Source of the DNA: Hexactinellida sp. DTS-2022
Taxonomy: Eukaryota; Porifera; Hexactinellida
DNA: 64,000 nucleotides
Assembly (NCBI GenBank): GCA_028753945.1
Contig: JAPNXP010000010.1
Span: forward strand, 1,863,042-1,927,041
Direction: 5' to 3'
The translations under genes and the position numbers were made by a program. The number at the start of each line of letters is the position of its first letter. Positions within the stretch are counted from its first letter, which is position 1. Positions 1 to 64,000 of this stretch are shown piece after piece. The notes under the pieces were generated by a model, which was given only the letters and a program-made list of their open reading frames with translations, searched no databases and was not told where the DNA came from.

Positions 1-259
1 AGACATCTTCATATAAATGTACTCTGTTAACTTTGGTTTTTAATATTTAATAATTGAGAATTTCTGGGACCAATAATCAGTTAATTTATACTTTAGACAT
101 TATTTCTTAAGATTAATTAGTTCTGTTAACTTTTGTATTTAAGATAAGAGAATGTTCTAGTTCAGTTAATTAATACTTTAGACATTATTTCTTAAGATTA
201 ATTAGTTCTGATAACTTGGTATTTAAGATTAGAGAATGTTCTAGAACTTCTGGTACCAG

Positions 260-782
260 CAGTGGCGGCGCCAGGATTTATAATCAGGGGGGGCTCTGGG
301 GGGGCAGGGGGATTTCAGGGGGGGGGGGGGCACAATTAATAAATATTTTTAATGCTCCATTACAAGACTATAGAATAAAGTTTAAGAAATCCATCAAATT
401 TTTCGTAATAAAGGAGCTACAGCAGAGGAGGGAATTGTCGATTGGTACAGCGGTGAAGGCATTTAGGAATACTTGAAAATTTCATTATTAGAATAAATAA
501 AAATTATTTGCCATTTTTAATGAATTATATAATTTAGATAGTGAATTAGTGATTACGAAATGAAAACAAATGAATTCCAATTACTATGTATATGCTTTCA
601 TTTTTCAAATATTCATTCTAATTCAAAGGTACAGGGACAATATAAATGTAATTTCTATATCACAAGCTCGTTTAGAGGTTGTAATATCCTTATCAAGATG
701 ATATTCTATTGCAGCTCCAGGGGGGGGGGGGGGGGGGACCCGAAAATAGGGGGGGCTCGAGCCCCCCCTGGCGCCGCCTCTG
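260..782. mobile_element. hAT-type MITE, 523 bp
   Basis: The ends are inverted copies: CAGTGGCGGCGCCAGG on the left and its near complement at 767-782. They are flanked by a perfect 8-bp direct repeat, GGTACCAG, at 252-259 and 783-790. An 8-bp target duplication and CAG...CTG ends are typical of the hAT superfamily. The interior has no transposase. It holds poly-G runs (about 318-330 and 721-737) and AT-rich filler. Short ORFs across it read the G-runs and are not genes. Confidence 0.82.
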
Positions 783-831
783 GGTACCAGTAATAAAATA
801 ATTTATACTTCAGACATTAAGGTCTAAAAAC

Positions 832-1272
832 AAGCAAACTGACTTTTCTAAGGTTTTCTAACTTTTCTAATTTCATAATTAGTCGTTAAGAACTAACTCT
901 ATGGTGTATTTTTGTCAGGACAGCTCTTAATTAAATGTCTCGAAATCTTTCGAAAAATCGGTCAAAAGGCTCCTCCACCACATGGCATCTGTAATTAATC
1001 AGGGGTACAAATACATTTGTTATATACTAGTAATTCAGGTAAGACCTTATAAAATCAGCCTCTGGTAGTGTCAGGAAGTTAGAACTAAGCTCAAGGGAAT
1101 TTTTCTTGCTCCCTGTAGGATTATATGCTACCTGTTTGTTTTTGCCCCCTGAAGTTGCAAAATTTCCTTGTATTATAAATATTTTGAGTTGTCCTGACAA
1201 AAGTATTCCATAGATTGTTGCAGAGTAAATTCTAATTATGAAATTAGTTTCCTTAGAAAAGTCAGTTTGCTT
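832..1272. repeat. Inverted-repeat element (MITE-like), ~440 bp
   Basis: Arms of about 90-100 bp begin AAGCAAACTGACTTTTCTAAG at the left and recur as the reverse complement ending at 1272. The inner part of each arm contains TTTTGTCAGGACA or its complement. No clear target duplication was found, so the superfamily is unknown. No coding content is seen. Confidence 0.6.
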
Positions 1273-2571
1273 AAATTCTGATTACTCGACTATATTGATT
1301 TATTACTATTGTGTTCTGTAAGTTACCCGACGCTTTTCAAAGAGGGCTTGGTCCGTACTGGTCCATTTACCACAACTTACCTTTGGACATTCGCCCCCCC
1401 CCCCCCCCCCAATATTGGTGCACCTCATAATTTTATCCTCCCTAAATCAGCAAAATATTGTTGTCATAAATTGTTAGTAATACTCAATAATATTTTAAAA
1501 TCCTCTTCACCCAGAAATTTTTTCTCGCTCGCTGCGCTCGCTCGTCTATAAACCCATGTATACTTAGATTAACCTTGGGATATTATTACATACTGACGCT
1601 TTTCATCATAATGAGACCATATGATGTTCACCCCCATCCTGTTTTTATAATCGATGCCCTTGTCAATAGAATCCTTCAGACTTAGGTATGTCCTGGGGGT
1701 GCCAGATTTTCGGGTATCAGGGGGTTCACGAGTTTAAAAAAGTTTGGGAAACACTGCCTTAATTAGTTCTGTTAACTTTGGTACCTATACATACAGTAAC
1801 ATGCTTTAATTTTATTTCCCATTAGGTTTCCTAAAATATCCTAAAGAAAGGCGTATCATCTAGAAACTCTCAGGACAGAATACATAATATCAAGATGTTA
1901 TTGAATTCAATCTCAAAATGCATATCAGACTTTTGAAATTCATACAGGAGCTGACGATTTACTAAAATAGTAACCGAGTTGGATCTCAATTGTACAGATT
2001 GCATTGGCAATATATTGAGTTGTATAAATTCCTAGGGTCTCAATTAATTATGCAAGATTTTGTATCCAATTAATAACAACCACTATTGACTATTGTACAT
2101 TATAGCAGGGTTTTATTTAAGGTTGAGACCTTGGTGTAACTCAGCGCGTCCTTGGTGTAACTCAACACTCCAGCGGCCGCGGCCAACCGATACACTTGGT
2201 GTAACTCAACACTGCAAAGGCCGCGGCCGACCCGAATCGTGGTGTACTCCAAAAAATCTTGGCGCAAACTTTACACCAAGATCGGCATTAAAAACCCCCT
2301 GCATTATAGAATGGCTGATTATATAGAAACGAATCGACTCTGTTATTATACAGTGCATCTAATAATTTATTTCCTTTATCCAGGCGTGATAATTTTATTT
2401 CTGCACTTTGATAGTTGCAAAAATACCAGATATAGAAAGGGAAGCCCTTATTGATTTACATCTATTGCCTTTGTATGTACTCAATTTACAAAATAAGAAA
2501 GTGAAATATGTACATTGCAACTGTTGTGAAAACAAACTCTGGCTGGCTACAATAGGATGGTACAAACATCA
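1273..2571. other. Non-coding stretch with a hAT-like end and a GC-rich tandem repeat
   Basis: No gene is seen. A C-run lies at about 1394-1411. The sequence ending near 1758 (AGTTTGGGAAACACTG) looks like a hAT MITE end, and a related start, TTGTTTCCCAAACTT, occurs near 7309. At about 2129-2260 a ~45-bp unit containing GGTGTAACTCAACACT and GGCCGCGGCC is repeated about twice, with a partial third copy. This is a GC-rich island in AT-rich surroundings. Confidence 0.45.
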
Positions 2572-2998
2572 CATACCTGCCAAACGTACAGGGATTCCCT
2601 GTACAGTACAGAGATTTTAACCATTTTGGCTGTTCTGTACAGGCGTACAGGGATTTATTACATTTGTACAGGGATTTTTATTACTAATAAGGAGTCAAAT
2701 AATGTCTAAAATAGTCTACAGTGATGATAGTATATTCTGCCATGTATCCTGCATTGACCACATAAAGGCACAACTTGGTTTACATATTTTTTCAAGTTAC
2801 ATGGATTTCCTGTACAGTATATAAGTAAATGCTTTCTCCTTTCTAAAGTGATAATTTTGATATGTCTATAGTAATTACCAGGACGATTGAGCATAGGGAG
2901 CGAGAAAATCTTTGAGGGTGTACAGGGATTTTGTCCAATGTACAGGGGAATATTTGAGCCCTGTACAGGGATATGACTCAAATAGGTTGGCAGGTATG
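2572..2998. mobile_element. MITE with 6-bp TSD, family 'CATACCTGCCAA', copy 1
   Basis: Inverted ends CATACCTGCC / GGCAGGTATG are flanked by the 6-bp direct repeat ACATCA (2566-2571 and 2999-3004). The interior repeats the motif GTACAGGGAT and its complement many times. A second copy at 18860-19260 has the same ends and also a 6-bp duplication, so the 6-bp length is characteristic of the family. It encodes no transposase. The superfamily is uncertain: 6-7 bp duplications are known for Dada-type and some other elements. Confidence 0.75.
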
Positions 2999-3890
2999 AC
3001 ATCATGTGGCTTTTTTTCCGGTGCAAAACAGGTTGCACTTAAGCCCACTATACATGCTGCAATATGTTGCGATTTAATCCATCAATTTCCTGAATATTGA
3101 ACATCAACATGACAATATAGTGATGCAACTGTTGCATCGTGTAATGTGGGATTTAATTCAGGTTTGCTTCAAATTCAATGTGCACTCTCCTGGTAACGTG
3201 ACTCTTAAGAGACAGATAGATTCTTATGGATTAGAAGTTTAGGTTAAGTTGAACTACGTATATTGTAATTATATATTTAGTGATTACATTCCTTTTATAT
3301 TCTAAATGTTGGCAGTGGTGGTCCCAGGGGGGGGGGCATCCGGGGCAAATGCCCCGGATCTAGTAGACTCTGTCCCGGCCCCGTGTCCTGAGTTGATTTT
3401 CGCCCCGAGTAGACATCGGGTTGAATTGCCATCCTAATCTTTTTGTAGAATTTACTATTGTTACATTCATCAATTAGAATATTCCTGTGATGGAATACTC
3501 TAATTGATTGATTCTTTTGAACTTGAACCTCGTAAATTCAATTCATCGAACAAAAGCGACTATCAAAAATCTGTTCTTAGAATTTTTTATATTTACCAAA
3601 CTTATACCAATTAACCATAAGCGTCGGAATGGGCCGCTAGACTTCGTGCCGCCCGCTCCGAAGTCTCCAGGGCCGGCCCAATCGATTCAGGGGCCGCTAC
3701 GTTCACGACATGAGTCTCACTTCGAGTTCATGCAAGGGTTTATGTGCATCAGTGCATGCGGGCGGGTGGCCGGGTTAGCCGGACGCTTTCATCGATCTAC
3801 ACTTTTCTAGGAATTTGGGGATTGTGCCGGCTAGCCGGGTGGATCCGACGCCTATGCAATTAACATTATTGAAAGGAATGATTATATGAT
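2999..3890. other. Gene-free stretch with G-rich and GC-rich patches
   Basis: About 3315-3420 starts CAGTGGTGGTCCCAGGGG, which resembles a hAT MITE end, and contains a G-run. About 3625-3860 is a GC-rich patch with CCGGCC and GGCCGG motifs, unlike its AT-rich surroundings. Neither has a credible coding frame. I could not delimit either as an element. Confidence 0.35.
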
Positions 3891-3894
3891 GATC

Positions 3895-4640
3895 CATGGC
3901 CTACTATAATACGGCTATACATGCTGCCGAATCATAGTAGGAAATAAGAGTCCATTGATAAATAGGTTTTTTATATTTATCTCCATAACTAGTAATGATA
4001 GACGCCATAAATGTACTATAACTATATAGGAACTTGGTATCAAGGTATACATAGCATCCTTCATGACCTTCAGAATTGGGCTATGTCATCATATGATGAC
4101 GTAATCGATATTTTGGGTGCGAAATATCGTGTTTTTATAACCTGCTTTTACCATAGTTAAACTCATTACAGTGGAAGCCGCTTAATCGGGAGACGGTTAA
4201 TCGGGAAATTCGGTTATTCGGGACGAGGCTTTGGAAACCAATTCGTATCAAATAGTATAAAGAATATCGGTTAATCGGGAGAACCGGATAAACGGGACTA
4301 AATTCCTACTCCCGAGGTGTCCCAATTAAGCGGCTTCCACTGTATATATGTTCAAGATTGGAACATGATGATGCCCATAACTATTTGAATAAAATATATC
4401 GAAATTATAAATGGAATGTTGACACATTCCTCGGTTGCCAGGGAAATGTATATTTCCTAAAATGAGTCATAACTCAAAAACTATCGATTTTATGTAAACT
4501 GGGCTAGTTCTGATCTATCCGGAATAGGTAACTTCCTATTCATTGATAATACATAAATTATGCTTAACTTCATTAACTTTTGAGGTAATGAGATAATTAG
4601 CTTAGAAAAAGGAATTGAAAAATTTTAGCTGATTTGTATT
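3895..4640. repeat. One arm of a foldback repeat, interrupted by a pogo-type MITE
   Basis: This segment matches, in the same orientation or as complement, both arms of the palindromic repeat at 21946-22700. Shared landmarks are AATACGGCTATACATGCTGC, the ATCATATGATGACGTAATCG region, and the GGAATAGGTAACTTCCTATTC block. It is split at 4169-4342 by a TA-flanked MITE that the other copy lacks. There is no coding capacity. Confidence 0.7.
4169..4342. mobile_element. pogo/Tc1-type MITE, 174 bp
   Basis: Inverted ends CAGTGGAAGCCGCTTAATCG / complement are flanked by TA on both sides (4167-4168, 4343-4344). The related repeat at about 22425-22435 carries the uninterrupted sequence with a single TA. 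This shows both the exact insertion and the TA duplication expected of Tc1/mariner-pogo elements. No ORF. Confidence 0.88.
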
Positions 4641-5202
4641 TATTTTAAGATTATTAACAATTTATTGCTTACGATACACTTGACACTACAATTTATTTAT
4701 TAATGCTATTTTAGGTACAAGAGAACAAAATTAACAGATTCCTCATTGAAGATGAGTTACAGTTGCTGGCTGATAATGGTATTAAAATTTGAAGGTATGG
4801 TTTTGATAGATTATTTGCTTAATCAAAGAATAAGGCAATTATATTTTGTTATGTTACCAACTAATTTACAAGATCGGATACTGTAAAATTATATCTTGGA
4901 ATCTATTTTAGTGCTTCCCCCTATGGCAAATCCTGTTCATTCTGCGGATTCCTCCCTTAGGCCGTAAATATACATTCTAAGTTCCTTTGGAATATCTACA
5001 TCCGCCCGTGGATTCCAGTGGAGAAATCAGTGATCTATTTAATTAGTAACATTCAAAAGAATTTATGTTTGGTGATTATTGGGGACTGTAGTAGCCTTTT
5101 CTACTAGACTTAAACTTCAAATTCATAAAAATTGATAAAATACCTTGATTAATGAGGTTATTAACTTATCAATTTTTATTCTATTCATGGATGACAAACC
5201 TA

Positions 5203-5265
5203 AAGGAGCCTAACCCAAACCCAAAGGAGCCTAACCCAAACTCAAAGGAGCCAAACCCAAACGAG
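5203..5265. repeat. Short tandem repeat, ~21-bp unit, about 3 copies
   Basis: The unit AAAGGAGCCTAACCCAAAC is repeated three times with small changes. It lies in otherwise featureless AT-rich DNA (4640-5523). Confidence 0.75.
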
Positions 5266-5523
5266 ATAAAAAGGGGAGAAAAGAGGGGGCAGCTCAGACT
5301 GCCCTCCAATTTAAAAAGATCAAGATTTTAAATGACATTCTACAGGTATGGTTCTTTGCATATTGTGCATTATAATAATTTTTATGTTAATTTAACATTT
5401 AGGGTAATACTCAAATAAAGAACCTAAAGCTAACAGTTGCATTTAGTGTTTCAAGTAAGTTTAACATTCAATTATTGTTCATTATAAATAATAACCAAAC
5501 CCTTCTTATGTAAATTTTATATA

Positions 5524-5972
5524 CAGTAGAACCTCCCAGATCCGGACCTCTCAGAACCGGGCACCTCCTTAAACCGGGCAACATTTTTGTATATGTTCAA
5601 AATTTATTCGCCATTTTTCTGGGAATTAGCCCCAAAAATATAGTTTATCTTTGCAGATTTGTATGTCAAACATGTTACTAAAAGTAGAACCACCCTTATC
5701 TGGGCGGTAAATAGTGGTTTGGATTTGGCCATATGGTAATCTCGCTAATTTATATACGATTCATATTCGAAATTTATGAACTCTTTTGGTAAACCTATAT
5801 CAAGATCAGATGTCGGAGGTGCGTATCAGGTCAGCCAACAGCTATTGAGACACCAGAACATAAACACTAGTTGATTATACAATAGAAATTATGATTATTT
5901 CCGAGAACCGGGCAAATTCTAAGATCCGGGCACCCCCCGGACGAGGCTGCCCGGATTGGGGAGGTTCTACTA
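5524..5972. mobile_element. pogo-type MITE, ~449 bp
   Basis: The left end is CAGTAGAACCTCCCAGATCC. The right end is its complement with the last base changed. TA lies on both sides, in a TATATA run on the right. Internal arms contain CCGGGCA motifs. There is no transposase; it would be mobilised in trans by a pogo/Tigger-like enzyme. Confidence 0.78.
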
Positions 5973-6217
5973 TATATATATATAGCTTAATCAAGCAAGA
6001 CCGGTCAAGAAAGATTCATGTTCTGTACTATTAATTAATTGTATTATAGGTTATTCGTTTAATTAATTGTTTGTTTATGTTATTGTACTTTAATTTATTA
6101 ATAAATCAATAATTCTCTCATTTATTAGTAAATCACTAATTACTCTCACTTGAATTTGAGTGGCAATTACTTCTCAATAATAGTTTATGATGAAGTTTGA
6201 CAAAGTATATAGATAAA

Positions 6218-6385
6218 CAGTATACTCCGCTTAATAGAGCCACAGTTAATAGATTTCTACGCTTAATGGGGTCAAATTTCACAGGATTTATAGGACGGAA
6301 TTATAGTTTGGCTTGGAAAATTTTCGGTTGATAGATATCTCTGCTTAATCGGGTCAAACTACCATGGTCCCGAGGTGACTCTATT
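6218..6385. mobile_element. Partial pogo-type MITE
   Basis: It starts CAGTATACTCCGCTTAAT, close to the ends of the element at 25103, and contains internal CGCTTAAT repeats. The right end is degenerate (GAGGTGACTCTATT) and the final complement is not clear, so it is called partial. Confidence 0.5.
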
Positions 6386-6608
6386 CTAAAATACCAAAGT
6401 TAGCAACTAATTTATCTTGAGAAATATATCCAAAGTATTCCAAAATAGAATCAAAAATACAGTATTATAGTGTGGAAAAGGTAGAAATGATGTTTCTAAT
6501 TATAACAAACTAGCCAGTGACCCGTATTGGTCGCCATAAATCAATATGTGTTCGAATATTTCGGAAAACGGGAGTGATACGACCCCCAATTAGTTTAGTG
6601 AGGAGTAA

Positions 6609-6714
6609 GGCCGCACAGCGGCCGTTAACTTGAGGTGCCTAGCACCGATCCGTCGCAAAGCGACAGAGACCGAAGGGCTCGTTGAATATAAGACCTGACC
6701 TGACCTGACCTGAC
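6609..6714. repeat. Cluster of three perfect GC hairpins followed by (ACCTG)4
   Basis: Three stems with 3-nt loops follow each other: GGCCGC-aca-GCGGCC (6609-6623), GGTGC-cta-GCACC (6634-6646) and GTCGC-aaa-GCGAC (6652-6664). About 28 bases later comes a run of ACCTG pentamers (6692-6714). It is more GC-rich than its surroundings. It could be the body of a short retroposon or a structured RNA, but no tRNA or SRP-like promoter is recognisable. Confidence 0.5.
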
Positions 6715-6780
6715 AATGCGAGATCTTTTGACAAGCCTGTAGTCAGTATGCAAATATCTTCCTTACATGTGACTACCTAT

Positions 6781-7012
6781 TCTACAATAATACATTTCTT
6801 ATGTCTACTCTAACTGAAGTCGAGAATTTGATAAAATTACCATATATGAAAAAGGTGTGAAAACCGAAAAACTCATAATTCACATTATTTGAGATTAGGC
6901 AATATGACCAATGGACTCCAAAATATGACTTCCTAATACATTTCGACAATAATACATTTCCTGTGTCTAGCATTAGCGGATTACGAGAAATTAATAAGCA
7001 CAATGGACCCAA
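6781..7012. repeat. Diverged copy of the repeat found at 44851-46034
   Basis: It shares with that element the TAATACATTTC, ACCATATATG and CCTGTGTCTAGCATTAGCGG motifs in the same order. It looks like an old single-arm fragment. No coding function. Confidence 0.6.
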
Positions 7013-8793
7013 GTTCCTTGACCCGAGCTGGCAGCCTGCAGTCCTCTATTAAAGTAGTCTATGCTAGGTGTATATATTTACCACGGATTTGATTCAATTG
7101 TATTATTAATGGGAAACAATTATCCGTGGTTGGGGGCGGCTACTATTTGAGTAAATACTGTAATTATTGTTTTCTTGTCTAAAGTTTCCATAGGACCTGC
7201 TGCCATGCCATGTTTGACAGAATCAGAGTTCACGACTAATAGTTTAACTCATTTTTGATAATAAATTATAGAAACATAGTATGCACTTTGTTGCATTAGT
7301 CTACACCATTGTTTCCCAAACTTTTACAAAAACCGGGCTTTTGGTCCCACTTGGAATTTGAAAAATCGCGTGTCCCTAATGAATTATAAACAATAATTTT
7401 CTAAGCAAATAATTTTAATACTATGAAAATTCACAATTGAAAGATACTAATAAATTATAACTGCAAAAGAGCAAAAACTATTTTTATACTACATTTTAAA
7501 CTGTATTTTTAGTTCAAGGTGATTATATTTAATATAAAAACTTTGCATGCTTAAATACGTATTTACATTTAATTATATCTCGCGGCAGTGGTGTACTGTG
7601 ACCAAATGTCGTTTCCCAAGATGTAAAATTAATAGATTTACTTCGGGATTTTGTGGTAGTAATTTAAGAAAAAATTATGTTCATTAGTTGTTTTGTGTAA
7701 TTTTAAATTTAAGATTCATGGACATGCACTTGTTTTTAGGATTTTAATATCTTTGTTTTTAGGATTAGATATTTTAATATATTTTGAGATTAGTCGACTT
7801 TTCCTATTGGAAACATGCTTGATACAACCTTCCCATTCAGAAAACCCGTATTTTTAATGAGCGAATTCCACTAAACTACATATAATTTCAAAATCAGAGA
7901 GGGTTAATTTATTAGAGTATAGTTTTATTTAATTAATTAATGAAGAAATTAAGTAACCGAATGATAAACCAGTAAAGACAATAAAAACCCCCAAATAATT
8001 AAGTATATATTTGGAATCTTTGTTCGATAGTAGACGTACATATTGGTCATTGTTCCAGGTGTATGCTGCAATCTTCCCACACGACAATCAGCCTATTGTT
8101 GGCTAATTTCATCGTCATCATCGACATCTGATGAAGAATCGCTTTGGAGATCTCTATTTATTTACTTAACAGGACGAGAACTATTATATTAAGTATTGAG
8201 AAAATTGTTGATTGATGAAAAGGGTTGTGATGAAATGAGAAGGCGGCTAAAATGCTTTAGGTAGCATTAGATCTGTATTTCATTCCAATTAAATAAACTT
8301 CCTTTATCTTTTTAATACTGAGAAATTGCTGGCTTTGAATAAGCTAATTAATTGATGCCTATCTAACGTCCTCCAAAAAATCAGTGCCTTTGTATAGAGC
8401 ATATATAATACATTGATATCAAATATATTAAACAACATTTCTAATAGAGAAATCTTAAATATAATTTTTCTTTATAGATACAATCTATTTACTTATTATT
8501 TTAAAACTATTAATTTGATAAATTATCATATGTAATATGATAGAATTCCAATATCGGTTCATAATGGCTCACTGTGTGTTTATATAGTATGATCCAGCTT
8601 ATTTGCTCCAAACTAACAGCTTTTATAAAATATGCCTATCATACATTTATTTTTAATTTATTTTAGTGTTTAGCCATATATGTGTTTATTCAATAAGCTA
8701 TCGAAAATAATTCAATGTCTCCAGCCCAGCGTTTCTCCATATGCATTTTAGACTTACTTATATGCTCCCTTGTGTTGCGATTTGTAAGTTCGT
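7013..8793. other. AT-rich stretch with no gene seen
   Basis: No ORF, splice-bounded coding block or RNA gene is supported. A possible MITE start, TTGTTTCCCAAACTT, lies near 7309 and resembles the complement of the end at about 1758. Confidence 0.4.
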
Positions 8794-8954
8794 CAGGGTA
8801 GCCCTGGGTATTGGAATTCACACATGTGGGAATCCTATGCAATTCTCACAGGATTATCACTAGCACTTCCACAAATTCCTACAGATAATTATATTTAAAT
8901 AAAGCGTTGTGTTCATTCATTATGGTTGTAGACAAGTATCTAAATCTATATATA

Positions 8955-10735
8955 CTAGCGCGCTTCGCTTGCTAAGTCGCTTCCCGGCAGAACACAACCA
9001 CAACCAACCGCTTCGCGGTTGGTGTGTTGTTTATGCTCCTAATATTGATTATAAAGCGTAAATGGGCCTAAATAGTCCAATTTAACAATGTGAAATTTTA
9101 ATGATTACGTCATCATGCGCTAATGAGTAAGCATATTGGCAATCTGGTGTGACCAACTTGTCCGCATCATTAATGTGCATGTTCTATTAAATTTTCAGAC
9201 TGTTATCTCTCAGAGGGCGGGAATTATGCGCGATTAAGTGAATTTTCAGGGTTCTCGAAATGTGACAATTACGTCAACTTGTCGAGGTGTGAGAAATTTT
9301 GAGTGGAAACCTCAACTTGTTGGCGGGTGCCAAAAGTTAGCCCTATATGCCAAAAATCCCATTTGGAAACCGTCCACTTTCTTCAGTCAACTCGTAACAT
9401 ACAAACAAATATATATATGTTGCAGTCCATGTGCGTTTCAACGCCACTCGCATTTGGCGCATTTTAATTCAGCCAAACGCGTTTGGCGTGTTTATATACG
9501 CCATTCGCGTTTCTAACATTATTGCTTTTTATTTGGTGTTATTTAATTAATGCTAGTTAGATTATTCACAAACAGCGTTATCTAATTAAAATTTAAATAT
9601 CTGTTCTACAATATTACTGTTAATTTTAATCTCTGTACCAAAATAATACCATTGCGACTTATACAAAATATTTAAGGTTAAATTACCCCACGTGAATGAA
9701 TGTTCTTGTATTAATCTGTAATTGTGAGAAATATATACCTATACGATACAAATCAATAAACCAAAAAGAAAATGTCCCTATCTATTATGCTTTTTATTTT
9801 TTGTCGGTTTCAAAATTTGGCTAATACAAATCTCCCATAGGGCGATTTCCAAATGTGGTGGTAGATATTATGCGGTAATTTGGCAATGCGGCCATCAATG
9901 TTTGTTATCAGAATCAATATTTAAAGATTATAAGCGTAAGGAGTTGGTAGACGGTTTACATTTTTGAATTATGACTTGGAATTTTTATTATCAAGCATTT
10001 AATCAAATTTCGCATAAAAAGATGACCTATTTATTCATTTTTTGGTTTCAAAAGGTCGCAATATTTTTTATTTAGATCTTATCAAAATTCTAAACCGCCC
10101 ACCAACCGCCCATAACGATGATCTATCCGATAGATTACACAGTACAGGTCTTTAGCAAAAAATGATCTTGCAAACCACAGACTTATCAGGGGGAGTCTGA
10201 AAAAATCCCCCTATGGGACTTTTGTATTAGGATAATACTGCAAGCCCAATAATTTCGAATTTATAGAAGATAATTAGATTTCGTTTTCAGTTTCGATATA
10301 GCTATAATGTCTTCAATCATATATGTGAAATTCAAACTCCCACCTTCAAAACTAAATTCATGTGTTTTTTTGGGTGAATCTGCCGTAATTTAACCTTAAA
10401 ACCATTGTGAATTAAAAACAATTCACGTTCAAAACTAAGTACGTAGTTGAACAATATGTACCTCGCCTTAGAGGGAAATATAATTCCCAATAATTCAAAA
10501 TTATTTGTATTGTTGAACATTATTTGAATTAAATAATACCAAATATAAAGAAATAATGTTAGAAACGCGAATGGCGTATATAAACACGCCGAACGCGTTT
10601 GGCTGAATTAAATTCAGCCAATTTTTTGGCTGAATTAAATTCAGCGTTGAAACCCACTTGGACTGCAACATATACACATTTACACATATATACCCAGCCT
10701 TGTGTTTTAATAGTATATATATATATATATATATT
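8955..10735 (-). mobile_element. Helitron-like non-autonomous repeat, copy 1 (interrupted)
   Basis: Two other members of the family lie at 58264-58560 and 60838-61300. Read on the minus strand it ends in a GC palindrome plus CTAGT (CGAAGCGCGCTAGT), with a second hairpin, CCAACCGCTTCGCGGTTGG, just inside. A hairpin followed by CTAG-type ends is the Helitron pattern. The other end is CAGCCTTGTGTTTTAATAGTAT plus an AT microsatellite (10714-10735). A 1252-bp TIR element splits it. No Rep/helicase ORF is present, so the Helitron label rests on end structure only. Confidence 0.4.
9419..10670. mobile_element. TIR element, 1252 bp, with ~150-bp inverted ends
   Basis: The ends TGTTGCAGTCC / GGACTGCAACA continue into long inverted arms containing ACGCGTTTGGC and CGCGAATGGCGTATATAAAC (complement on the left side). 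It sits within a TATA context. The related repeat at about 58530-58545 reads straight through (AACAAATATTTTATATACAC), so the insertion is real and the duplication is TA or TATA. No transposase ORF is present. Its short ORFs are not conserved domains. Confidence 0.72.
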
Positions 10736-11218
10736 TGAGAATCCTTATATAGACCTGAGCTTTGTAGAGTTCAGATTTTTTCCCATACTAAGAGCCCAGG
10801 CTTACTTTCTAAAGGTCAATTTCAAAGCTTTGGAAAAAAACTCACCTTTCTCAGTGCCTGAATACACATACTGAAAAACTGAACTCTACTAGAGCTGAGC
10901 TCTATATAAGTAATTTCTAGATATTTATAGTCAATATTAATTAATATACTTACTTACATAGATAAAATCCTGTGGGATTCAGTAGTAATCCTATGCGAAT
11001 TCCCACAAATCATGTGGGATCCTGTGGGTGGGAAAAACCTGTGGGTATGGGAATTAAATTCCCTTCCCACGGCAACCCTGGAATATATTCTATATGAAAA
11101 ATATTTTGCTGAATTTTCCTATTATGCTGTCAGTTATTATTATCTCCCCATTCTATAGTTATGGCTAGCAGAATAAATAATTTCCATCACCCGGATTATC
11201 AATAGTAGTTCTTATAAC

Positions 11219-11843
11219 TTAAGGCCACGGATCCCCTGGAAACTGGCGGGGGCCATACACTTGTTATTTTGTTCTATTACACTCTTCCCAATTATCTATT
11301 ATTCAAGACAAAGTTTGACTCTCTAGCTCATATACTTTCCGAGATATAGTGAGTTATGTGAATATGGAACTAGATGACATATCAATTACCATAACATTAA
11401 TTGAAATTTTCCTACCCATAGGAAAATATTAGAGAATTGGGCAGTCAGGATGAGGAGTGACTTGATAAAATTTTCTGGAATGTGCTTACATTCCAGAAAA
11501 TTTTATCAAGTCACCCCAATAGTATTGAAAGTAAACAATGAATCGCTAAAAGCTCTCTATCGCCTAATGCCTACTATATAGTAGTAACTTTTATAGTATC
11601 TATCACTGCATTGATAACTGCCCAATTCTCTAATATTTTCCTATGGGTAGGAAATTTTCAATTAATGTTATGGTAATTGATATGTCATTTAGTTCCATAT
11701 TCACATAACTCACTATATCTCGGAAAGTATATGAGCTAGAGAGTCAAACTTTGTCTTGAATAATAGATAATTGGGAAGAGTATAATAGAACAAAATAACA
11801 AGTGTATGGCCCCCGCCAGTTTCCAGGGGATCCGAGGCCTAAC
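11219..11843. repeat. Foldback element with ~220-bp arms
   Basis: The left arm begins AAGGCCACGGATCCCCTGG, and the right arm is its near-perfect complement ending near 11841. The arms match over more than 200 bp up to GAGAATTGGGCAG and its complement. No convincing target duplication is visible. The loop holds a separate perfect hairpin (11457-11514). Confidence 0.85.
11457..11514. repeat. Perfect 27-bp hairpin with a 4-nt loop
   Basis: GTGACTTGATAAAATTTTCT continues to GGAATGT, then the loop GCTT, then the exact complement. It lies in the loop of the larger foldback. Confidence 0.9.
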
Positions 11844-13284
11844 TCTCTTCAGGAATTGATTCTTCGTTAATCTTTTTGTCTATTTATACTTATCGAGATG
11901 CAAAACAGTTGGAATAGTTAACTTAGTGCTAGTTTTGTCGCTTACAACTTCCCAACATTTTCATAAATATAATGCTATACCAATTTATTAAATGCTAAAC
12001 ATGTTCAATGCATTATGGCCCATTTCAATTTGGTCAGAAATCAAAAATCGGTTATCTCTGCAGTTCCCTGTCACTCCTAATCACTTCTGCAACAGGATGA
12101 GGACTAGTGCAGTATACAGGGTGTTGAAGTGTAAGAGCTTAATAATAGATACACTTTTACACATTAGTGGCCTTTAATAAGGGAACCAGTTGCATCTATA
12201 TTAAGAACTGTGTTGTGATTTTTGGAAAAAATTAATATTTAAATCTGCTTCCTTGTATATAAATGGATTATAAATTGATCTTGTGCCATATATTGAACAT
12301 AACCAGGTATCGGATTATCAGGTAATACCGAACGGAAATGCTGTTGGGACTTCCAAAATATTTACAGAGTCATCATGGAAGATCTCTTTAACTTCTAATT
12401 TAACTCGTCTTAAAGTTAGTTGTGAGATTAAATTAGTGAAATTCCCTCTTTTGAATGAACTTAGATTGTTCTCATTTCTAAACTTCTAATGGAATATGAT
12501 AGTCACTGAGTTTTTAATCAATTTTGCACCCAAGTTTTCCATTTTTCCGCAGTAGTGTCATGTGCATGGATAGTTTTATCATCTTTGTGTTCAAATGTAA
12601 GTTCACCATGAGATTTATAGTGCACAACTATTACATCATCACCAAATGAGGCAAAATAATTATTGACCAGCCGTACCGTGTGCTATGTCTTTGAGTGTAA
12701 ATATTCCTTTGTAGTGTATATTAACACTTGGTAAGGTTAAATTAATGTCCTGAAATAGGATTCCTCAATATATCAGTGAACACAATGAAACCCACAAGAG
12801 CTGCACAAAGTAATATTCTAAGTATGAGATATTTTCGCTTTAATTACTGTCAACATAAAAATAATATGGCTTTGAGATTATGTCTTCCAAAGAGTCGACC
12901 ATTATAATTTTCAATAAGCTACTCAGTAGTTAAGACTGAGAATTGTTAATTGTATAATTAAGCTTAGCTAGACTGCGCAAATTTTGTTATTGGGTTAGAT
13001 TAGTATCTGGGAACAGCGAGCAACTCGGTATTCGAAGGATAGCATCCAATCTGTCTAAAGAGACTTGGGAATTAAAGATCAGGCTCATTGAACATCTGTC
13101 CATTGAAGCTTGACTCGCTCGACAGTATTAGTATTTCTAATAAGAAAAATATAATATAGATATAAAGAATACAGTACTGTAATCCTCTGAATATACACTG
13201 TATATATGAAGCACCGATATGCTCTGAATAAGCACCCTATATTTCTATCTATCTATAGAAGATAGATAAATAGATAGATAGACT
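11844..13284. other. AT-rich stretch with no gene seen
   Basis: No coding domain is recognised, although the ORFs at 11992 and 12283 (61 and 68 residues) are open. An imperfect TAGA/ATCT microsatellite lies at about 13241-13280, and the hAT element at 13285 inserted into it. Confidence 0.4.
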
Positions 13285-13417
13285 CATAGGCGTCGAACTT
13301 TCCAATTTTTCTGAAAATCTGTTAGGGGGGGACAGCCAGAGAACATTTAAAAGACATTTATTTGATGTTGCAATTAATAAGCAAAAATAACAAATAATTT
13401 TTAAATTAATAACTTAA

Positions 13418-14802
13418 TAGTGGGGTCAAAAATTAAGATTCCGTGACCAACCTCTGGCTAGTTAAGTTTTATGTCTGATTCTGTTACTTTAGGATATATC
13501 TCGCGATTTAAGCTCCCATGCCGCTCTGGAAAGTTTGGGCAAACTTTTTTATACCGACAAAATTCAAAGGGCCTCCGGCAATCATTTTGAAAATTAGGGC
13601 CCTCTCTGAACATTTCATAAATTGAGATTAGAGTGTTTTTGAACAGTATACAATAAGTACTAGCTGCACTTAAAATTTCAACTCGATCGGGACTATACTT
13701 TTAATGTAATAACCTTTTCAAGATTATTACGTCATTTGTCACCATGGGAGGTCCATTCTTTAGCTGTTTTTTTAAGGGATTTGAAGCATATCTTATCCTA
13801 TATACATGCACTAACCTTTTAACTGGCTATGTAGTTTGTCTCCATGTAAATCTTGGTAATAGACCTAAATTTAGCACTTTGACTCTTCTGGGAATCTAAC
13901 ATGGTGGTGACGAAGCAAAAAAACTTGACCCATAATCGTTTTATTCGCCCACTTTATGTATATAATTATCACAATTTTGACGCCAATTGGCTGGATTTTT
14001 TAATTTTTGTATAGTCAAAGTTCTAAATTTAGGTCTATCACCGAGATTTACATGGAGACCAGTGTTGTAAATCAAATCAAATATTTCAAATATTTGATTT
14101 GATTTGATTTGATTTAAGAGAATTTGAATTCTCAAATGATTTGATTTGATTTGATTTGAAATTATTTGAATCCTCAAATGATTTGATTTGATTTGATTTG
14201 AAAATATTTGAATTCTCAAATGATTTGATTTGATTTGATTTGAAATTATTTCAAATCATTTTCAAATCATTTTCGAATCATTTTTCCAATCATTTTCAGA
14301 TCATTTTCAAATAATATTCGGTAAATCATTTTCAAATCGTTTCCAAATCGCTTTAGTATAATTTCACTTCATTTTCAATTCAATTTCAAATATATAAGAT
14401 CATTTTCAAAATTTCTATACGTTTTGACAGTGATTCAGAAATGATTTGAAAGTTTCAAATATTTCAAATATTTGATTTGATTTGATTTGAAATGATTTGA
14501 AATCTCAAATGATTTGAAATGATTTGATTTGAAATAATTTTAAATCTAAAATGATTTGATTTGATTTGATTTGAGAAAAAAAAATGATTTATTTACAACC
14601 CTGATGGAGACATACTACATAGCCAGTTAAAAATTTATTGTATGTATATAGGATAAGATATGCTTCAAATCCCTTAAAAAAACATTTCGAGATATATCCT
14701 AAAGTAGCTTAAATTTCGAGATATATCCTAAAGTATCAGAATCAGGCATAAAACTTAACTAGGGAGAGGTTGGTCACGGTATCTTAATTTTTGACCCCAC
14801 TA
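13418..14802. mobile_element. Foldback MITE with TAA duplication (PIF/Harbinger-like)
   Basis: Inverted ends TAGTGGGGTCAAAAATTAAG / complement are flanked by TAA (13415-13417 and 14803-14805). The sister hAT copy has the uninterrupted site with one TAA at about 19385-19395 (complement strand), which fixes the boundaries. A 3-bp TWA duplication is the mark of PIF/Harbinger. The arms run several hundred bp. The right arm is itself split by a hAT MITE at 14060-14603. Confidence 0.8.
14060..14603. mobile_element. hAT-type MITE built of GATTT repeats, 544 bp
   Basis: Ends CAGTGTTGTAAAT / TTTACAACCCTG are flanked by the perfect 8-bp duplication ATGGAGAC (14052-14059, 14604-14611). The interior is largely arrays of GATTT/AAATC pentamers. 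Minus-strand ORFs rich in Ile, Ser, Asn and Gln across it are translations of this repeat, not a protein gene. Confidence 0.88.
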
Positions 14803-15219
14803 TAAGTGAGATGTAAATTACTGAGAAAGTTCTATGCAACTTGACATTTTGGGTCAAATTATAAACCTGTTATCTTCCACTGTTTCAACTAATTTTCAAG
14901 ACAAACGCCACTGAGGGGACGAAATCTGGGGGGGGGGGGGGGGGGGCGAGACTTATGCTGCCCCCCCTGCAACGAAGCCTATGGATAGACTCGTTATCTG
15001 CTCATTAAAGCCTGTTTACTCTAAATTAATTTTATCATAGCCTACTCTATATAAGGCATACCATCAAAGCTGATATTTTGCACCAAGGATCAAGTAGTGT
15101 ACGATATTATTATTCACCCATAGTTATTTAAATTTATCTCTGTACAGTTAGAAATATTTTTTAAAATAGTTGGACCAACTTGTTACTGATATTTGTTAAT
15201 TTTTAGTAATTAATTAATA

Positions 15220-17156
15220 CAAATCTCCTTCCACCGATATTTTAAGCACTTCCTAGAACTATATTTGACTTTGTTTCTTTTTAATAGTTAGATATTTAAT
15301 TTTTCTCAATGCCAAACTATTCTGTCCCTGGTTGTAGGGATAATTATACCCCAGAAGAGCGCGTCCCAGTTTTTAAACTTCCAGATAGTCCACCTGAGTT
15401 ACGACATGCATTTATTGAACCAAGCAACTAACTAATCTCTGCTTGAGATCAGAGAATACAGAAATGGAGAAGTTTCGTGTTAGTTGTATACAAGAAATAC
15501 GAGATAAGTTAGCTTTGATAACAATCCAAACTGACTGGTTATTTTGGAATCCAACAGATAATTATGTGAGATTTTTTGCCTAAGATGGAAAATCATAATA
15601 TTTGTGCAGATGTTTCTCTTGAAATAAATTCTTTTTTATCTGTGAACGGATATATATATGGGGAGTCCATTTTCTCTCACTTATCTCTATCACTGATATT
15701 CGACAAATTGACACGATGTTTACAGAGAATACTCTGAAACTTAGCTCTTCCCCTCAGAATTAACATCCTCACCATATCTCTAAAGCAAAAGAACATATTG
15801 AGGACTCAATGAGGAGGCCATATGTAATCTATTAGATAGTGATGAAACAGAATCCAATTGTTCCGATTTGCCAAGATTACAATTTATTCTTGGCCAACTA
15901 GAGAATGTGGGTATTTACAAGAAGAGAAGGCGATATAATGTTATCACACAAATTCTGGCAATAGAAACGCATCTGGTTTCTCCTGCTAGTTACAAATTTC
16001 TCCAAAGATCAGAATGCATTTCTTTTCCACATGTGTTCGCACACTAGAAAAGTTGTATTCTTCTTTTGGGATGGAAAACGACTCTTGTACTTACCTTAGC
16101 CAGGTAACTTCTTTTAGTTCTGAAGGGAATAATGTAATTATTCAGGATGGATGAGATCCACGTTAATTAAGTCTGAAATCTCATATAAGGGTGGGAAAAT
16201 ATTTGGTCCTAACTTATCCCCTGAAAACCCCACAAGAACTGTATTTTCTATCATGGTTTCTAGTTTACACAAAAAATGGTCCTCTATTTCTCGTTTGATA
16301 CCTTGCGCATCTATATCTGCTGAATACCTTTTTCCTGTAATCAAGTAATGTACTTTGGATATCGAATCTTGCGGTTTGAAAGTACAGATTATTTCTACCG
16401 ACAATTACCCTTTAAACGTGAACTTATTCAGTTATTTTCTCCAACTAAACAGTTTGAGACTAGTGTACCACACCCTTCTGATAATAATAAAAAAACTCTA
16501 TGTTACTTTTGACTTTGTGCACATTTTGAAAAGTATTCGAAACAACTGGTTGAGTCAGAAAGATATTCGGACAACCTTTCACTTTCCCAACTTTCAGAAC
16601 ATTAAGCTGGATTACTGTGTGTTTCCTGTTCAAGTTTACTCAGCATCTTTTAGTGTTGTGCGTCTCCTCTATTATTTAGAGAAAGAATCCTTAGCTAAGT
16701 TAGATCCTTGCTTGACTATCAAAGCTTGAAATCCTTCTGCTATTTAGCGCCAAAATGTGAAACTTGTTTTGAAAGTACATATTCAACGAATTAACTGTTG
16801 CAGCTCTGAAGTTACAGAATGAACTCCGTAACCAAGAACACCGAAACAATACACACGACTTTGTTGAAATGCTTCTTCAAATTTGGAAAGTTTTCAACAT
16901 AAATACCCCACTTAAACGTAAACGTTTGAATGATGATATCTCAAGACCTCTAACATACCAGGACGAACGATTTTCATTTTTAGCTTGTGTTGTTATTTGG
17001 TTAGAGACTTGGCTGGCCTTGCCAGGAAATGTAGGAAAGTTAAGTAAACAAACGTTTACCAGTTTTAAACACGCTTGTACTGTATTGCCTGAATTTCTCT
17101 CTTTTGCTGGTCATATGACACCTCCATATATGGACATTCAAATTTATACATGTTAA
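15220..17156 (+). pseudogene. P-element/THAP9-like transposase, copy A (decayed)
   Basis: This is a broken THAP-transposase of the P superfamily, a DNA-cutting enzyme of a transposon. An ATG at 15309 opens a THAP start (PGC...NYTPEERVPVFKLP). After about 35 codons most of the THAP domain has been deleted, compared with copy B at 62433. Later blocks match P-type transposases: MDEIHV at 16147-16164 (first catalytic Asp codon 16150-16152), then after a frameshift an ISYKGGKIFG block; FDFVHILK..RNN near 16510; and a C-terminal block at 16869-17156 with LPGNVGKLSKQTFTSFKHAC. It carries stops and frameshifts throughout. Copies A and B share stops such as the TAA in TTTTTTGCCTAAGATGG, so both descend from an already dead element. 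Confidence 0.8.
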
Positions 17157-18766
17157 CCATTTGGTTTTGAATGATATTTGCCTTTTCAATGATTTAGAGA
17201 TGATAATTCAATTTGATTAGACATTTAGAGCTAAGCTCTAGAGTCTCCCGTTTAGGAGATACAAATTTTCCATGTCATCAAAATTGGTCACATTTTCATG
17301 CCCATATAAGGTCATTCGAAAACGGTGCGTCCTAGCCTCATAAAATTTATTGGTTACCTATAGGAAACCACGTGTGCTTATCATTTTTCACTAGTTCGAC
17401 TGTAATTAATCTCTTTACCTCTCTCAGTTAAAAATTAGATAAGAATTTGTGCCCGAAAGATCGCCGAAGGGCTGCAGGGTGTGATACAGAGGAGGGGGGG
17501 GCCCTGGGATTCCCCCCCCCCCAACAAAAGTTCCCCATCCCAGGAATTGCTTAACTTTGCCTCATAGTTATTAAATAAAAGATAAGTAATTGCTAATATA
17601 AACAGGATTAAAGCATAGAATGATTATGCCAACTAAATACATTAATTTTGGCCTATACATGTATATGCTGCTCCTTTATCCAAGGGAACCGCTGTTTCTG
17701 GGAAAGTTTCCCCCCCCTCAGGAAAAATTTCTGTATCAATCCCTGGGCTGTAATATCCACTATAAAAAAATTGATGAGTTTTGGAGGAATTTCCTCAGAC
17801 TATCATGTCTGAGTAATGGAACAATGTTATGATAAATACTACTTAGTTTACGGTGTTCAATACCTGTGTGAAAAAACCTTATATCAAATAAAAGTCCGCT
17901 CCTCTAAAACGTTCCTAACTTTGGAAATAATGGTCGAATCGATCCAAACCAAAGTCCAATCGATAGATAACATCCTTCCGCAGTGTCTGTAAATATTGTA
18001 AAATTTGAACTTTGAAATTTCACTATTTTTTGGGCGGAAACAGCGTAAAACCTTGAATTTGTGAATACAAATTATTGCTGTTCAAATATTTTTGCCCGGG
18101 TAGTGTGCATATATATAGACATATACACTACCCTCCAAAAAAATTGAGATTTGGACAAAATTTCTTTTTTTTGTGGAAACGATCTCCCTTCTAACCATGC
18201 AACGTTTGGTTTGAATTTTGTATGGTTCCATATTTCGTTAATTTGGCTTCTATTAATTTGATAATTACAGGGTATTATAAATCGCCAAGACTCCTTGCTT
18301 CTAATCAATATTCCTAAATTATATATTCTTACTAATTCAACTTCGACATTTCTCTTTATAAATTAAAATCAATTAAAATTAGAATCAATCGACTTTTCTC
18401 TTTAAAAATTAAAGTTAAATACTAGTAATTACCTCCTCTTCATTACTAAATAGTAAATCAAAACTATTTTATTGCAATTTACGACTCGAATATGATAAAT
18501 AGCTGTCCAGTTATATGACATAAATTAGTGGTACGACATCACTAGCATATTGTCGTAAATGCAAAGGTTAATCCTTCGGGTCGCCCGGAAATTCAGAGTA
18601 ATGTTCGGGTAAACTCCGGGTATAGTATAAGTAGCATAGGGGCAACCCTTCCGGGCCGCCCAGACATTTCCGGGCACCCAGGCGGGTTACGACGCCTATG
18701 ATCACTGGTCAAGGCTGCTTTTTGTTAGCCGGTTAAGCGCAGCTAATATCGGTCAACTGTTACAGA
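17157..18766. other. Gene-free stretch with G/C runs
   Basis: No domain is recognised. G- and C-runs occur at about 17493-17522 (GGGGGGGCCCTGGGA then CCCCCCCCCC) and about 17709. A GC-rich patch (about 18590-18700) has CCGGGTA and CCGGAAA motifs, resembling TIR-element debris next to the hAT copy that follows. Confidence 0.4.
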
Positions 18767-19513
18767 CATAGGCGTCGTTGCAGGGGGGGCGGGGGGGGCC
18801 TACCCCCCCCGGAAAAATGTCGGGGGGGGCAGCATAGGTCTCGCCCCCCCCAGATTTCGCATACCTGCCAACCTATTTGAGTCATGTCCCTGTACAGGGC
18901 TCCAATTTTCGCCTGTACATTGGCCAAAATCCATGTACACTTCCCAAAAATCTCTCGCTCGCTCGTCCAAGGAATTACTATTCACTTACATTGCTAAATT
19001 AGTACTTGGAAAGGAGAAAGCATTGAATTATGTATTGTACAGGGAATCCCTGAACGCTTGAATATATATATAAACCAGTTGTGCCTTTATGTGGTCAATG
19101 CAGAATGCATGGCAGAATATACTATCATAACTGTAGACATTTTTAGGCATTATTTGACACATAATTAGTAAATTAAAAATCCCTGTACGCCTGTACTGAA
19201 CCGCCAAAATGTTTAAATCCCTGTACTGTACAGGGAATCCCTGTAGGTTTGGGAAGTATGATTTCGTCCCCTCAGCTGGCGTTTCTGTTGAAAATTAGTT
19301 GAAACAGTGGAGGAAACCAGCTTTTTAATTTGCCAAAAAATTCAAGTTGCATAGTAAAGCTTTCTCAGTAAATTTACATCTCACTTACGTTATTTATTTA
19401 CTATTTATACGTGATTTTTGCGTATTAATTGCAAAATAAAATAAATGTCTTTTAATTGTTCTCTGGCTGCCCCCCCCAGATTTTCAGAAATATTGGAAAG
19501 TTCGACGCCTATG
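18767..19513. mobile_element. hAT-type element 'CATAGGCGTCGAA', copy 2
   Basis: Ends CATAGGCGTCG / CGACGCCTATG are flanked by the perfect 8-bp duplication GTTACAGA (18759-18766, 19514-19521). It is inverted relative to copy 1 (13285-14983). It lacks the Harbinger-like insertion of copy 1 but carries a 6-bp-TSD MITE that copy 1 lacks. It is non-coding and G-rich near its left end. Confidence 0.87.
18860..19260. mobile_element. MITE with 6-bp TSD, family 'CATACCTGCCAA', copy 2
   Basis: Ends CATACCTGCCAACC / GGTTTGGGAAGTATG are flanked by ATTTCG (18854-18859, 19261-19266). The sister hAT copy 1 has a single ATTTCG at the same point (complement at about 14921-14926), proving the 6-bp duplication. 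The interior is rich in GTACAGGG and its complement, like copy 1 at 2572-2998. Confidence 0.88.
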
Positions 19514-20039
19514 GTTACAGATCCTATTGACCAGTTAACCAGCCTGTGAACTATTAGCTGTGATTGGATAGTATTGTATAAAATAATACAATTAGGCCAC
19601 ATAAAATAAATTACTTGTTTATCATCCATCATTTTCGAGAAAATTGGGACGGCGGACGGGATTTTATTTTTATTTTTTATTTCCATTCATATGCAAATAA
19701 CATTATCCTATGCCAAACAATAAATATTAATATTAATTCAATTAGAAAATCACATGACAATGCCCAAATAATTAAAATAATCCTCTAAAAATACAAGACT
19801 TATTAAAAATTGATACAGTAGGTACTTTACACCAGTTTATAGCTAACATTTTGTAGGATTATGTTCATAAGATAATAATAAAATAGATCCAGACGGATAG
19901 TAAAATTTGGGACGGACGGGGATGCTAAACAAGTTATTTATTTTATATGGCCTTATGTGAATGTTAAGTAATTAATTTTCCTGAATACCCATTGGTTATG
20001 ACCTTTACAGGTCCCCAAATACACTCATAATACATTTTA
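19514..20039. other. AT-rich stretch with no gene seen
   Basis: Nothing beyond low-complexity AT-rich DNA is seen here. No element ends were found. Confidence 0.35.
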
Positions 20040-20335
20040 TTTTGAGATGAGGCCACGACCTAGATGGAGCTAGTCGCTTTCTAGTGCCCCAACTCTTTTG
20101 GATATTATGTGTGTGGTTTCGTCCCATTTCAGGAACTCATCAGGAGGGTAACCCTCGACCACATTCTGCGCTCGTCGCTCTATGCCCGTCGGCATCTATT
20201 ACCAGTCGTACTGCCGGGTCCTGCTTGCTAACAGGCTCTACTTCATACTGCCACATACACTAGCCTCCCAACTTCATGTACTCCTGAAGGCACTCAATGA
20301 TCCCTTGTGATACTCACAACAATTTTTTGTTGTTT
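20040..20335 (-). repeat. GC-balanced block, possible retroposon 3' part
   Basis: The block from about 20040 to 20310 has clearly higher GC than its neighbours and no inverted ends. On the minus strand it ends in an A-rich tract (CTCAAAATAAAATG), as a LINE or SINE tail would. No promoter boxes or reverse-transcriptase residues are visible, so this is only a compositional and end-structure guess. Confidence 0.25.
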
Positions 20336-20499
20336 AACGTAAACAGAAAAGTTTGGCTTGAGGTCGGGAGGATGGGAGAAAAAAAGGCAAAAGCGGGAAA
20401 GTTGGCAACCCCTGAATGAAAACACTTGGAACATTTTACAAGTTGATGATGATGTCAATTCTATTGTTCAAAATAGTAACCAGTGTTCATACAGGATTT

Positions 20500-20680
20500 G
20501 CATATAAGGGGGGCAATCAGGGTTATGTAAATTCTCAAGGGGGGCACTCTGGGATATGTATGTTCTTAAGGGGGGGGGCATAAATTAAACTTCGTAGTGT
20601 AAGTGGTTTTTCTAGGGGGGGCACTTGAAGGAGCAGGGGGGGGGGGGGCAAATTTCCCCCATACAACCCCCTGTATGATA
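20500..20680. repeat. G-rich tract cluster
   Basis: Several G-runs (about 20508-20513, 20571-20579, 20617-20623, 20636-20648) lie in the same strand, separated by short AT-rich spacers. They resemble the interiors of the G-rich hAT MITEs here, but I could not pair any ends. The cluster could fold as a G-quadruplex. Confidence 0.45.
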
Positions 20681-21029
20681 CCCTGGTAACGTAAATAGTA
20701 GACGTATTCCTATTTGTATTGTATTAATTAATCTTTTAATTATTTGAACTTTTGAACATTTCACAATTCCAACATTATTTAAATTATATTAAACTAAGAT
20801 GAAATGTGATTTAAATATTGAATTCTAGTTAAATTATACATTTGGTGCGGCCTGTGCAATCAGAACACAGTGGGCATTTTCAGGGGTGTAAGTGGAAATA
20901 GGAAAAGCTATACTAGATAGAATCTAATGAAGTATTATTGACATATAGGTTATCGGTAGCTGCAAACTGAATGGCGATATCAAAAATGATATATGTAGTC
21001 TCCTAAACTCACTTCTGGACGATTAATTA

Positions 21030-21207
21030 CAGTCGAAATCGGGGGTTTTTGCCACGGGTTTTTTTGCTTATTGGGTTTTTTTGCCTCCTTTTGTCGTGCA
21101 AAAATGTGATATCTTAATGTGTTTTCCATCGGGTTTTTTTGCTTATTGGTTTTTTTTGCCTCCTTTTGTCGTGCATTTTGGGGGGCTAAAGAACCCGATT
21201 TCGACTG
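21030..21207. mobile_element. pogo/Tc1-type MITE, 178 bp
   Basis: Ends CAGTCGAAATCGGG / CCCGATTTCGACTG are flanked by TA (21028-21029, 21208-21209). The interior contains an ~80-bp direct duplication: TTTTTTTGCTTATTGG followed by TTTGCCTCCTTTTGTCGTGC occurs twice. Minus-strand ORFs with repeated RQKEAKK-like segments translate this duplication. Confidence 0.82.
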
Positions 21208-21414
21208 TAGTGATAAATTAGTCATAAATTATATTTTAGGTTTGTTGACAAAAATTTATTGTTCAACCATAATTATTGATTATAATTCTTGAACCTGATA
21301 TAATTTTTCAAAAATCGTTAAAATCCTAATATATTATGTTTAAAAGTCATTAGATGACCCCAGTCGCGCCCTTTCGCGCATCTAGAATACTTTTTAATTT
21401 GAAGGTATCATCAT

Positions 21415-21709
21415 TAGTGTTGCAAGGTCGGAAAATCTCCTAGGAAATTTCCTGAAATTTCCAAATAATAGCTAAATTTCCGGAAATTTAGGAAAAATTA
21501 TTAGATATACCTAGTTTTTTAATTTTGATAAACCGTATCTATAATGTAGAGTTGTTACTGTGCGCTTGTTATTTTCCCTCATGACAGTCTAACTTAAGTA
21601 GCACAAAAATTTGGTAATTTCAATTCGAGTTCCTAAGCATTTTTTGAAATATGTAATCTTTCCGGAAATTTCCATAGAAAACAAAATTTTTGGAATGTTT
21701 ACAACACTA
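21415..21709. mobile_element. hAT-type MITE, 295 bp
   Basis: Ends TAGTGTTGCAA / complement TTTACAACACTA have 8-bp flanks ATCATCAT (21407-21414) and ACCATCAT (21710-21717), 7 of 8 identical. The interior has GGAAATTTCC palindromes. The ends resemble those of the 14060-14603 element (CAGTGTTGTAAAT). Confidence 0.7.
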
Positions 21710-21945
21710 ACCATCATAACCTTTCATTTAAAATGTAAAAACAAATGGCTCATGATGGCTCTCAAAAGTTCTTGAACAATTTTTGAAATTAGTAAATGCG
21801 TCCGAATCATAAGATTCTGTCCGGAATGTATTATAATTTTAGACTTTATAAGAAGTTAAAATGCATTCAAGTACATTGATTTCAATACATGCCAATGACA
21901 ATGTAACCTCGTGATAAAGCTAACTTAAATATTTCATCAACATAT

Positions 21946-22700
21946 TATAATAAAATATATCGAAATTATAAATGGAATGTTGACACATTCCTCGGTTGCC
22001 AGGAAAATGTATATTCCTAAATGAGCCATAACTCAAAAACTAACGATTTTATGTAAACTGGGCTAGTTTTGATCTATCCGGAATAGGTAACTTCCTATTC
22101 ATTGATAATACATAAATTATGCTTAACTTCATTAACTTTTGAGATAATGAGATAATTAGCTTAGAAAAATTATTTGCTAATTATCTCATTATCTCAAAAT
22201 TTAATCAAGTTAAGTGTAATTTATGTATTATCAATGAATAGGAAGTTACCTATTCCGGATAGATCAAAACTAGCCCAGTTTACATAAAATCGTTAGTTTT
22301 TGAGTTATGGCTCATTTAGGAATATACATTTTCCTGGCAACCGAGGAATGTGTCAACATTCCATTTATAATTTCGATATATTTTATTCAACTAGTTATGG
22401 GCATCATCATGTTCCAATCTTGAACATATATAATGAGTTTAACTATGGTAAAAGCAGGTTATAAAAACACGATATTTCGCACCCAAAATATCGATTACGT
22501 CATCATATGATGACATAGCACAATTCTGAAGGATGCTATGTATACCTTGATATCATGTTCCTATATAGTTATAGTACATTTATGACGTCTATTATTACTA
22601 GTTATGGAGATAAATATAAAAAACCTGTTTATCAACGGACTCTTATTTCCTACTATGATTCGGCAGCATGTATAGCCGTATTATACTAGGCCATGAGTAG
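21946..22700. repeat. Large foldback repeat
   Basis: It is palindromic about 22170: the block from AAATATATCGAAATTATAAA to GATAATGAGATAATTAGC recurs as its complement to 22390. The right arm then extends to 22700 (GCAGCATGTATAGCCGTATT). The outer left arm is missing. It is homologous to 3895-4640 and preserves the empty site for the MITE at 4169. Confidence 0.82.
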
Positions 22701-22836
22701 AGTAATTGAAAATTCTTCTGTAAAACTTCAAGAATTAGAATCGCAATTTATTGTGTTACTATTTTTGTTTGGATTTGTCTCTCCCTTATATAAAAGTCAT
22801 TTTGAATGGAGATTATAGCTCCTTGAATATTAATTA

Positions 22837-22937
22837 CAGTAGAGCCTCTGAACAACGGACACCTTGGGACCGGAACCGTTGTCAGTTATTTAGAGGTTGT
22901 CCGCTATTTGGATTGTCCGTTATGAGAGGCTCCACTG
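22837..22937. mobile_element. pogo-type mini-MITE, 101 bp
   Basis: Ends CAGTAGAGCCTCTGAACAAC / GTTATGAGAGGCTCCACTG (complement) are flanked by TA (22835-22836, 22938-22939). It is almost entirely inverted repeat with a small loop. Confidence 0.82.
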
Positions 22938-23480
22938 TAATTAATTAACCTGAAATAATACTATAATTTATATTATATTACCCAAGCCAGAACTTATCGA
23001 TGATTTATACTTTTATCAAAACGGCCTGCAACACCTTTAGCTACAAAAACCGCTTGTATACCCAAGTTTATATTGTACAGTTGAAACCGGGTGTTTCTAA
23101 ATAATGATTTATTCTACATGTGTAAAAATTCCAATTTTGTATTCTTTTCAATTCGTTTGTTCTAACTATCGGATTTTCTTACTTTATTTCGATGCAAATG
23201 ATTGGTAGAAAAAACAAAACGGTTACGATTGTATTTGTTTTAGACTTGGACGAATTCTAAATCTTATTTTGGCATACAGCGGAAACTTTTGCCATCTGTT
23301 AACGGAAAACTTGGCAAATTTGTTAAGTTAAGTTGCATTATATATAATTTAGTTCATGTATCAAATATTTCACTATATTACTTGATTAAATACTTCTAAA
23401 AAATAAGGTAGTCAGATCCTTAAAGATTTCGCTCAATAGCAGGCATTTAATCAGAATACTTGGTTCTTAAATCACACTTT

Positions 23481-23494
23481 ATATTTTCTTTAGT
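23481..23494 (+). promoter_or_regulatory. Splice acceptor just before the sds22 start codon
   Basis: ATATTTTCTTTAG at 23481-23493 is a pyrimidine-rich tract ending in AG, followed by T and then ATG at 23495. The 5' leader therefore comes either from an upstream non-coding exon or from a trans-spliced leader. No upstream exon could be identified. Confidence 0.6.
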
Positions 23495-23976
23495 ATGGCT
23501 AATAATATAACAGAAACAGATTTTGTCTCTGAAGGATCCGATTTTGAAGAGAGAGCTACTAGTACTTCGAAATTTCCAAAAACTGATTTAGATACATTAA
23601 TGATCGATATACTAGACCAATCCGAAGTTAATCTTGTACATTGTGGCTTAAAGAAACTACCGGATATTTCCCACCTCACGCAAACAAAAGTGTTATGTCT
23701 GAGGCGTAATAGAATAGATTCTATTGCTAATCTTCCTCCAATTCCACTTCTAACAGAATTAGACCTCTATGACAATTTACTGATCAAAATTGAATCACTC
23801 GAATCCGTCCCTCTACTAACTTCTTTGGACCTTTCATTCAACAATATTAGAATTATCGAACATTTAGAAGCCCTCATACTGTTGCAAGATCTTTATTTAA
23901 TTCAAAATAAAATTACAATAATAAGTTCTCTCTCTCACCTTAAACATCTTACTGTGTTAGAATTGGGAGCAAATAG
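23495..23976 (+). CDS. sds22 (PPP1R7): sds22 / PP1 regulatory subunit 7, 5' coding exon
   Basis: This exon encodes residues 1-160 and two bases of codon 161 of an sds22-type protein, the leucine-rich-repeat partner of protein phosphatase 1. In other eukaryotes sds22 binds the PP1 catalytic subunit, controls its assembly and localisation, and acts in mitosis. Residues 1-44 form an acidic, Ser/Thr-rich N-terminus. 22-residue LRRs begin near residue 45, with family-typical blocks VLCLRRNRI, LTELDLYDN and LTSLDLSFNNI. The exon ends ...AATAG|GTAAGAAT at 23976/23977, a strong donor. The ORF would stop only three bases further on, as expected for an unspliced read-through. The first in-frame ATG was chosen because an acceptor lies directly before it. 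The gene name rests on the family pattern, which continues exactly in exon 59270-59756. Confidence 0.92.
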
Positions 23977-24205
23977 GTAAGAATACGATCATCTAATTAT
24001 GAGTACTATCTAACTTTTCTTGCATTTGAACTTAATATAATAACGGCTTACTTATAAGTATGTCGGTCCACTAAAACTTTCTACTAGCCGACATGAAAGC
24101 AAATCTCGCTTCAAAATTTGATATATATATAATCGAATTTATTTATAAATGCATAAAAATTCCTAAATAATTGTCATGGCTGATCAAATTTTAGAAGTAA
24201 ATAAG

Positions 24206-24601
24206 TAGGGCTGAAACGAATATACCGAATATTCGAATATTAGTTCGAAATGATTGAACGAACATTCGTTCATTTGCAAACGAATATTCGTTTGGACGAA
24301 TATTAGATTGAAACAGTTATTCCTTGACTACTTTGACTACAACAACAATACTTTTGTATACCTTAGAGATATAGTAAATATAAATTCCTACTTAAACTAC
24401 CCTGATTATAAGCTAACTTGTGATATTACACTTTGTAACTATTATTATACCATTGTAACATTATCAAAAACCTATTTTCCAATGTATTTTGTCTCATAAA
24501 ATTGATTTAATGCTTAGTCATCCAAACGAACGAATATTCGAATATTCGTTCGTTTAGAAAAAGGTTCGTTCGTCACATTTCGAATATTCGTTTCAGCACT
24601 A
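24206..24601. mobile_element. hAT-type MITE, 396 bp, of CGAATATTCG repeats
   Basis: Ends TAGGGCTGAAACGAATAT / ATATTCGTTTCAGCACTA (approximately complementary) have flanks TAAATAAG (24198-24205) and AAAATAAG (24602-24609), 7 of 8 identical. The subterminal regions are made of GAATATTCG and AACGAACG palindromic units. No transposase. Confidence 0.78.
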
Positions 24602-25102
24602 AAAATAAGGACCTGATTATGGAGAATTAGATTCCAATGAAGATTGGAAATTTTTATGTGCGAACCCACTTGATTACATCCGCGTATGTTGACATTATTT
24701 GCTTACAACTCGGCTAGCCAAAAATTAGAAGTCGTAGAAATAGTAGTTGTAACACATTAATTACTAACCTATATAATATGTAGTAGATTACATTTTTCAA
24801 TGTTTTTTGACGATTTTTTCATAAAGTATATATAGCACCTATTTAAACTAATTATGGCTCATAATATGGAATTTTGAACAGTGACCTTGATAAACTTTAC
24901 ATCTTCGATAGAAAATTAAATTTACACCTTTTGTCAAATAATAAATGTTCAATTTGTCCTAGGTTTGTGCCATAGTTAGGGTGCCAATCTCCTGTGTCTA
25001 CTTCAGATTCATTAAACTGTTAAACTATTTCTATTGTTTCAACTTGTAATTATTATATAGATCAACTTGTTAAATCTTACTTTATTGTTTCAACATGCAA
25101 TA

Positions 25103-25652
25103 CAGTCTACTCCGCTTAATTGGGACACGTTTGTTCCAGGCCTCTTGTCCCAATTAAGCGGAGATCCCAATTAACCGAAAAAACTTTGTAAAGTGGTGAT
25201 TTGCCTGTGATTTACACAAATTTTCGTTTTAAACCTGTTGCAACAATTCCTCCAATGCCTGCGGACACTTGATTCTTCTCAAACCCATAGAATGAGCCGT
25301 AATATTCTCTGGACCGTTTGATATATCCCTGAACCACAAGGTCATACATAATCTCTGGTAAATTTCGATATTACGGAAATCAATAAGAAATAGACAATAT
25401 TAGATATTTTGTCCTGCCTTCATCAGTATTGACAAAGATTATTAGAATTTGTTCTGATCAATATGAATTTTCTATTGAGCGAGCACCAATTTTGAACCAA
25501 ATTTGTTTAGTTTGTCCCGATTAAGCGGAGTTTGTCCCGATTAACCGAAAATTTAGTAATAGCTTCTAGTGAAAGGATTCTGTTCTTGGGACGTTGTCCC
25601 ATTTAAGCGGCTGTCCCGATTAACCGGTGTCCCAATTAAGCGGAGTACACTG
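25103..25652. mobile_element. pogo-type MITE, 550 bp
   Basis: Ends CAGTCTACTCCGCTTAATTG / complement (AATTAAGCGGAGTACACTG) are flanked by TA (25101-25102, 25653-25654). Internal copies of CCCGATTAAGCGGAG near the right end indicate duplication of the terminal sequence. Non-coding. Confidence 0.85.
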
Positions 25653-25965
25653 TAATTATATTTTTAATTTAACTTGTAAATGCGAGCTGGCTTCTATTTA
25701 ATTATAGTATTTGTATACAATGGATTAAAGCAAACTGAATTAAATGAAAGGGAAATTGTTTGGACTTAATTATATTAACTGTGGATATTATTGCATAAAT
25801 GGTCAACTAATTATTTAAATAAATTATATTTTATGCATATTTAATGAATGTCATTAATCTCAAAGATGGTTTAAGATAGAAACAAACTTCAAATTTAATA
25901 ATCGTTCCTTGTCGCTCGTGACCACTTGACAAATTGGTTTAAATAACTTAAAGCGTTGATGACAT

Positions 25966-26092
25966 GGCGAAAAAATACAAATTGCACTGTGCCGATAGCA
26001 TTTCCTTTGGAGGCACAGTAAATTAAGCAACAACCAAAATATTGTGCCTCCAAAGGGAATCCTGTCGGCACAGCAGCAATTTTGGATTTATT
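25966..26092. repeat. Long palindrome (stem ~45 bp), copy 1
   Basis: CTGTGCCGATAGCATTTCCT continues to TTGGAGGCAC and is mirrored by GTGCCTCCAAAGGGAATCCT then GTCGGCACAG across a ~27-nt loop. The stem extends outward through AAATTG/CAATTT. A diverged second copy with compensating changes lies at 32373-32500. Confidence 0.75.
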
Positions 26093-26506
26093 TTCTCTCC
26101 ATAGACGGTGCCCTAGTCGCACTATTATGGATTTAATTTGCACCTCCGCTGCGGTTACGATTTGATCAAAGATTTTTTAACACATGCTTAAACTAATTAT
26201 GACTCATAAAATGAATTACTTAATACAATTTACAATTTGGATAGAGAATTGTAATTACACCTTTTTGCCGGTTAAGAATTTTGAATATGTCCAATGTCCG
26301 TACAAATTTTACCTCCAGAAATGCCTGATCATCCAATTATACGGATTAAGTATTATGAGTCTATTTAGGGTGCGGAATATTTTACATTCGTTAAGCAATA
26401 CTTTAGAAGAAATCAAGTGAGATTTCAGAGCCAGCACTATAGAACAGGCATGGGGCCAAGCACTTTGGACCAGGGTTCTCGCCAGGATTTTTCGTTGTGA
26501 TGGCAC

Positions 26507-26968
26507 CAAGGGCGTAGCCAGGGGGGCGCCATTGCGCCCCCACTTTGTTCCCATGCGCCCCTTGAGGTGCCCCCACTTGGATTTGGGATAGATCAATAGA
26601 TATGTTTTTGATATTAAATAAATAATATGACACATTTACAATTTGAAATTGTAACCATAAATATATTGTAAACTTTGCAGGTTTCATTTAAGGTATTAAA
26701 TATTAAGTGATATAATTTCATAATTATTGTCTCTATTGCCTATTGGTGTGAAGCTATAAAAAATTTGTGATATGTGGAACAATGTTTGCAATCAATGAAT
26801 AATCATTATTACACTGTGAAATGATATGAAGTGATAATCCATCAGAGCTTAAAAGAACGAGCCCGGGATGTAAAATATACTATGTTAAACAATATAAGAA
26901 ATGTGCCATCAGTTAATGTTGTGCGTCGGTTGTGCGCTCCCAGTTAAAAAACTCTAGCTACGCCCCTG
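26507..26968. mobile_element. hAT-type MITE (GGGGCGTAGC ends), 462 bp
   Basis: Ends CAAGGGCGTAGCCAGG / CTAGCTACGCCCCTG are complementary. The 8-bp flanks are GATGGCAC (26499-26506) and GAGGGCAC (26969-26976), 7 of 8 identical. The left interior is rich in GCGCCCCC. Non-coding; minus-strand ORFs here cross the element ends. Confidence 0.75.
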
Positions 26969-27139
26969 GAGGGCACATGAGAGTGAGATATTACTTAAGG
27001 TCAAATTGTCAATGATTTGGTGAAACCTTCAAATAATAATATTGACTCAAAGGGTACATGCCCACTCACAACATGTGAATAAAGGGTACAATATCTTTCA
27101 AGAAGTGCATGTACCTTTTGATAGAGACCTAGAGAGAAC

Positions 27140-27440
27140 GCTGTTTTGGACTTAAGCCCATTTTTGAGAGGGCTTAAATCAGGACTTAAGTCCTCTTTTA
27201 ATAAATAGACTTAAGCCCTTTATAGATAAGCTTCAAGCCCTTTTCAAGGCATTTATTCAATAAATTATGTTTGGATTTCTAAATAATTAGAGTATAGACT
27301 TAAGTCCGGACTTAAGCCCTTTATTAAGGGCTTGAGCTTGGACATAAGCCATTTTTCAAAAATGGATTGGGAAAAGGGCTTGGGCTTAAGCCCTTTCATA
27401 ATGGATGGGCTTAGATTTAAGCCCTTTTGAAAGGGCTTGA
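27140..27440. repeat. Array of GACTTAAGCCC-type inverted/tandem motifs
   Basis: About a dozen copies of CTTAAGCCCTTTT, AAGGGCTTAAG and variants are packed in both orientations over 300 bp. They probably form the interior of a MITE. Just outside, TAGAGATGCACCGG at 27455 resembles the hAT end at 57343, but a partner end was not found. Confidence 0.6.
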
Positions 27441-27531
27441 CCCCATGTCTGCTAGAGATGCACCGGTTCCGGTTTTTTTATCGGATCCGGATCCGCTTTG
27501 AACGAAATACTGAAATATAGAGCATGTACAC

Positions 27532-27838
27532 CAGGGCTCGGCAACCTTTTGAGCCTGCGGGCCAGATTGAGTCATTTACCGCATTAACCGGGCCAAACGA
27601 TTTACCGTCCTTCGGTCTTACTCGTAATTTCTCCAATGTAGAATTGTTAATTTTGACTACGTAAAATGTATTGACTTATCTTTTATAAAGTTAGCATACT
27701 AATACCTTTTAAATATTAGGATTTCAATTGAATCACTCAATCGGAGGTCACGATAAGCATGTTTATTGAGAGCCGCGGGCCGGAAATTTCGCCTCGCGGG
27801 CCAGATCTGGGCCGCAGGCAGCGGGTTGCCGACCCATG
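27532..27838. mobile_element. hAT-type MITE (CAGGGCTCGGCAACC), 307 bp
   Basis: Ends CAGGGCTCGGCAACC / GGTTGCCGACCCATG are complementary and flanked by the perfect 8-bp duplication ATGTACAC (27524-27531, 27839-27846). The subterminal GCGGGCCAGAT / complement is typical of widespread hAT MITEs with CAGGG-GGCAACC ends. Non-coding. Confidence 0.88.
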
Positions 27839-27846
27839 ATGTACAC

Positions 27847-28929
27847 AGTGGGCTATTATTACCAATTTCTAGTATTAGAGTATTACGCGTTAATCTTATC
27901 AGATAGGACTATAGAATGTTTTATTACTGTATAGTAAGTCGACCATTTCGGTTCTTCTCGCTACATCGAACTTTCTATTTTGCATTAGATTTCCAGGATA
28001 TGATGAGTCATCATATTTACCATATATGGTATAATGACGCATATTATTTTATGTGGATTTCCTATATGTATAAATACCATTAAAACACAAATCTATTCTG
28101 ACTATACATCTATGTGTGCAAGGGTGGGGTTGATTAACTATCAGAGTCTTTAAATTTTGTTCTAACGATGAATTTATATCTATATTAACTACCACTCAAA
28201 TTTTTATATAAGTCCAGACGTGTTTTGGGAATAAATAATTTTGGAGCCATTTTCAGAAGATAATCTACCAAATTCACAGAATAAAAGCAGCGTTTTATCT
28301 AATAAATACATTATTTAATTAATCATCTAATATATATCGCTTCTATCTAGAAAAATTACTGCATTATTATGGTTTTACAATCATAGCAACCAAAATGTTA
28401 GAATGAAATTTAAGTATATTCTTCAGGTTGCGCAACGAAGCGGAGGTTGTGCATTTAATATGGGTTTAGCAACGTTTCATATGCAAACATATTAAAAAAT
28501 TGGACTGGAAGGTGGTGGAAGAAAATTTTGCGGTGAGTCGTAATCATTTTATTACTTCTCAATTTTTCAGCTACTTTACCTCGGGAATTTTCTCAATTAT
28601 TTAATAAAACAAGTTAAATAGAATAAACTGGTTTAACGAAATGAATTCATAACAGTTCATTAATTAATAAGAATGCCTATCATTGTTACATTGTATCACC
28701 TTCAGCGAATATTAAATGTTATGGATGCTACATCAAAACTAATCAACAAAATGCAATTTTGACCGCAAATATATTCTTGTCAACAGTACGCAGCATTAGA
28801 AATTTATTAGATCAATCAATTTCAATTTTGGAATATATCATATTTAAGATGTATGCTTTAGAAATCCAATTTGAAAGTGTAGTGTTTTTGATAAATAATT
28901 TTCACCTAATGCACTAACTATAGTAGCCC
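27847..28929. other. AT-rich intronic stretch, no gene seen
   Basis: No coding block or element end could be supported before the P-like remnant that follows. Confidence 0.4.
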
Positions 28930-30425
28930 ACTCTCTTCGGATCAGAAAACATTACAACCATTGGTCCCTCATCCTCTTTGTGCAAGCAAATCACTTATTC
29001 TTATGTTTGATTTTTTGCATATAGTAAAGACAATTCGTAACAATTGACTAAATTTAAAAAATGATAATCAGACTTTTATCTACCCAAAGCTCGAAGATTT
29101 TTTGCCAACTTACACTCGATATCCTCTAAACCTACAGACTGCCTCCTTCACTGATATTCGTCAGATTTATAGGATAGAGCAGAACAGCATTGCAAAACTT
29201 GCACCGCGTCTCACAGCCAAAGCATGTTGGCCTTCGAAGTTAGAGCGCCAAAATGTTAAATTAGCTCTCCGCATTTTCGACTACTCTACCAGCGCAGCCC
29301 TCAAGATTTGCAACGAACCTCGCCTCGAACGTTTCAAAAACCATATCGCTGAATTCATCGATATCATCGTTATGGTCTGGAAATTGTTTAATGTTAATCG
29401 GCCGAACAAAGACAAACGTTTGAATGACGAATATTCCAAACAACTAGTCTTTAATGATTCTAGATTTGTGCTCATTAATTGCATTGTTAACTGGCTCACT
29501 GCCTGGAGATCATTACCCGGAAAACATGGCAAATTGAGTCCACAGACTTTCACTTCCTTCAAACATACTTGTGAAGCGCTACCGATTCTAGTCAACCATT
29601 TAACTTCTCAATGTGGATTTTCCTACTTACTTACTTACTTATTTCTTACAAGCAGATCCGCTGGAACACCACTTCGGATTGTAAGGAATGATGTCTGGCT
29701 CAAATTATCATGTTTCCTTTAGTCAGATTCTCGAAACGGTACGCCGACTCAAAGTCTCTAGCATCCTGAAGCTATTTTCACAACAGCCTTGTAAAGAATA
29801 TAATTTAAAATCTTTCTTCAAATCGTTCACCTCAGACGAAGCCGCCAATGATTCTCATACCGACCTAAATCCATTTCTTTCAAAGTTACAAGATATGTTT
29901 ACTGTCATTCTTGACAATGAGACCATCCAATCTTTGGCTTTTATTGCAGGTACTGTGTCCATCAATTTTTCAAGAGTCAGAAGTTTCAGAATTGCCGATT
30001 CTGTTTAGATTTCCTAACCTCTGACAGAGATCTGTTATTCGATCCAGAGGAATCTATAAAATACTAGCTTATTGAAATCTTGGACCGGGGTTCTTTGAAG
30101 TGGCCATCAGACTCTGTCTTAGATTCTATCATCACTGTTTGGCGGATTCTAATACCATTGAAACAGGATGTCGATATCTGGACACAGTTTGTCAGTGGAA
30201 AACCTCGCAATTCTAATAGAATTGTCAATTAGAACCGTTGAAGATACCTCGAGCGAAACATGGCGTAACAGATGCTTGATTTGCAATTCTGATGGTTGGG
30301 AAGTGTTACGGAAATTAGTTTCAGTGGCTTCAAACTGCCTTATCTCTAACTTTGTTAAGAATTTTAACTCACAAGTAGCTTCACGAGAAGATAGCCGTAA
30401 ATTAAAGAAGTTTAAAGTTCATTAA
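28930..30425 (+). pseudogene. P-element/THAP9-like transposase, copy C (C-terminal ~60%)
   Basis: This carries the C-terminal part of a P-superfamily transposase. In frame from about 28999, FDFLHIVKTIRNN is followed by a stop (TGA at the Trp position of copy A), then TFIYPKLEDF. The ORF 29102-29722 continues with KLERQNVKLALRIFDYST, IIVMVWKLFNVNRPNKDKRL and LPGKHGKLSPQTFTSFKHTC, each matching copies A and D. After a frameshift near 29600-29690 the reading continues with FAFIAGTV-like and LDRGSLKWPSDSVLDSI segments. It ends NFVKNFNSQVASREDSRKLKKFK at 30425. No THAP domain or first catalytic Asp is seen upstream. It is the best preserved C-terminus of the four, but dead. Confidence 0.8.
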
Positions 30426-31187
30426 TATGTTAATTAACGATTCGTGTCAAGTAGTATATTCGTAGTGTATTGGCTCTGTGTGGCGAAAATATCTGTTGAT
30501 TATTGGTTTACTATGTTTATTTCCTTTATTAATTGTAGAATACCGATTGTCATCAGTAGAATAATGTTAAATCTAGAACTAATTACATGGCACTCAGTTT
30601 TATGTTATTTTAAATATGACTTCTTTTTAATCCATGGTGTTTTACTGTCAGGCCTGAGTATAGTAGGCTATGTTTGAGCATAAAATACGAGAACTAGCCT
30701 GTATAAGTATAAATGATAATCGTGAAGACATATCGGAAAGGCAAAACTATAATAAACAATTATTGAATTATCACCAAATAGATGAATATAGCTAGTTAAT
30801 TAAACACTTGTGCTGTACACTCTATAATAAAAGAAATAGTATATAATGTGAAGTAAACACATGTTCAACTTTTTTGCCAAGCTATATCTCATAGGAATGT
30901 TCCATAGTCACAAAGATGTATGCAAACTTTTAAATTCAATTTCCAAAAAATGTTGTCAAAAATAATTTTTTTTAATGCTCACTCATAATGTAAAGATATA
31001 AATATATACAAATAAAAAATATATTTTTTAAATCCAAAATCATAAACGTCCGTATCTCCTCTTTAATATGTGTAATTTTATCCAAATCCTATAATGGGAA
31101 GGACCTCAACTTTCATTTGATCTGTGCTCAGTTGAATACTGCGCCAAATTTCACTCTTGTACCTGACTCTGACTGTATTAGTATATA
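30426..31187. other. AT-rich intronic stretch, no gene seen
   Basis: It may include the 3' untranslated part and end of the P-like element, but no inverted end was recognised. Confidence 0.35.
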
Positions 31188-31471
31188 CAGACAACTCCCG
31201 TTGTAACGAAGTGCTCGGACCGTGTTTTCATTTCGTTATAAGCGGAGTTTGTTCTAACCGGAGTTCGATCTTAAAAGAGTTCATTTCAAGTTTAATTTCG
31301 TTGTAACCGGAGTTCATTATAAACGGATTTCGTTATAACCATAGTTTATTATAAGTAGAATTCGTTATAACCGGAGTAAATCAATATATTAGAGGTTATA
31401 TGGGATTTGAATGACTTCGTTGTAAGCAGGTACTTCGTTATATCCGACTTGGTTATAACGGGAGTTGTCTG
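31188..31471. mobile_element. pogo-type MITE, 284 bp
   Basis: Ends CAGACAACTCCCGTTGTAAC / GTTATAACGGGAGTTGTCTG are flanked by TA (31186-31187, 31472-31473). The interior repeats TTCGTTATAACCGGAG variants. Non-coding. Confidence 0.88.
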
Positions 31472-31629
31472 TAATACATAAATCAGTAACAAAACATAGT
31501 AAATCCAGTCCTAACAGCCAGGAACCAGAATCTACACTATCTACTTCTTGCACACCATCTTCTAAACACTGACAAACATCTTGTAGTAAGTATATCTAGA
31601 GGAAACGAAAAATTACTTAAGTTTTAGTT

Positions 31630-32520
31630 GTATTTTTCCTGTGCCGACTGTACTATAGTATAGTGGCCCAGTATTGAAATCACTGCCTTTTTTCTATATT
31701 TTTTCTCCGTAGACGGCACCCTGCCATGCCAGAGCTTTATAGTTGATGGTCTGAAACTTGGCATGTAGGTGCGGATGGACCGTCTAATTTGCACCTGGGG
31801 TAACGATTTTTATTAACAAATTTTGGACACATCTTTAACACCTTTCAAAATTTGTCTGGTCCATAACACAATTTTTTTTTACTAAACCCACAATTTTTCT
31901 TTTACCATTGGATTCATCATAAAATTCTGCGTCTGATGGGAAAATAAATTCTTAATAATGGGTTTAATTTCTGCCATAAATGGGAGTTGAAATTTCTTTG
32001 TTTACTCACACTTCAAATTCACAAAAACTGTTTAATCTAATTCTATTGTTTGAACTTAACTTGTAATAAGTTTATTGATTTAACTTATAAATTCCAGCTA
32101 GCTTCTATTTAATTATACTATTACTATACAATGTATTAAATATAATAAAATAATATATGGAATTTGTTGGCTTTACTCAACTCACCGTGGATAACAGTGT
32201 TAAAATAAATAACTAATAATATAATTTATTATCAATACATAATGAATGAATGGCATTAAACTCAAGATGGTTTATGATAGAAACAAACTTCAAATTTACT
32301 TACCGTTCCTTGTGACTCGGACCAATTAACAAATGGTTCTTGACACCTTGAGGCGTTGATGACTTGGCGAAAAAAATCCAAAATTGAAGCCTGTGCCGAC
32401 AGCATGTTCCATTGGAGGCACTATCAATAAACCGCCATCAAAATATAGTGCCACCAAAGGAACATGCGTCGGCACAGCCTGCAATTTTGGATTTTTTAAG
32501 TTTGGTATTATCTCTTGTTA
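31630..32520. repeat. Dispersed repeat R1, copy 2, with palindrome at 32373-32500
   Basis: It is co-linear with 24790-26280 apart from missing the pogo MITE. The palindrome has arms CTGTGCCGACAGCATGTTCC / GGAACATGCGTCGGCACAG, extended by ATCCAAAATTG / CAATTTTGGAT, with a ~27-nt loop. It encodes no protein. Confidence 0.6.
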
Positions 32521-32984
32521 AAACGGCGACATTGTAATTACGAACCCTCTTTGACAAGATTATGTTGCCCAAATTCAACAAAGCTTTTTGAGAATATCCG
32601 GATATTCTAAAAAAGCTTTGTTTTGTTTTCTTTCTTTTGTTATATCCCAGTTCCAAACAATACATATGCTGTAATGCACCAATATTTCCACACGTTATTA
32701 TATCTCTCTGCAATAATGTTCATACATATGTGTACCAGCAAGTTTCGGGATGGTCCAGAATAGTTTACTTTTTTCAAGCAATCGTAGTTATCAATGTTTA
32801 CAAAAGTTTCATACAATATCAAAAGAGATACTACCACATTATAAGAAGACACTTCAGGGAGCCTCTATCCACCAAATCAATTAAGGTATACTGGGGCCCA
32901 ACATAATTATTAACTTCAAGAGGTTTATTTGTTGTTATGAAATTATGACAAGAGATACACCCATTAGATTTTTAAACTAAGAGA

Positions 32985-33280
32985 AGACTGCATATCCCGC
33001 TGTATAGATCAGACTTTCAATCTGAGAAACCTCGAAGTCTGGGAGAAAATTTTAAATCAATTTATGTATGCACAATTCAATATCAAAGCTGAGTTATTCG
33101 TCGCTTATGGAATCTACATTATCCATAAATTGAAGGAAACAGTCTCTTAAAGTTAGTAGAACCATATTTTATTGCAGACACCTTTAATATGTTCGAAAGT
33201 TGGAGTCTTCGTTCGCTTTCTAAGATTTGGTTATATGAATTGTGATAGTGAGACCCTGACATTTGTCTATATAAACCAAA
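32985..33280 (+). other. Coding-like remnant of unknown identity next to the Transib-like left end
   Basis: A + strand frame reads LREDCISRCIDQTFNLRNLEVW followed by EKILNQFMYAQ and FVAYGIYIIHKLKETV before a stop. The composition looks protein-like, but I do not recognise the family. It lies just outside the left inverted repeat. The right flank (about 36240-36760) has similarly coding-like scraps (VILDPRSEKVLIPTVLDKLL), so the transposon may have landed in an older element. Confidence 0.25.
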
Positions 33281-33286
33281 GTGGTG

Positions 33287-36223
33287 CACAGTGGGCCAGA
33301 ATGCTAATTTGCAGGAAGTAGTATAAATATTAACTTTAGCGATATATTATGTATTATTGTACTATAGGTTATTGACCCTTAGGAACCCATTTCTTCAAAT
33401 AGATTTATTGTGTGGCCACTTTTTATCAACTTATGGTTTTATAATAAATTTTCATATAATGAATGTGTTGTGGTTGTTTAATAGTTAATCAACAATGTTA
33501 TGTAATAGTGATTCGACTAATAAATTCTGTTCTGCTGTGTTGTCCTGATGTTTTCTACATGAAAATCGACAGAAATGATTGATTGCGCCACAAAATTTAC
33601 ATTTGGGAACTCTGCAAAATTTTAATAAAACAGGATCACTTTCACTCAAAAGACGTACAAAGACATCTCTAATGTTTGAATTAAAAGAACACTTTCTTGA
33701 AAGATACTCTCGATAGTTTCTAATCAACTTATTACAAGCCTCTAAAGCTTCTTCAGAATATTGTTTCATACCATATCCATCATTACAGCTTTGGATGAGT
33801 TCCACACTATGTGCTAAGAGTTTATGGAGAGAGGGAGTGACATTTACCCACGGAAATTCGACGACAATAAACTCGTATGTATATTTGCAAATGTTGTCCA
33901 GTTTATCTGTGTCAATTGCCTGACCACAATTAAAGACTCGCAGAATAGCTGAAAGATTGAGATGTATTAGTTTGATTGGTTCTCTTGATTCTAATGATAT
34001 TAAAGTTGATACCCATTCAATGAAATTGTTCTTACCAATAAAACATGATCGAGCAACATTACCAGTTGATGTTGTTCCTCCAGCACTCGATACCTGATCT
34101 ATCTTTATCCCAGTTTTTTCTAGTAAGAATTCACGTACAAATTTCATTGAATCCTGGATACGTTTCGATGTGGGGGCCCATTTATAAGTTCCAGATTGTA
34201 AATGGTAGATTAGCAACATAAACCATCGAAATATGCACGTGTACGAGTGTAGAGGGGATGCTGATGTTATATCGATATTAGAAATTGGTTCATGGGTTAA
34301 CCCAAATCTTTCTTTGGAGGGTAAAGAGAGGAAATCTTCTCTGTCAACTGAATCGAATATAAGCTTAGCATCTGATATGGACCTGTTTATTGGGTAGCCA
34401 GCAAGGATAAAATCCAAATCTTTTAATTGATCAAAGTGTGTAGTACACAGCTGACAACTGGCCCCACCTGCACCTGATAATATCGCGGACATTTTGCCAT
34501 CGAACATTGTTCGTTTTATTTCGACGAAGATTTTACCATTAGGGAGAATTATTCCTTCTTTTTCAATTAGTGTAACTTCAGGATTGATAATTGTATCTAA
34601 AATGAACTTAACATTCTCTTCATTTTCAATGCAATAGGCCTCACTCCAAATGGAGAATTTGGAGTTTCGTTCTCCCATAGTAACGTGCCAGAAACATCTT
34701 TTAATGACAATAATTTAAAGGGCAAATAGGATGTAATTTTTGGTATTGAAAGTTGGACTACCATGTTGTTGGTTATATATTTTATGAGAGCCTGATCCAT
34801 CTAGTCCATCAGATACTTTGATTGTGAGTGGATAAACAAACTTATCACTTTCATTATGGACTCCAACAAACGTACAAATGTGTGGTGTAATAACACTCTG
34901 TATGAGATGGCAATCCCAATACTATGTTCATCAACAGGAGTTGATATGAATTTTAGATCATTAGTGAGCACAATTTGTGATCGATATTCAAAAATGTCAT
35001 TATATGTAGGGAAAACAAAGTTCTCAGTTTTACAAAGCCGACGAAGCTCATTGTATTTCCGTTTACCAATTTGAAGGTGGTCAATAAGAAAAACAGACTT
35101 GGGTAAAGGCATATGTGACAAAGGTTTGGAGAAGGTACCGGAACGAATGATTTCTTTACAGACTATTGGAACTTTCTTATCACAAAGCTCGTTTGATATC
35201 AGTTGCAATAGGTAACTAGCTATAGTTTTCTTGTCAGTTTCTTCTTTGGTGGCTATAATATCAATCAGGTTTAGAAGTGAAGAAAGACGAGTTCTTAAAG
35301 CTTTCAGTGTAAGTTCTGAAAGAGATTTTTTGTTTTCGTGTGACAAATGGATTTCTAAGATGGTATTATCTTGAAGTAAAATTTTCTTCTGAGGACCATT
35401 AGTTGACAAAGGGTAAAAAAGCATCTGCTCCCAAGTCGACAAATCACCTTTCTTTCGAAAATAGTCGCGCTCAGATGTCAGACCTCTAAATTTTCCTCGA
35501 ATTCTCTCAAACTGGCTAATATCGACATCGTATGCTTCAATAAATGTCTGTGTTGCTGAACGGAGTGTTTCTGTATCCAGAAGGGTAAGCGCGTCTTTGT
35601 TGTTCATTTACGACAAATTATATTGTTCTAGTATTGAAAATAAGAAAAATAATATTATTTGGCAAAAAAAACGCCGTTAAAATTGTCAAAGTCCCTCTGA
35701 TATAATATAAAAATTTGGTCAACTGTGCGCCTTCGTGCGGGGTTGAAATTTGATGGAAAACAATGACAATATCAATATAATCATTTTCAATCAATGAAAG
35801 CTTTTACCCAAGCTCACCCAAAAGTACTTTTTGATGGTTCAATACTGAATTTCTAGTGGAAAATGTCATGGAAATATGGAAAATTGGACATAACCCTACT
35901 ATTTTAAAATTTAAGAAATTCGAGTTCATTTCAACTCTAATATTAACATATGCCTATATACAATGTTTTGATTTAGTTTCTAAGGTGATAAAGCTTTTAT
36001 AGTAGCACAATAAATATTTTCACTGTCGAAACCACAAATAAGCTTTTTGTTTTCTTTTATATGCATTCCCACGATGAAACAGTGTATCAGCATAACTAAT
36101 ACATATTTCTCACCAAAATTCACATACCTATGTTTTAGACAATGGAGATAAATAATATTCGCTTTTTAGCAGTATCAGAGGAAGTCAAATTTTGAACCCA
36201 CTTCCTGCTCCTGGCCCACTGTG
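33287..36223 (-). mobile_element. Transib/RAG1-like DNA transposon, 2937 bp, both ends present
   Basis: The left end CACAGTGGGCCAG (33287-33299) and the right end CTGGCCCACTGTG (36211-36223) are perfect 13-bp inverted repeats. A second shared block, CAGGAAGT, lies 18 nt inside the left heptamer (33312-33319) and 9 nt inside the right one (36200-36207). CACAGTG is the consensus V(D)J recombination-signal heptamer; Transib ends are known to begin CACWATG or similar. Between the ends lies a minus-strand RAG1-family transposase. TGGTG occurs at 33282-33286 and again at 36239-36243. The second copy is separated from the end by GCATGCATGCATGCA, so a 5-bp target duplication (the Transib length) is possible but not clean. 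Confidence 0.8.
33485..35607 (-). pseudogene. Transib/RAG1-family transposase (frameshifted, DDE residues visible)
   Basis: It reads in three pieces on the minus strand. The N-terminal 268 residues (35607-34801) include IGKRKYNELRRLC and VFPTYNDIFEYR, as in Transib/RAG1 proteins. Next, in another frame, VSDGLDGSGSHK supplies the first catalytic Asp (codon 34808-34810), matching RAG1 D600. Further frame changes lead to the C-terminal 397 residues (34678-33485), which carry MFDGK (Asp60, cf. D708), CQLC (Cys75/78), LHKLLAH (His285/290) and SEEALEACNKLIRNYRE (Glu313, cf. E962). These match RAG1's metal and zinc ligands. The tail has a Cys/His cluster, CKFCGAINHFCRFSC (360-374). At least two or three frameshifts lie in 34640-34860, so the copy is broken there unless the assembly is wrong. 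In the family the enzyme cuts at its own inverted ends. Confidence 0.85.
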
Positions 36224-37004
36224 GCATGCATGCATGCATGGTGTTCTAGAGAGTCATTTTGGATCCTCGCAGTGAGAAGGTACTTATACCCACAGTTCTC
36301 GATAAGTTGTTAGACCAGCAGTGGTAACGCCTCACATGTGTGTCGAAAACTGGTAAAGGTTTGCGGAGTTAACTTTCCCGATATATATGTCAGATTTACC
36401 CAATATCTAACCAAGAGACAAAGTTGCTTATATATTGTAAACGGAGATCTGCTGGATAAATTGGAGCTAAATAATCATCCTTAAACGAATATTCTTTCCG
36501 ACTCAATTTACGTTAAATATTTTCCACGCTGCATATTATATCAAGAAATTCTACAGTTTGAGTGGTATCCACTATGTTATTTTTCCAATTTCCAGACTAA
36601 TAAACAAGCAAATGTTGTCTCATGGAATATTTTCAGTGCTAAACTGGCGTTTTGTCTTTCTAACCTAGAGGGCCTACACGCTTTAGCTGTTAATTTGGGT
36701 GCTCGTTTAGGACATTATACTTATCGGATTTGAACAAGTTACGGATGTCTTGAAAGGGTGAATATCATAGTACAGGATAGGTAGAGTTCGAGGTAAAATG
36801 ATCTATTGATATATTCGCAGTCGTTATTGGAGACGACTTTTCCTACACTGAATTGACATTCATCAAATTTCGGATAAATGAATGTGTTTTCATAATCCTC
36901 AAGATTTAACCCTCGTCTGGCTAGGAATGTAAAATTGAAACTGAAAGTTAATTGAATTTCAATTGAAAGTGAAAGTGGGGTTTTTCTATTTATACCTTTT
37001 ACCC

Positions 37005-37283
37005 CAGTGGTTCTTAACCTTTTCTATGTCATTTCCCCTTTTGGCCTGTTCACTATACCCGATTTCCCCCTTCATTTGTAGTGTAAGGAATAAAGTAGCC
37101 TTAAAATTACAAATTATTAGCTGTCTGGCGATAACTGCTTCTTGGCCACCAGTGGATCAATGTTAGGAGGTATTATTTTATTTTGGTTTTATTATTATTA
37201 TTAATTTTGTCTAAATTGATTTCCCCCTTATATTCCCGAAATTTCCCCCCAGGGGGAAATTTCCCCCAGGTTAAGAACTACTG
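37005..37283. mobile_element. hAT-type MITE (CAGTGGTTCTTAACC), 279 bp
   Basis: Ends CAGTGGTTCTTAACC / GGTTAAGAACTACTG are flanked by TTTACCC(C) on both sides. The duplication is 7-8 bp; a C shared with the end makes the length ambiguous. The interior is CCCC/GGGG-rich near the ends. This end type is common among hAT MITEs. Non-coding. Confidence 0.78.
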
Positions 37284-37386
37284 TTTACCCCAAGCCAGCC
37301 GAGGGTTAACTTAACCAATTATTCCGGATAGACTTATGATATGAACGATATCAAAAAACAGAATTAAAATTCTTTGTGGGTTACAT

Positions 37387-39910
37387 CATAGGCGCCGAAC
37401 CAGAGGGGGCCCCGAGCCCCCCTCTCGTGTCAAACCCGGGGGGGGCAGGGGGGGCTCGCGAGGGAGGGCCAGGGGGATGGAGGGTTTTGGCCCAAGCACC
37501 TGACGAGCAGGGTGTCCAAATGTCCTATTTTTAGAAGGACAGTCCTTCTCAGGCAGTCATACTAACTGCTTTCCTACACTGTGTCCTGTTGCATGGCAGA
37601 ATTGCTACCGTGGCAGAATTGCTACCTCTATTAGTGGTACCATGGATATTCATAAGCCGTGGCAGAATTGCTACCCACTGTTTTATGACTTCTTTGATTG
37701 AATAATCAATCATGCATGCGGAACTTAGTTACGGTAACACCTTGTTTACTTTTACTGAAACATTATACGTGTACTAGTATTTATAGAATTGTATCTTGTT
37801 TTTACTAAAGAAAGTATCTTGTAGAAAAGTATGCATTTTTAATACAGCAACATTATAACGGTAAAAACCCCTCACAGACGGGATGGGAGTGTGCTTCTTC
37901 TGATTGCACTTCCCAAATGTTTAATTTAACTAGAATTTCAATATTCAATCTACATTTAATCTTAGTGTAATATAATTTATTAATGTTTGAATTGTGAGGA
38001 TGTTTTGACAAAAATGTTTAAATTTAATTAAAGATTAATTATTACAAATAGAAATAGGAATACGTGTAATATCTACGTTACTGTTTTTATAGTATTTACG
38101 TTACTATTTCTCATAGAAGTAAGAATCTCATACAATGTTCTATAGTATCAGTATACTACTATAGCGTAATTACAAATGGAGAAGATGGCTGATTTATGTA
38201 AATAATCGTTAATAAAACCTAGAGTTGGTTAGCGACCTATTCATTTTAATTGATAAATAGAAAGAACATCCTTAGGAGAATACAACCTCTATATTTTCAA
38301 TTGATAATTCGAATTCTAGAAGAGTCACTGGATAAGAACACAAATTTCGATTTAACTGACGAATGAAAACGAAATTGAGTAATCGGGCATAGAGGTGTAC
38401 ATCTCCAGGAAATTCTCTATCTTCTTTCAAAATTTGAAATCTCAATTCCCAATGGTCTATTCAGGCCATCGTGTACGGCCGGCCGGCCGGAAGTCCGACA
38501 GAGGTAAATTTAGAAATGTGCTTCTTCTGGTATAAAACTATAGTAGGACCCTACTATAACGTTTTTTACTAGAAGAAGCACACTAATAAATTATATTACA
38601 CTAAGATTAAATGTAAATTTTAAATGTAAATTGAATATTGAAATTCTAGTTAAATTAAACATTCGGGAAGTGCAATCAGAAGAAGCACATTCCCATCCCG
38701 TCTGTGAGGGGGTTTTACCTCTAAATTATTTCGTTATAATGTTGCTGTATTAAAAATGCATACTTTTCTACAAGATACTTTCTTTAGTAAAAACAAGATA
38801 CAATTCTATAAATACTAGTACACGTATAATGTTTCAGTAAAAGTAAACAAGGTGTTACCGTAACTAAGTTCCGCATGCATGATTGATTATTCAATCAAAG
38901 AAGTCATAGAACAGTGGGTAGCAATTCTGCCACGGCTTATGAATATCCATGGTACCACTAATAGAGGTAGCAATTCTGCCACGGTAGCAATTCTGCCATG
39001 CAACAGTCCTTTTGTATCTTTAAAAAAATTGTTTACAGTCTGTTCAGTCTAATAATCCACTCCTCTACCTGTCTAAATAACTTTGTTGTTCAACCATACT
39101 CAGAATTATTAAAGTATACTAGCCCATGTCCTTGTACAAAAGCCTTTATTCTCAAATGTTCTACTATCCTGGGTTTCTCAACCTGCGATCTCTTTAATTT
39201 AAATTTTAAACGTGTCCTTCTTTTAAAGTAGTCAACTGGTTACCCTGCTGGAGGAGCACCTAACTTTGACAATTAACCCAAAACTCCTTTGGAAAATTTT
39301 AAGGAATTTTAAATAAACAAATTGGCAGATTACCCATTTTGTAAACTTTTTTAATTCAAAACTTGCGTATGCTGATTTGATAATATGTATATCATTTATT
39401 ATTTTATGAATTTTTCAGCGTTTTATCTCACAGTATTTAGCATTTATAGCTGTATCCTATGAATGATCAATACCCTCGGAGATCAATGATGTTCCATAGC
39501 TCCCAAGTGACCCGCATTTGAGCATCGAAACCCGTTGACCCGCGAAGGTCCTCGAAAAACCCGCATTGGAAAAGTAATTTTCTGGAGCAAAATCAGATCA
39601 GTATCTTAACTAAGCACGTTTAAAACACCTAAATAGTTCCATTTTTTTCATTTTAGTCACTCTTATTCAGTAAATAGGTAGTAAAACTTGTCTTTTGCTA
39701 TAGAAATTACAATAAATATGTCAAAATGGCTTTACCAATCTAATTTTAATTAAGTATATAAGAGTCCTAACTAATCTCCAAAACGAGTCAGTGAGGGGGG
39801 GGGGGGGATGACCCGCATTGGACCATCTCAAACTTGGGAGGTATTTTTTGAGCCCCCCCCACCCCCCCCCCCCCTCAGTTTTGGACTTTTTTAAAAGTTC
39901 GGCGCCCCTG
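37387..39910. mobile_element. hAT-type element (CATAGGCGCCGAAC), 2524 bp, with nested foldback
   Basis: The left end is CATAGGCGCCGAAC and the right end GTTCGGCGCCCCTG, flanked by a perfect 8-bp duplication GGTTACAT (37379-37386, 39911-39918). The ends are related to those of the 13285 and 18767 elements. G/C runs lie close to both ends (37438-37458, 39791-39875). A possible inner hAT pair, CAGGGTGTCC (37508) and GGTTACCCTG (39247), has only a poor duplication. A 1.4-kb foldback lies inside. No transposase was found. Confidence 0.82.
37587..39005. repeat. Foldback element with ~400-bp near-perfect arms
   Basis: The arms run from TGTTGCATGGCAGAATTGCT at 37587 to about 37985, and back as the complement from about 38580 to 39005. 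GTCC borders both ends (37583-37586, 39006-39009), a possible 4-bp duplication. Near each end GGCAGAATTGCTACC is repeated three times. A diverged fragment of the inner arm lies at about 20780-20880. Non-coding. Confidence 0.82.
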
Positions 39911-40779
39911 GGTTACATGGGTTCGAATCAGCTGAAAACAATTAGTATAGACGCACATTCAATGGATAATTATCTGTACATACAGCTTCAACAGAAAAAC
40001 CGCAAGATTCAGTGACACATATTGTGGAGTTCACAACTGGATGCAATGTTTCAGCAGAAGAGGAACATAGAGCAATTGATCGAACAATTGTTAGAAAATT
40101 TGGTCGATAAACTAGAAACCATCATCGAAAAGACCGTAGTATGTGGATCATCTGGATTGTGAATCGACCCAATTACCCACAGTGTAGAAAATAGGCGTAA
40201 TAGGCAAAAATTTCATAAGATTATTTAGTCAATTATTATTTTCCTTATTATACTTTAATATCAATGGATGAATAAAATGCAATTTTGATCCATTAAATTG
40301 GTACCTGAGCCTAATAACATCAAAATTACAAGTAAGTCTATTTTTGGATAACAATTAAATAGTTGAAAAACTGCAAAAATATGTTCGAATTCAAATTGCT
40401 ATAATACATTCATTTTGCTCTTTTGTCTAATTTGAAGTAGTTTGTATGCTATAGTATACCATAGACTGAGAAATTCCAAGGATTACATTTTGATTCGATT
40501 GTTTGTGGAAACAATTTTCGACCGATGTTCGTCTGTTTTTCCAATTTGGGATCTCTGAATTTTTTCGGTGTGTTAATTGTTGCATCTTTTGATTGACACA
40601 ATTTGACAAAAACTGCTTAGTGTGGAATCAATCTATATATGTTTTATTTGATTTTTAATAGTTTTTTGACCGGCCCTAGGGCTTCCAAACCTAATTTATG
40701 CAAATTTACATATGGAAGGGGAAAAAATCGGACTGATTTTTATTTTTCCCATTGTGAACATTCAACACAATTGACTAAT
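39911..40779. other. Mostly unassigned AT-rich DNA
   Basis: A short frame near 40040-40160 reads LDAMFQQKRNIEQLIEQLLE and then NLVDKLETIIEKTVV, which is coiled-coil-like, with no recognised family. It could be debris of the RAG1-like fragment that follows. Confidence 0.3.
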
Positions 40780-41025
40780 TTCCCTTTTAGTTTACACCAA
40801 ACAATTATTGATCATAATTTAAATTCATATCGCTTATAGATTTTAATAGACACTAGTAGCTAGTAGCTACGGGTTAAAAATATTTCAGAAGAGTTTATGG
40901 AAGCATGTAACAAATATATAAGGCCATTTCATAAAAGATTAGCTCGCAATACGTCATTTAAAGAGAATGTGCATGATACATCAGTACGTATGTAGGGTAA
41001 TTGCGACCCTGTACTTGTATAAAAT
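40780..41025 (+). pseudogene. Second RAG1/Transib-like transposase fragment
   Basis: From about 40890 the + strand reads SEEFMEACNKYIRPFHKR then LARNTSFKENVHDTSVRM, a stop, and GNCDPVL. This aligns with the glutamate motif of the 33-36 kb transposase (SEEALEACNKLIRNYRE ... SFNSNIRDVFVRLLSESDPVL). About 30 codons upstream, LHQTIIDH may correspond to the zinc-binding HxxxxH. Only this C-terminal part is recognisable, and no inverted ends were found. It is divergent enough to be a separate family. Confidence 0.65.
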
Positions 41026-41644
41026 GGTTTCAAAGCTACAAAGGTATATATAGATCCTACAAATTGCGTACAAGACACATTATACATTAATTAACTAATA
41101 GAAAGCTATCAATAAATAGTCAATTAATACTATATAGTTACTGAATTATTTGTATTTGCCTCCTAGGTATAATAACTTTGTTCTTGTTTCCATAAAAATC
41201 TTAACATAAGGTAGAGTAGCTATTGCAGTGCATACATAGGGCGTAGCCTCTTGTTAAATATTGGTATTATGTATTATGAGTCATCATAGGTAGGGACTTT
41301 TGGACAATTTTGATTGTGTTTAATAGAAAATACTGATTATGTGTAAATTATTGGTAGAACCATGGCTCTACCAAACCTACCGAAGCCTACACACATGATA
41401 CATGATCAATTTACTAATAGCATAAAATCTAGAGTGATAAATATTTGAATATTATTGACCCATATTAATAATATTAAAAATAAATGAATGATGATGTCAT
41501 TTTCACATATTTCTAGTTGAGTTAGAAAAAACTAACAATATTTTTGGATTCTACGTACTCGATTTCCTTTCTGTACTAATGCAACTTTTATGCGTACCAT
41601 TATCGTAAATACTTATTACCCCTAAATCGCCATTTTGCCACTCT
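41026..41644. other. AT-rich intronic stretch, no gene seen
   Basis: Nothing recognisable is seen between the RAG1-like fragment and the P-like remnant on the other strand. Confidence 0.35.
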
Positions 41645-42926
41645 GTGAATTACCCTACCTCCCTTAGAAGATGCATCACCACGAATGTGAACCTCATCCA
41701 TTTGAAGAATGACATGGCGCTCAAAATCATTAAATCTGGTAGCAACTTCTTTAATAATTTGTATACTCACTTTCTAAGCCAATACTATTTTTGATCTTTA
41801 ATAAATAACGCTCATGTGGAAGAATTAGACACTAGAACCTTGAATAAGACGATAACAAGCTGGAGAAATTCTGTGAATTTTCAAATAAAAGACCTGAGTG
41901 AGGATGTTATAACGCGACAATTATGTAATTCAACTGATCTAGCAAAAAGTTAAAACGAATACGCATAGAATCCCTATCGATTTCCAAATCTGAGGAATGA
42001 CTGGCTCTAATGTGTCAATAGCACTGAAATATTGTGAATTGCATTTTCGATGTGGTTTATCAAAGGCGTAGCTTAAGAACTGGATTGATTATGGTTATCC
42101 TGGCTCATTTCAAATAATTCAACTTAATTTATGATATTTTCTAATGACCTAATATCATTGAGAGTATGACAAGATAACTCAATCTTATATGTTTGCCTAT
42201 AAAAAGCTTTGCAAAGTAAAATTTCATCAACAATAATAGAACGGTCGATGGTTGATTCGTTAATTTCAAGAAATATGATGGTATTGAAATTGGGTTGATG
42301 GGTAAGCCAAACATTAGGTAGATAACTAGGGAAGTTTTGAAGATATATGGTACTGTGATCTTCTTCTTTAAGATCTCGACCATCTTAGTCCCATCATGGT
42401 CATGGAATAGAAACGTTCTCTCAATGTCCACCTCATGGAAATGGTGTATACAAACCTCAAAAATATAAATGAATAATAGCGATCTCAAATTCAAATTGTG
42501 TAGGAATAAAAATGTCACCTTTAATTGTTTCTTCATCTCATAATCTTCTCGCGGGCTAGGTATTGCTCGGAACCAGGGTATTATACAGGAGTAGAATTGA
42601 ACACTCCTAACTGTCCTAAGGTCACTAGAGTATGAATTATGTACGCCTAAAAGGTTCGTTTTGTATTACTCTATGGGGACTTTCGGAAGTTTTCGCGCTC
42701 CTAAACGAAAACCTATCCCAATTTATACGCCTCTAGGCGTATGGCGCGCTCCTGGATAAACCCCTGCTCGGAACCACTTCTCACGCAAAACGATGTCATT
42801 AGGAAAAGAAAAGGTAGAAGTGAAGTTTATTTGGTTATGGTAGTTGGAATTACAACCAGGTACAATACAAGTAGTAATCTTAGAAGGAATCAAAGGACTA
42901 GTAGAATAAACAACTATATTTTTCAA
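41645..42926 (-). pseudogene. THAP-domain P-like transposase, N-terminal part, interrupted by a MITE
   Basis: On the minus strand, from 42926, CIVPGCNSNYHNQ and later FSFPND..LREKWFRA give the first half of a THAP zinc finger (C2CH, DNA-binding). After an inserted 191-bp MITE the second half continues: IPSPREDYE, VCIHHFHEVDIERTF with the CxxH ligands, and ILKKK..VPYIF near the AVP-like box. Further on, near 41700, VILQMDEVHIRGDASSKGG is the start of the P-type catalytic domain (first Asp codon 41696-41698). The reading stops matching at about 41645, so the C-terminal two thirds are missing. The THAP zinc ligands are better preserved here than in copies A and B, showing a distinct P-like family. 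Confidence 0.75.
42575..42765. mobile_element. MITE with 10-bp TSD inserted in the THAP finger
   Basis: Ends AGGGTATTATACAGGAG / CTCCTGGATAAACCCCT are flanked by the perfect 10-bp duplication GCTCGGAACC (42565-42574, 42766-42775). Removing the element plus one repeat brings the two THAP halves back into one frame, which confirms the boundaries. A 9-10 bp duplication suggests a MULE-type element. Related CAGGAG/GCGCGCTCC sequences occur at about 50222-50395 and 50939-51095. Confidence 0.85.
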
Positions 42927-43263
42927 AATTGTTAATATATAATAAATATTGTAAATAGCAATTATGAGTCGCTATGATGTGGCAATAAAATGATAGTTAC
43001 TATGCGTATCTTTGGTTATAATCCAAAAAGTAGCCCTAAGATAGGACTATACTGTTTACTAATTAAGTATGGCATGTATTTATGACATTTTTATTATAAC
43101 TTATTACAATTTTTGCTTTAGTTTAAAGATACCGGCGATACAAAATATGATATTTTTAGTGTTGTCAGAATCATTAGTAAATCCATTTTGGATAGGTATG
43201 GTTAAATATACTTTAGTTAGTTATTTTTAAATGATTTATTAGATAAAACAGCCCCGATAATGT
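42927..43263. other. AT-rich intronic stretch, no gene seen
   Basis: Nothing recognisable is seen. Confidence 0.35.
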
Positions 43264-43299
43264 AATTCAAAGGGGCGCATGCTTAGCTCGAATTGTTAT

Positions 43300-43611
43300 G
43301 TTGTCGATAGCTCGACTCAGTTTCTGACTATGTTGTCGATAGCTCGACTCATTTTTACAAATGCTGTAGATAACCCGACTCGTTTTTACATATGTTGTCG
43401 ATAGCTCGACTGAGTTTCTGACTATGTTGTCGATAGCTCGACTGAGTTTCTGACTATGTTGTCTATAGCTCGACTCATTTTTACATATGTTGTCGATAGC
43501 TCGACTCATTTTACATATGTTGTCGATAGCTCGACTCATTTTACATATGTTGTCGATAGCTCGACTCAGTTTCTGACTATGTTGTCGATTGCTCGACTCA
43601 GTTTACATAAG
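43300..43611. repeat. Left subterminal array of the MULE, ~10 units of ~31 bp
   Basis: The core unit is GTTGTCGATAGCTCGACTCA, followed by either GTTTCTGACTAT or TTTTTACATAT. Two linker types alternate irregularly. Minus-strand ORFs here (SRAIDN repeats) translate the array and are not a gene. Confidence 0.92.
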
Positions 43612-43946
43612 TTTCCCCCATGTATAGTTTGAAATTTTCCATTGTTTATTGAATACGTACTAGTGGGAAATATTTAATTACTACTATGATATTAATATAC
43701 TGTGTAAATGAATCAAAAAGTGATAAATATAAGTGCATGACTACTAAATATAAATTTGGAATCGACTGATAATTGGTGCACGGCACACCGGACAAGTCTG
43801 ATTCAGTTCCTCTATTCTCTTGCTGCATGCTCACAACAATTAGCGTGCTTAAAATGTAGAAATACCCAAGTTGTTGTCCATGGCCTCAGACATACACCTC
43901 AAATATTCTCCAGTACTGGATTCTCGCTTTAAGTGTCTGAAGTGTC

Positions 43947-44815
43947 TTACTCATCAGTATCAGATAATTCAATCCCTGCTTCTAAAGTGAAGGTACTACC
44001 AATAGTGTTGCTCATTGCATTTAAATACTGCCAAGGAGTGAACTCGCCAGATCTGAACTTTTCCTTAATAACCTCGCGTTGTTGATCCTTTAGAACATGC
44101 TTTGATTTCCTCGCCCTAGAAATGCTATGACCTAGTCTCAATCTCCCTAATTCATTATCTATGTCTTCTATTATATTGTTTAGAGTTGTTAGAAAATTCC
44201 ATACTCTTGGATGAGGAGTTTTAATGATGGATTTGAGCTTTGCGTGATAGCTTTCCGCAGCATTATTAGTGGTAATTTCAGCTTCATAGATAGAAAGTTC
44301 CTCTGGATCAATTGAGTAATCCACCTCTTCTTGAAGTATTTACGAAGTTGCTCCAATTTGCTTGATTCTAGATTTGTAAGATCCGGTACTTGGAGGAACG
44401 CATAGGTTGGACGAATTAAGCTTGCTGGGAGAAATGGTATTGCCATGAGATTTCTTATGAACTTGGCAATTTCAGGATTACCATGAAAATTCTGAACAAG
44501 CCCGAGCTTCTGAGTTTTGGCCCAGATACGTTGGGTAAAGTGGAACCAACATCCCTGATTTTTAATGGCGGGATAAATTTCTTTCATAGAATTTCGCGGT
44601 GCTGGTTCCCAGTCAGAAATAGAGATTTTCGGTATGAAATCTGGAATGAGAGAATGGATCTTAGTTATTATTGCAGTATAAAGTTCTTGATCTTTAGAGG
44701 TCATTAAACATTGTATGCCTGGGAGTGCATGTCGATCAATTACCACGAATACTGTCCATAACTGGCAGAATTGGGTTGGCACTGTCAGGGACTTCTCTAA
44801 TATAGGGACTGTAAA
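43947..44815 (-). pseudogene. MULE transposase (N-terminus lost, one frameshift)
   Basis: On the minus strand from about 44815: KFTVPILEKSLTVPTQFCQLW, then SISDWEPAPRNSMKEIYPAIK and GCWFHFTQRIWAKTQKLGL. This is the core of the MULE transposase domain; Asp in SISDWEPA is the second catalytic residue. After a frameshift near 44325 the chain goes on with TTNNAAESYHAKLKSII, which carries the catalytic Glu, and HPRVWNFL. It ends at 43947 (LSDTDE). The segment with the first catalytic Asp would lie upstream, where the 44851-46034 element interrupts. The gene is therefore dead. It is the enzyme that would act on the arrays flanking it. Confidence 0.85.
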
Positions 44816-44850
44816 CTTCGTTTTACGGTAAAATTAGCGTAGGCCTAAAA

Positions 44851-46034
44851 CAGTATTGTTACTTATTGATATCCCGTAATCCGCTAATGCTAGACACAGG
44901 AAATGTATTATTGTCGTATAGGAAGTCATATTTTGGGAGTCCAACGGTAATATTGGTTTATCGAAAATATTTGTGGAATGTAAGTTATGCGATTCTCACA
45001 CCTTTCCATATATGGTAATATTGTTAAAATCTCGAGATTAGTTAGTTTTATACATATGAAGTATATTATTGGCGAATGGGAAATGGGAATTCATATTTAG
45101 GGACTCAGTAGATCACATTGATTTACCTAAGGCGTTCCCCTTAGCCTATATTATTATTTTGGCATTCTCTACTGGAGGATTGCCCCGACCCTGTTTTGTA
45201 GTTTTGCTAATTCTTACATTATTAAAAAATCTTGATAAGTTTCTTTCAAATCTATATTTAAATCAATGTTGTCCAATAAAATGTATTAAATGGTGATGAG
45301 AAATGGATTTAGGACTACATATTCTGATAAAATCCAAAAAGATTTAATACTTTATACATTAATTTCCCAATAACTCTACTGTTATTCAACAGACCGGCTA
45401 ACTGGTTAATAAAATCTCTAATCGTTAACCGATGTCAGCAACGGTAACCGGTTAACCGAATCCAGCCTTGTTGTTTTTTAATAAACAACATAATGACAGG
45501 TATCTGATATGTAAGTATTAGCTAAACTACAAAACAGGGTCGGGGCAATCCTCCTGTGGAGAGTGCCAAAATAATAATATAGGCTAAGGGGAACGCCTTA
45601 GGTAAATCAATGTGATCTACTGAGTCCCTAATATGAATCCCCATTTCCCATTCGCCAATAATATACTTCATATGTATAAAACTAACTAATCTCGAGATTT
45701 TAACAATATTACCATATATGGAAAGGTGTGAGAATCGCATAACTTACATTCCACAAATATTTTCGATAAACCAATATGACCGTTAGACTCCCAAAATATG
45801 AATTCCTGTACGAAAATGATACATTTCATATGTATAAAGTTAAGTAATCTCGAGATTTTAACAATATTACCATATATGGAAGGGTGTGAAAATCGCATAA
45901 CTTACATTCCACAAATATTTTCGATAAACCAATATTACCGTTGGACTCCCAAAATATGACTTCCTATACGACAATAATACATTTCCTGTGTCTAGCATTA
46001 GCGGATTACGGGATATCAATAAGTAACAATACTG
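44851..46034. repeat. Inverted-repeat element nested in the MULE
   Basis: Ends CAGTATTGTTACTTATTG / CAATAAGTAACAATACTG are complementary. Arms of about 360 bp share CTAGACACAGGAAATG, TTGTGGAATGTAAGTTATGCG and AAGGCGTTCCCCTTAGCC. Within the right arm a ~190-bp segment (about 45660-45930) is duplicated in tandem. No target duplication is obvious. A diverged fragment is at 6781-7012. Confidence 0.75.
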
Positions 46035-46216
46035 CTCACTGTGGATCGACTGATATGTATTCCATTGTTGAAGATGTAAATATTACAATTGTATCAAGGG
46101 GCCAAAAGGCTATTTATACCAGAGAAGCAAGTTGTTTGGAATTCACATAAAATGTGATTTCTCAAAACAAACCTATTCAGCCATAATTTCCCAATGACAA
46201 CAGCCATACATATGAA

Positions 46217-46433
46217 TGAGTCGAGCTATCGACAACATATGTAAAACTGAGTCGAGCTATCGACAGCATATGTAAACTGAGTCGAGCTATCGACAACATA
46301 TGTAAAACTGAGTCGAGCTATCGACAGCATATGTAAAACTGAGTCGAGCTATAGACAACATATGTAAACTGAGTCGAGCTATCGACAACATGGTCAAAAA
46401 CTGATTCGAGCTATCGACAACATAACAATTCGA
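46217..46433. repeat. Right subterminal array of the MULE, ~7 units
   Basis: Units of TGAGTCGAGCTATCGACAAC plus ATATGTAAAAC are the complement of the left-array units. There are fewer copies than on the left. Confidence 0.92.
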
Positions 46434-46654
46434 GCTAATGCAACCCTCCCAATTCAAAACTAGCATTACTTCGCAGTCCATGGTCCATTAATTCAATATA
46501 CTGTCATTCTCTTAGTATATATATTGCTATGGTTTAACGTAGTAACAGTAACAGTGTTAAGGTAATGTAGGTAAGTGTAACTGATTAAATATATCGATAA
46601 CTAGTTAAAAGTAACGGATGTCCGCTACCGTTACCGTTACTAAGTAACGGAGCA

Positions 46655-47461
46655 CATCATGGAGAAAATTGATATCCGAACAGGGGCGGGAAATAGTAAA
46701 TCGCTTGTCTGCCAGGTTGGGAATAGAAAAGGCATTCTACACCCTCTCACCCTGAAAGAGATGGACTAGCTGAACGGACTATCGGGACAGTAAATCAGGT
46801 TATTCGTTGTCTCTTATCGGAACGGGATATTCCTAAAACGGGGTGGCCAACATTACTTTGTGAGGTTGCGTTCGGGTGCAACTCAAACTGGAAAATTCGT
46901 CGATTCACGAATTTCTCAGTGATATTGAACGCACAAAGCTAAAGCACACTCAAACAGAATTGTGGGATTTGGCAACCCAGAACTCGAACGATGCTAGTCG
47001 AAGGATAAAACGGGCTTATGACAGGGGTAAGAAAGACACTACTGCCTCTTAGGGTGACCTTGTGTATCTGAGGAACGAGGCTAGGAGCGATTCCTTATAC
47101 CCATTAACGTATATAGGCCCATTCCTGATCTGCATGAGAAGTGGAGACCGTATATTGGTGATAGACGTTATTAGTAAAAGAAGAAATGGGTGCATCTAAA
47201 TCTGTGCAAGCTAATTTCGTCTCCTCATACGGTCCCAGCAGAGTTGTTAATTCCAGGAACGGGACACGAAGAATTGAACCAAGATATTGCCCAGGAAATG
47301 GACCAACAAGGCGACATAGTTCAATAGAGGAGAGAGGATTGGAGATCGTCTAGAGATCCTTAAGTACCCGCCAACATAGAGTTTTCGGCGAACTCGTCCC
47401 TTGAAAAAGTCTGAAGGCACATCGTTAAAGATTCGATAGCCTTTTTAGAGGAGGGAGGTGG
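46655..47461 (+). pseudogene. Ty3/gypsy-type integrase remnant
   Basis: GREIVNRLSARLGIEKAFYT, then after a frameshift PERDGLAERTIGTVNQVIR and GWPTLLCEVAFGCNSN, match the end of the integrase core (the SHPxxDGxxER region with the catalytic Glu) of Ty3-type retrotransposons. Beyond about 46900 the frame is broken by stops. A purine-rich tract, AGAGGAGGGAGGTGG, lies just before the LTR at 47462, where plus-strand priming would occur. Reverse transcriptase, gag and the 5' LTR are absent: this is the 3' end of a truncated copy. Confidence 0.8.
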
Positions 47462-47630
47462 TGTAATAGGATTTAGTTAGTATGTATTCTTACGCAACCT
47501 TAGTAATGAAAATGGGCGTCACAACAATATAGTTATACTTTTACATAGGCACATTTAAGCTAGTCGTTATTTCCAATAAATATACCTTGTGACTCTATAT
47601 TATATTTGTGTCACACGTCTTATTACGACA
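47462..47630 (+). repeat. 3' LTR of the Ty3-type remnant, 169 bp
   Basis: It starts TGTAATAGGATTTAG and ends TCTTATTACGACA, with TG...CA borders and short inverted ends TGT(CG)TAATA. It follows the polypurine tract. AATAAA lies at 47576-47581 inside it. There is no partner LTR in the window. Confidence 0.7.
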
Positions 47631-47779
47631 GGGGCAACAATTGAAAATGGGGAGGAAGGACAATAGTGACAACAGTGACAAGTTTAACCCTTGTTCAGTC
47701 CTAAATTTTATACCGTCCAGTTGTTCAATTTGATGTGTTTTCAGCTTAGATTTCATCTGTATTACTCTTCCTCATCCTA

Positions 47780-48750
47780 AACTCTACAACGGCTCTATTC
47801 TCTTAGGTTTAGAGAATCATTATTCAACATTTCTCAAAAAAGCAACTTCAGAATTTAATCCAAGGGAGCGAAATTTAATTGTACACATGGATGAGATGCA
47901 TGTCAAATCTACTGTGGCTTATACAGGAGGAAGAATAATCGGTTATTCGTTGCAACCTGATCAACCTATTAAAACTGTTTTCGCCATAATGGCATCAAGT
48001 CTCTACAGAAAATTGTCTCAGGTGGTCCGTCTATTACCCTGCTCTTCGAATACAGCTGAAGATATCTTTACAGTAGTCAAGTCTGTTATTTCTGATATTG
48101 AACGTTTTGCTCTGATAGTGCAAGCTATATGTACAGATAATAATCCGCTAAATGTTAGCCTTTTTCAATTTTTATATTCAGATAATAAAACTCTAACTCC
48201 TACGTTACTCATCCGAATGATCCGAGACGGAACCTGTATCTCCTCTTCGATTTCGTACACATCATCAAAAGAATTCGAAATAATTTGCTTAATTTAAAAT
48301 ACTATAATCGTACTTTTATCTATTCGAATCCATTAATTTTCCAAACTTTGATGATATAGCTAAGTTACGTTTCGCTCATTCCAGGACATACTACTATTAT
48401 ACAAAAAGGAACAGTATTCTTTAATTAAACTAGTTCATCGCTTAACTTCCAAAGCTTGCTGGCCTATTATGTTGGAGAGACAGAATGTAAACCTTGCCTT
48501 GAAGATAATTGATACATCAACATATTCTACGCTAACAATTTACCAAGCTACCTGTACCAACTTGAATTCTCAGACATCCGAATTTCTAGACATTATTATC
48601 ATGGTATGGAAAATATTCAACGTAAATACAACACATAAACACATTAGTCTTAATGATTCTAACTCGAAGAATCACAAAGAATCAAGATCTCAGCTGGCTT
48701 GTAATTACTTATTGCATATTTTATTTTATGTGGTAAGTCGTCAGTTGTAA
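47780..48750 (+). pseudogene. P-element/THAP9-like transposase, copy D (central part)
   Basis: ORF 47887-48297 opens the catalytic domain: MDEMHVKSTVAYTGGRIIGY (first Asp codon 47890-47892), then PIKTVFAIMASSLYRKLSQ and ICTDNNPLNVSLF, with a second conserved Asp. After a frameshift, FDFVHIIKRIRNN follows at about 48249-48287. After further breaks, 48469-48750 gives MLERQNVNLALKIIDTSTYS and IIIMVWKIFNVN. The THAP domain and C-terminus are missing. It is closer to copy C than to A/B in the LERQNV..ALKI block. Decayed. Confidence 0.8.
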
Positions 48751-49258
48751 ATCATGCATCATGTAGCACAAAACTGAGTCATGATACTTTAAAATGTAAT
48801 TTGGGACAAGTACACTAATTCTTGAAGCTTAAACAGCTTCCTAAGTAACACGATATCTAATTTATCTAACTACTAGTTTATTATCTTATTTCTCTCTCAC
48901 CACTTTTTGGCTACAATGCATACCTTATTACTCCATGATTATATTTTTGATTATAAAATTATGTCTAAATAAAAGTAATTTATACTTTTATCACCCTGTT
49001 ATTAAGATTAGCCACTACATTATGCATTGATATCTTTTATTAATAAATTTAATGGGAAATATCAGAGTTACAGTTACAGAAAGATGTAATCAATATACAA
49101 CATAACTAACGTGTAAATGATATAAAAACTAATCCATCAAAATACACAAATTCCGGACGGGAACTACTTGTTCTGGCTTATACAATGTTCAGGCTCGATT
49201 CTTTTCGCAGAGTAAATAGATAAATCGTTTTTTCCTGTTTATTTAAATTGTACATAAA
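48751..49258. other. AT-rich intronic stretch, no gene seen
   Basis: Nothing recognisable is seen. Confidence 0.35.
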
Positions 49259-50712
49259 TTACTCCACCTTACAGTATATATTAATGAATTGATGAATAAT
49301 TACTACTAAGAAATAACTTGCATACTGTTTGTGTTCGTGATAAACTCTAGATAGGTGAATTGGGATCTTAGTTGTTTTGCTGGTGGTATTCTTTCGTACA
49401 ATTAAGTGGCTTTGCGTTACCTTTTCTACCAAATAAGGCCCTAAGTATTTCTTTGCATTCTTCGTTCTGGGGAGTCGTTCAGCTTTTTTGATGTTGTGTA
49501 GAAGTATTTGGTTCCCTTCTTCAAATTCCGATCTAGGAATTTGTAGTGTTAAATTGTGAATACTATTATTAGGTTTATTGCAATACAAGTATATTCACTA
49601 TAATACATTACTAAGTCGCAACTAAACTATTTTTGTGACGGTTTCAATTCTGATTGTGTAATCAGTAGATTTGCACCGAATTTGCTACTGTAAAGGCAGA
49701 ATCAACATTAATTAATTAAATGCTGTTTTTGGAACTGAAAGTAGCTTACTGGCAATATATTATTGCTATTAGCCAATTCCTACAATATCATATTGTGCAA
49801 TATAATATCAAAGAAAAATATCTATCACCTAATGACGCAAATGTAAGAATAGAAAATATTGTAAACATGACTACATATCTAACCTGTTGCCTTTACTTTG
49901 CGGTCAAAGATTCTTTTCTGAGTGTTATGTTCTCTTTGATACTTCCAATCGCTAACTTCCTGTCTGTAGTCCGATTCTCATCTATCACTTTGATACATTC
50001 ATTATCGTCTGTTGGATTATAGGGATCTGTTTCATTGGTTGTATTCTTAAGTATTTCGGGAGCATTTTCAATGTCGGGGCATTTTCAATGTTTTCTTGTG
50101 AGTTTAGACTTGGTTCCGAAGTAGATATAGAGGTTATGAGATTGAGGAGGTTAGATGAATCATGGTCTCTACCAAATATTAGATAGAACGCAGTGTGTCC
50201 TGTGCAGTGTATTATACAGCCAATTGTAAATACGCACCTACCCTGGTCTGATCCAATTTCAATACGCCTAAATCACAAATTAATGTTACGGTATAGGATA
50301 TAATTCCAAACTTTCGCGCTCCTAAATTCAAATATTCGAAAAATCATACTCCAAAAGGAGCGTCTCGCCCTCCTGGATAATTCCTTGGTCCTGTGGATCG
50401 TTTCACCTTGGGTATTTGCCGCTAGTGCAACTAGTTGTAGTTTTTCAGTACATTCTTTATCTGCACTACTTCTCATTCTGTCTAATTTCCTGAGCCTGAA
50501 GAGTATTGAATATAACACTCAATTCAATTCAATATATAATCAAGTTCACTAATCAGTACTTATTAGAGATTTTATTTTGTCAAATTAATAACTTGTAATT
50601 TGATCAACTAGTCGTTTATAATTGCAATGATAGTCAACATACGTTTTAATGATTTTATTATGAGCCTCAACAAGTCCGTGGCTCTGTGGATTGTAGTGGT
50701 TCTCCTAAGGTC
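49259..50712 (-). pseudogene. Integrase fragment (Ginger- or Ty3-like), split
   Basis: On the minus strand near 50712-50640, HYNPQSHGLVEAHNKIIKT matches the motif around the catalytic Glu of retroviral-type integrases. About 1 kb downstream the ORF 49588-49259 contains GNQILLHNIKK, KKYLGPYLVEKVTQSHLIVR and KIPIHLSRVYHEH. This is the small C-terminal domain (LGPY..V) that follows integrase cores in Ginger transposons and Ty3-like elements. The stretch between is degenerate and contains MITE-like sequence at about 50222-50395. The upstream catalytic Asp residues are not seen. It is distinct in sequence from the KRBA2-type integrase at 53-56 kb. Confidence 0.6.
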
Positions 50713-51095
50713 AACAATTAGTTTCATGTGGAATTCTTGAAATTCCTAAAATATGTGGATAAGAATCAGATAAAACATTGACTAATATATAAAGCTTAGC
50801 TGTGCAGACTGTAATTACCTTCACTAAGATACATAATAAAACATTAAGGGGTAAGGGATGTAAGGATTTGTTCAATTTAATTTATTTTGAATAAAAAATA
50901 AAAAATCTACAAATTAATCAATAGACAAGTATTTGGTAGAAGGAATTATCCAGAAGCGTGAGACGCTCCAATGCGAGTATGATTTTTGGAAAATATTATT
51001 TAGGAGCGCGAAAATTTGGAATATTCTCCTAATAGCGTAACTCTAATTTGTGATTTAGGCGGACTGAAATTGGATCATACAAGGATTAGGAGAAT
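50222..51095. repeat. Inverted pair of MITE-like sequences
   Basis: The segment 50222-50395 recurs as the complement at 50939-51095 (shared TTAGGAGCGCGAAA, AATTATCCAGRAG, GTGATTTAGGCG). They belong to the family of the 42575-42765 element. The ~540-bp interval contains part of the integrase remnant. Exact boundaries and duplications were not resolved. Confidence 0.55.
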
Positions 51096-51270
51096 ATTTA
51101 GAAACGGCTGTATAATATAGTAAATACACTAATGGAATACATTCCATTACAATATCACAATTTGCTAATTGCTAAAATTACTACAATATTTGTTGTTATT
51201 GAATAGTATCAATTTAGATTTAAAATCGTTTGTTGTGTATTTTGATCTGTTTGTTTGTCTGCAACTACAT

Positions 51271-51679
51271 CAGAGATGCAGCGGTCCGGAAATTTCATGG
51301 ACCGGACCTGACCGTCATGGTTTCTTTCTGGACGTATGGACCAGTCCAGACCGTATGATCAAAATATTGGATCGGTCTGGACCGGTCCAGACCGATCAAC
51401 GGTCAAGACCATTATATCCCTTATTTGGACAGTTACAGACCGCATAGTAGAGTGGCTAATTATATCCACTTGTATATATAAGATACTTATTACTTATGTG
51501 CTTGTAAACAATAGGAAATGACGGATTGGACTCAGCCTGACTCATTGGAGCCTGATCGTTTGTCCAGAACGATGAACCACTCCACACCGTTATATCGTTA
51601 ATTTGGACCGGACCGACCTGATACCGGTCGGTCCGGTCCCAGTCTGGACCGCAGTCCGGTCGAGATCGCTGCATCTCTG
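51271..51679. mobile_element. hAT-type MITE (CAGAGATGCAGCG), 409 bp
   Basis: Ends CAGAGATGCAGCG / CGCTGCATCTCTG are flanked by the perfect 8-bp duplication AACTACAT (51263-51270, 51680-51687). The subterminal regions are dense with GGACCGGTCC, CCAGACCG and ACCGGACC motifs on both strands. Non-coding. Confidence 0.9.
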
Positions 51680-51687
51680 AACTACAT

Positions 51688-52249
51688 AGATCGGCTAAGA
51701 AATGAGAACAATTTCATAGAATACTATTTTCTATCCAAAATACTAATAGGTTACTTATTCCAAAAACTTTTTAAATATACCTATATCTATTTTCAAATGT
51801 TAAAAATGTTCTTATAAAGTTGTATCAGCAGCTATATTGTGGAAACCAACTATGTTGACATGAATTTACCAATTATACATGGCCTAGGACTTAATATTTT
51901 GACTTTATGTAATCATATTTACTCAATTAAAATATTATCATACGATCTTCAACGTTGATAACCGTGCAACTACCGCTTATAGACCTCAAGGGAATGACCA
52001 CAACACAATTATTAAGAATGATTATTGTCCAATTTCTTCGAGAACAAGAAATTTAGACGATTTATATCGATATCTATCTTCGTACTTGGAAAAATATAAT
52101 AGCTGAGGCTGATATAAAGTTACCTAAATGTTACAACCTCCAGTATTATCAGTAAACAGTAAATAAAAATGTGGCACTGGTTATCATTCTACCCATAGGC
52201 GTATAATTTCTGAAAAAATTGTAAAATCTTGAGTTGCGAAAATTAGTTA
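51688..52249. other. AT-rich intronic stretch, no gene seen
   Basis: Nothing is supported between the hAT MITE and the KRBA2-type element. Confidence 0.35.
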
Positions 52250-52554
52250 ATATATGCTACGGTAGATGTTGGCTATCGTAAGATGTTATCATCTACCGCG
52301 GTAGATGTTGACATTTAAGGTAAATGATGAAATAACATAATTATGATTAATTTTACCTCTTGTACACGCCAATTAATTAACATTAACAATCTACACCATA
52401 TTGAACTAGAATTCTGATAGTGAGATAATTAGAGGATGACAATAGTGAATGAGAAAAAAGCATTAAGGAATAAGGATAAATGCGATATTGATTTTGATTT
52501 GTCTGGGAATTTAGACTGTTCTTCTAACTGTAATTTTGGCTCTCTCTTTCCATC

Positions 52555-53290
52555 ATAGGAGAACAGCTAATCATTTATAAGAGTTTTAAGTGTAAAATGG
52601 TTTCCGTAGTGCAGAGTATAACCAATCATTCTGAATGTTAATGTACCTTCATTGTGTTGAAGATGAATTGAAGCCTCAATATTATTTTCGCTAATATTTA
52701 AATTTCCGGTTTGTATAAATAATAAAGGAGAGAGTGGAGAGAATTTGCTTGATACTTTTTCAAATGCTGCGCCCTCCCATTTACATAATTTACAAAACTG
52801 CGGTATCATTTTGGAATCAATTGTAGTCTGGCAATTTGTTATAAATGCAGTGAAATAACTAATCTCCATCAACCGGGAACCTTTGATGTAAAGCCAAGCT
52901 AGTTTGTAATGATTTAACCAATAATGGAGTTTAATGACAAAATAATACAATAATAACACATAATAAATCATCCACAACAAGTTAAAATATCAGTCTGTGA
53001 TTATTTAATGAATCTAAAATATATATATTATACACTTTGGGATTGCACATATACTATCCATTGCATTTCTTATATCCGGGAAATTCCCAGTTACTGGCAC
53101 CCTCCGGATGTCAGTCTCCAAATAAGGGAGGGTTGAGTGTACTTTATTAGATTTAAAACAATCCAGAGCATTGGCCATTTTAATGTGCATGAATATTGTT
53201 GTGTATATAATTTAACTTTAACCATTATTTGAATAATGCTATACTCTGATTCAAAGAAATTTATCTCCCTATTTGTACACAGCATTCATT
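52555..53290 (-). pseudogene. Cysteine-protease-like C-terminal module (tentative)
   Basis: The minus-strand ORF 52980-52567 reads DSKMIPQFCKLCKWEGAAFE, SPLLFIQTGNLNISEN, TFRMIGYTLHYGNHFTL, then a stop and LFSYDGK. The order of a hydrophobic PLLFI strand, a GNHF histidine about 60 residues later and an aromatic YDG aspartate resembles the His/Asp half of ubiquitin-specific or similar cysteine proteases found in some transposon proteins. The catalytic Cys half is not recognisable. Upstream (53290-53090), frames with stops contain a PYLETDIRRVP segment. It lies downstream of the integrase on the same strand and inside the same inverted ends, so it may be the element's second product or the C-terminal part of a fusion. 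Confidence 0.4.
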
Positions 53291-53642
53291 TTCCTGCCAA
53301 CCAAATTTTTAACTGGTCGAACTTCATCTGAATATAATATATCATTTTGATTAAGTCATCATCCATTTGTATTTCGAGAACGATCAAGAGGTTCTGAACT
53401 TTTTGAAGATTGAGACTAATTATGATCAAAAGATTTAGCGATTGAACGGTATTTCCCAAATTGATACCTTCGTGATCGCCTTCCCATAGAGACATACTTC
53501 CTTTCCATTTCAGTATAAACCAGCTTTCTCTATTTTTATCAACATCCTCCGTACTATCTTGTAGTTCGCTATCAGAACTATTTGCCTCTAGGTATTTTGT
53601 ATTTGTGAGATTCCTATTAATCGAAGAATGTACTTTCTCATA

Positions 53643-56215
53643 CTAATTTCTATAAATCTCAGGTAAGATTGAAGGGGCTTTCTTGAGTTTAGAGTATGTA
53701 GATAACTGCATAATAGTATTAGAATTGTTACATTTCCCTCTTACTTTAGAGTGACAGCTGCTGGTGCATGGATATTCAGATCTTTTGCAGGAACAGTGAT
53801 CAGTAGTACATTTCCCCTTACATTGACAGGAGTTTCTTCTACATAATAAAGAAGATTTTTCGAGAGTGGATATTTCATGATTAGGAATATTTGAAGTGTT
53901 GAGAAAAGTGGAACCGTTCCAGAGTTCGAATTCTCCTCTCGAGTATTTACGGTTTATAATACCTCCACTCGTTCCAATAGTATAATAGATTATAGATTCC
54001 ACATGTATCAATGACTACTCCCAATATATGCTTAGCTCCGAGTTTCCCTCGATCTACCTTTGGAATAACCACTCGAATATTATCACCAATGGATTACCGA
54101 GGGAAACATTTACAGTATCTGAGCTTGTCTCTTTGTTTTCAGCTTGTCTCTTTTGTCCCTTCTTCGCAACTGAACAAATCCGCTGTTGTTTGAATAATCT
54201 AAGGCAACCAATCTTGTCACAGTAATACTGTAGTCCATAATTCCCTTCCATAAGTGTTGTATCATGGCTAAAGCAGTGTTTATGTCCAATGGAACAAACA
54301 ACAGGAAATAAAACTTTACAAAGTCACTTCCGATAGAAAAATTACACACAGAACAAGATTTGCTCTCGTTCATATGACCAGCTGTAGCCCCAAGACTGGA
54401 AAGGTAATAATTAATGCTAATATCATAGTCATTAGATTGCCGCAACTACAAGAACCACTTTTATCATTGAGATATATCGAATTTAACTGGGCAATTCGGA
54501 GATTTCAATTGGGTGATGTTGTCTCCAGCTAATGGTGTGCCCTCTTCATCATTTATTGCACTTTTTCTTTCGAAGTCAGGAAGTATAGCTTCGAGATCTT
54601 CTACATTATTGATCTTAGATGTAGTGACGAAGGAATATCAAAATCACGGAGTCCTTTTGGCGGATCTCTGACGTGGAGTACTTTATATGGACTATTATTC
54701 AGAACTTCGTTTAGAGAGGTTTTTTTATTTAAGCCACTTTGTCCAACTCTCTTTTTCCCATTGTGTATTAGAGCACTGCGCGGTGCGGGTTGATAAATGC
54801 GGGTTGCTGGACCCGCAACCAGCGGGTTCTTACGGGTCAAAGGATCAGAATATTTGCGGGACGGGTCAAGTGGGGGCACGGAATCGTCTCGCGGGTCGGG
54901 TGCGGGTCAGATATTCTTACTGCGAGTTGGTGCGGGTTGATGCGGGTCAGCGCAGGTTTGAGCAAGAGTTCTCGCAAAGGATTATTTGGGAACGCAGTGT
55001 CCACTAATTGTAACAATGTACCCCTCTATAGATCCTAAAGAAAATTAATGATCAATATAATCTTAAGATTGCAGAAGTCTTGCGGTGGAACGAATTGTAC
55101 GGTGAATTTATTCGTAATTCCGAATAATAAACTCGTAACTCTATCTTCAAATTTTCCCCAAAAACATATTGTCGTCTTAATTATTCCTTAAGGATGTAAA
55201 TATTTTTAGTGGCCGCATTATGCGCCGAGTGTTTACACCCTATTATATATTCCTAGCGATAATACTGGTCATCGAGTGTTGGTGCGGGTTGGGCGCGGGT
55301 TAATGCGAGTTAGTTAAGGGTTGGTGCGGGTTCATTTGTTTATATTGTAGGATTTTCGGGGCGGGCGGGTCAATCACTAATAGATTCGGGGTGCGGGTCC
55401 CGCATATGCCCCGCGCAGAGCTCTATTGTGTATGACCCTCCCTTTCCAATATACTGCATTGATGTATGTTTTGTACGTACTTGGTTATTGGCATACTCTA
55501 CCGATCTCTGAGATTGCGGTTTTCTAGACTTTCCATGAATTATTTTTGTTGAGAGCCATAATGTATTAAGTGATTCAAGTAAAAGTTTATTATCGAATTC
55601 TTTGTAACCAGATTTATGGCAACTTCCTTAGCAGTCTTTTCTTTTGCGCCTTTTAGTACAACCCATTTCGTGAAATTATCTTGGTAATTTAATATCCATT
55701 TAAACTCGCTATCAGGAACGGTACGCATATCGATTAGATCTACCTGTCCTCTTAAAGCAAAGCTTGAAGACATGTAATTGGATTCGTGGCTAAGGAATTT
55801 TGGTTCTTTCTGCTAATTCTGCTTGGTGGTTCGGACTGTGCTCCAAGTATAATCTCACGATTTCCTACTGTTGTAATATCCTTGTTCTCGGATTTTGTAG
55901 TGCAACGGTTTCCATCCTGCAAATACTGTTCAAACCCATGACCAATAGATTTGATCAAACAAATCCTCTGATGCTACAACTTTCAAAGAATTGCAAGACT
56001 GGTCCATATTGTATGAGTCTAAGTATCGCAACTCCATAGATTCGATGCTTTGAGAACACGAAATAGTTTCATAGAACGTTTTGCACCGTTTGAATTTGAA
56101 AGTTGTCCAATGATGGTTTGAAGCTCCTTACTCCAAATCCGACATTTAGGTTCTTGTTTATTCGTTGAAACGTCTTCATCGGATTTACGACGATGGTAGT
56201 TAGTTTATTGTCAAT
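53643..56215 (-). pseudogene. KRBA2-type integrase (frameshifted, internally deleted, MITE-interrupted)
   Basis: Minus strand, N to C: RRKSDEDVSTNKQEPKCRIW..(about 56200); GNREIILGAQSEPPSRISRK (about 55850); RGQVDLIDMRTVPDSEFKWI then LNYQDNFTKWVVL (55750-55640), the start of the integrase core with the first Asp; a deletion around 55540; VEYANNQ near the expected catalytic Glu (about 55500); the MITE 54769-55425; SPYKVLHVRDPPKGL (about 54680); PKVDRGKLGAKHILGVVID (about 54060-54010, another frame); FELWNGSTFLNTSNIPNHEI; and a Cys-rich end CQCKGKCTTDHCSCKRSEYP with SSCH. This order, notably VDR..ILGVV followed by the Cys-rich tail, is that of integrases related to vertebrate KRBA2/SCAND3. It is inactive here. 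The integrase would join the element's ends to target DNA. Confidence 0.8.
54769..55425. mobile_element. hAT-type MITE of GCGGGT repeats, 657 bp, inside the integrase
   Basis: Ends TAGAGCACTGCGCGG / CCGCGCAGAGCTCTA are flanked by the perfect 8-bp duplication TTGTGTAT (54761-54768, 55426-55433). Both subterminal zones are strings of GCGGGTT, GCGGGTC and complement. The middle is AT-rich. Several ORFs crossing it on both strands are repeat translations. Confidence 0.9.
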
Positions 56216-56439
56216 GCAACATAGTGTATTTTGAAATGATATGAACTATAATTTCCTCTTTTTAATATGAATAATCGAAACCTATTGAACCTTTTTAATA
56301 TGAATAATGGAAACCTATGGAAAGTAACAACTGACATAATCTAATCACAATGATGTTATTTAGTCATTTACCTTAAATATCAACATCCACCGCGGTAGAT
56401 GTTAACATCTTCCGATAGCCAACACTACCGTAGAATATA

Positions 56440-57342
56440 CGTTCATGCAAATGTTGAGTTAAATTATAATTTCTTACTTTGAGAGTTTGGAAAATTTGAT
56501 TTGTGATTTACTAAGAACTCTACTTTAAATTCAATATTCAATTTTCATATTTATTGAAAAATCTCACTGAAGCACTAAACTTTCTTCTACCAACTGGCAA
56601 GAATACAAAATAAAGCTTTCACAAATTAGTGGAACCTCAATTATACCAACTCATTGGAACCAGACAATTAGATAATCGAGGTGGTTTACATGTAATGAAC
56701 TGGGACTAAGGAGCATGTCAAGGTTGCACCGATCTTGAAATACCTCTGAGAATATTGACAGCATTTGTACAAATTTGGATCAAAGTTTTAGAAATTGGGG
56801 GGGGGGGGGGGCCTTATTTTGGAATTTGGAAGTGAATTCGACTTTCTCTCTCTCTCCGATATTTATACTCGAAAATATTTTATTTTTGAATCGATATTTT
56901 TGAATCGAAATGAACTCAATTTAGTTAACCACCGAACAGTTGCCTTAGATATCCAGAGAGTGGGCTTAATCGTATTCTAATTAAATTAGTCAAATTTGGT
57001 TTTCTTCGATGATGATAATCTAGGAAGCCTATACAAAATCGATAAATATCAGTATCCAGAAAAAACGCTCTTTTCTAGAAAAGACCGGCCAGGTGGAAAA
57101 ATCAGGTTCTCCGGAAAAAACGCTCCTTCTGGAATTTTCTGCCTTTTCTATTGATTGACTTCCGCAAAGAAATAAGTCGTGGAATATTCAAAGTGCTATA
57201 AGTAGGTATAACTACTGAAGTACCGCACGCTACTCCTCGCTGAAGGGAGGTCTTGTTCCAAGTTTACTACCTGGCTTCCCACCTTGCTGCTCAACTAAAC
57301 AACCTACTAAACTGAATTAAATATCCCTCATTAAATTTGTAC
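56440..57342. other. AT-rich intronic stretch, no gene seen
   Basis: It contains a G13 run (56799-56811) and a pair of GGAAAAAACGCTC motifs at about 57060 and 57115. No coding block or element was delimited. Confidence 0.4.
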
Positions 57343-58145
57343 TAGAGGTGCACCGGATAGGAAATTTTGATATCAGGCTAAAAATTATCCGGATATAAGT
57401 ATCTAAAATTACATTTATATTTGAATTTACTACTAAGTCAAAATATTATAAGTAAACCACATTAACTAGTAGTGGAATTATATAGAGAAATCGATTGTTA
57501 TTATCAATTTACACATTTTTTGTTTTTCTACTTGCTTAATAACTTAGTTTACTCAATATGTAAGAAAAAATAAATAAAATTTTACATTTGCATACTTTTG
57601 GATCCTAGATTCAAAAATTCACTTTTCGACAGCAAACAAGGATATCTAAATAAGATTAAGAAACAAATCATTATAAATTTAATGGAAACTAATCAAGAAA
57701 TTCAAGTCCCCATTTCGGATGTACCTATTGTTGATGATTCAGGAGGTTGTAGTTCTCCTAAGAATAAACGTCTAAGGCAAGAGATTCAGGAGCCAATATC
57801 AACATGTTTTGAAGAAATTTTATAATGAAACTTGCTAGTTGGTAACGATGAAATTTAGAACTTAGTACGAGAAACTGTAGCTCAAGCATATATAGAAAAG
57901 AGCTGGAGCTATATATAAACCTTTCACTAATCTCAAGATCTTCTGACCCACTACTCTGGTGGAAAACTAATGCATACTTCTATCAAAATCTAGTCAAAAA
58001 GTTAGCAAAGAAGTTCTATGGATCCACCAACTTCTATTTATAGTGAAAGATTATTCAGCACTGCTGGGATAATCTTCGAAGAGAAGCGTAGTAAACTACT
58101 ACCAGAAAATGGAGAGAGTCTTATCTTTATTAAAAAAAAGTGCCA
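57343..58145 (+). pseudogene. hAT transposase remnant (C-terminal part) with hAT 5' end
   Basis: At 57343 the sequence TAGAGGTGCACCGG is a hAT-type terminus. From 57598 the frame reads DPRFKNSLFDSKQGYL, the LDPRFK motif of hAT transposases. A second frame near 57952-58030 has WWKTNAYFYQNLVKKLAKKF. After a frameshift the hAT dimerisation signature follows: SERLFSTAGIIFEEKRSKLL then PENGESLIFIKKK (58041-58138). The N-terminal BED zinc finger and most of the catalytic core are missing. No matching 3' end was found; a Helitron-like fragment begins at 58264. Confidence 0.82.
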
Positions 58146-58263
58146 CTCTTAGATTTCACGTATTAGCACGCTTACGTTTGAGATATAGTATCATAGACAT
58201 ATTTAGATATTTTAGTTTGCTAGAATTTCGCACAAATTTGTTTTATGATTAGTGTCATTATGT

Positions 58264-58560
58264 TGTAATGAGTAAGCATATTGGCAATCTGGTGTGAGCA
58301 ACTATTCCGCATCGTTAATGTGCATGTTCTTTATAAATTTCAGATTTTATCTCTTAGAAGGAGGGAATTATGTGCGATTAAGTAAATTTTCTGGCTTCTC
58401 GAAATGTGTGAGGTGTGATAAATTTCGAGTGGAAAACCTCAACTTGCTGTCCGGTGCCAAAAGTTACTCCTATAAGCCAAAACAAAATAGTAACCGTCCA
58501 GTTTCTTCAATCAACTCTGAACATACAAACAAATATTTTATATACACATTTATTTTTTTT
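58264..58560. mobile_element. Helitron-like repeat, copy 2 (fragment)
   Basis: It matches 9123-9418 from GAGTAAGCATATTGGCAATC to AACATACAAACAAATAT. It continues into TATATACACATTTAT, where copy 1 has the 1252-bp TIR element, so it preserves that empty site. The GC hairpin end is absent. Non-coding; the ORF at 58294 is incidental. Confidence 0.6.
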
Positions 58561-59269
58561 GTTTTATTTTTAGATAGTTTCAAAAATAAATGCTTTAAAT
58601 TTATTAGAAATTATACGCAAAAATGTCAGTTGTATCAATAATTCTAAGCAATTGTTTGTAGTGGTATATGAGTGCACTCTAGTGAGCACGCTCCGAAAAA
58701 ATTGGAGGACCCCGCACCTCACATCGCCGCGATTTCGTTATTTAGTTTTATAGAAACAGTATTGTTACTCAATTTATTGAAAGGAAATTAATTTGTTATA
58801 TTCTAACAAAATTCATATAATTTTAATTTTTTATACAAGAATTATTCAATTACACTGATAATATTTAGCAGGCTGTTTAACTCGTCATTAATATCTGTAA
58901 CCGCTAAACGATATTTTCAACTGTTAAATGGTAATCCGGCCTGCTCCATCTTAACAACCTCGAATGCGAGAGTTAAGATGAAAATTTCACACCTTATCCG
59001 AATCCTCGGAGTTAAAAATTTCACACGCGTGCCATACCTAATCTATATCCTTAGTTAGAAAATCTTTTAGTATTTGTGGTTTAAGGAATCATTTAGTGTT
59101 TATTAGGACGACATACGATTTGGGTGAACGAATATTGTTATGATTGTACACTGTATCCATTTAATCCCTTATTTACTGATCCGATATATTTTTGATTTAA
59201 AGATGCATTAATTTTAATCAATGAATTGTCCCATATTCGCACGTTTCTGATATCTCATATATCTTTTAG
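58561..59269. other. Distal end of the sds22 intron
   Basis: There is no element beyond GC-richer scraps (about 58690-58730) and a possible MITE end, CAGGCTGTTTAACTCG, at about 58870. The last bases, ATATATCTTTTAG (to 59269), form a pyrimidine-rich acceptor. Confidence 0.45.
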
Positions 59270-59756
59270 AATACGAAAAATAGAGAATATTGATTGTCTT
59301 GTCAACCTTAAGAAGCTCTATTTAGGCAAAAATAAAATCGAGAAGATGGAAGGACTTGAAAATTTAATCTGTCTCCACACTCTCAGTTTACAAAATAATC
59401 GCATTAGCAAGATTGAAGGATTGTTCACCCTATGCAATTTATCTGAACTTTATTTGTCATTCAATTTGATTACAGATATATCTCATCTTGATCATCTTCA
59501 CTCTCTAAATATTTTAGATTTAGGTCATAATACAATTAGCCTAGTTGAGAATATATCTCATTTATGCAATCTTGAAGATTTCTGGTTGAATAATAATAAA
59601 ATCTCTAGTTGGAACTGTATTAAGGAACTTGAAAGTTGTGAAAAACTTCGTTGTATATATCTAGAACACAACCCTATTAGTCAAGATCCAATGTACCGCA
59701 AAAAGTTAAAACTAGCTATTAGATCTTTGAACCAGATAGATGCTACTCAATGCTGA
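59270..59756 (+). CDS. sds22 (PPP1R7): sds22 / PP1 regulatory subunit 7, 3' coding exon
   Basis: The exon completes codon 161 (AG|A, Arg) and encodes residues 162-322, then TGA at 59754-59756. It continues the repeats with IRKIENIDCLVNLKKLYLGK, NRISKIEGLFTLCNLSELYL, LDLGHNTISLVENISHL and FWLNNNKISSW. It ends in the sds22-type C-terminal cap: IYLEHNPISQDPMYRKKLKL ... SLNQIDATQC. Family members end with the same QIDAT motif. There are about six further 22-residue LRRs, making roughly eleven to twelve in the whole protein. The total of 322 residues is a little shorter than the ~360 of vertebrate PPP1R7, mainly at the N-terminus. An ATG at 59226 lies in the intron and is not the start. A variant poly(A) signal follows at 59775. 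Confidence 0.93.
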
Positions 59757-59774
59757 TTTTAAAACAAACCTTAA

Positions 59775-59780
59775 ATTAAA
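59775..59780 (+). terminator. Possible poly(A) signal ATTAAA for sds22
   Basis: ATTAAA lies 19 bases after the stop codon. It is the common variant of AATAAA. Other A/T-rich hexamers could serve, so this is only a candidate. Confidence 0.35.
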
Positions 59781-59997
59781 TGAAGTATCTACAATATATT
59801 GATTTTGTTACTTTGAAGATTTGTCGTTTTCATAATCTGTATTTAGGTTTATGTCTAATTTATACTATTAAATTGTACCAGAAAAATTTGCTGGAAGCAT
59901 ATTGTTCTACTCTACTAAACACTTGCTATTTTACATTAGCGAGCCCTTTGGTCTCAGTCAATTTGTTATGGATGACTCAAATTTCCATACCTTATTA

Positions 59998-60177
59998 CAG
60001 ATAACCTCGTCAATACGAACACCAACGGACGGTAAAGATTTGTTCCCTTTAGCCGGAGTTCGTATTAGGCGTTGTAATACCCATTGACTAGTCATTGTAG
60101 GGACATGATTTCGTGGAACTTTGTTCTTCTTATCCGGAATTCGTATTAACCGTATTCGTACTAACGAGGTTCTACTA
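59998..60177. mobile_element. pogo-type MITE, ~180 bp
   Basis: Ends CAGATAACCTCGTCAATACG / CGTACTAACGAGGTTCTACTA are approximately complementary, with TA on both sides (59996-59997, 60178-60179). It lies just downstream of sds22, possibly within its 3' untranslated region. Non-coding. Confidence 0.72.
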
Positions 60178-60837
60178 TAGTTAATTGCTCTTAGCTTCAA
60201 TTATTTTTCATAGAAAACTGAATGTATACGCTCTAGAACGGACACACTTGGGATGTCAGTCTAGTGCCTATATGATCGATTTTAATCGTGGGCAAAAAAC
60301 GTTATAGTACTGCTGCATTTTTTTATAGTTCAATAACTGTTAAGATTGATTATTCATTGTACATTCCCAAAAATGATGTGCTACAAGTATTTCATTTAAG
60401 TAGACAATACTGTAACTTTGGGTTTACATCTATGATAAACAGATTGATCACTATCCAGTCAATTCAATCAACCGGGATATTTTATTGTTCTCAAGACATC
60501 TATCAGTTCGAATCTCACTACATACACATTAGACAGGAACGTAGGAAGTGCCCCCACATCCTCCGATCGGAATTGGCTCACAACTTCTAGCTACCGTAGC
60601 TACTTTATGTAGTATACTGAACTGGTATCAACTAATTACTCAATAACCAATTCAATCTACCGGTGATTAATATACAATATGTAACGATAAACCTTATTGA
60701 GCTACTAATTCATAAGAACAAAGTGTACAGAAGCTGCTTGGAGGTCAGGGGTTTATCTAGGATATTCTTTCCCGGCACTTTATATGGAAGTAAATTTTAC
60801 GGCACCCTAAAGGTGTTAGCCATAATGCATATTTAGT

Positions 60838-61300
<463 letters not shown>

Positions 61301-62340
61301 TCAATGTTGCGGTGTTATTTGATGGCGTTTTTTTTTCGAAACCCAAAATAAGGTTTCTAGAGGAATTTCTGGCCCAGGAAATCTGGTTAGCCACCTGACA
61401 CAAAATCAAGTGCCAATCCGGCACCTAAATCGAATCACACAGCAAGCACCTTGGCACACATATAGCCCTGATGGTGATGTATGCGATGATACACCATCCC
61501 TAATTTTCTACCATGGTAGATTGAATCACATAATATTGGACTTCTTAGTTAACCATGATATACACAGGATCTAGTCTCCAGTTGTTGCAATCACTATTGG
61601 TTGCTATAATGGAGACGGCGTCTATGCCGATAAATACCCTAACGTCAGTACACACAAACCTCACTTATCCGGATACTCTCGTGCTGAGGGTGCCCGTAAC
61701 TTGGAAATTCAGAAATACAATGGTTTGTACATGTGCTATACAAAAGTGTCATCCAAATTATCTAGATTCATTCAAAAGTCAAAACTGGTGTTATTAAGGG
61801 CTCGTGGATAATTGAAGATGTGTGTGTTTTACCATATTTTCTCATTAAACTCCCTTATTTGTTAAATTAATGCATAATTAGATTGGCTTTACAACAATAC
61901 GGGTTCCCGATTGAGGATGGTGCCCGTGTCTGAGATGTCTGGACCTCGGTTGTTTGAAACGTTGTACGTTTTAATGCAATTCCCTACTTGGAGAACAAAC
62001 CTTTCTTCAAAAAGTGTTCAGAATTTGATATGAACCTACCAATTAGATGCTGCTTTAGCATATCAAATTTCGATTCAGTACTAATTCAGTGGGATAATGC
62101 TCGATGTAAACAATTACCTCTGAAAATACTGGTAGTTTGTTATTATATAATTTTGATGTGAAATGTGTTTGCTGATCTATTTTCAGTGACAGTATTAGTG
62201 CATCAAATTATTTCAAAAGAGGGCGATGTAATGTGTCTTTATTCATTAAAATAGGTTAACATCTAACCCAATACCACTGACAATCCTCCTTTGCATAAGT
62301 TGAGTTAAGTTATTGATGGAACAGTTGAGCAAATCACTAT
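61301..62340. other. Gene-free stretch
   Basis: An open frame at 61555-61797 (80 residues) has no recognised motif. The segment from about 61370 to 61740 is less AT-rich than average. I see no element ends. Confidence 0.4.
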
Positions 62341-64000
62341 TATTCTCCGTCCGCCGATATTCTAAGCACTTAATAGTAACTGTATTTGACATTGTTTCTC
62401 CTTAATAGTTAGATATTAAGATTTTTCTCGATGCAGAACTATTCTGCCCCTGGTTGTAGGCGTAATTATATCCCAGAAGATCGCGTCCCAGTTTTTTAAC
62501 TTACAGGTGGCCCACCTGAGTTACGACATGCCTGGTTATGTGCTCTCCATCGTGACGATGTTTCTGAAATCAAAATAGTGTATGTGTGTGCTAAACATTT
62601 TCCGATGCAAGATATTCAATATTTTCACAAGGTATCTAGAAGAAATGGCACATCCTATCATGTCCCGCGAGGAAGACCCAAATTAAATCCTGGCGCTGAC
62701 CCTCTCTCCTTCCTGGTTATCCGTCTTATTATTCCTCTTCCCTTTCAATTAGAATCAACGGATTCTCTTACGACTCCAAAGAGAAAGATCTATTGAACCA
62801 AGCAAACTCTGCTTGAGATCAGAGAATACACAAATGGAGAAGTTTCGTGTTAGTTGTATACAAGAAATACGAGATAAGTTAGCTTTGATAACAATCCAAA
62901 CTGACTGGTTATTTTGGATTCCAACAGATAATTATGTGAGATTTTTTGCCTAAGATGGAAAATCATAATATTTGTGCAGATGTTTCCCTTGAAATAAATT
63001 CTTTTTTATCTGTGAACGGATATATATATGGGGAGTCCATTTCTCTCTCACTTATCTCTATCACTTATATTCGACAAATTGAAACGATGTTTACAGAGAA
63101 TACTCTGAAACTTAGCTCTTCCCCTCAGAAGAAACATCGTCACCATATCTCTAAAGCAAAATAACATATTGAGGACTCAATGAGGAGGCCATATGTAATC
63201 TATTAGATAGTGATGAAACATAATCCAATTGTTCCGATTTGCCAAGATTACAATTTATTCTTGGCCAACTAGAGAATGTGGGTATTTACAAGAAGAGAAG
63301 GCGATATAATGTTATCACACAAATTCTGGCCATAGAAACGCATCTGGTTTCTCCTGCTAGTTACAAATTTCTCCAAAGATCAGAATGCATTTCTTTTCCC
63401 ATGTTCACACATTAGAAAAGTTGTACTCTTCTTTTGGGATGGAAAACGACTCTTATACTTACCTTAGCAAGGTAACTTCTTTTAGTTCTCAAGGGAATAA
63501 TGTAATTATTCAGGATGCATGAGATCCACGTTTAGTCTGATATCTCATATAAGGGTGGGAAAATATTTGTCCTAACTTATCCCCTGAAAACCCCACAAGA
63601 ACTGTATTTGCTTTCATGGTTTCTAGTTTACAAAGAAAATGGTCCTGTATTTCTCGTTTGATACCTTGCGCAACTATTTCTGCTGAATACATTTTTCCTA
63701 TAATTAAGTAATGTATTTTGGATATCTAATCTTGCGGTTTGAAAGTACAGATTATTTCTACCGACAAATACCCTTTAAATGTGAAATTATTCATGGTCCT
63801 CTCCAACTAAACAGTTAGAACTGGAAACAAAAAGAAACAAGAACAAGAAGAAACTGGAAACAAGAAGAAACAACTCGAAACAATTGGTTGAATAAGAAAG
63901 ATATTCCGAAAACCTTTCACTTTCCCAACTTTCAGAACATTAAGCTGGATTACTGTGTGTATCCTGTTCAAGTTTACTATGCATCTTTTAGTGATGGGCG
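62341..64000 (+). pseudogene. P-element/THAP9-like transposase, copy B (runs off the window)
   Basis: It is nearly identical to copy A over long stretches, but retains the THAP region deleted there: ATG at 62433, PGCRRNYIPEDRVPVF, a frameshift, then PPELRHAWLCALHRDD and the CxxH ligands in VYVCAKHFP (about 62580-62605). The first expected THAP Cys is replaced (NYS before PGC) in both copies. Further on, the catalytic MDE motif reads MHEIHV (codon 63518-63520 is CAT, so Asp is lost), with a stop right after. It continues to the window edge at the FHFPNFQNIK region. It is certainly inactive and could only be moved by an enzyme supplied elsewhere. Confidence 0.8.

Follow-up and report, generated by a model that had tools for sequence, protein, structure and literature searches.

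The 64,000-nucleotide window analysed in this work, from the glass sponge Hexactinellida sp. DTS-2022, harbors at positions 33287..36223 a decayed cut-and-paste transposon of the Transib superfamily with a RAG1-like transposase. According to the features described for the known groups, it most closely resembles the Transibs named "Subgroup I" by Tao et al. 2022, and we assign a probability of about 0.8 to its being a dead copy of an autonomous element of this kind. The initial annotation of this DNA missed the asymmetric two-part structure of the ends, the CCHC tail and the RAG-length ZnB region of the transposase, and the repeat lying between the right end and its target-site duplication (TSD).

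The element is bounded by two 13-bp ends that are perfect inverted repeats, CACAGTGGGCCAG at 33287-33299 (+) and CTGGCCCACTGTG at 36211-36223 (the right terminal inverted repeat, TIR, being read on the minus strand); they lie 3' and 5' of the transposase gene, respectively, and both start with the heptamer CACAGTG (33287-33293 and 36217-36223), as already annotated. Each end also bears a second conserved block: AGGAAGTAGT at 33313..33322 (+), starting at +27 with a spacer of 19 bp, and AGGAAGTGGG at 36197..36206 (-), starting at +18 with a spacer of 10 bp. This second element is the one annotated as the CAGGAAGT block, and it is seen at both ends. The left TSD, TGGTG (33282..33286, +), abuts the left end; the right TSD, TGGTG (36239..36243, +), is found beyond a self-complementary repeat tail of 15 bp, GCATGCATGCATGCA (36224..36238, +), which follows the right TIR. 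This, in turn, implies that the mobile unit does not coincide with 33287-36223 and that the insertion reaches 36238; the span first given is thus right for the terminal repeats, and the tail and the TSDs have to be added to it. The TIRs starting with CAC and the 5-bp TSD are those of the Transib superfamily, with the right TSD of the window copy placed after the repeat.

The search of the sponge's own genome with the 13-bp ends, which had been proposed as a check, retrieved 20 exact occurrences in 112.4 Mb (on 18 contigs), compared with none for the same 13-mer read backwards, and other copies confirmed the CACAGTG ends. At least 54 DNA matches to the element and at least 106 matches to the C-terminal piece of its transposase were found, a number of the latter in open frames of 710-757 aa. 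In the clade of the window copy, CACAGTG was exact in all 14 right ends and in seven of the 13 left ends that were read, counts that lean upward, especially for the right ends, owing to the way in which the ends were located: several (those of L042, L043, L044, and L045, and on the right side of L013, L014, and L019) through the exact 13-mer, and the remaining right ends of the clade through matches reaching the end. The other left ends read CACATTG (two copies), CATAGTG, TACAGTG, CACAGTC, and AAAAGTG, which represent variants or decayed forms. Many matches to the window family fall on contig C11 (15.6 Mb), where the copies L009, L017, and L021 share identical right flanks, which suggests a segmental duplication.

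The two ends differ in the position of the second block. A sequence similar to GGGAARTAGG is located at about +27 at the left (3') end and at about +18 at the right (5') end, with heptamer-to-block spacers of about 19 and about 10 bp, respectively. A matrix was built from positions +27 to +36 of 12 left ends; a leave-one-out scan placed the site between +26 and +28 in 11 of them. When the same matrix was applied to 14 right ends, the site was found at +17/+18 in 11; eight of the 14 scored p < 0.01 against shuffles, six of these at +17/+18. Some sites are out of position (L026 left at +23; L035 right at +13, with a spacer of 5) or weak (L025, L026, L050, and L052), and in L039 and L040 the matrix scored best at +8 and GGGGAAATAG or GGAGAAATAG is recognizable by eye at +17. 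The set of ends excluded the left ends of L034 and L036 (similar to that of L039), the right end of L046 (similar to that of L047), L037 and L038 (similar to L035 and L032, respectively), and further copies of the window clade.

The same organization was looked for in the other Transib families of this genome, by seeking CAC-anchored inverted repeats around the transposase genes of 22 loci (L025, L026, L029-L041, and L046-L052). Eight copies with two ends were obtained (L032, L035, L037, L038, L039, L047, L048, and L049), embedding about six families according to our grouping, and all of them start with CACAGTGG at both ends. An exact, abutting 5-bp TSD flanks seven of the eight, L038 being one letter off; the list of candidate ends favored pairs with an abutting TSD, and the pairs used also ranked first when judged on end match only. 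A ninth copy, L030 (3002 bp, with AGATT on both sides), was found via its CACAGTGG. Overall, nine copies from about seven other families have CACAGTGG at both ends, and eight of the nine have a perfect abutting TSD. One-sided ends of L025, L026, L029, L030, L040, and L050-L052 were retrieved by searching for CACNNTGG or CACAGTGG, and for this reason their heptamers do not represent independent evidence. L048 combines an uninterrupted frame of 712 aa with both ends and the TSD TGCCC. Moreover, the pairs L046/L047, L035/L037, and L032/L038 share 97.8-99.2% DNA identity over long matches, and such similarity suggests that these elements may have moved recently.

The heptamer of the sponge ends is identical to that of the vertebrate recombination signal sequences (RSSs). 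The nonamer ACAAAAACC is absent at 12 or 23 bp, the best match being five out of nine positions among 12 left and 14 right ends; thus, the ends match the RSS heptamer and are not RSSs. The presence of the exact consensus heptamer in an invertebrate element, which had been pointed out as bearing on the origin of RSSs, stands; its novelty does not, since the available text of PMC8355894 already describes a few Transibs in which some heptamers and nonamers are identical to canonical RSSs. The valuable aspect is rather that the heptamer is uniform among families and is combined with the +18/+27 geometry.

The transposase gene is broken into three pieces on the minus strand, in different frames. 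The N-terminal piece (268 aa, 34801..35607) would include, by resemblance, the region that is NBD-like in the structure model of the intact relative L048, where the fold is a predicted one. The middle piece (68 aa, 34715..34921) harbors the equivalent of D600 in the motif SDGLDGSGSH, and the C-terminal piece (409 aa, 33485..34714) those of D708 and E962 and the ZnC2/ZnH2 residues; in the alignment with RAG1, the window pieces keep the equivalents of D600, D708, E962, C727, C730, H937, and H942, the numbers being those that we take to be the RAG1 ones. They therefore have the RAG1-like DDE core with ZnC2/ZnH2 of the Transib superfamily. The C-terminal piece matches the HzTransib transposase, whose structure has been solved, with an E-value of 4.8e-19, and the amphioxus RAG1L with an E-value of 9.9e-06. 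HzTransib is also the best match among solved structures, and in the profile comparison the protein is closer to it than to RAG1L. Scanning the window pieces against Pfam gave nothing above the cut-off; the RAG1 profile exceeded its 25-bit cut-off in relatives from the same genome with long frames (L048, 28.8; L049, 36.7).

Two further regions of the protein were compared. The ZnB region, including α11-α12 and judged by length and profile alignment rather than helix by helix, has a median length of 63 aa in the sponge proteins, that is, RAG-length (61), versus 26 aa in HzTransib-like proteins. At the C-terminus, the window protein has a CCHC knuckle, CKFCGAINHFCRFSC (33557..33601, -), similar to CTT*/CTT1 and differing from Cx2Cx3GHx4C in an N in place of G and in one extra residue. 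The strict pattern is found in only two of the 64 sponge protein matches; a CCHC tail whose final spacer is 4 or 5 is present in 15 of the 29 readable sponge proteins and in none of the other 14. This spacer is 5 in 13 of the 15 sponge tails and 4 in all 13 RAG1L/RAG1 tails, and the tail is found in none of 87 HzTransib-like proteins. Among the relatives from the same genome, L049-L051 do not match the pattern, L049 having a near variant, and in L048 the Pfam zf-CCHC score is below the cut-off.

In the unrooted phylogenetic tree, which had also been proposed as a check, the sponge proteins cluster together and are set apart from 15 HzTransib-like proteins (support 100/99 and 100/100) and from RAG1L+RAG1, so that they are not members of the RAG1L/RAG1 clade. 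Tree and predicted fold together place the protein within the RAG1/Transib kind, in agreement with its annotation as a RAG1-family transposase. Short branches join L051, from the same genome, and two Oopsacas proteins; the named relatives among the 64 sponge matches are 13, all from Oopsacas minuta. Both observations point to a glass-sponge host, with the reservation that transposons may move between species.

PMC9435367 proposes Subgroup I Transibs as intermediates between Transib and RAG1L and gives their hosts as ctenophores, bacteria, fungi, plants, and other metazoans; sponges go unmentioned there. The sponge elements share with them the asymmetric TIRs (block at about +27 versus about +18), the RAG-length ZnB (α11-α12), and a predicted NBD-like domain, and about half of the readable proteins have a CCHC tail similar to theirs (PMC9435367); they differ in that this tail is usually one residue longer and in the right-end repeat, which the text of PMC9435367 does not mention. 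Two of the three features stated there for the subgroup are thus present and the third, the CTT1 tail, may be present in a looser form. A literature search by title found no paper on sponge Transibs, and the available main text of the genome papers of Oopsacas (PMC10280926) and Aphrocallistes (PMC10282587) did not contain "Transib" or "RAG" at a word start.

As for the repeat tail, in the seven window-clade copies with two ends, the right TSD abuts in two (L014 and L042/L043), is found exactly at an offset of 4, 11, 15, or 25 in four, and at an offset of 39 with one mismatch in L013. An exact 5-mer occurs within 40 bp in six of the seven own pairings, compared with one of 42 cross-pairings (permutation p 0.0002). 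The stretches in between are mostly self-complementary repeats (GCAT, AT, CGAT, and AGCT); in L018, the last seven letters of the tail are non-repeat. Repeat runs of at least 8 are present at the junction in five of 13 right ends and in none of 14 left ends (Fisher p 0.016), the background being 0.37% of the positions in the loci examined; L009, L017, and L021, being duplicates with identical flanks, were entered once (L017 and L021 excluded), and L025 was included. The latter, a member of a family about 70% related whose left end is lost, has six AGCT units directly at its right end (5633-5656). No run of this kind occurs in the eight copies with two ends from other families.

It is possible, even if not the more probable case, that this repeat is a microsatellite of the target, pre-existing or grown after the insertion, and lies outside the transposition event. 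Transposon insertions beside microsatellites are known, as reported for MuTAnT and for pineapple MITEs, slippage alters repeats of this kind, and the tail is missing from two of the seven copies. On the other hand, the duplication lies beyond the repeat in the four exact cases and, with one mismatch, in L013; the runs are confined to right junctions, well above the background; and the units are self-complementary, though the tail of L018 ends in non-repeat letters. Among origins within transposition, both a displaced cleavage carrying the repeat tail along and a self-templated synthesis at the free 3' end during insertion are possible. A title-level search on repeat tails gave none on Transib among the matches listed.

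As for the class of the element, one might propose an ordinary Transib of the insect kind (HzTransib, Subgroup II) in which the RSS heptamer occurs by chance. The DDE core with ZnC2/H2, the strongest solved-structure match and nearest profile, the single gene, and the 5-bp TSD would fit such an element; nevertheless, we consider it unlikely, since the sponge proteins group apart from their HzTransib-like counterparts, which lack both the ZnB stretch (about 63 aa in the sponge) and the CCHC tail frequent here, and the sponge ends are asymmetric, the TIRs of HzTransib being called symmetric in the available text of PMC8289069. That the element is a relic of a RAG1L-RAG2L (RAGL) transposon which lost RAG2L is very improbable: the ZnB region, the similar CCHC tail, and the block geometry are common to both, and 15 of 33 matches from the same genome exceed the cut-off of the Pfam RAG1 profile, but in the unrooted tree RAG1L+RAG1 and the sponge proteins fall into separate groups, and the one 712-aa gene of L048, in an element of 3.0 kb, leaves about 270 and about 600 bp at the ends, too little for RAG2L, so that no RAG1L-RAG2L pair is present. 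Element and ORF sizes thus indicate a single gene, and a genome search with PF03089 (RAG2) retrieved nothing, control genomes being equally silent.

The RAGL elements also offer comparisons. AanRAGL of Aureococcus has 13-bp and 10-bp elements with 4/13 bp spacers (PMC9435367), the second element thus starting at +18 and +27 as in the sponge ends; it differs in having RAG2L, in its terminal CACACCCAAACCT, and in its second element, CCTCAAYAYG. ProtoRAG and the protostome RAGL transposons share the CAC start and the CCHC tail; according to the available text of PMC8289069, ProtoRAG differs in the heptamer CACTATG, the 27/31 spacers, and the presence of RAG2L.

Starting from ends, blocks, TSDs, and residues that are read directly in the DNA, and from a predicted fold, we can depict the following scenario for a Subgroup I-like element. 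Acting as a dimer, the RAG1-like DDE transposase would bind and pair two unequal ends, the catalytic core, and perhaps the CCHC tail, reading the terminal CACAGTGG, and the NBD-like helical domain reading the GGGAARTAGG-type block at about +18 (5') or about +27 (3'), two positions about one helical turn apart. A nick 5' of CAC would release the element, presumably leaving hairpinned flanks, and insertion would follow with a 5-bp duplication; copies of the window clade often have a further self-complementary repeat at the 5'-end junction.

A more tentative proposal, clearly less likely than not, is that glass-sponge Transibs keep the ancestral RAG/Transib signal architecture, i.e., the RSS heptamer in its exact form together with a second element whose positions in the two ends (+18/+27) differ by one helical turn, and that the palindromic tails of the window clade derive from self-templated synthesis at the 5' end. 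If so, the rule of pairing unequal ends would be older than RAG2, the nonamer, and the vertebrates; in the window clade, self-templated synthesis would accompany strand transfer or gap filling at the 5' end and generate the tails, which would recall the untemplated and palindromic nucleotides added at V(D)J joints. In any case, an element with the RAG heptamer and its relatives in the same genome represent a useful new comparison for the origin of the signal. Several families in this animal, probably a non-bilaterian, have the exact heptamer and a two-part end of regular design, and intact genes, near-identical pairs, and perfect TSDs occur among them; they are natural, testable substrates for two questions, namely if the heptamer of the RSSs is ancestral and if pairing by a two-spacer rule existed before RAG2.

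Outside the sponge, a 96-bp Transib fragment (L053; 72% identical over positions 1-96) was found at the edge of a 3.3-kb contig of a Candidatus Paceibacter MAG, with no ORF longer than 119 aa on the contig; contamination is likely, and this apparent bacterial relative was not used. Other features of the window include a piece of a MULE-type transposase at 44189-44833 (-) (PF10551, E 1.5e-06) and two pieces at 47734-48297 (+) and 29048-29722 (+) with domains of TNP-like transposases (PF21787 and PF21788), which we take to be P-element-like. A piece of a leucine-rich-repeat protein (PF12799 and others) is located at 59196-59756 (+), presumably resembling a gene of the sds22/PPP1R7 type.
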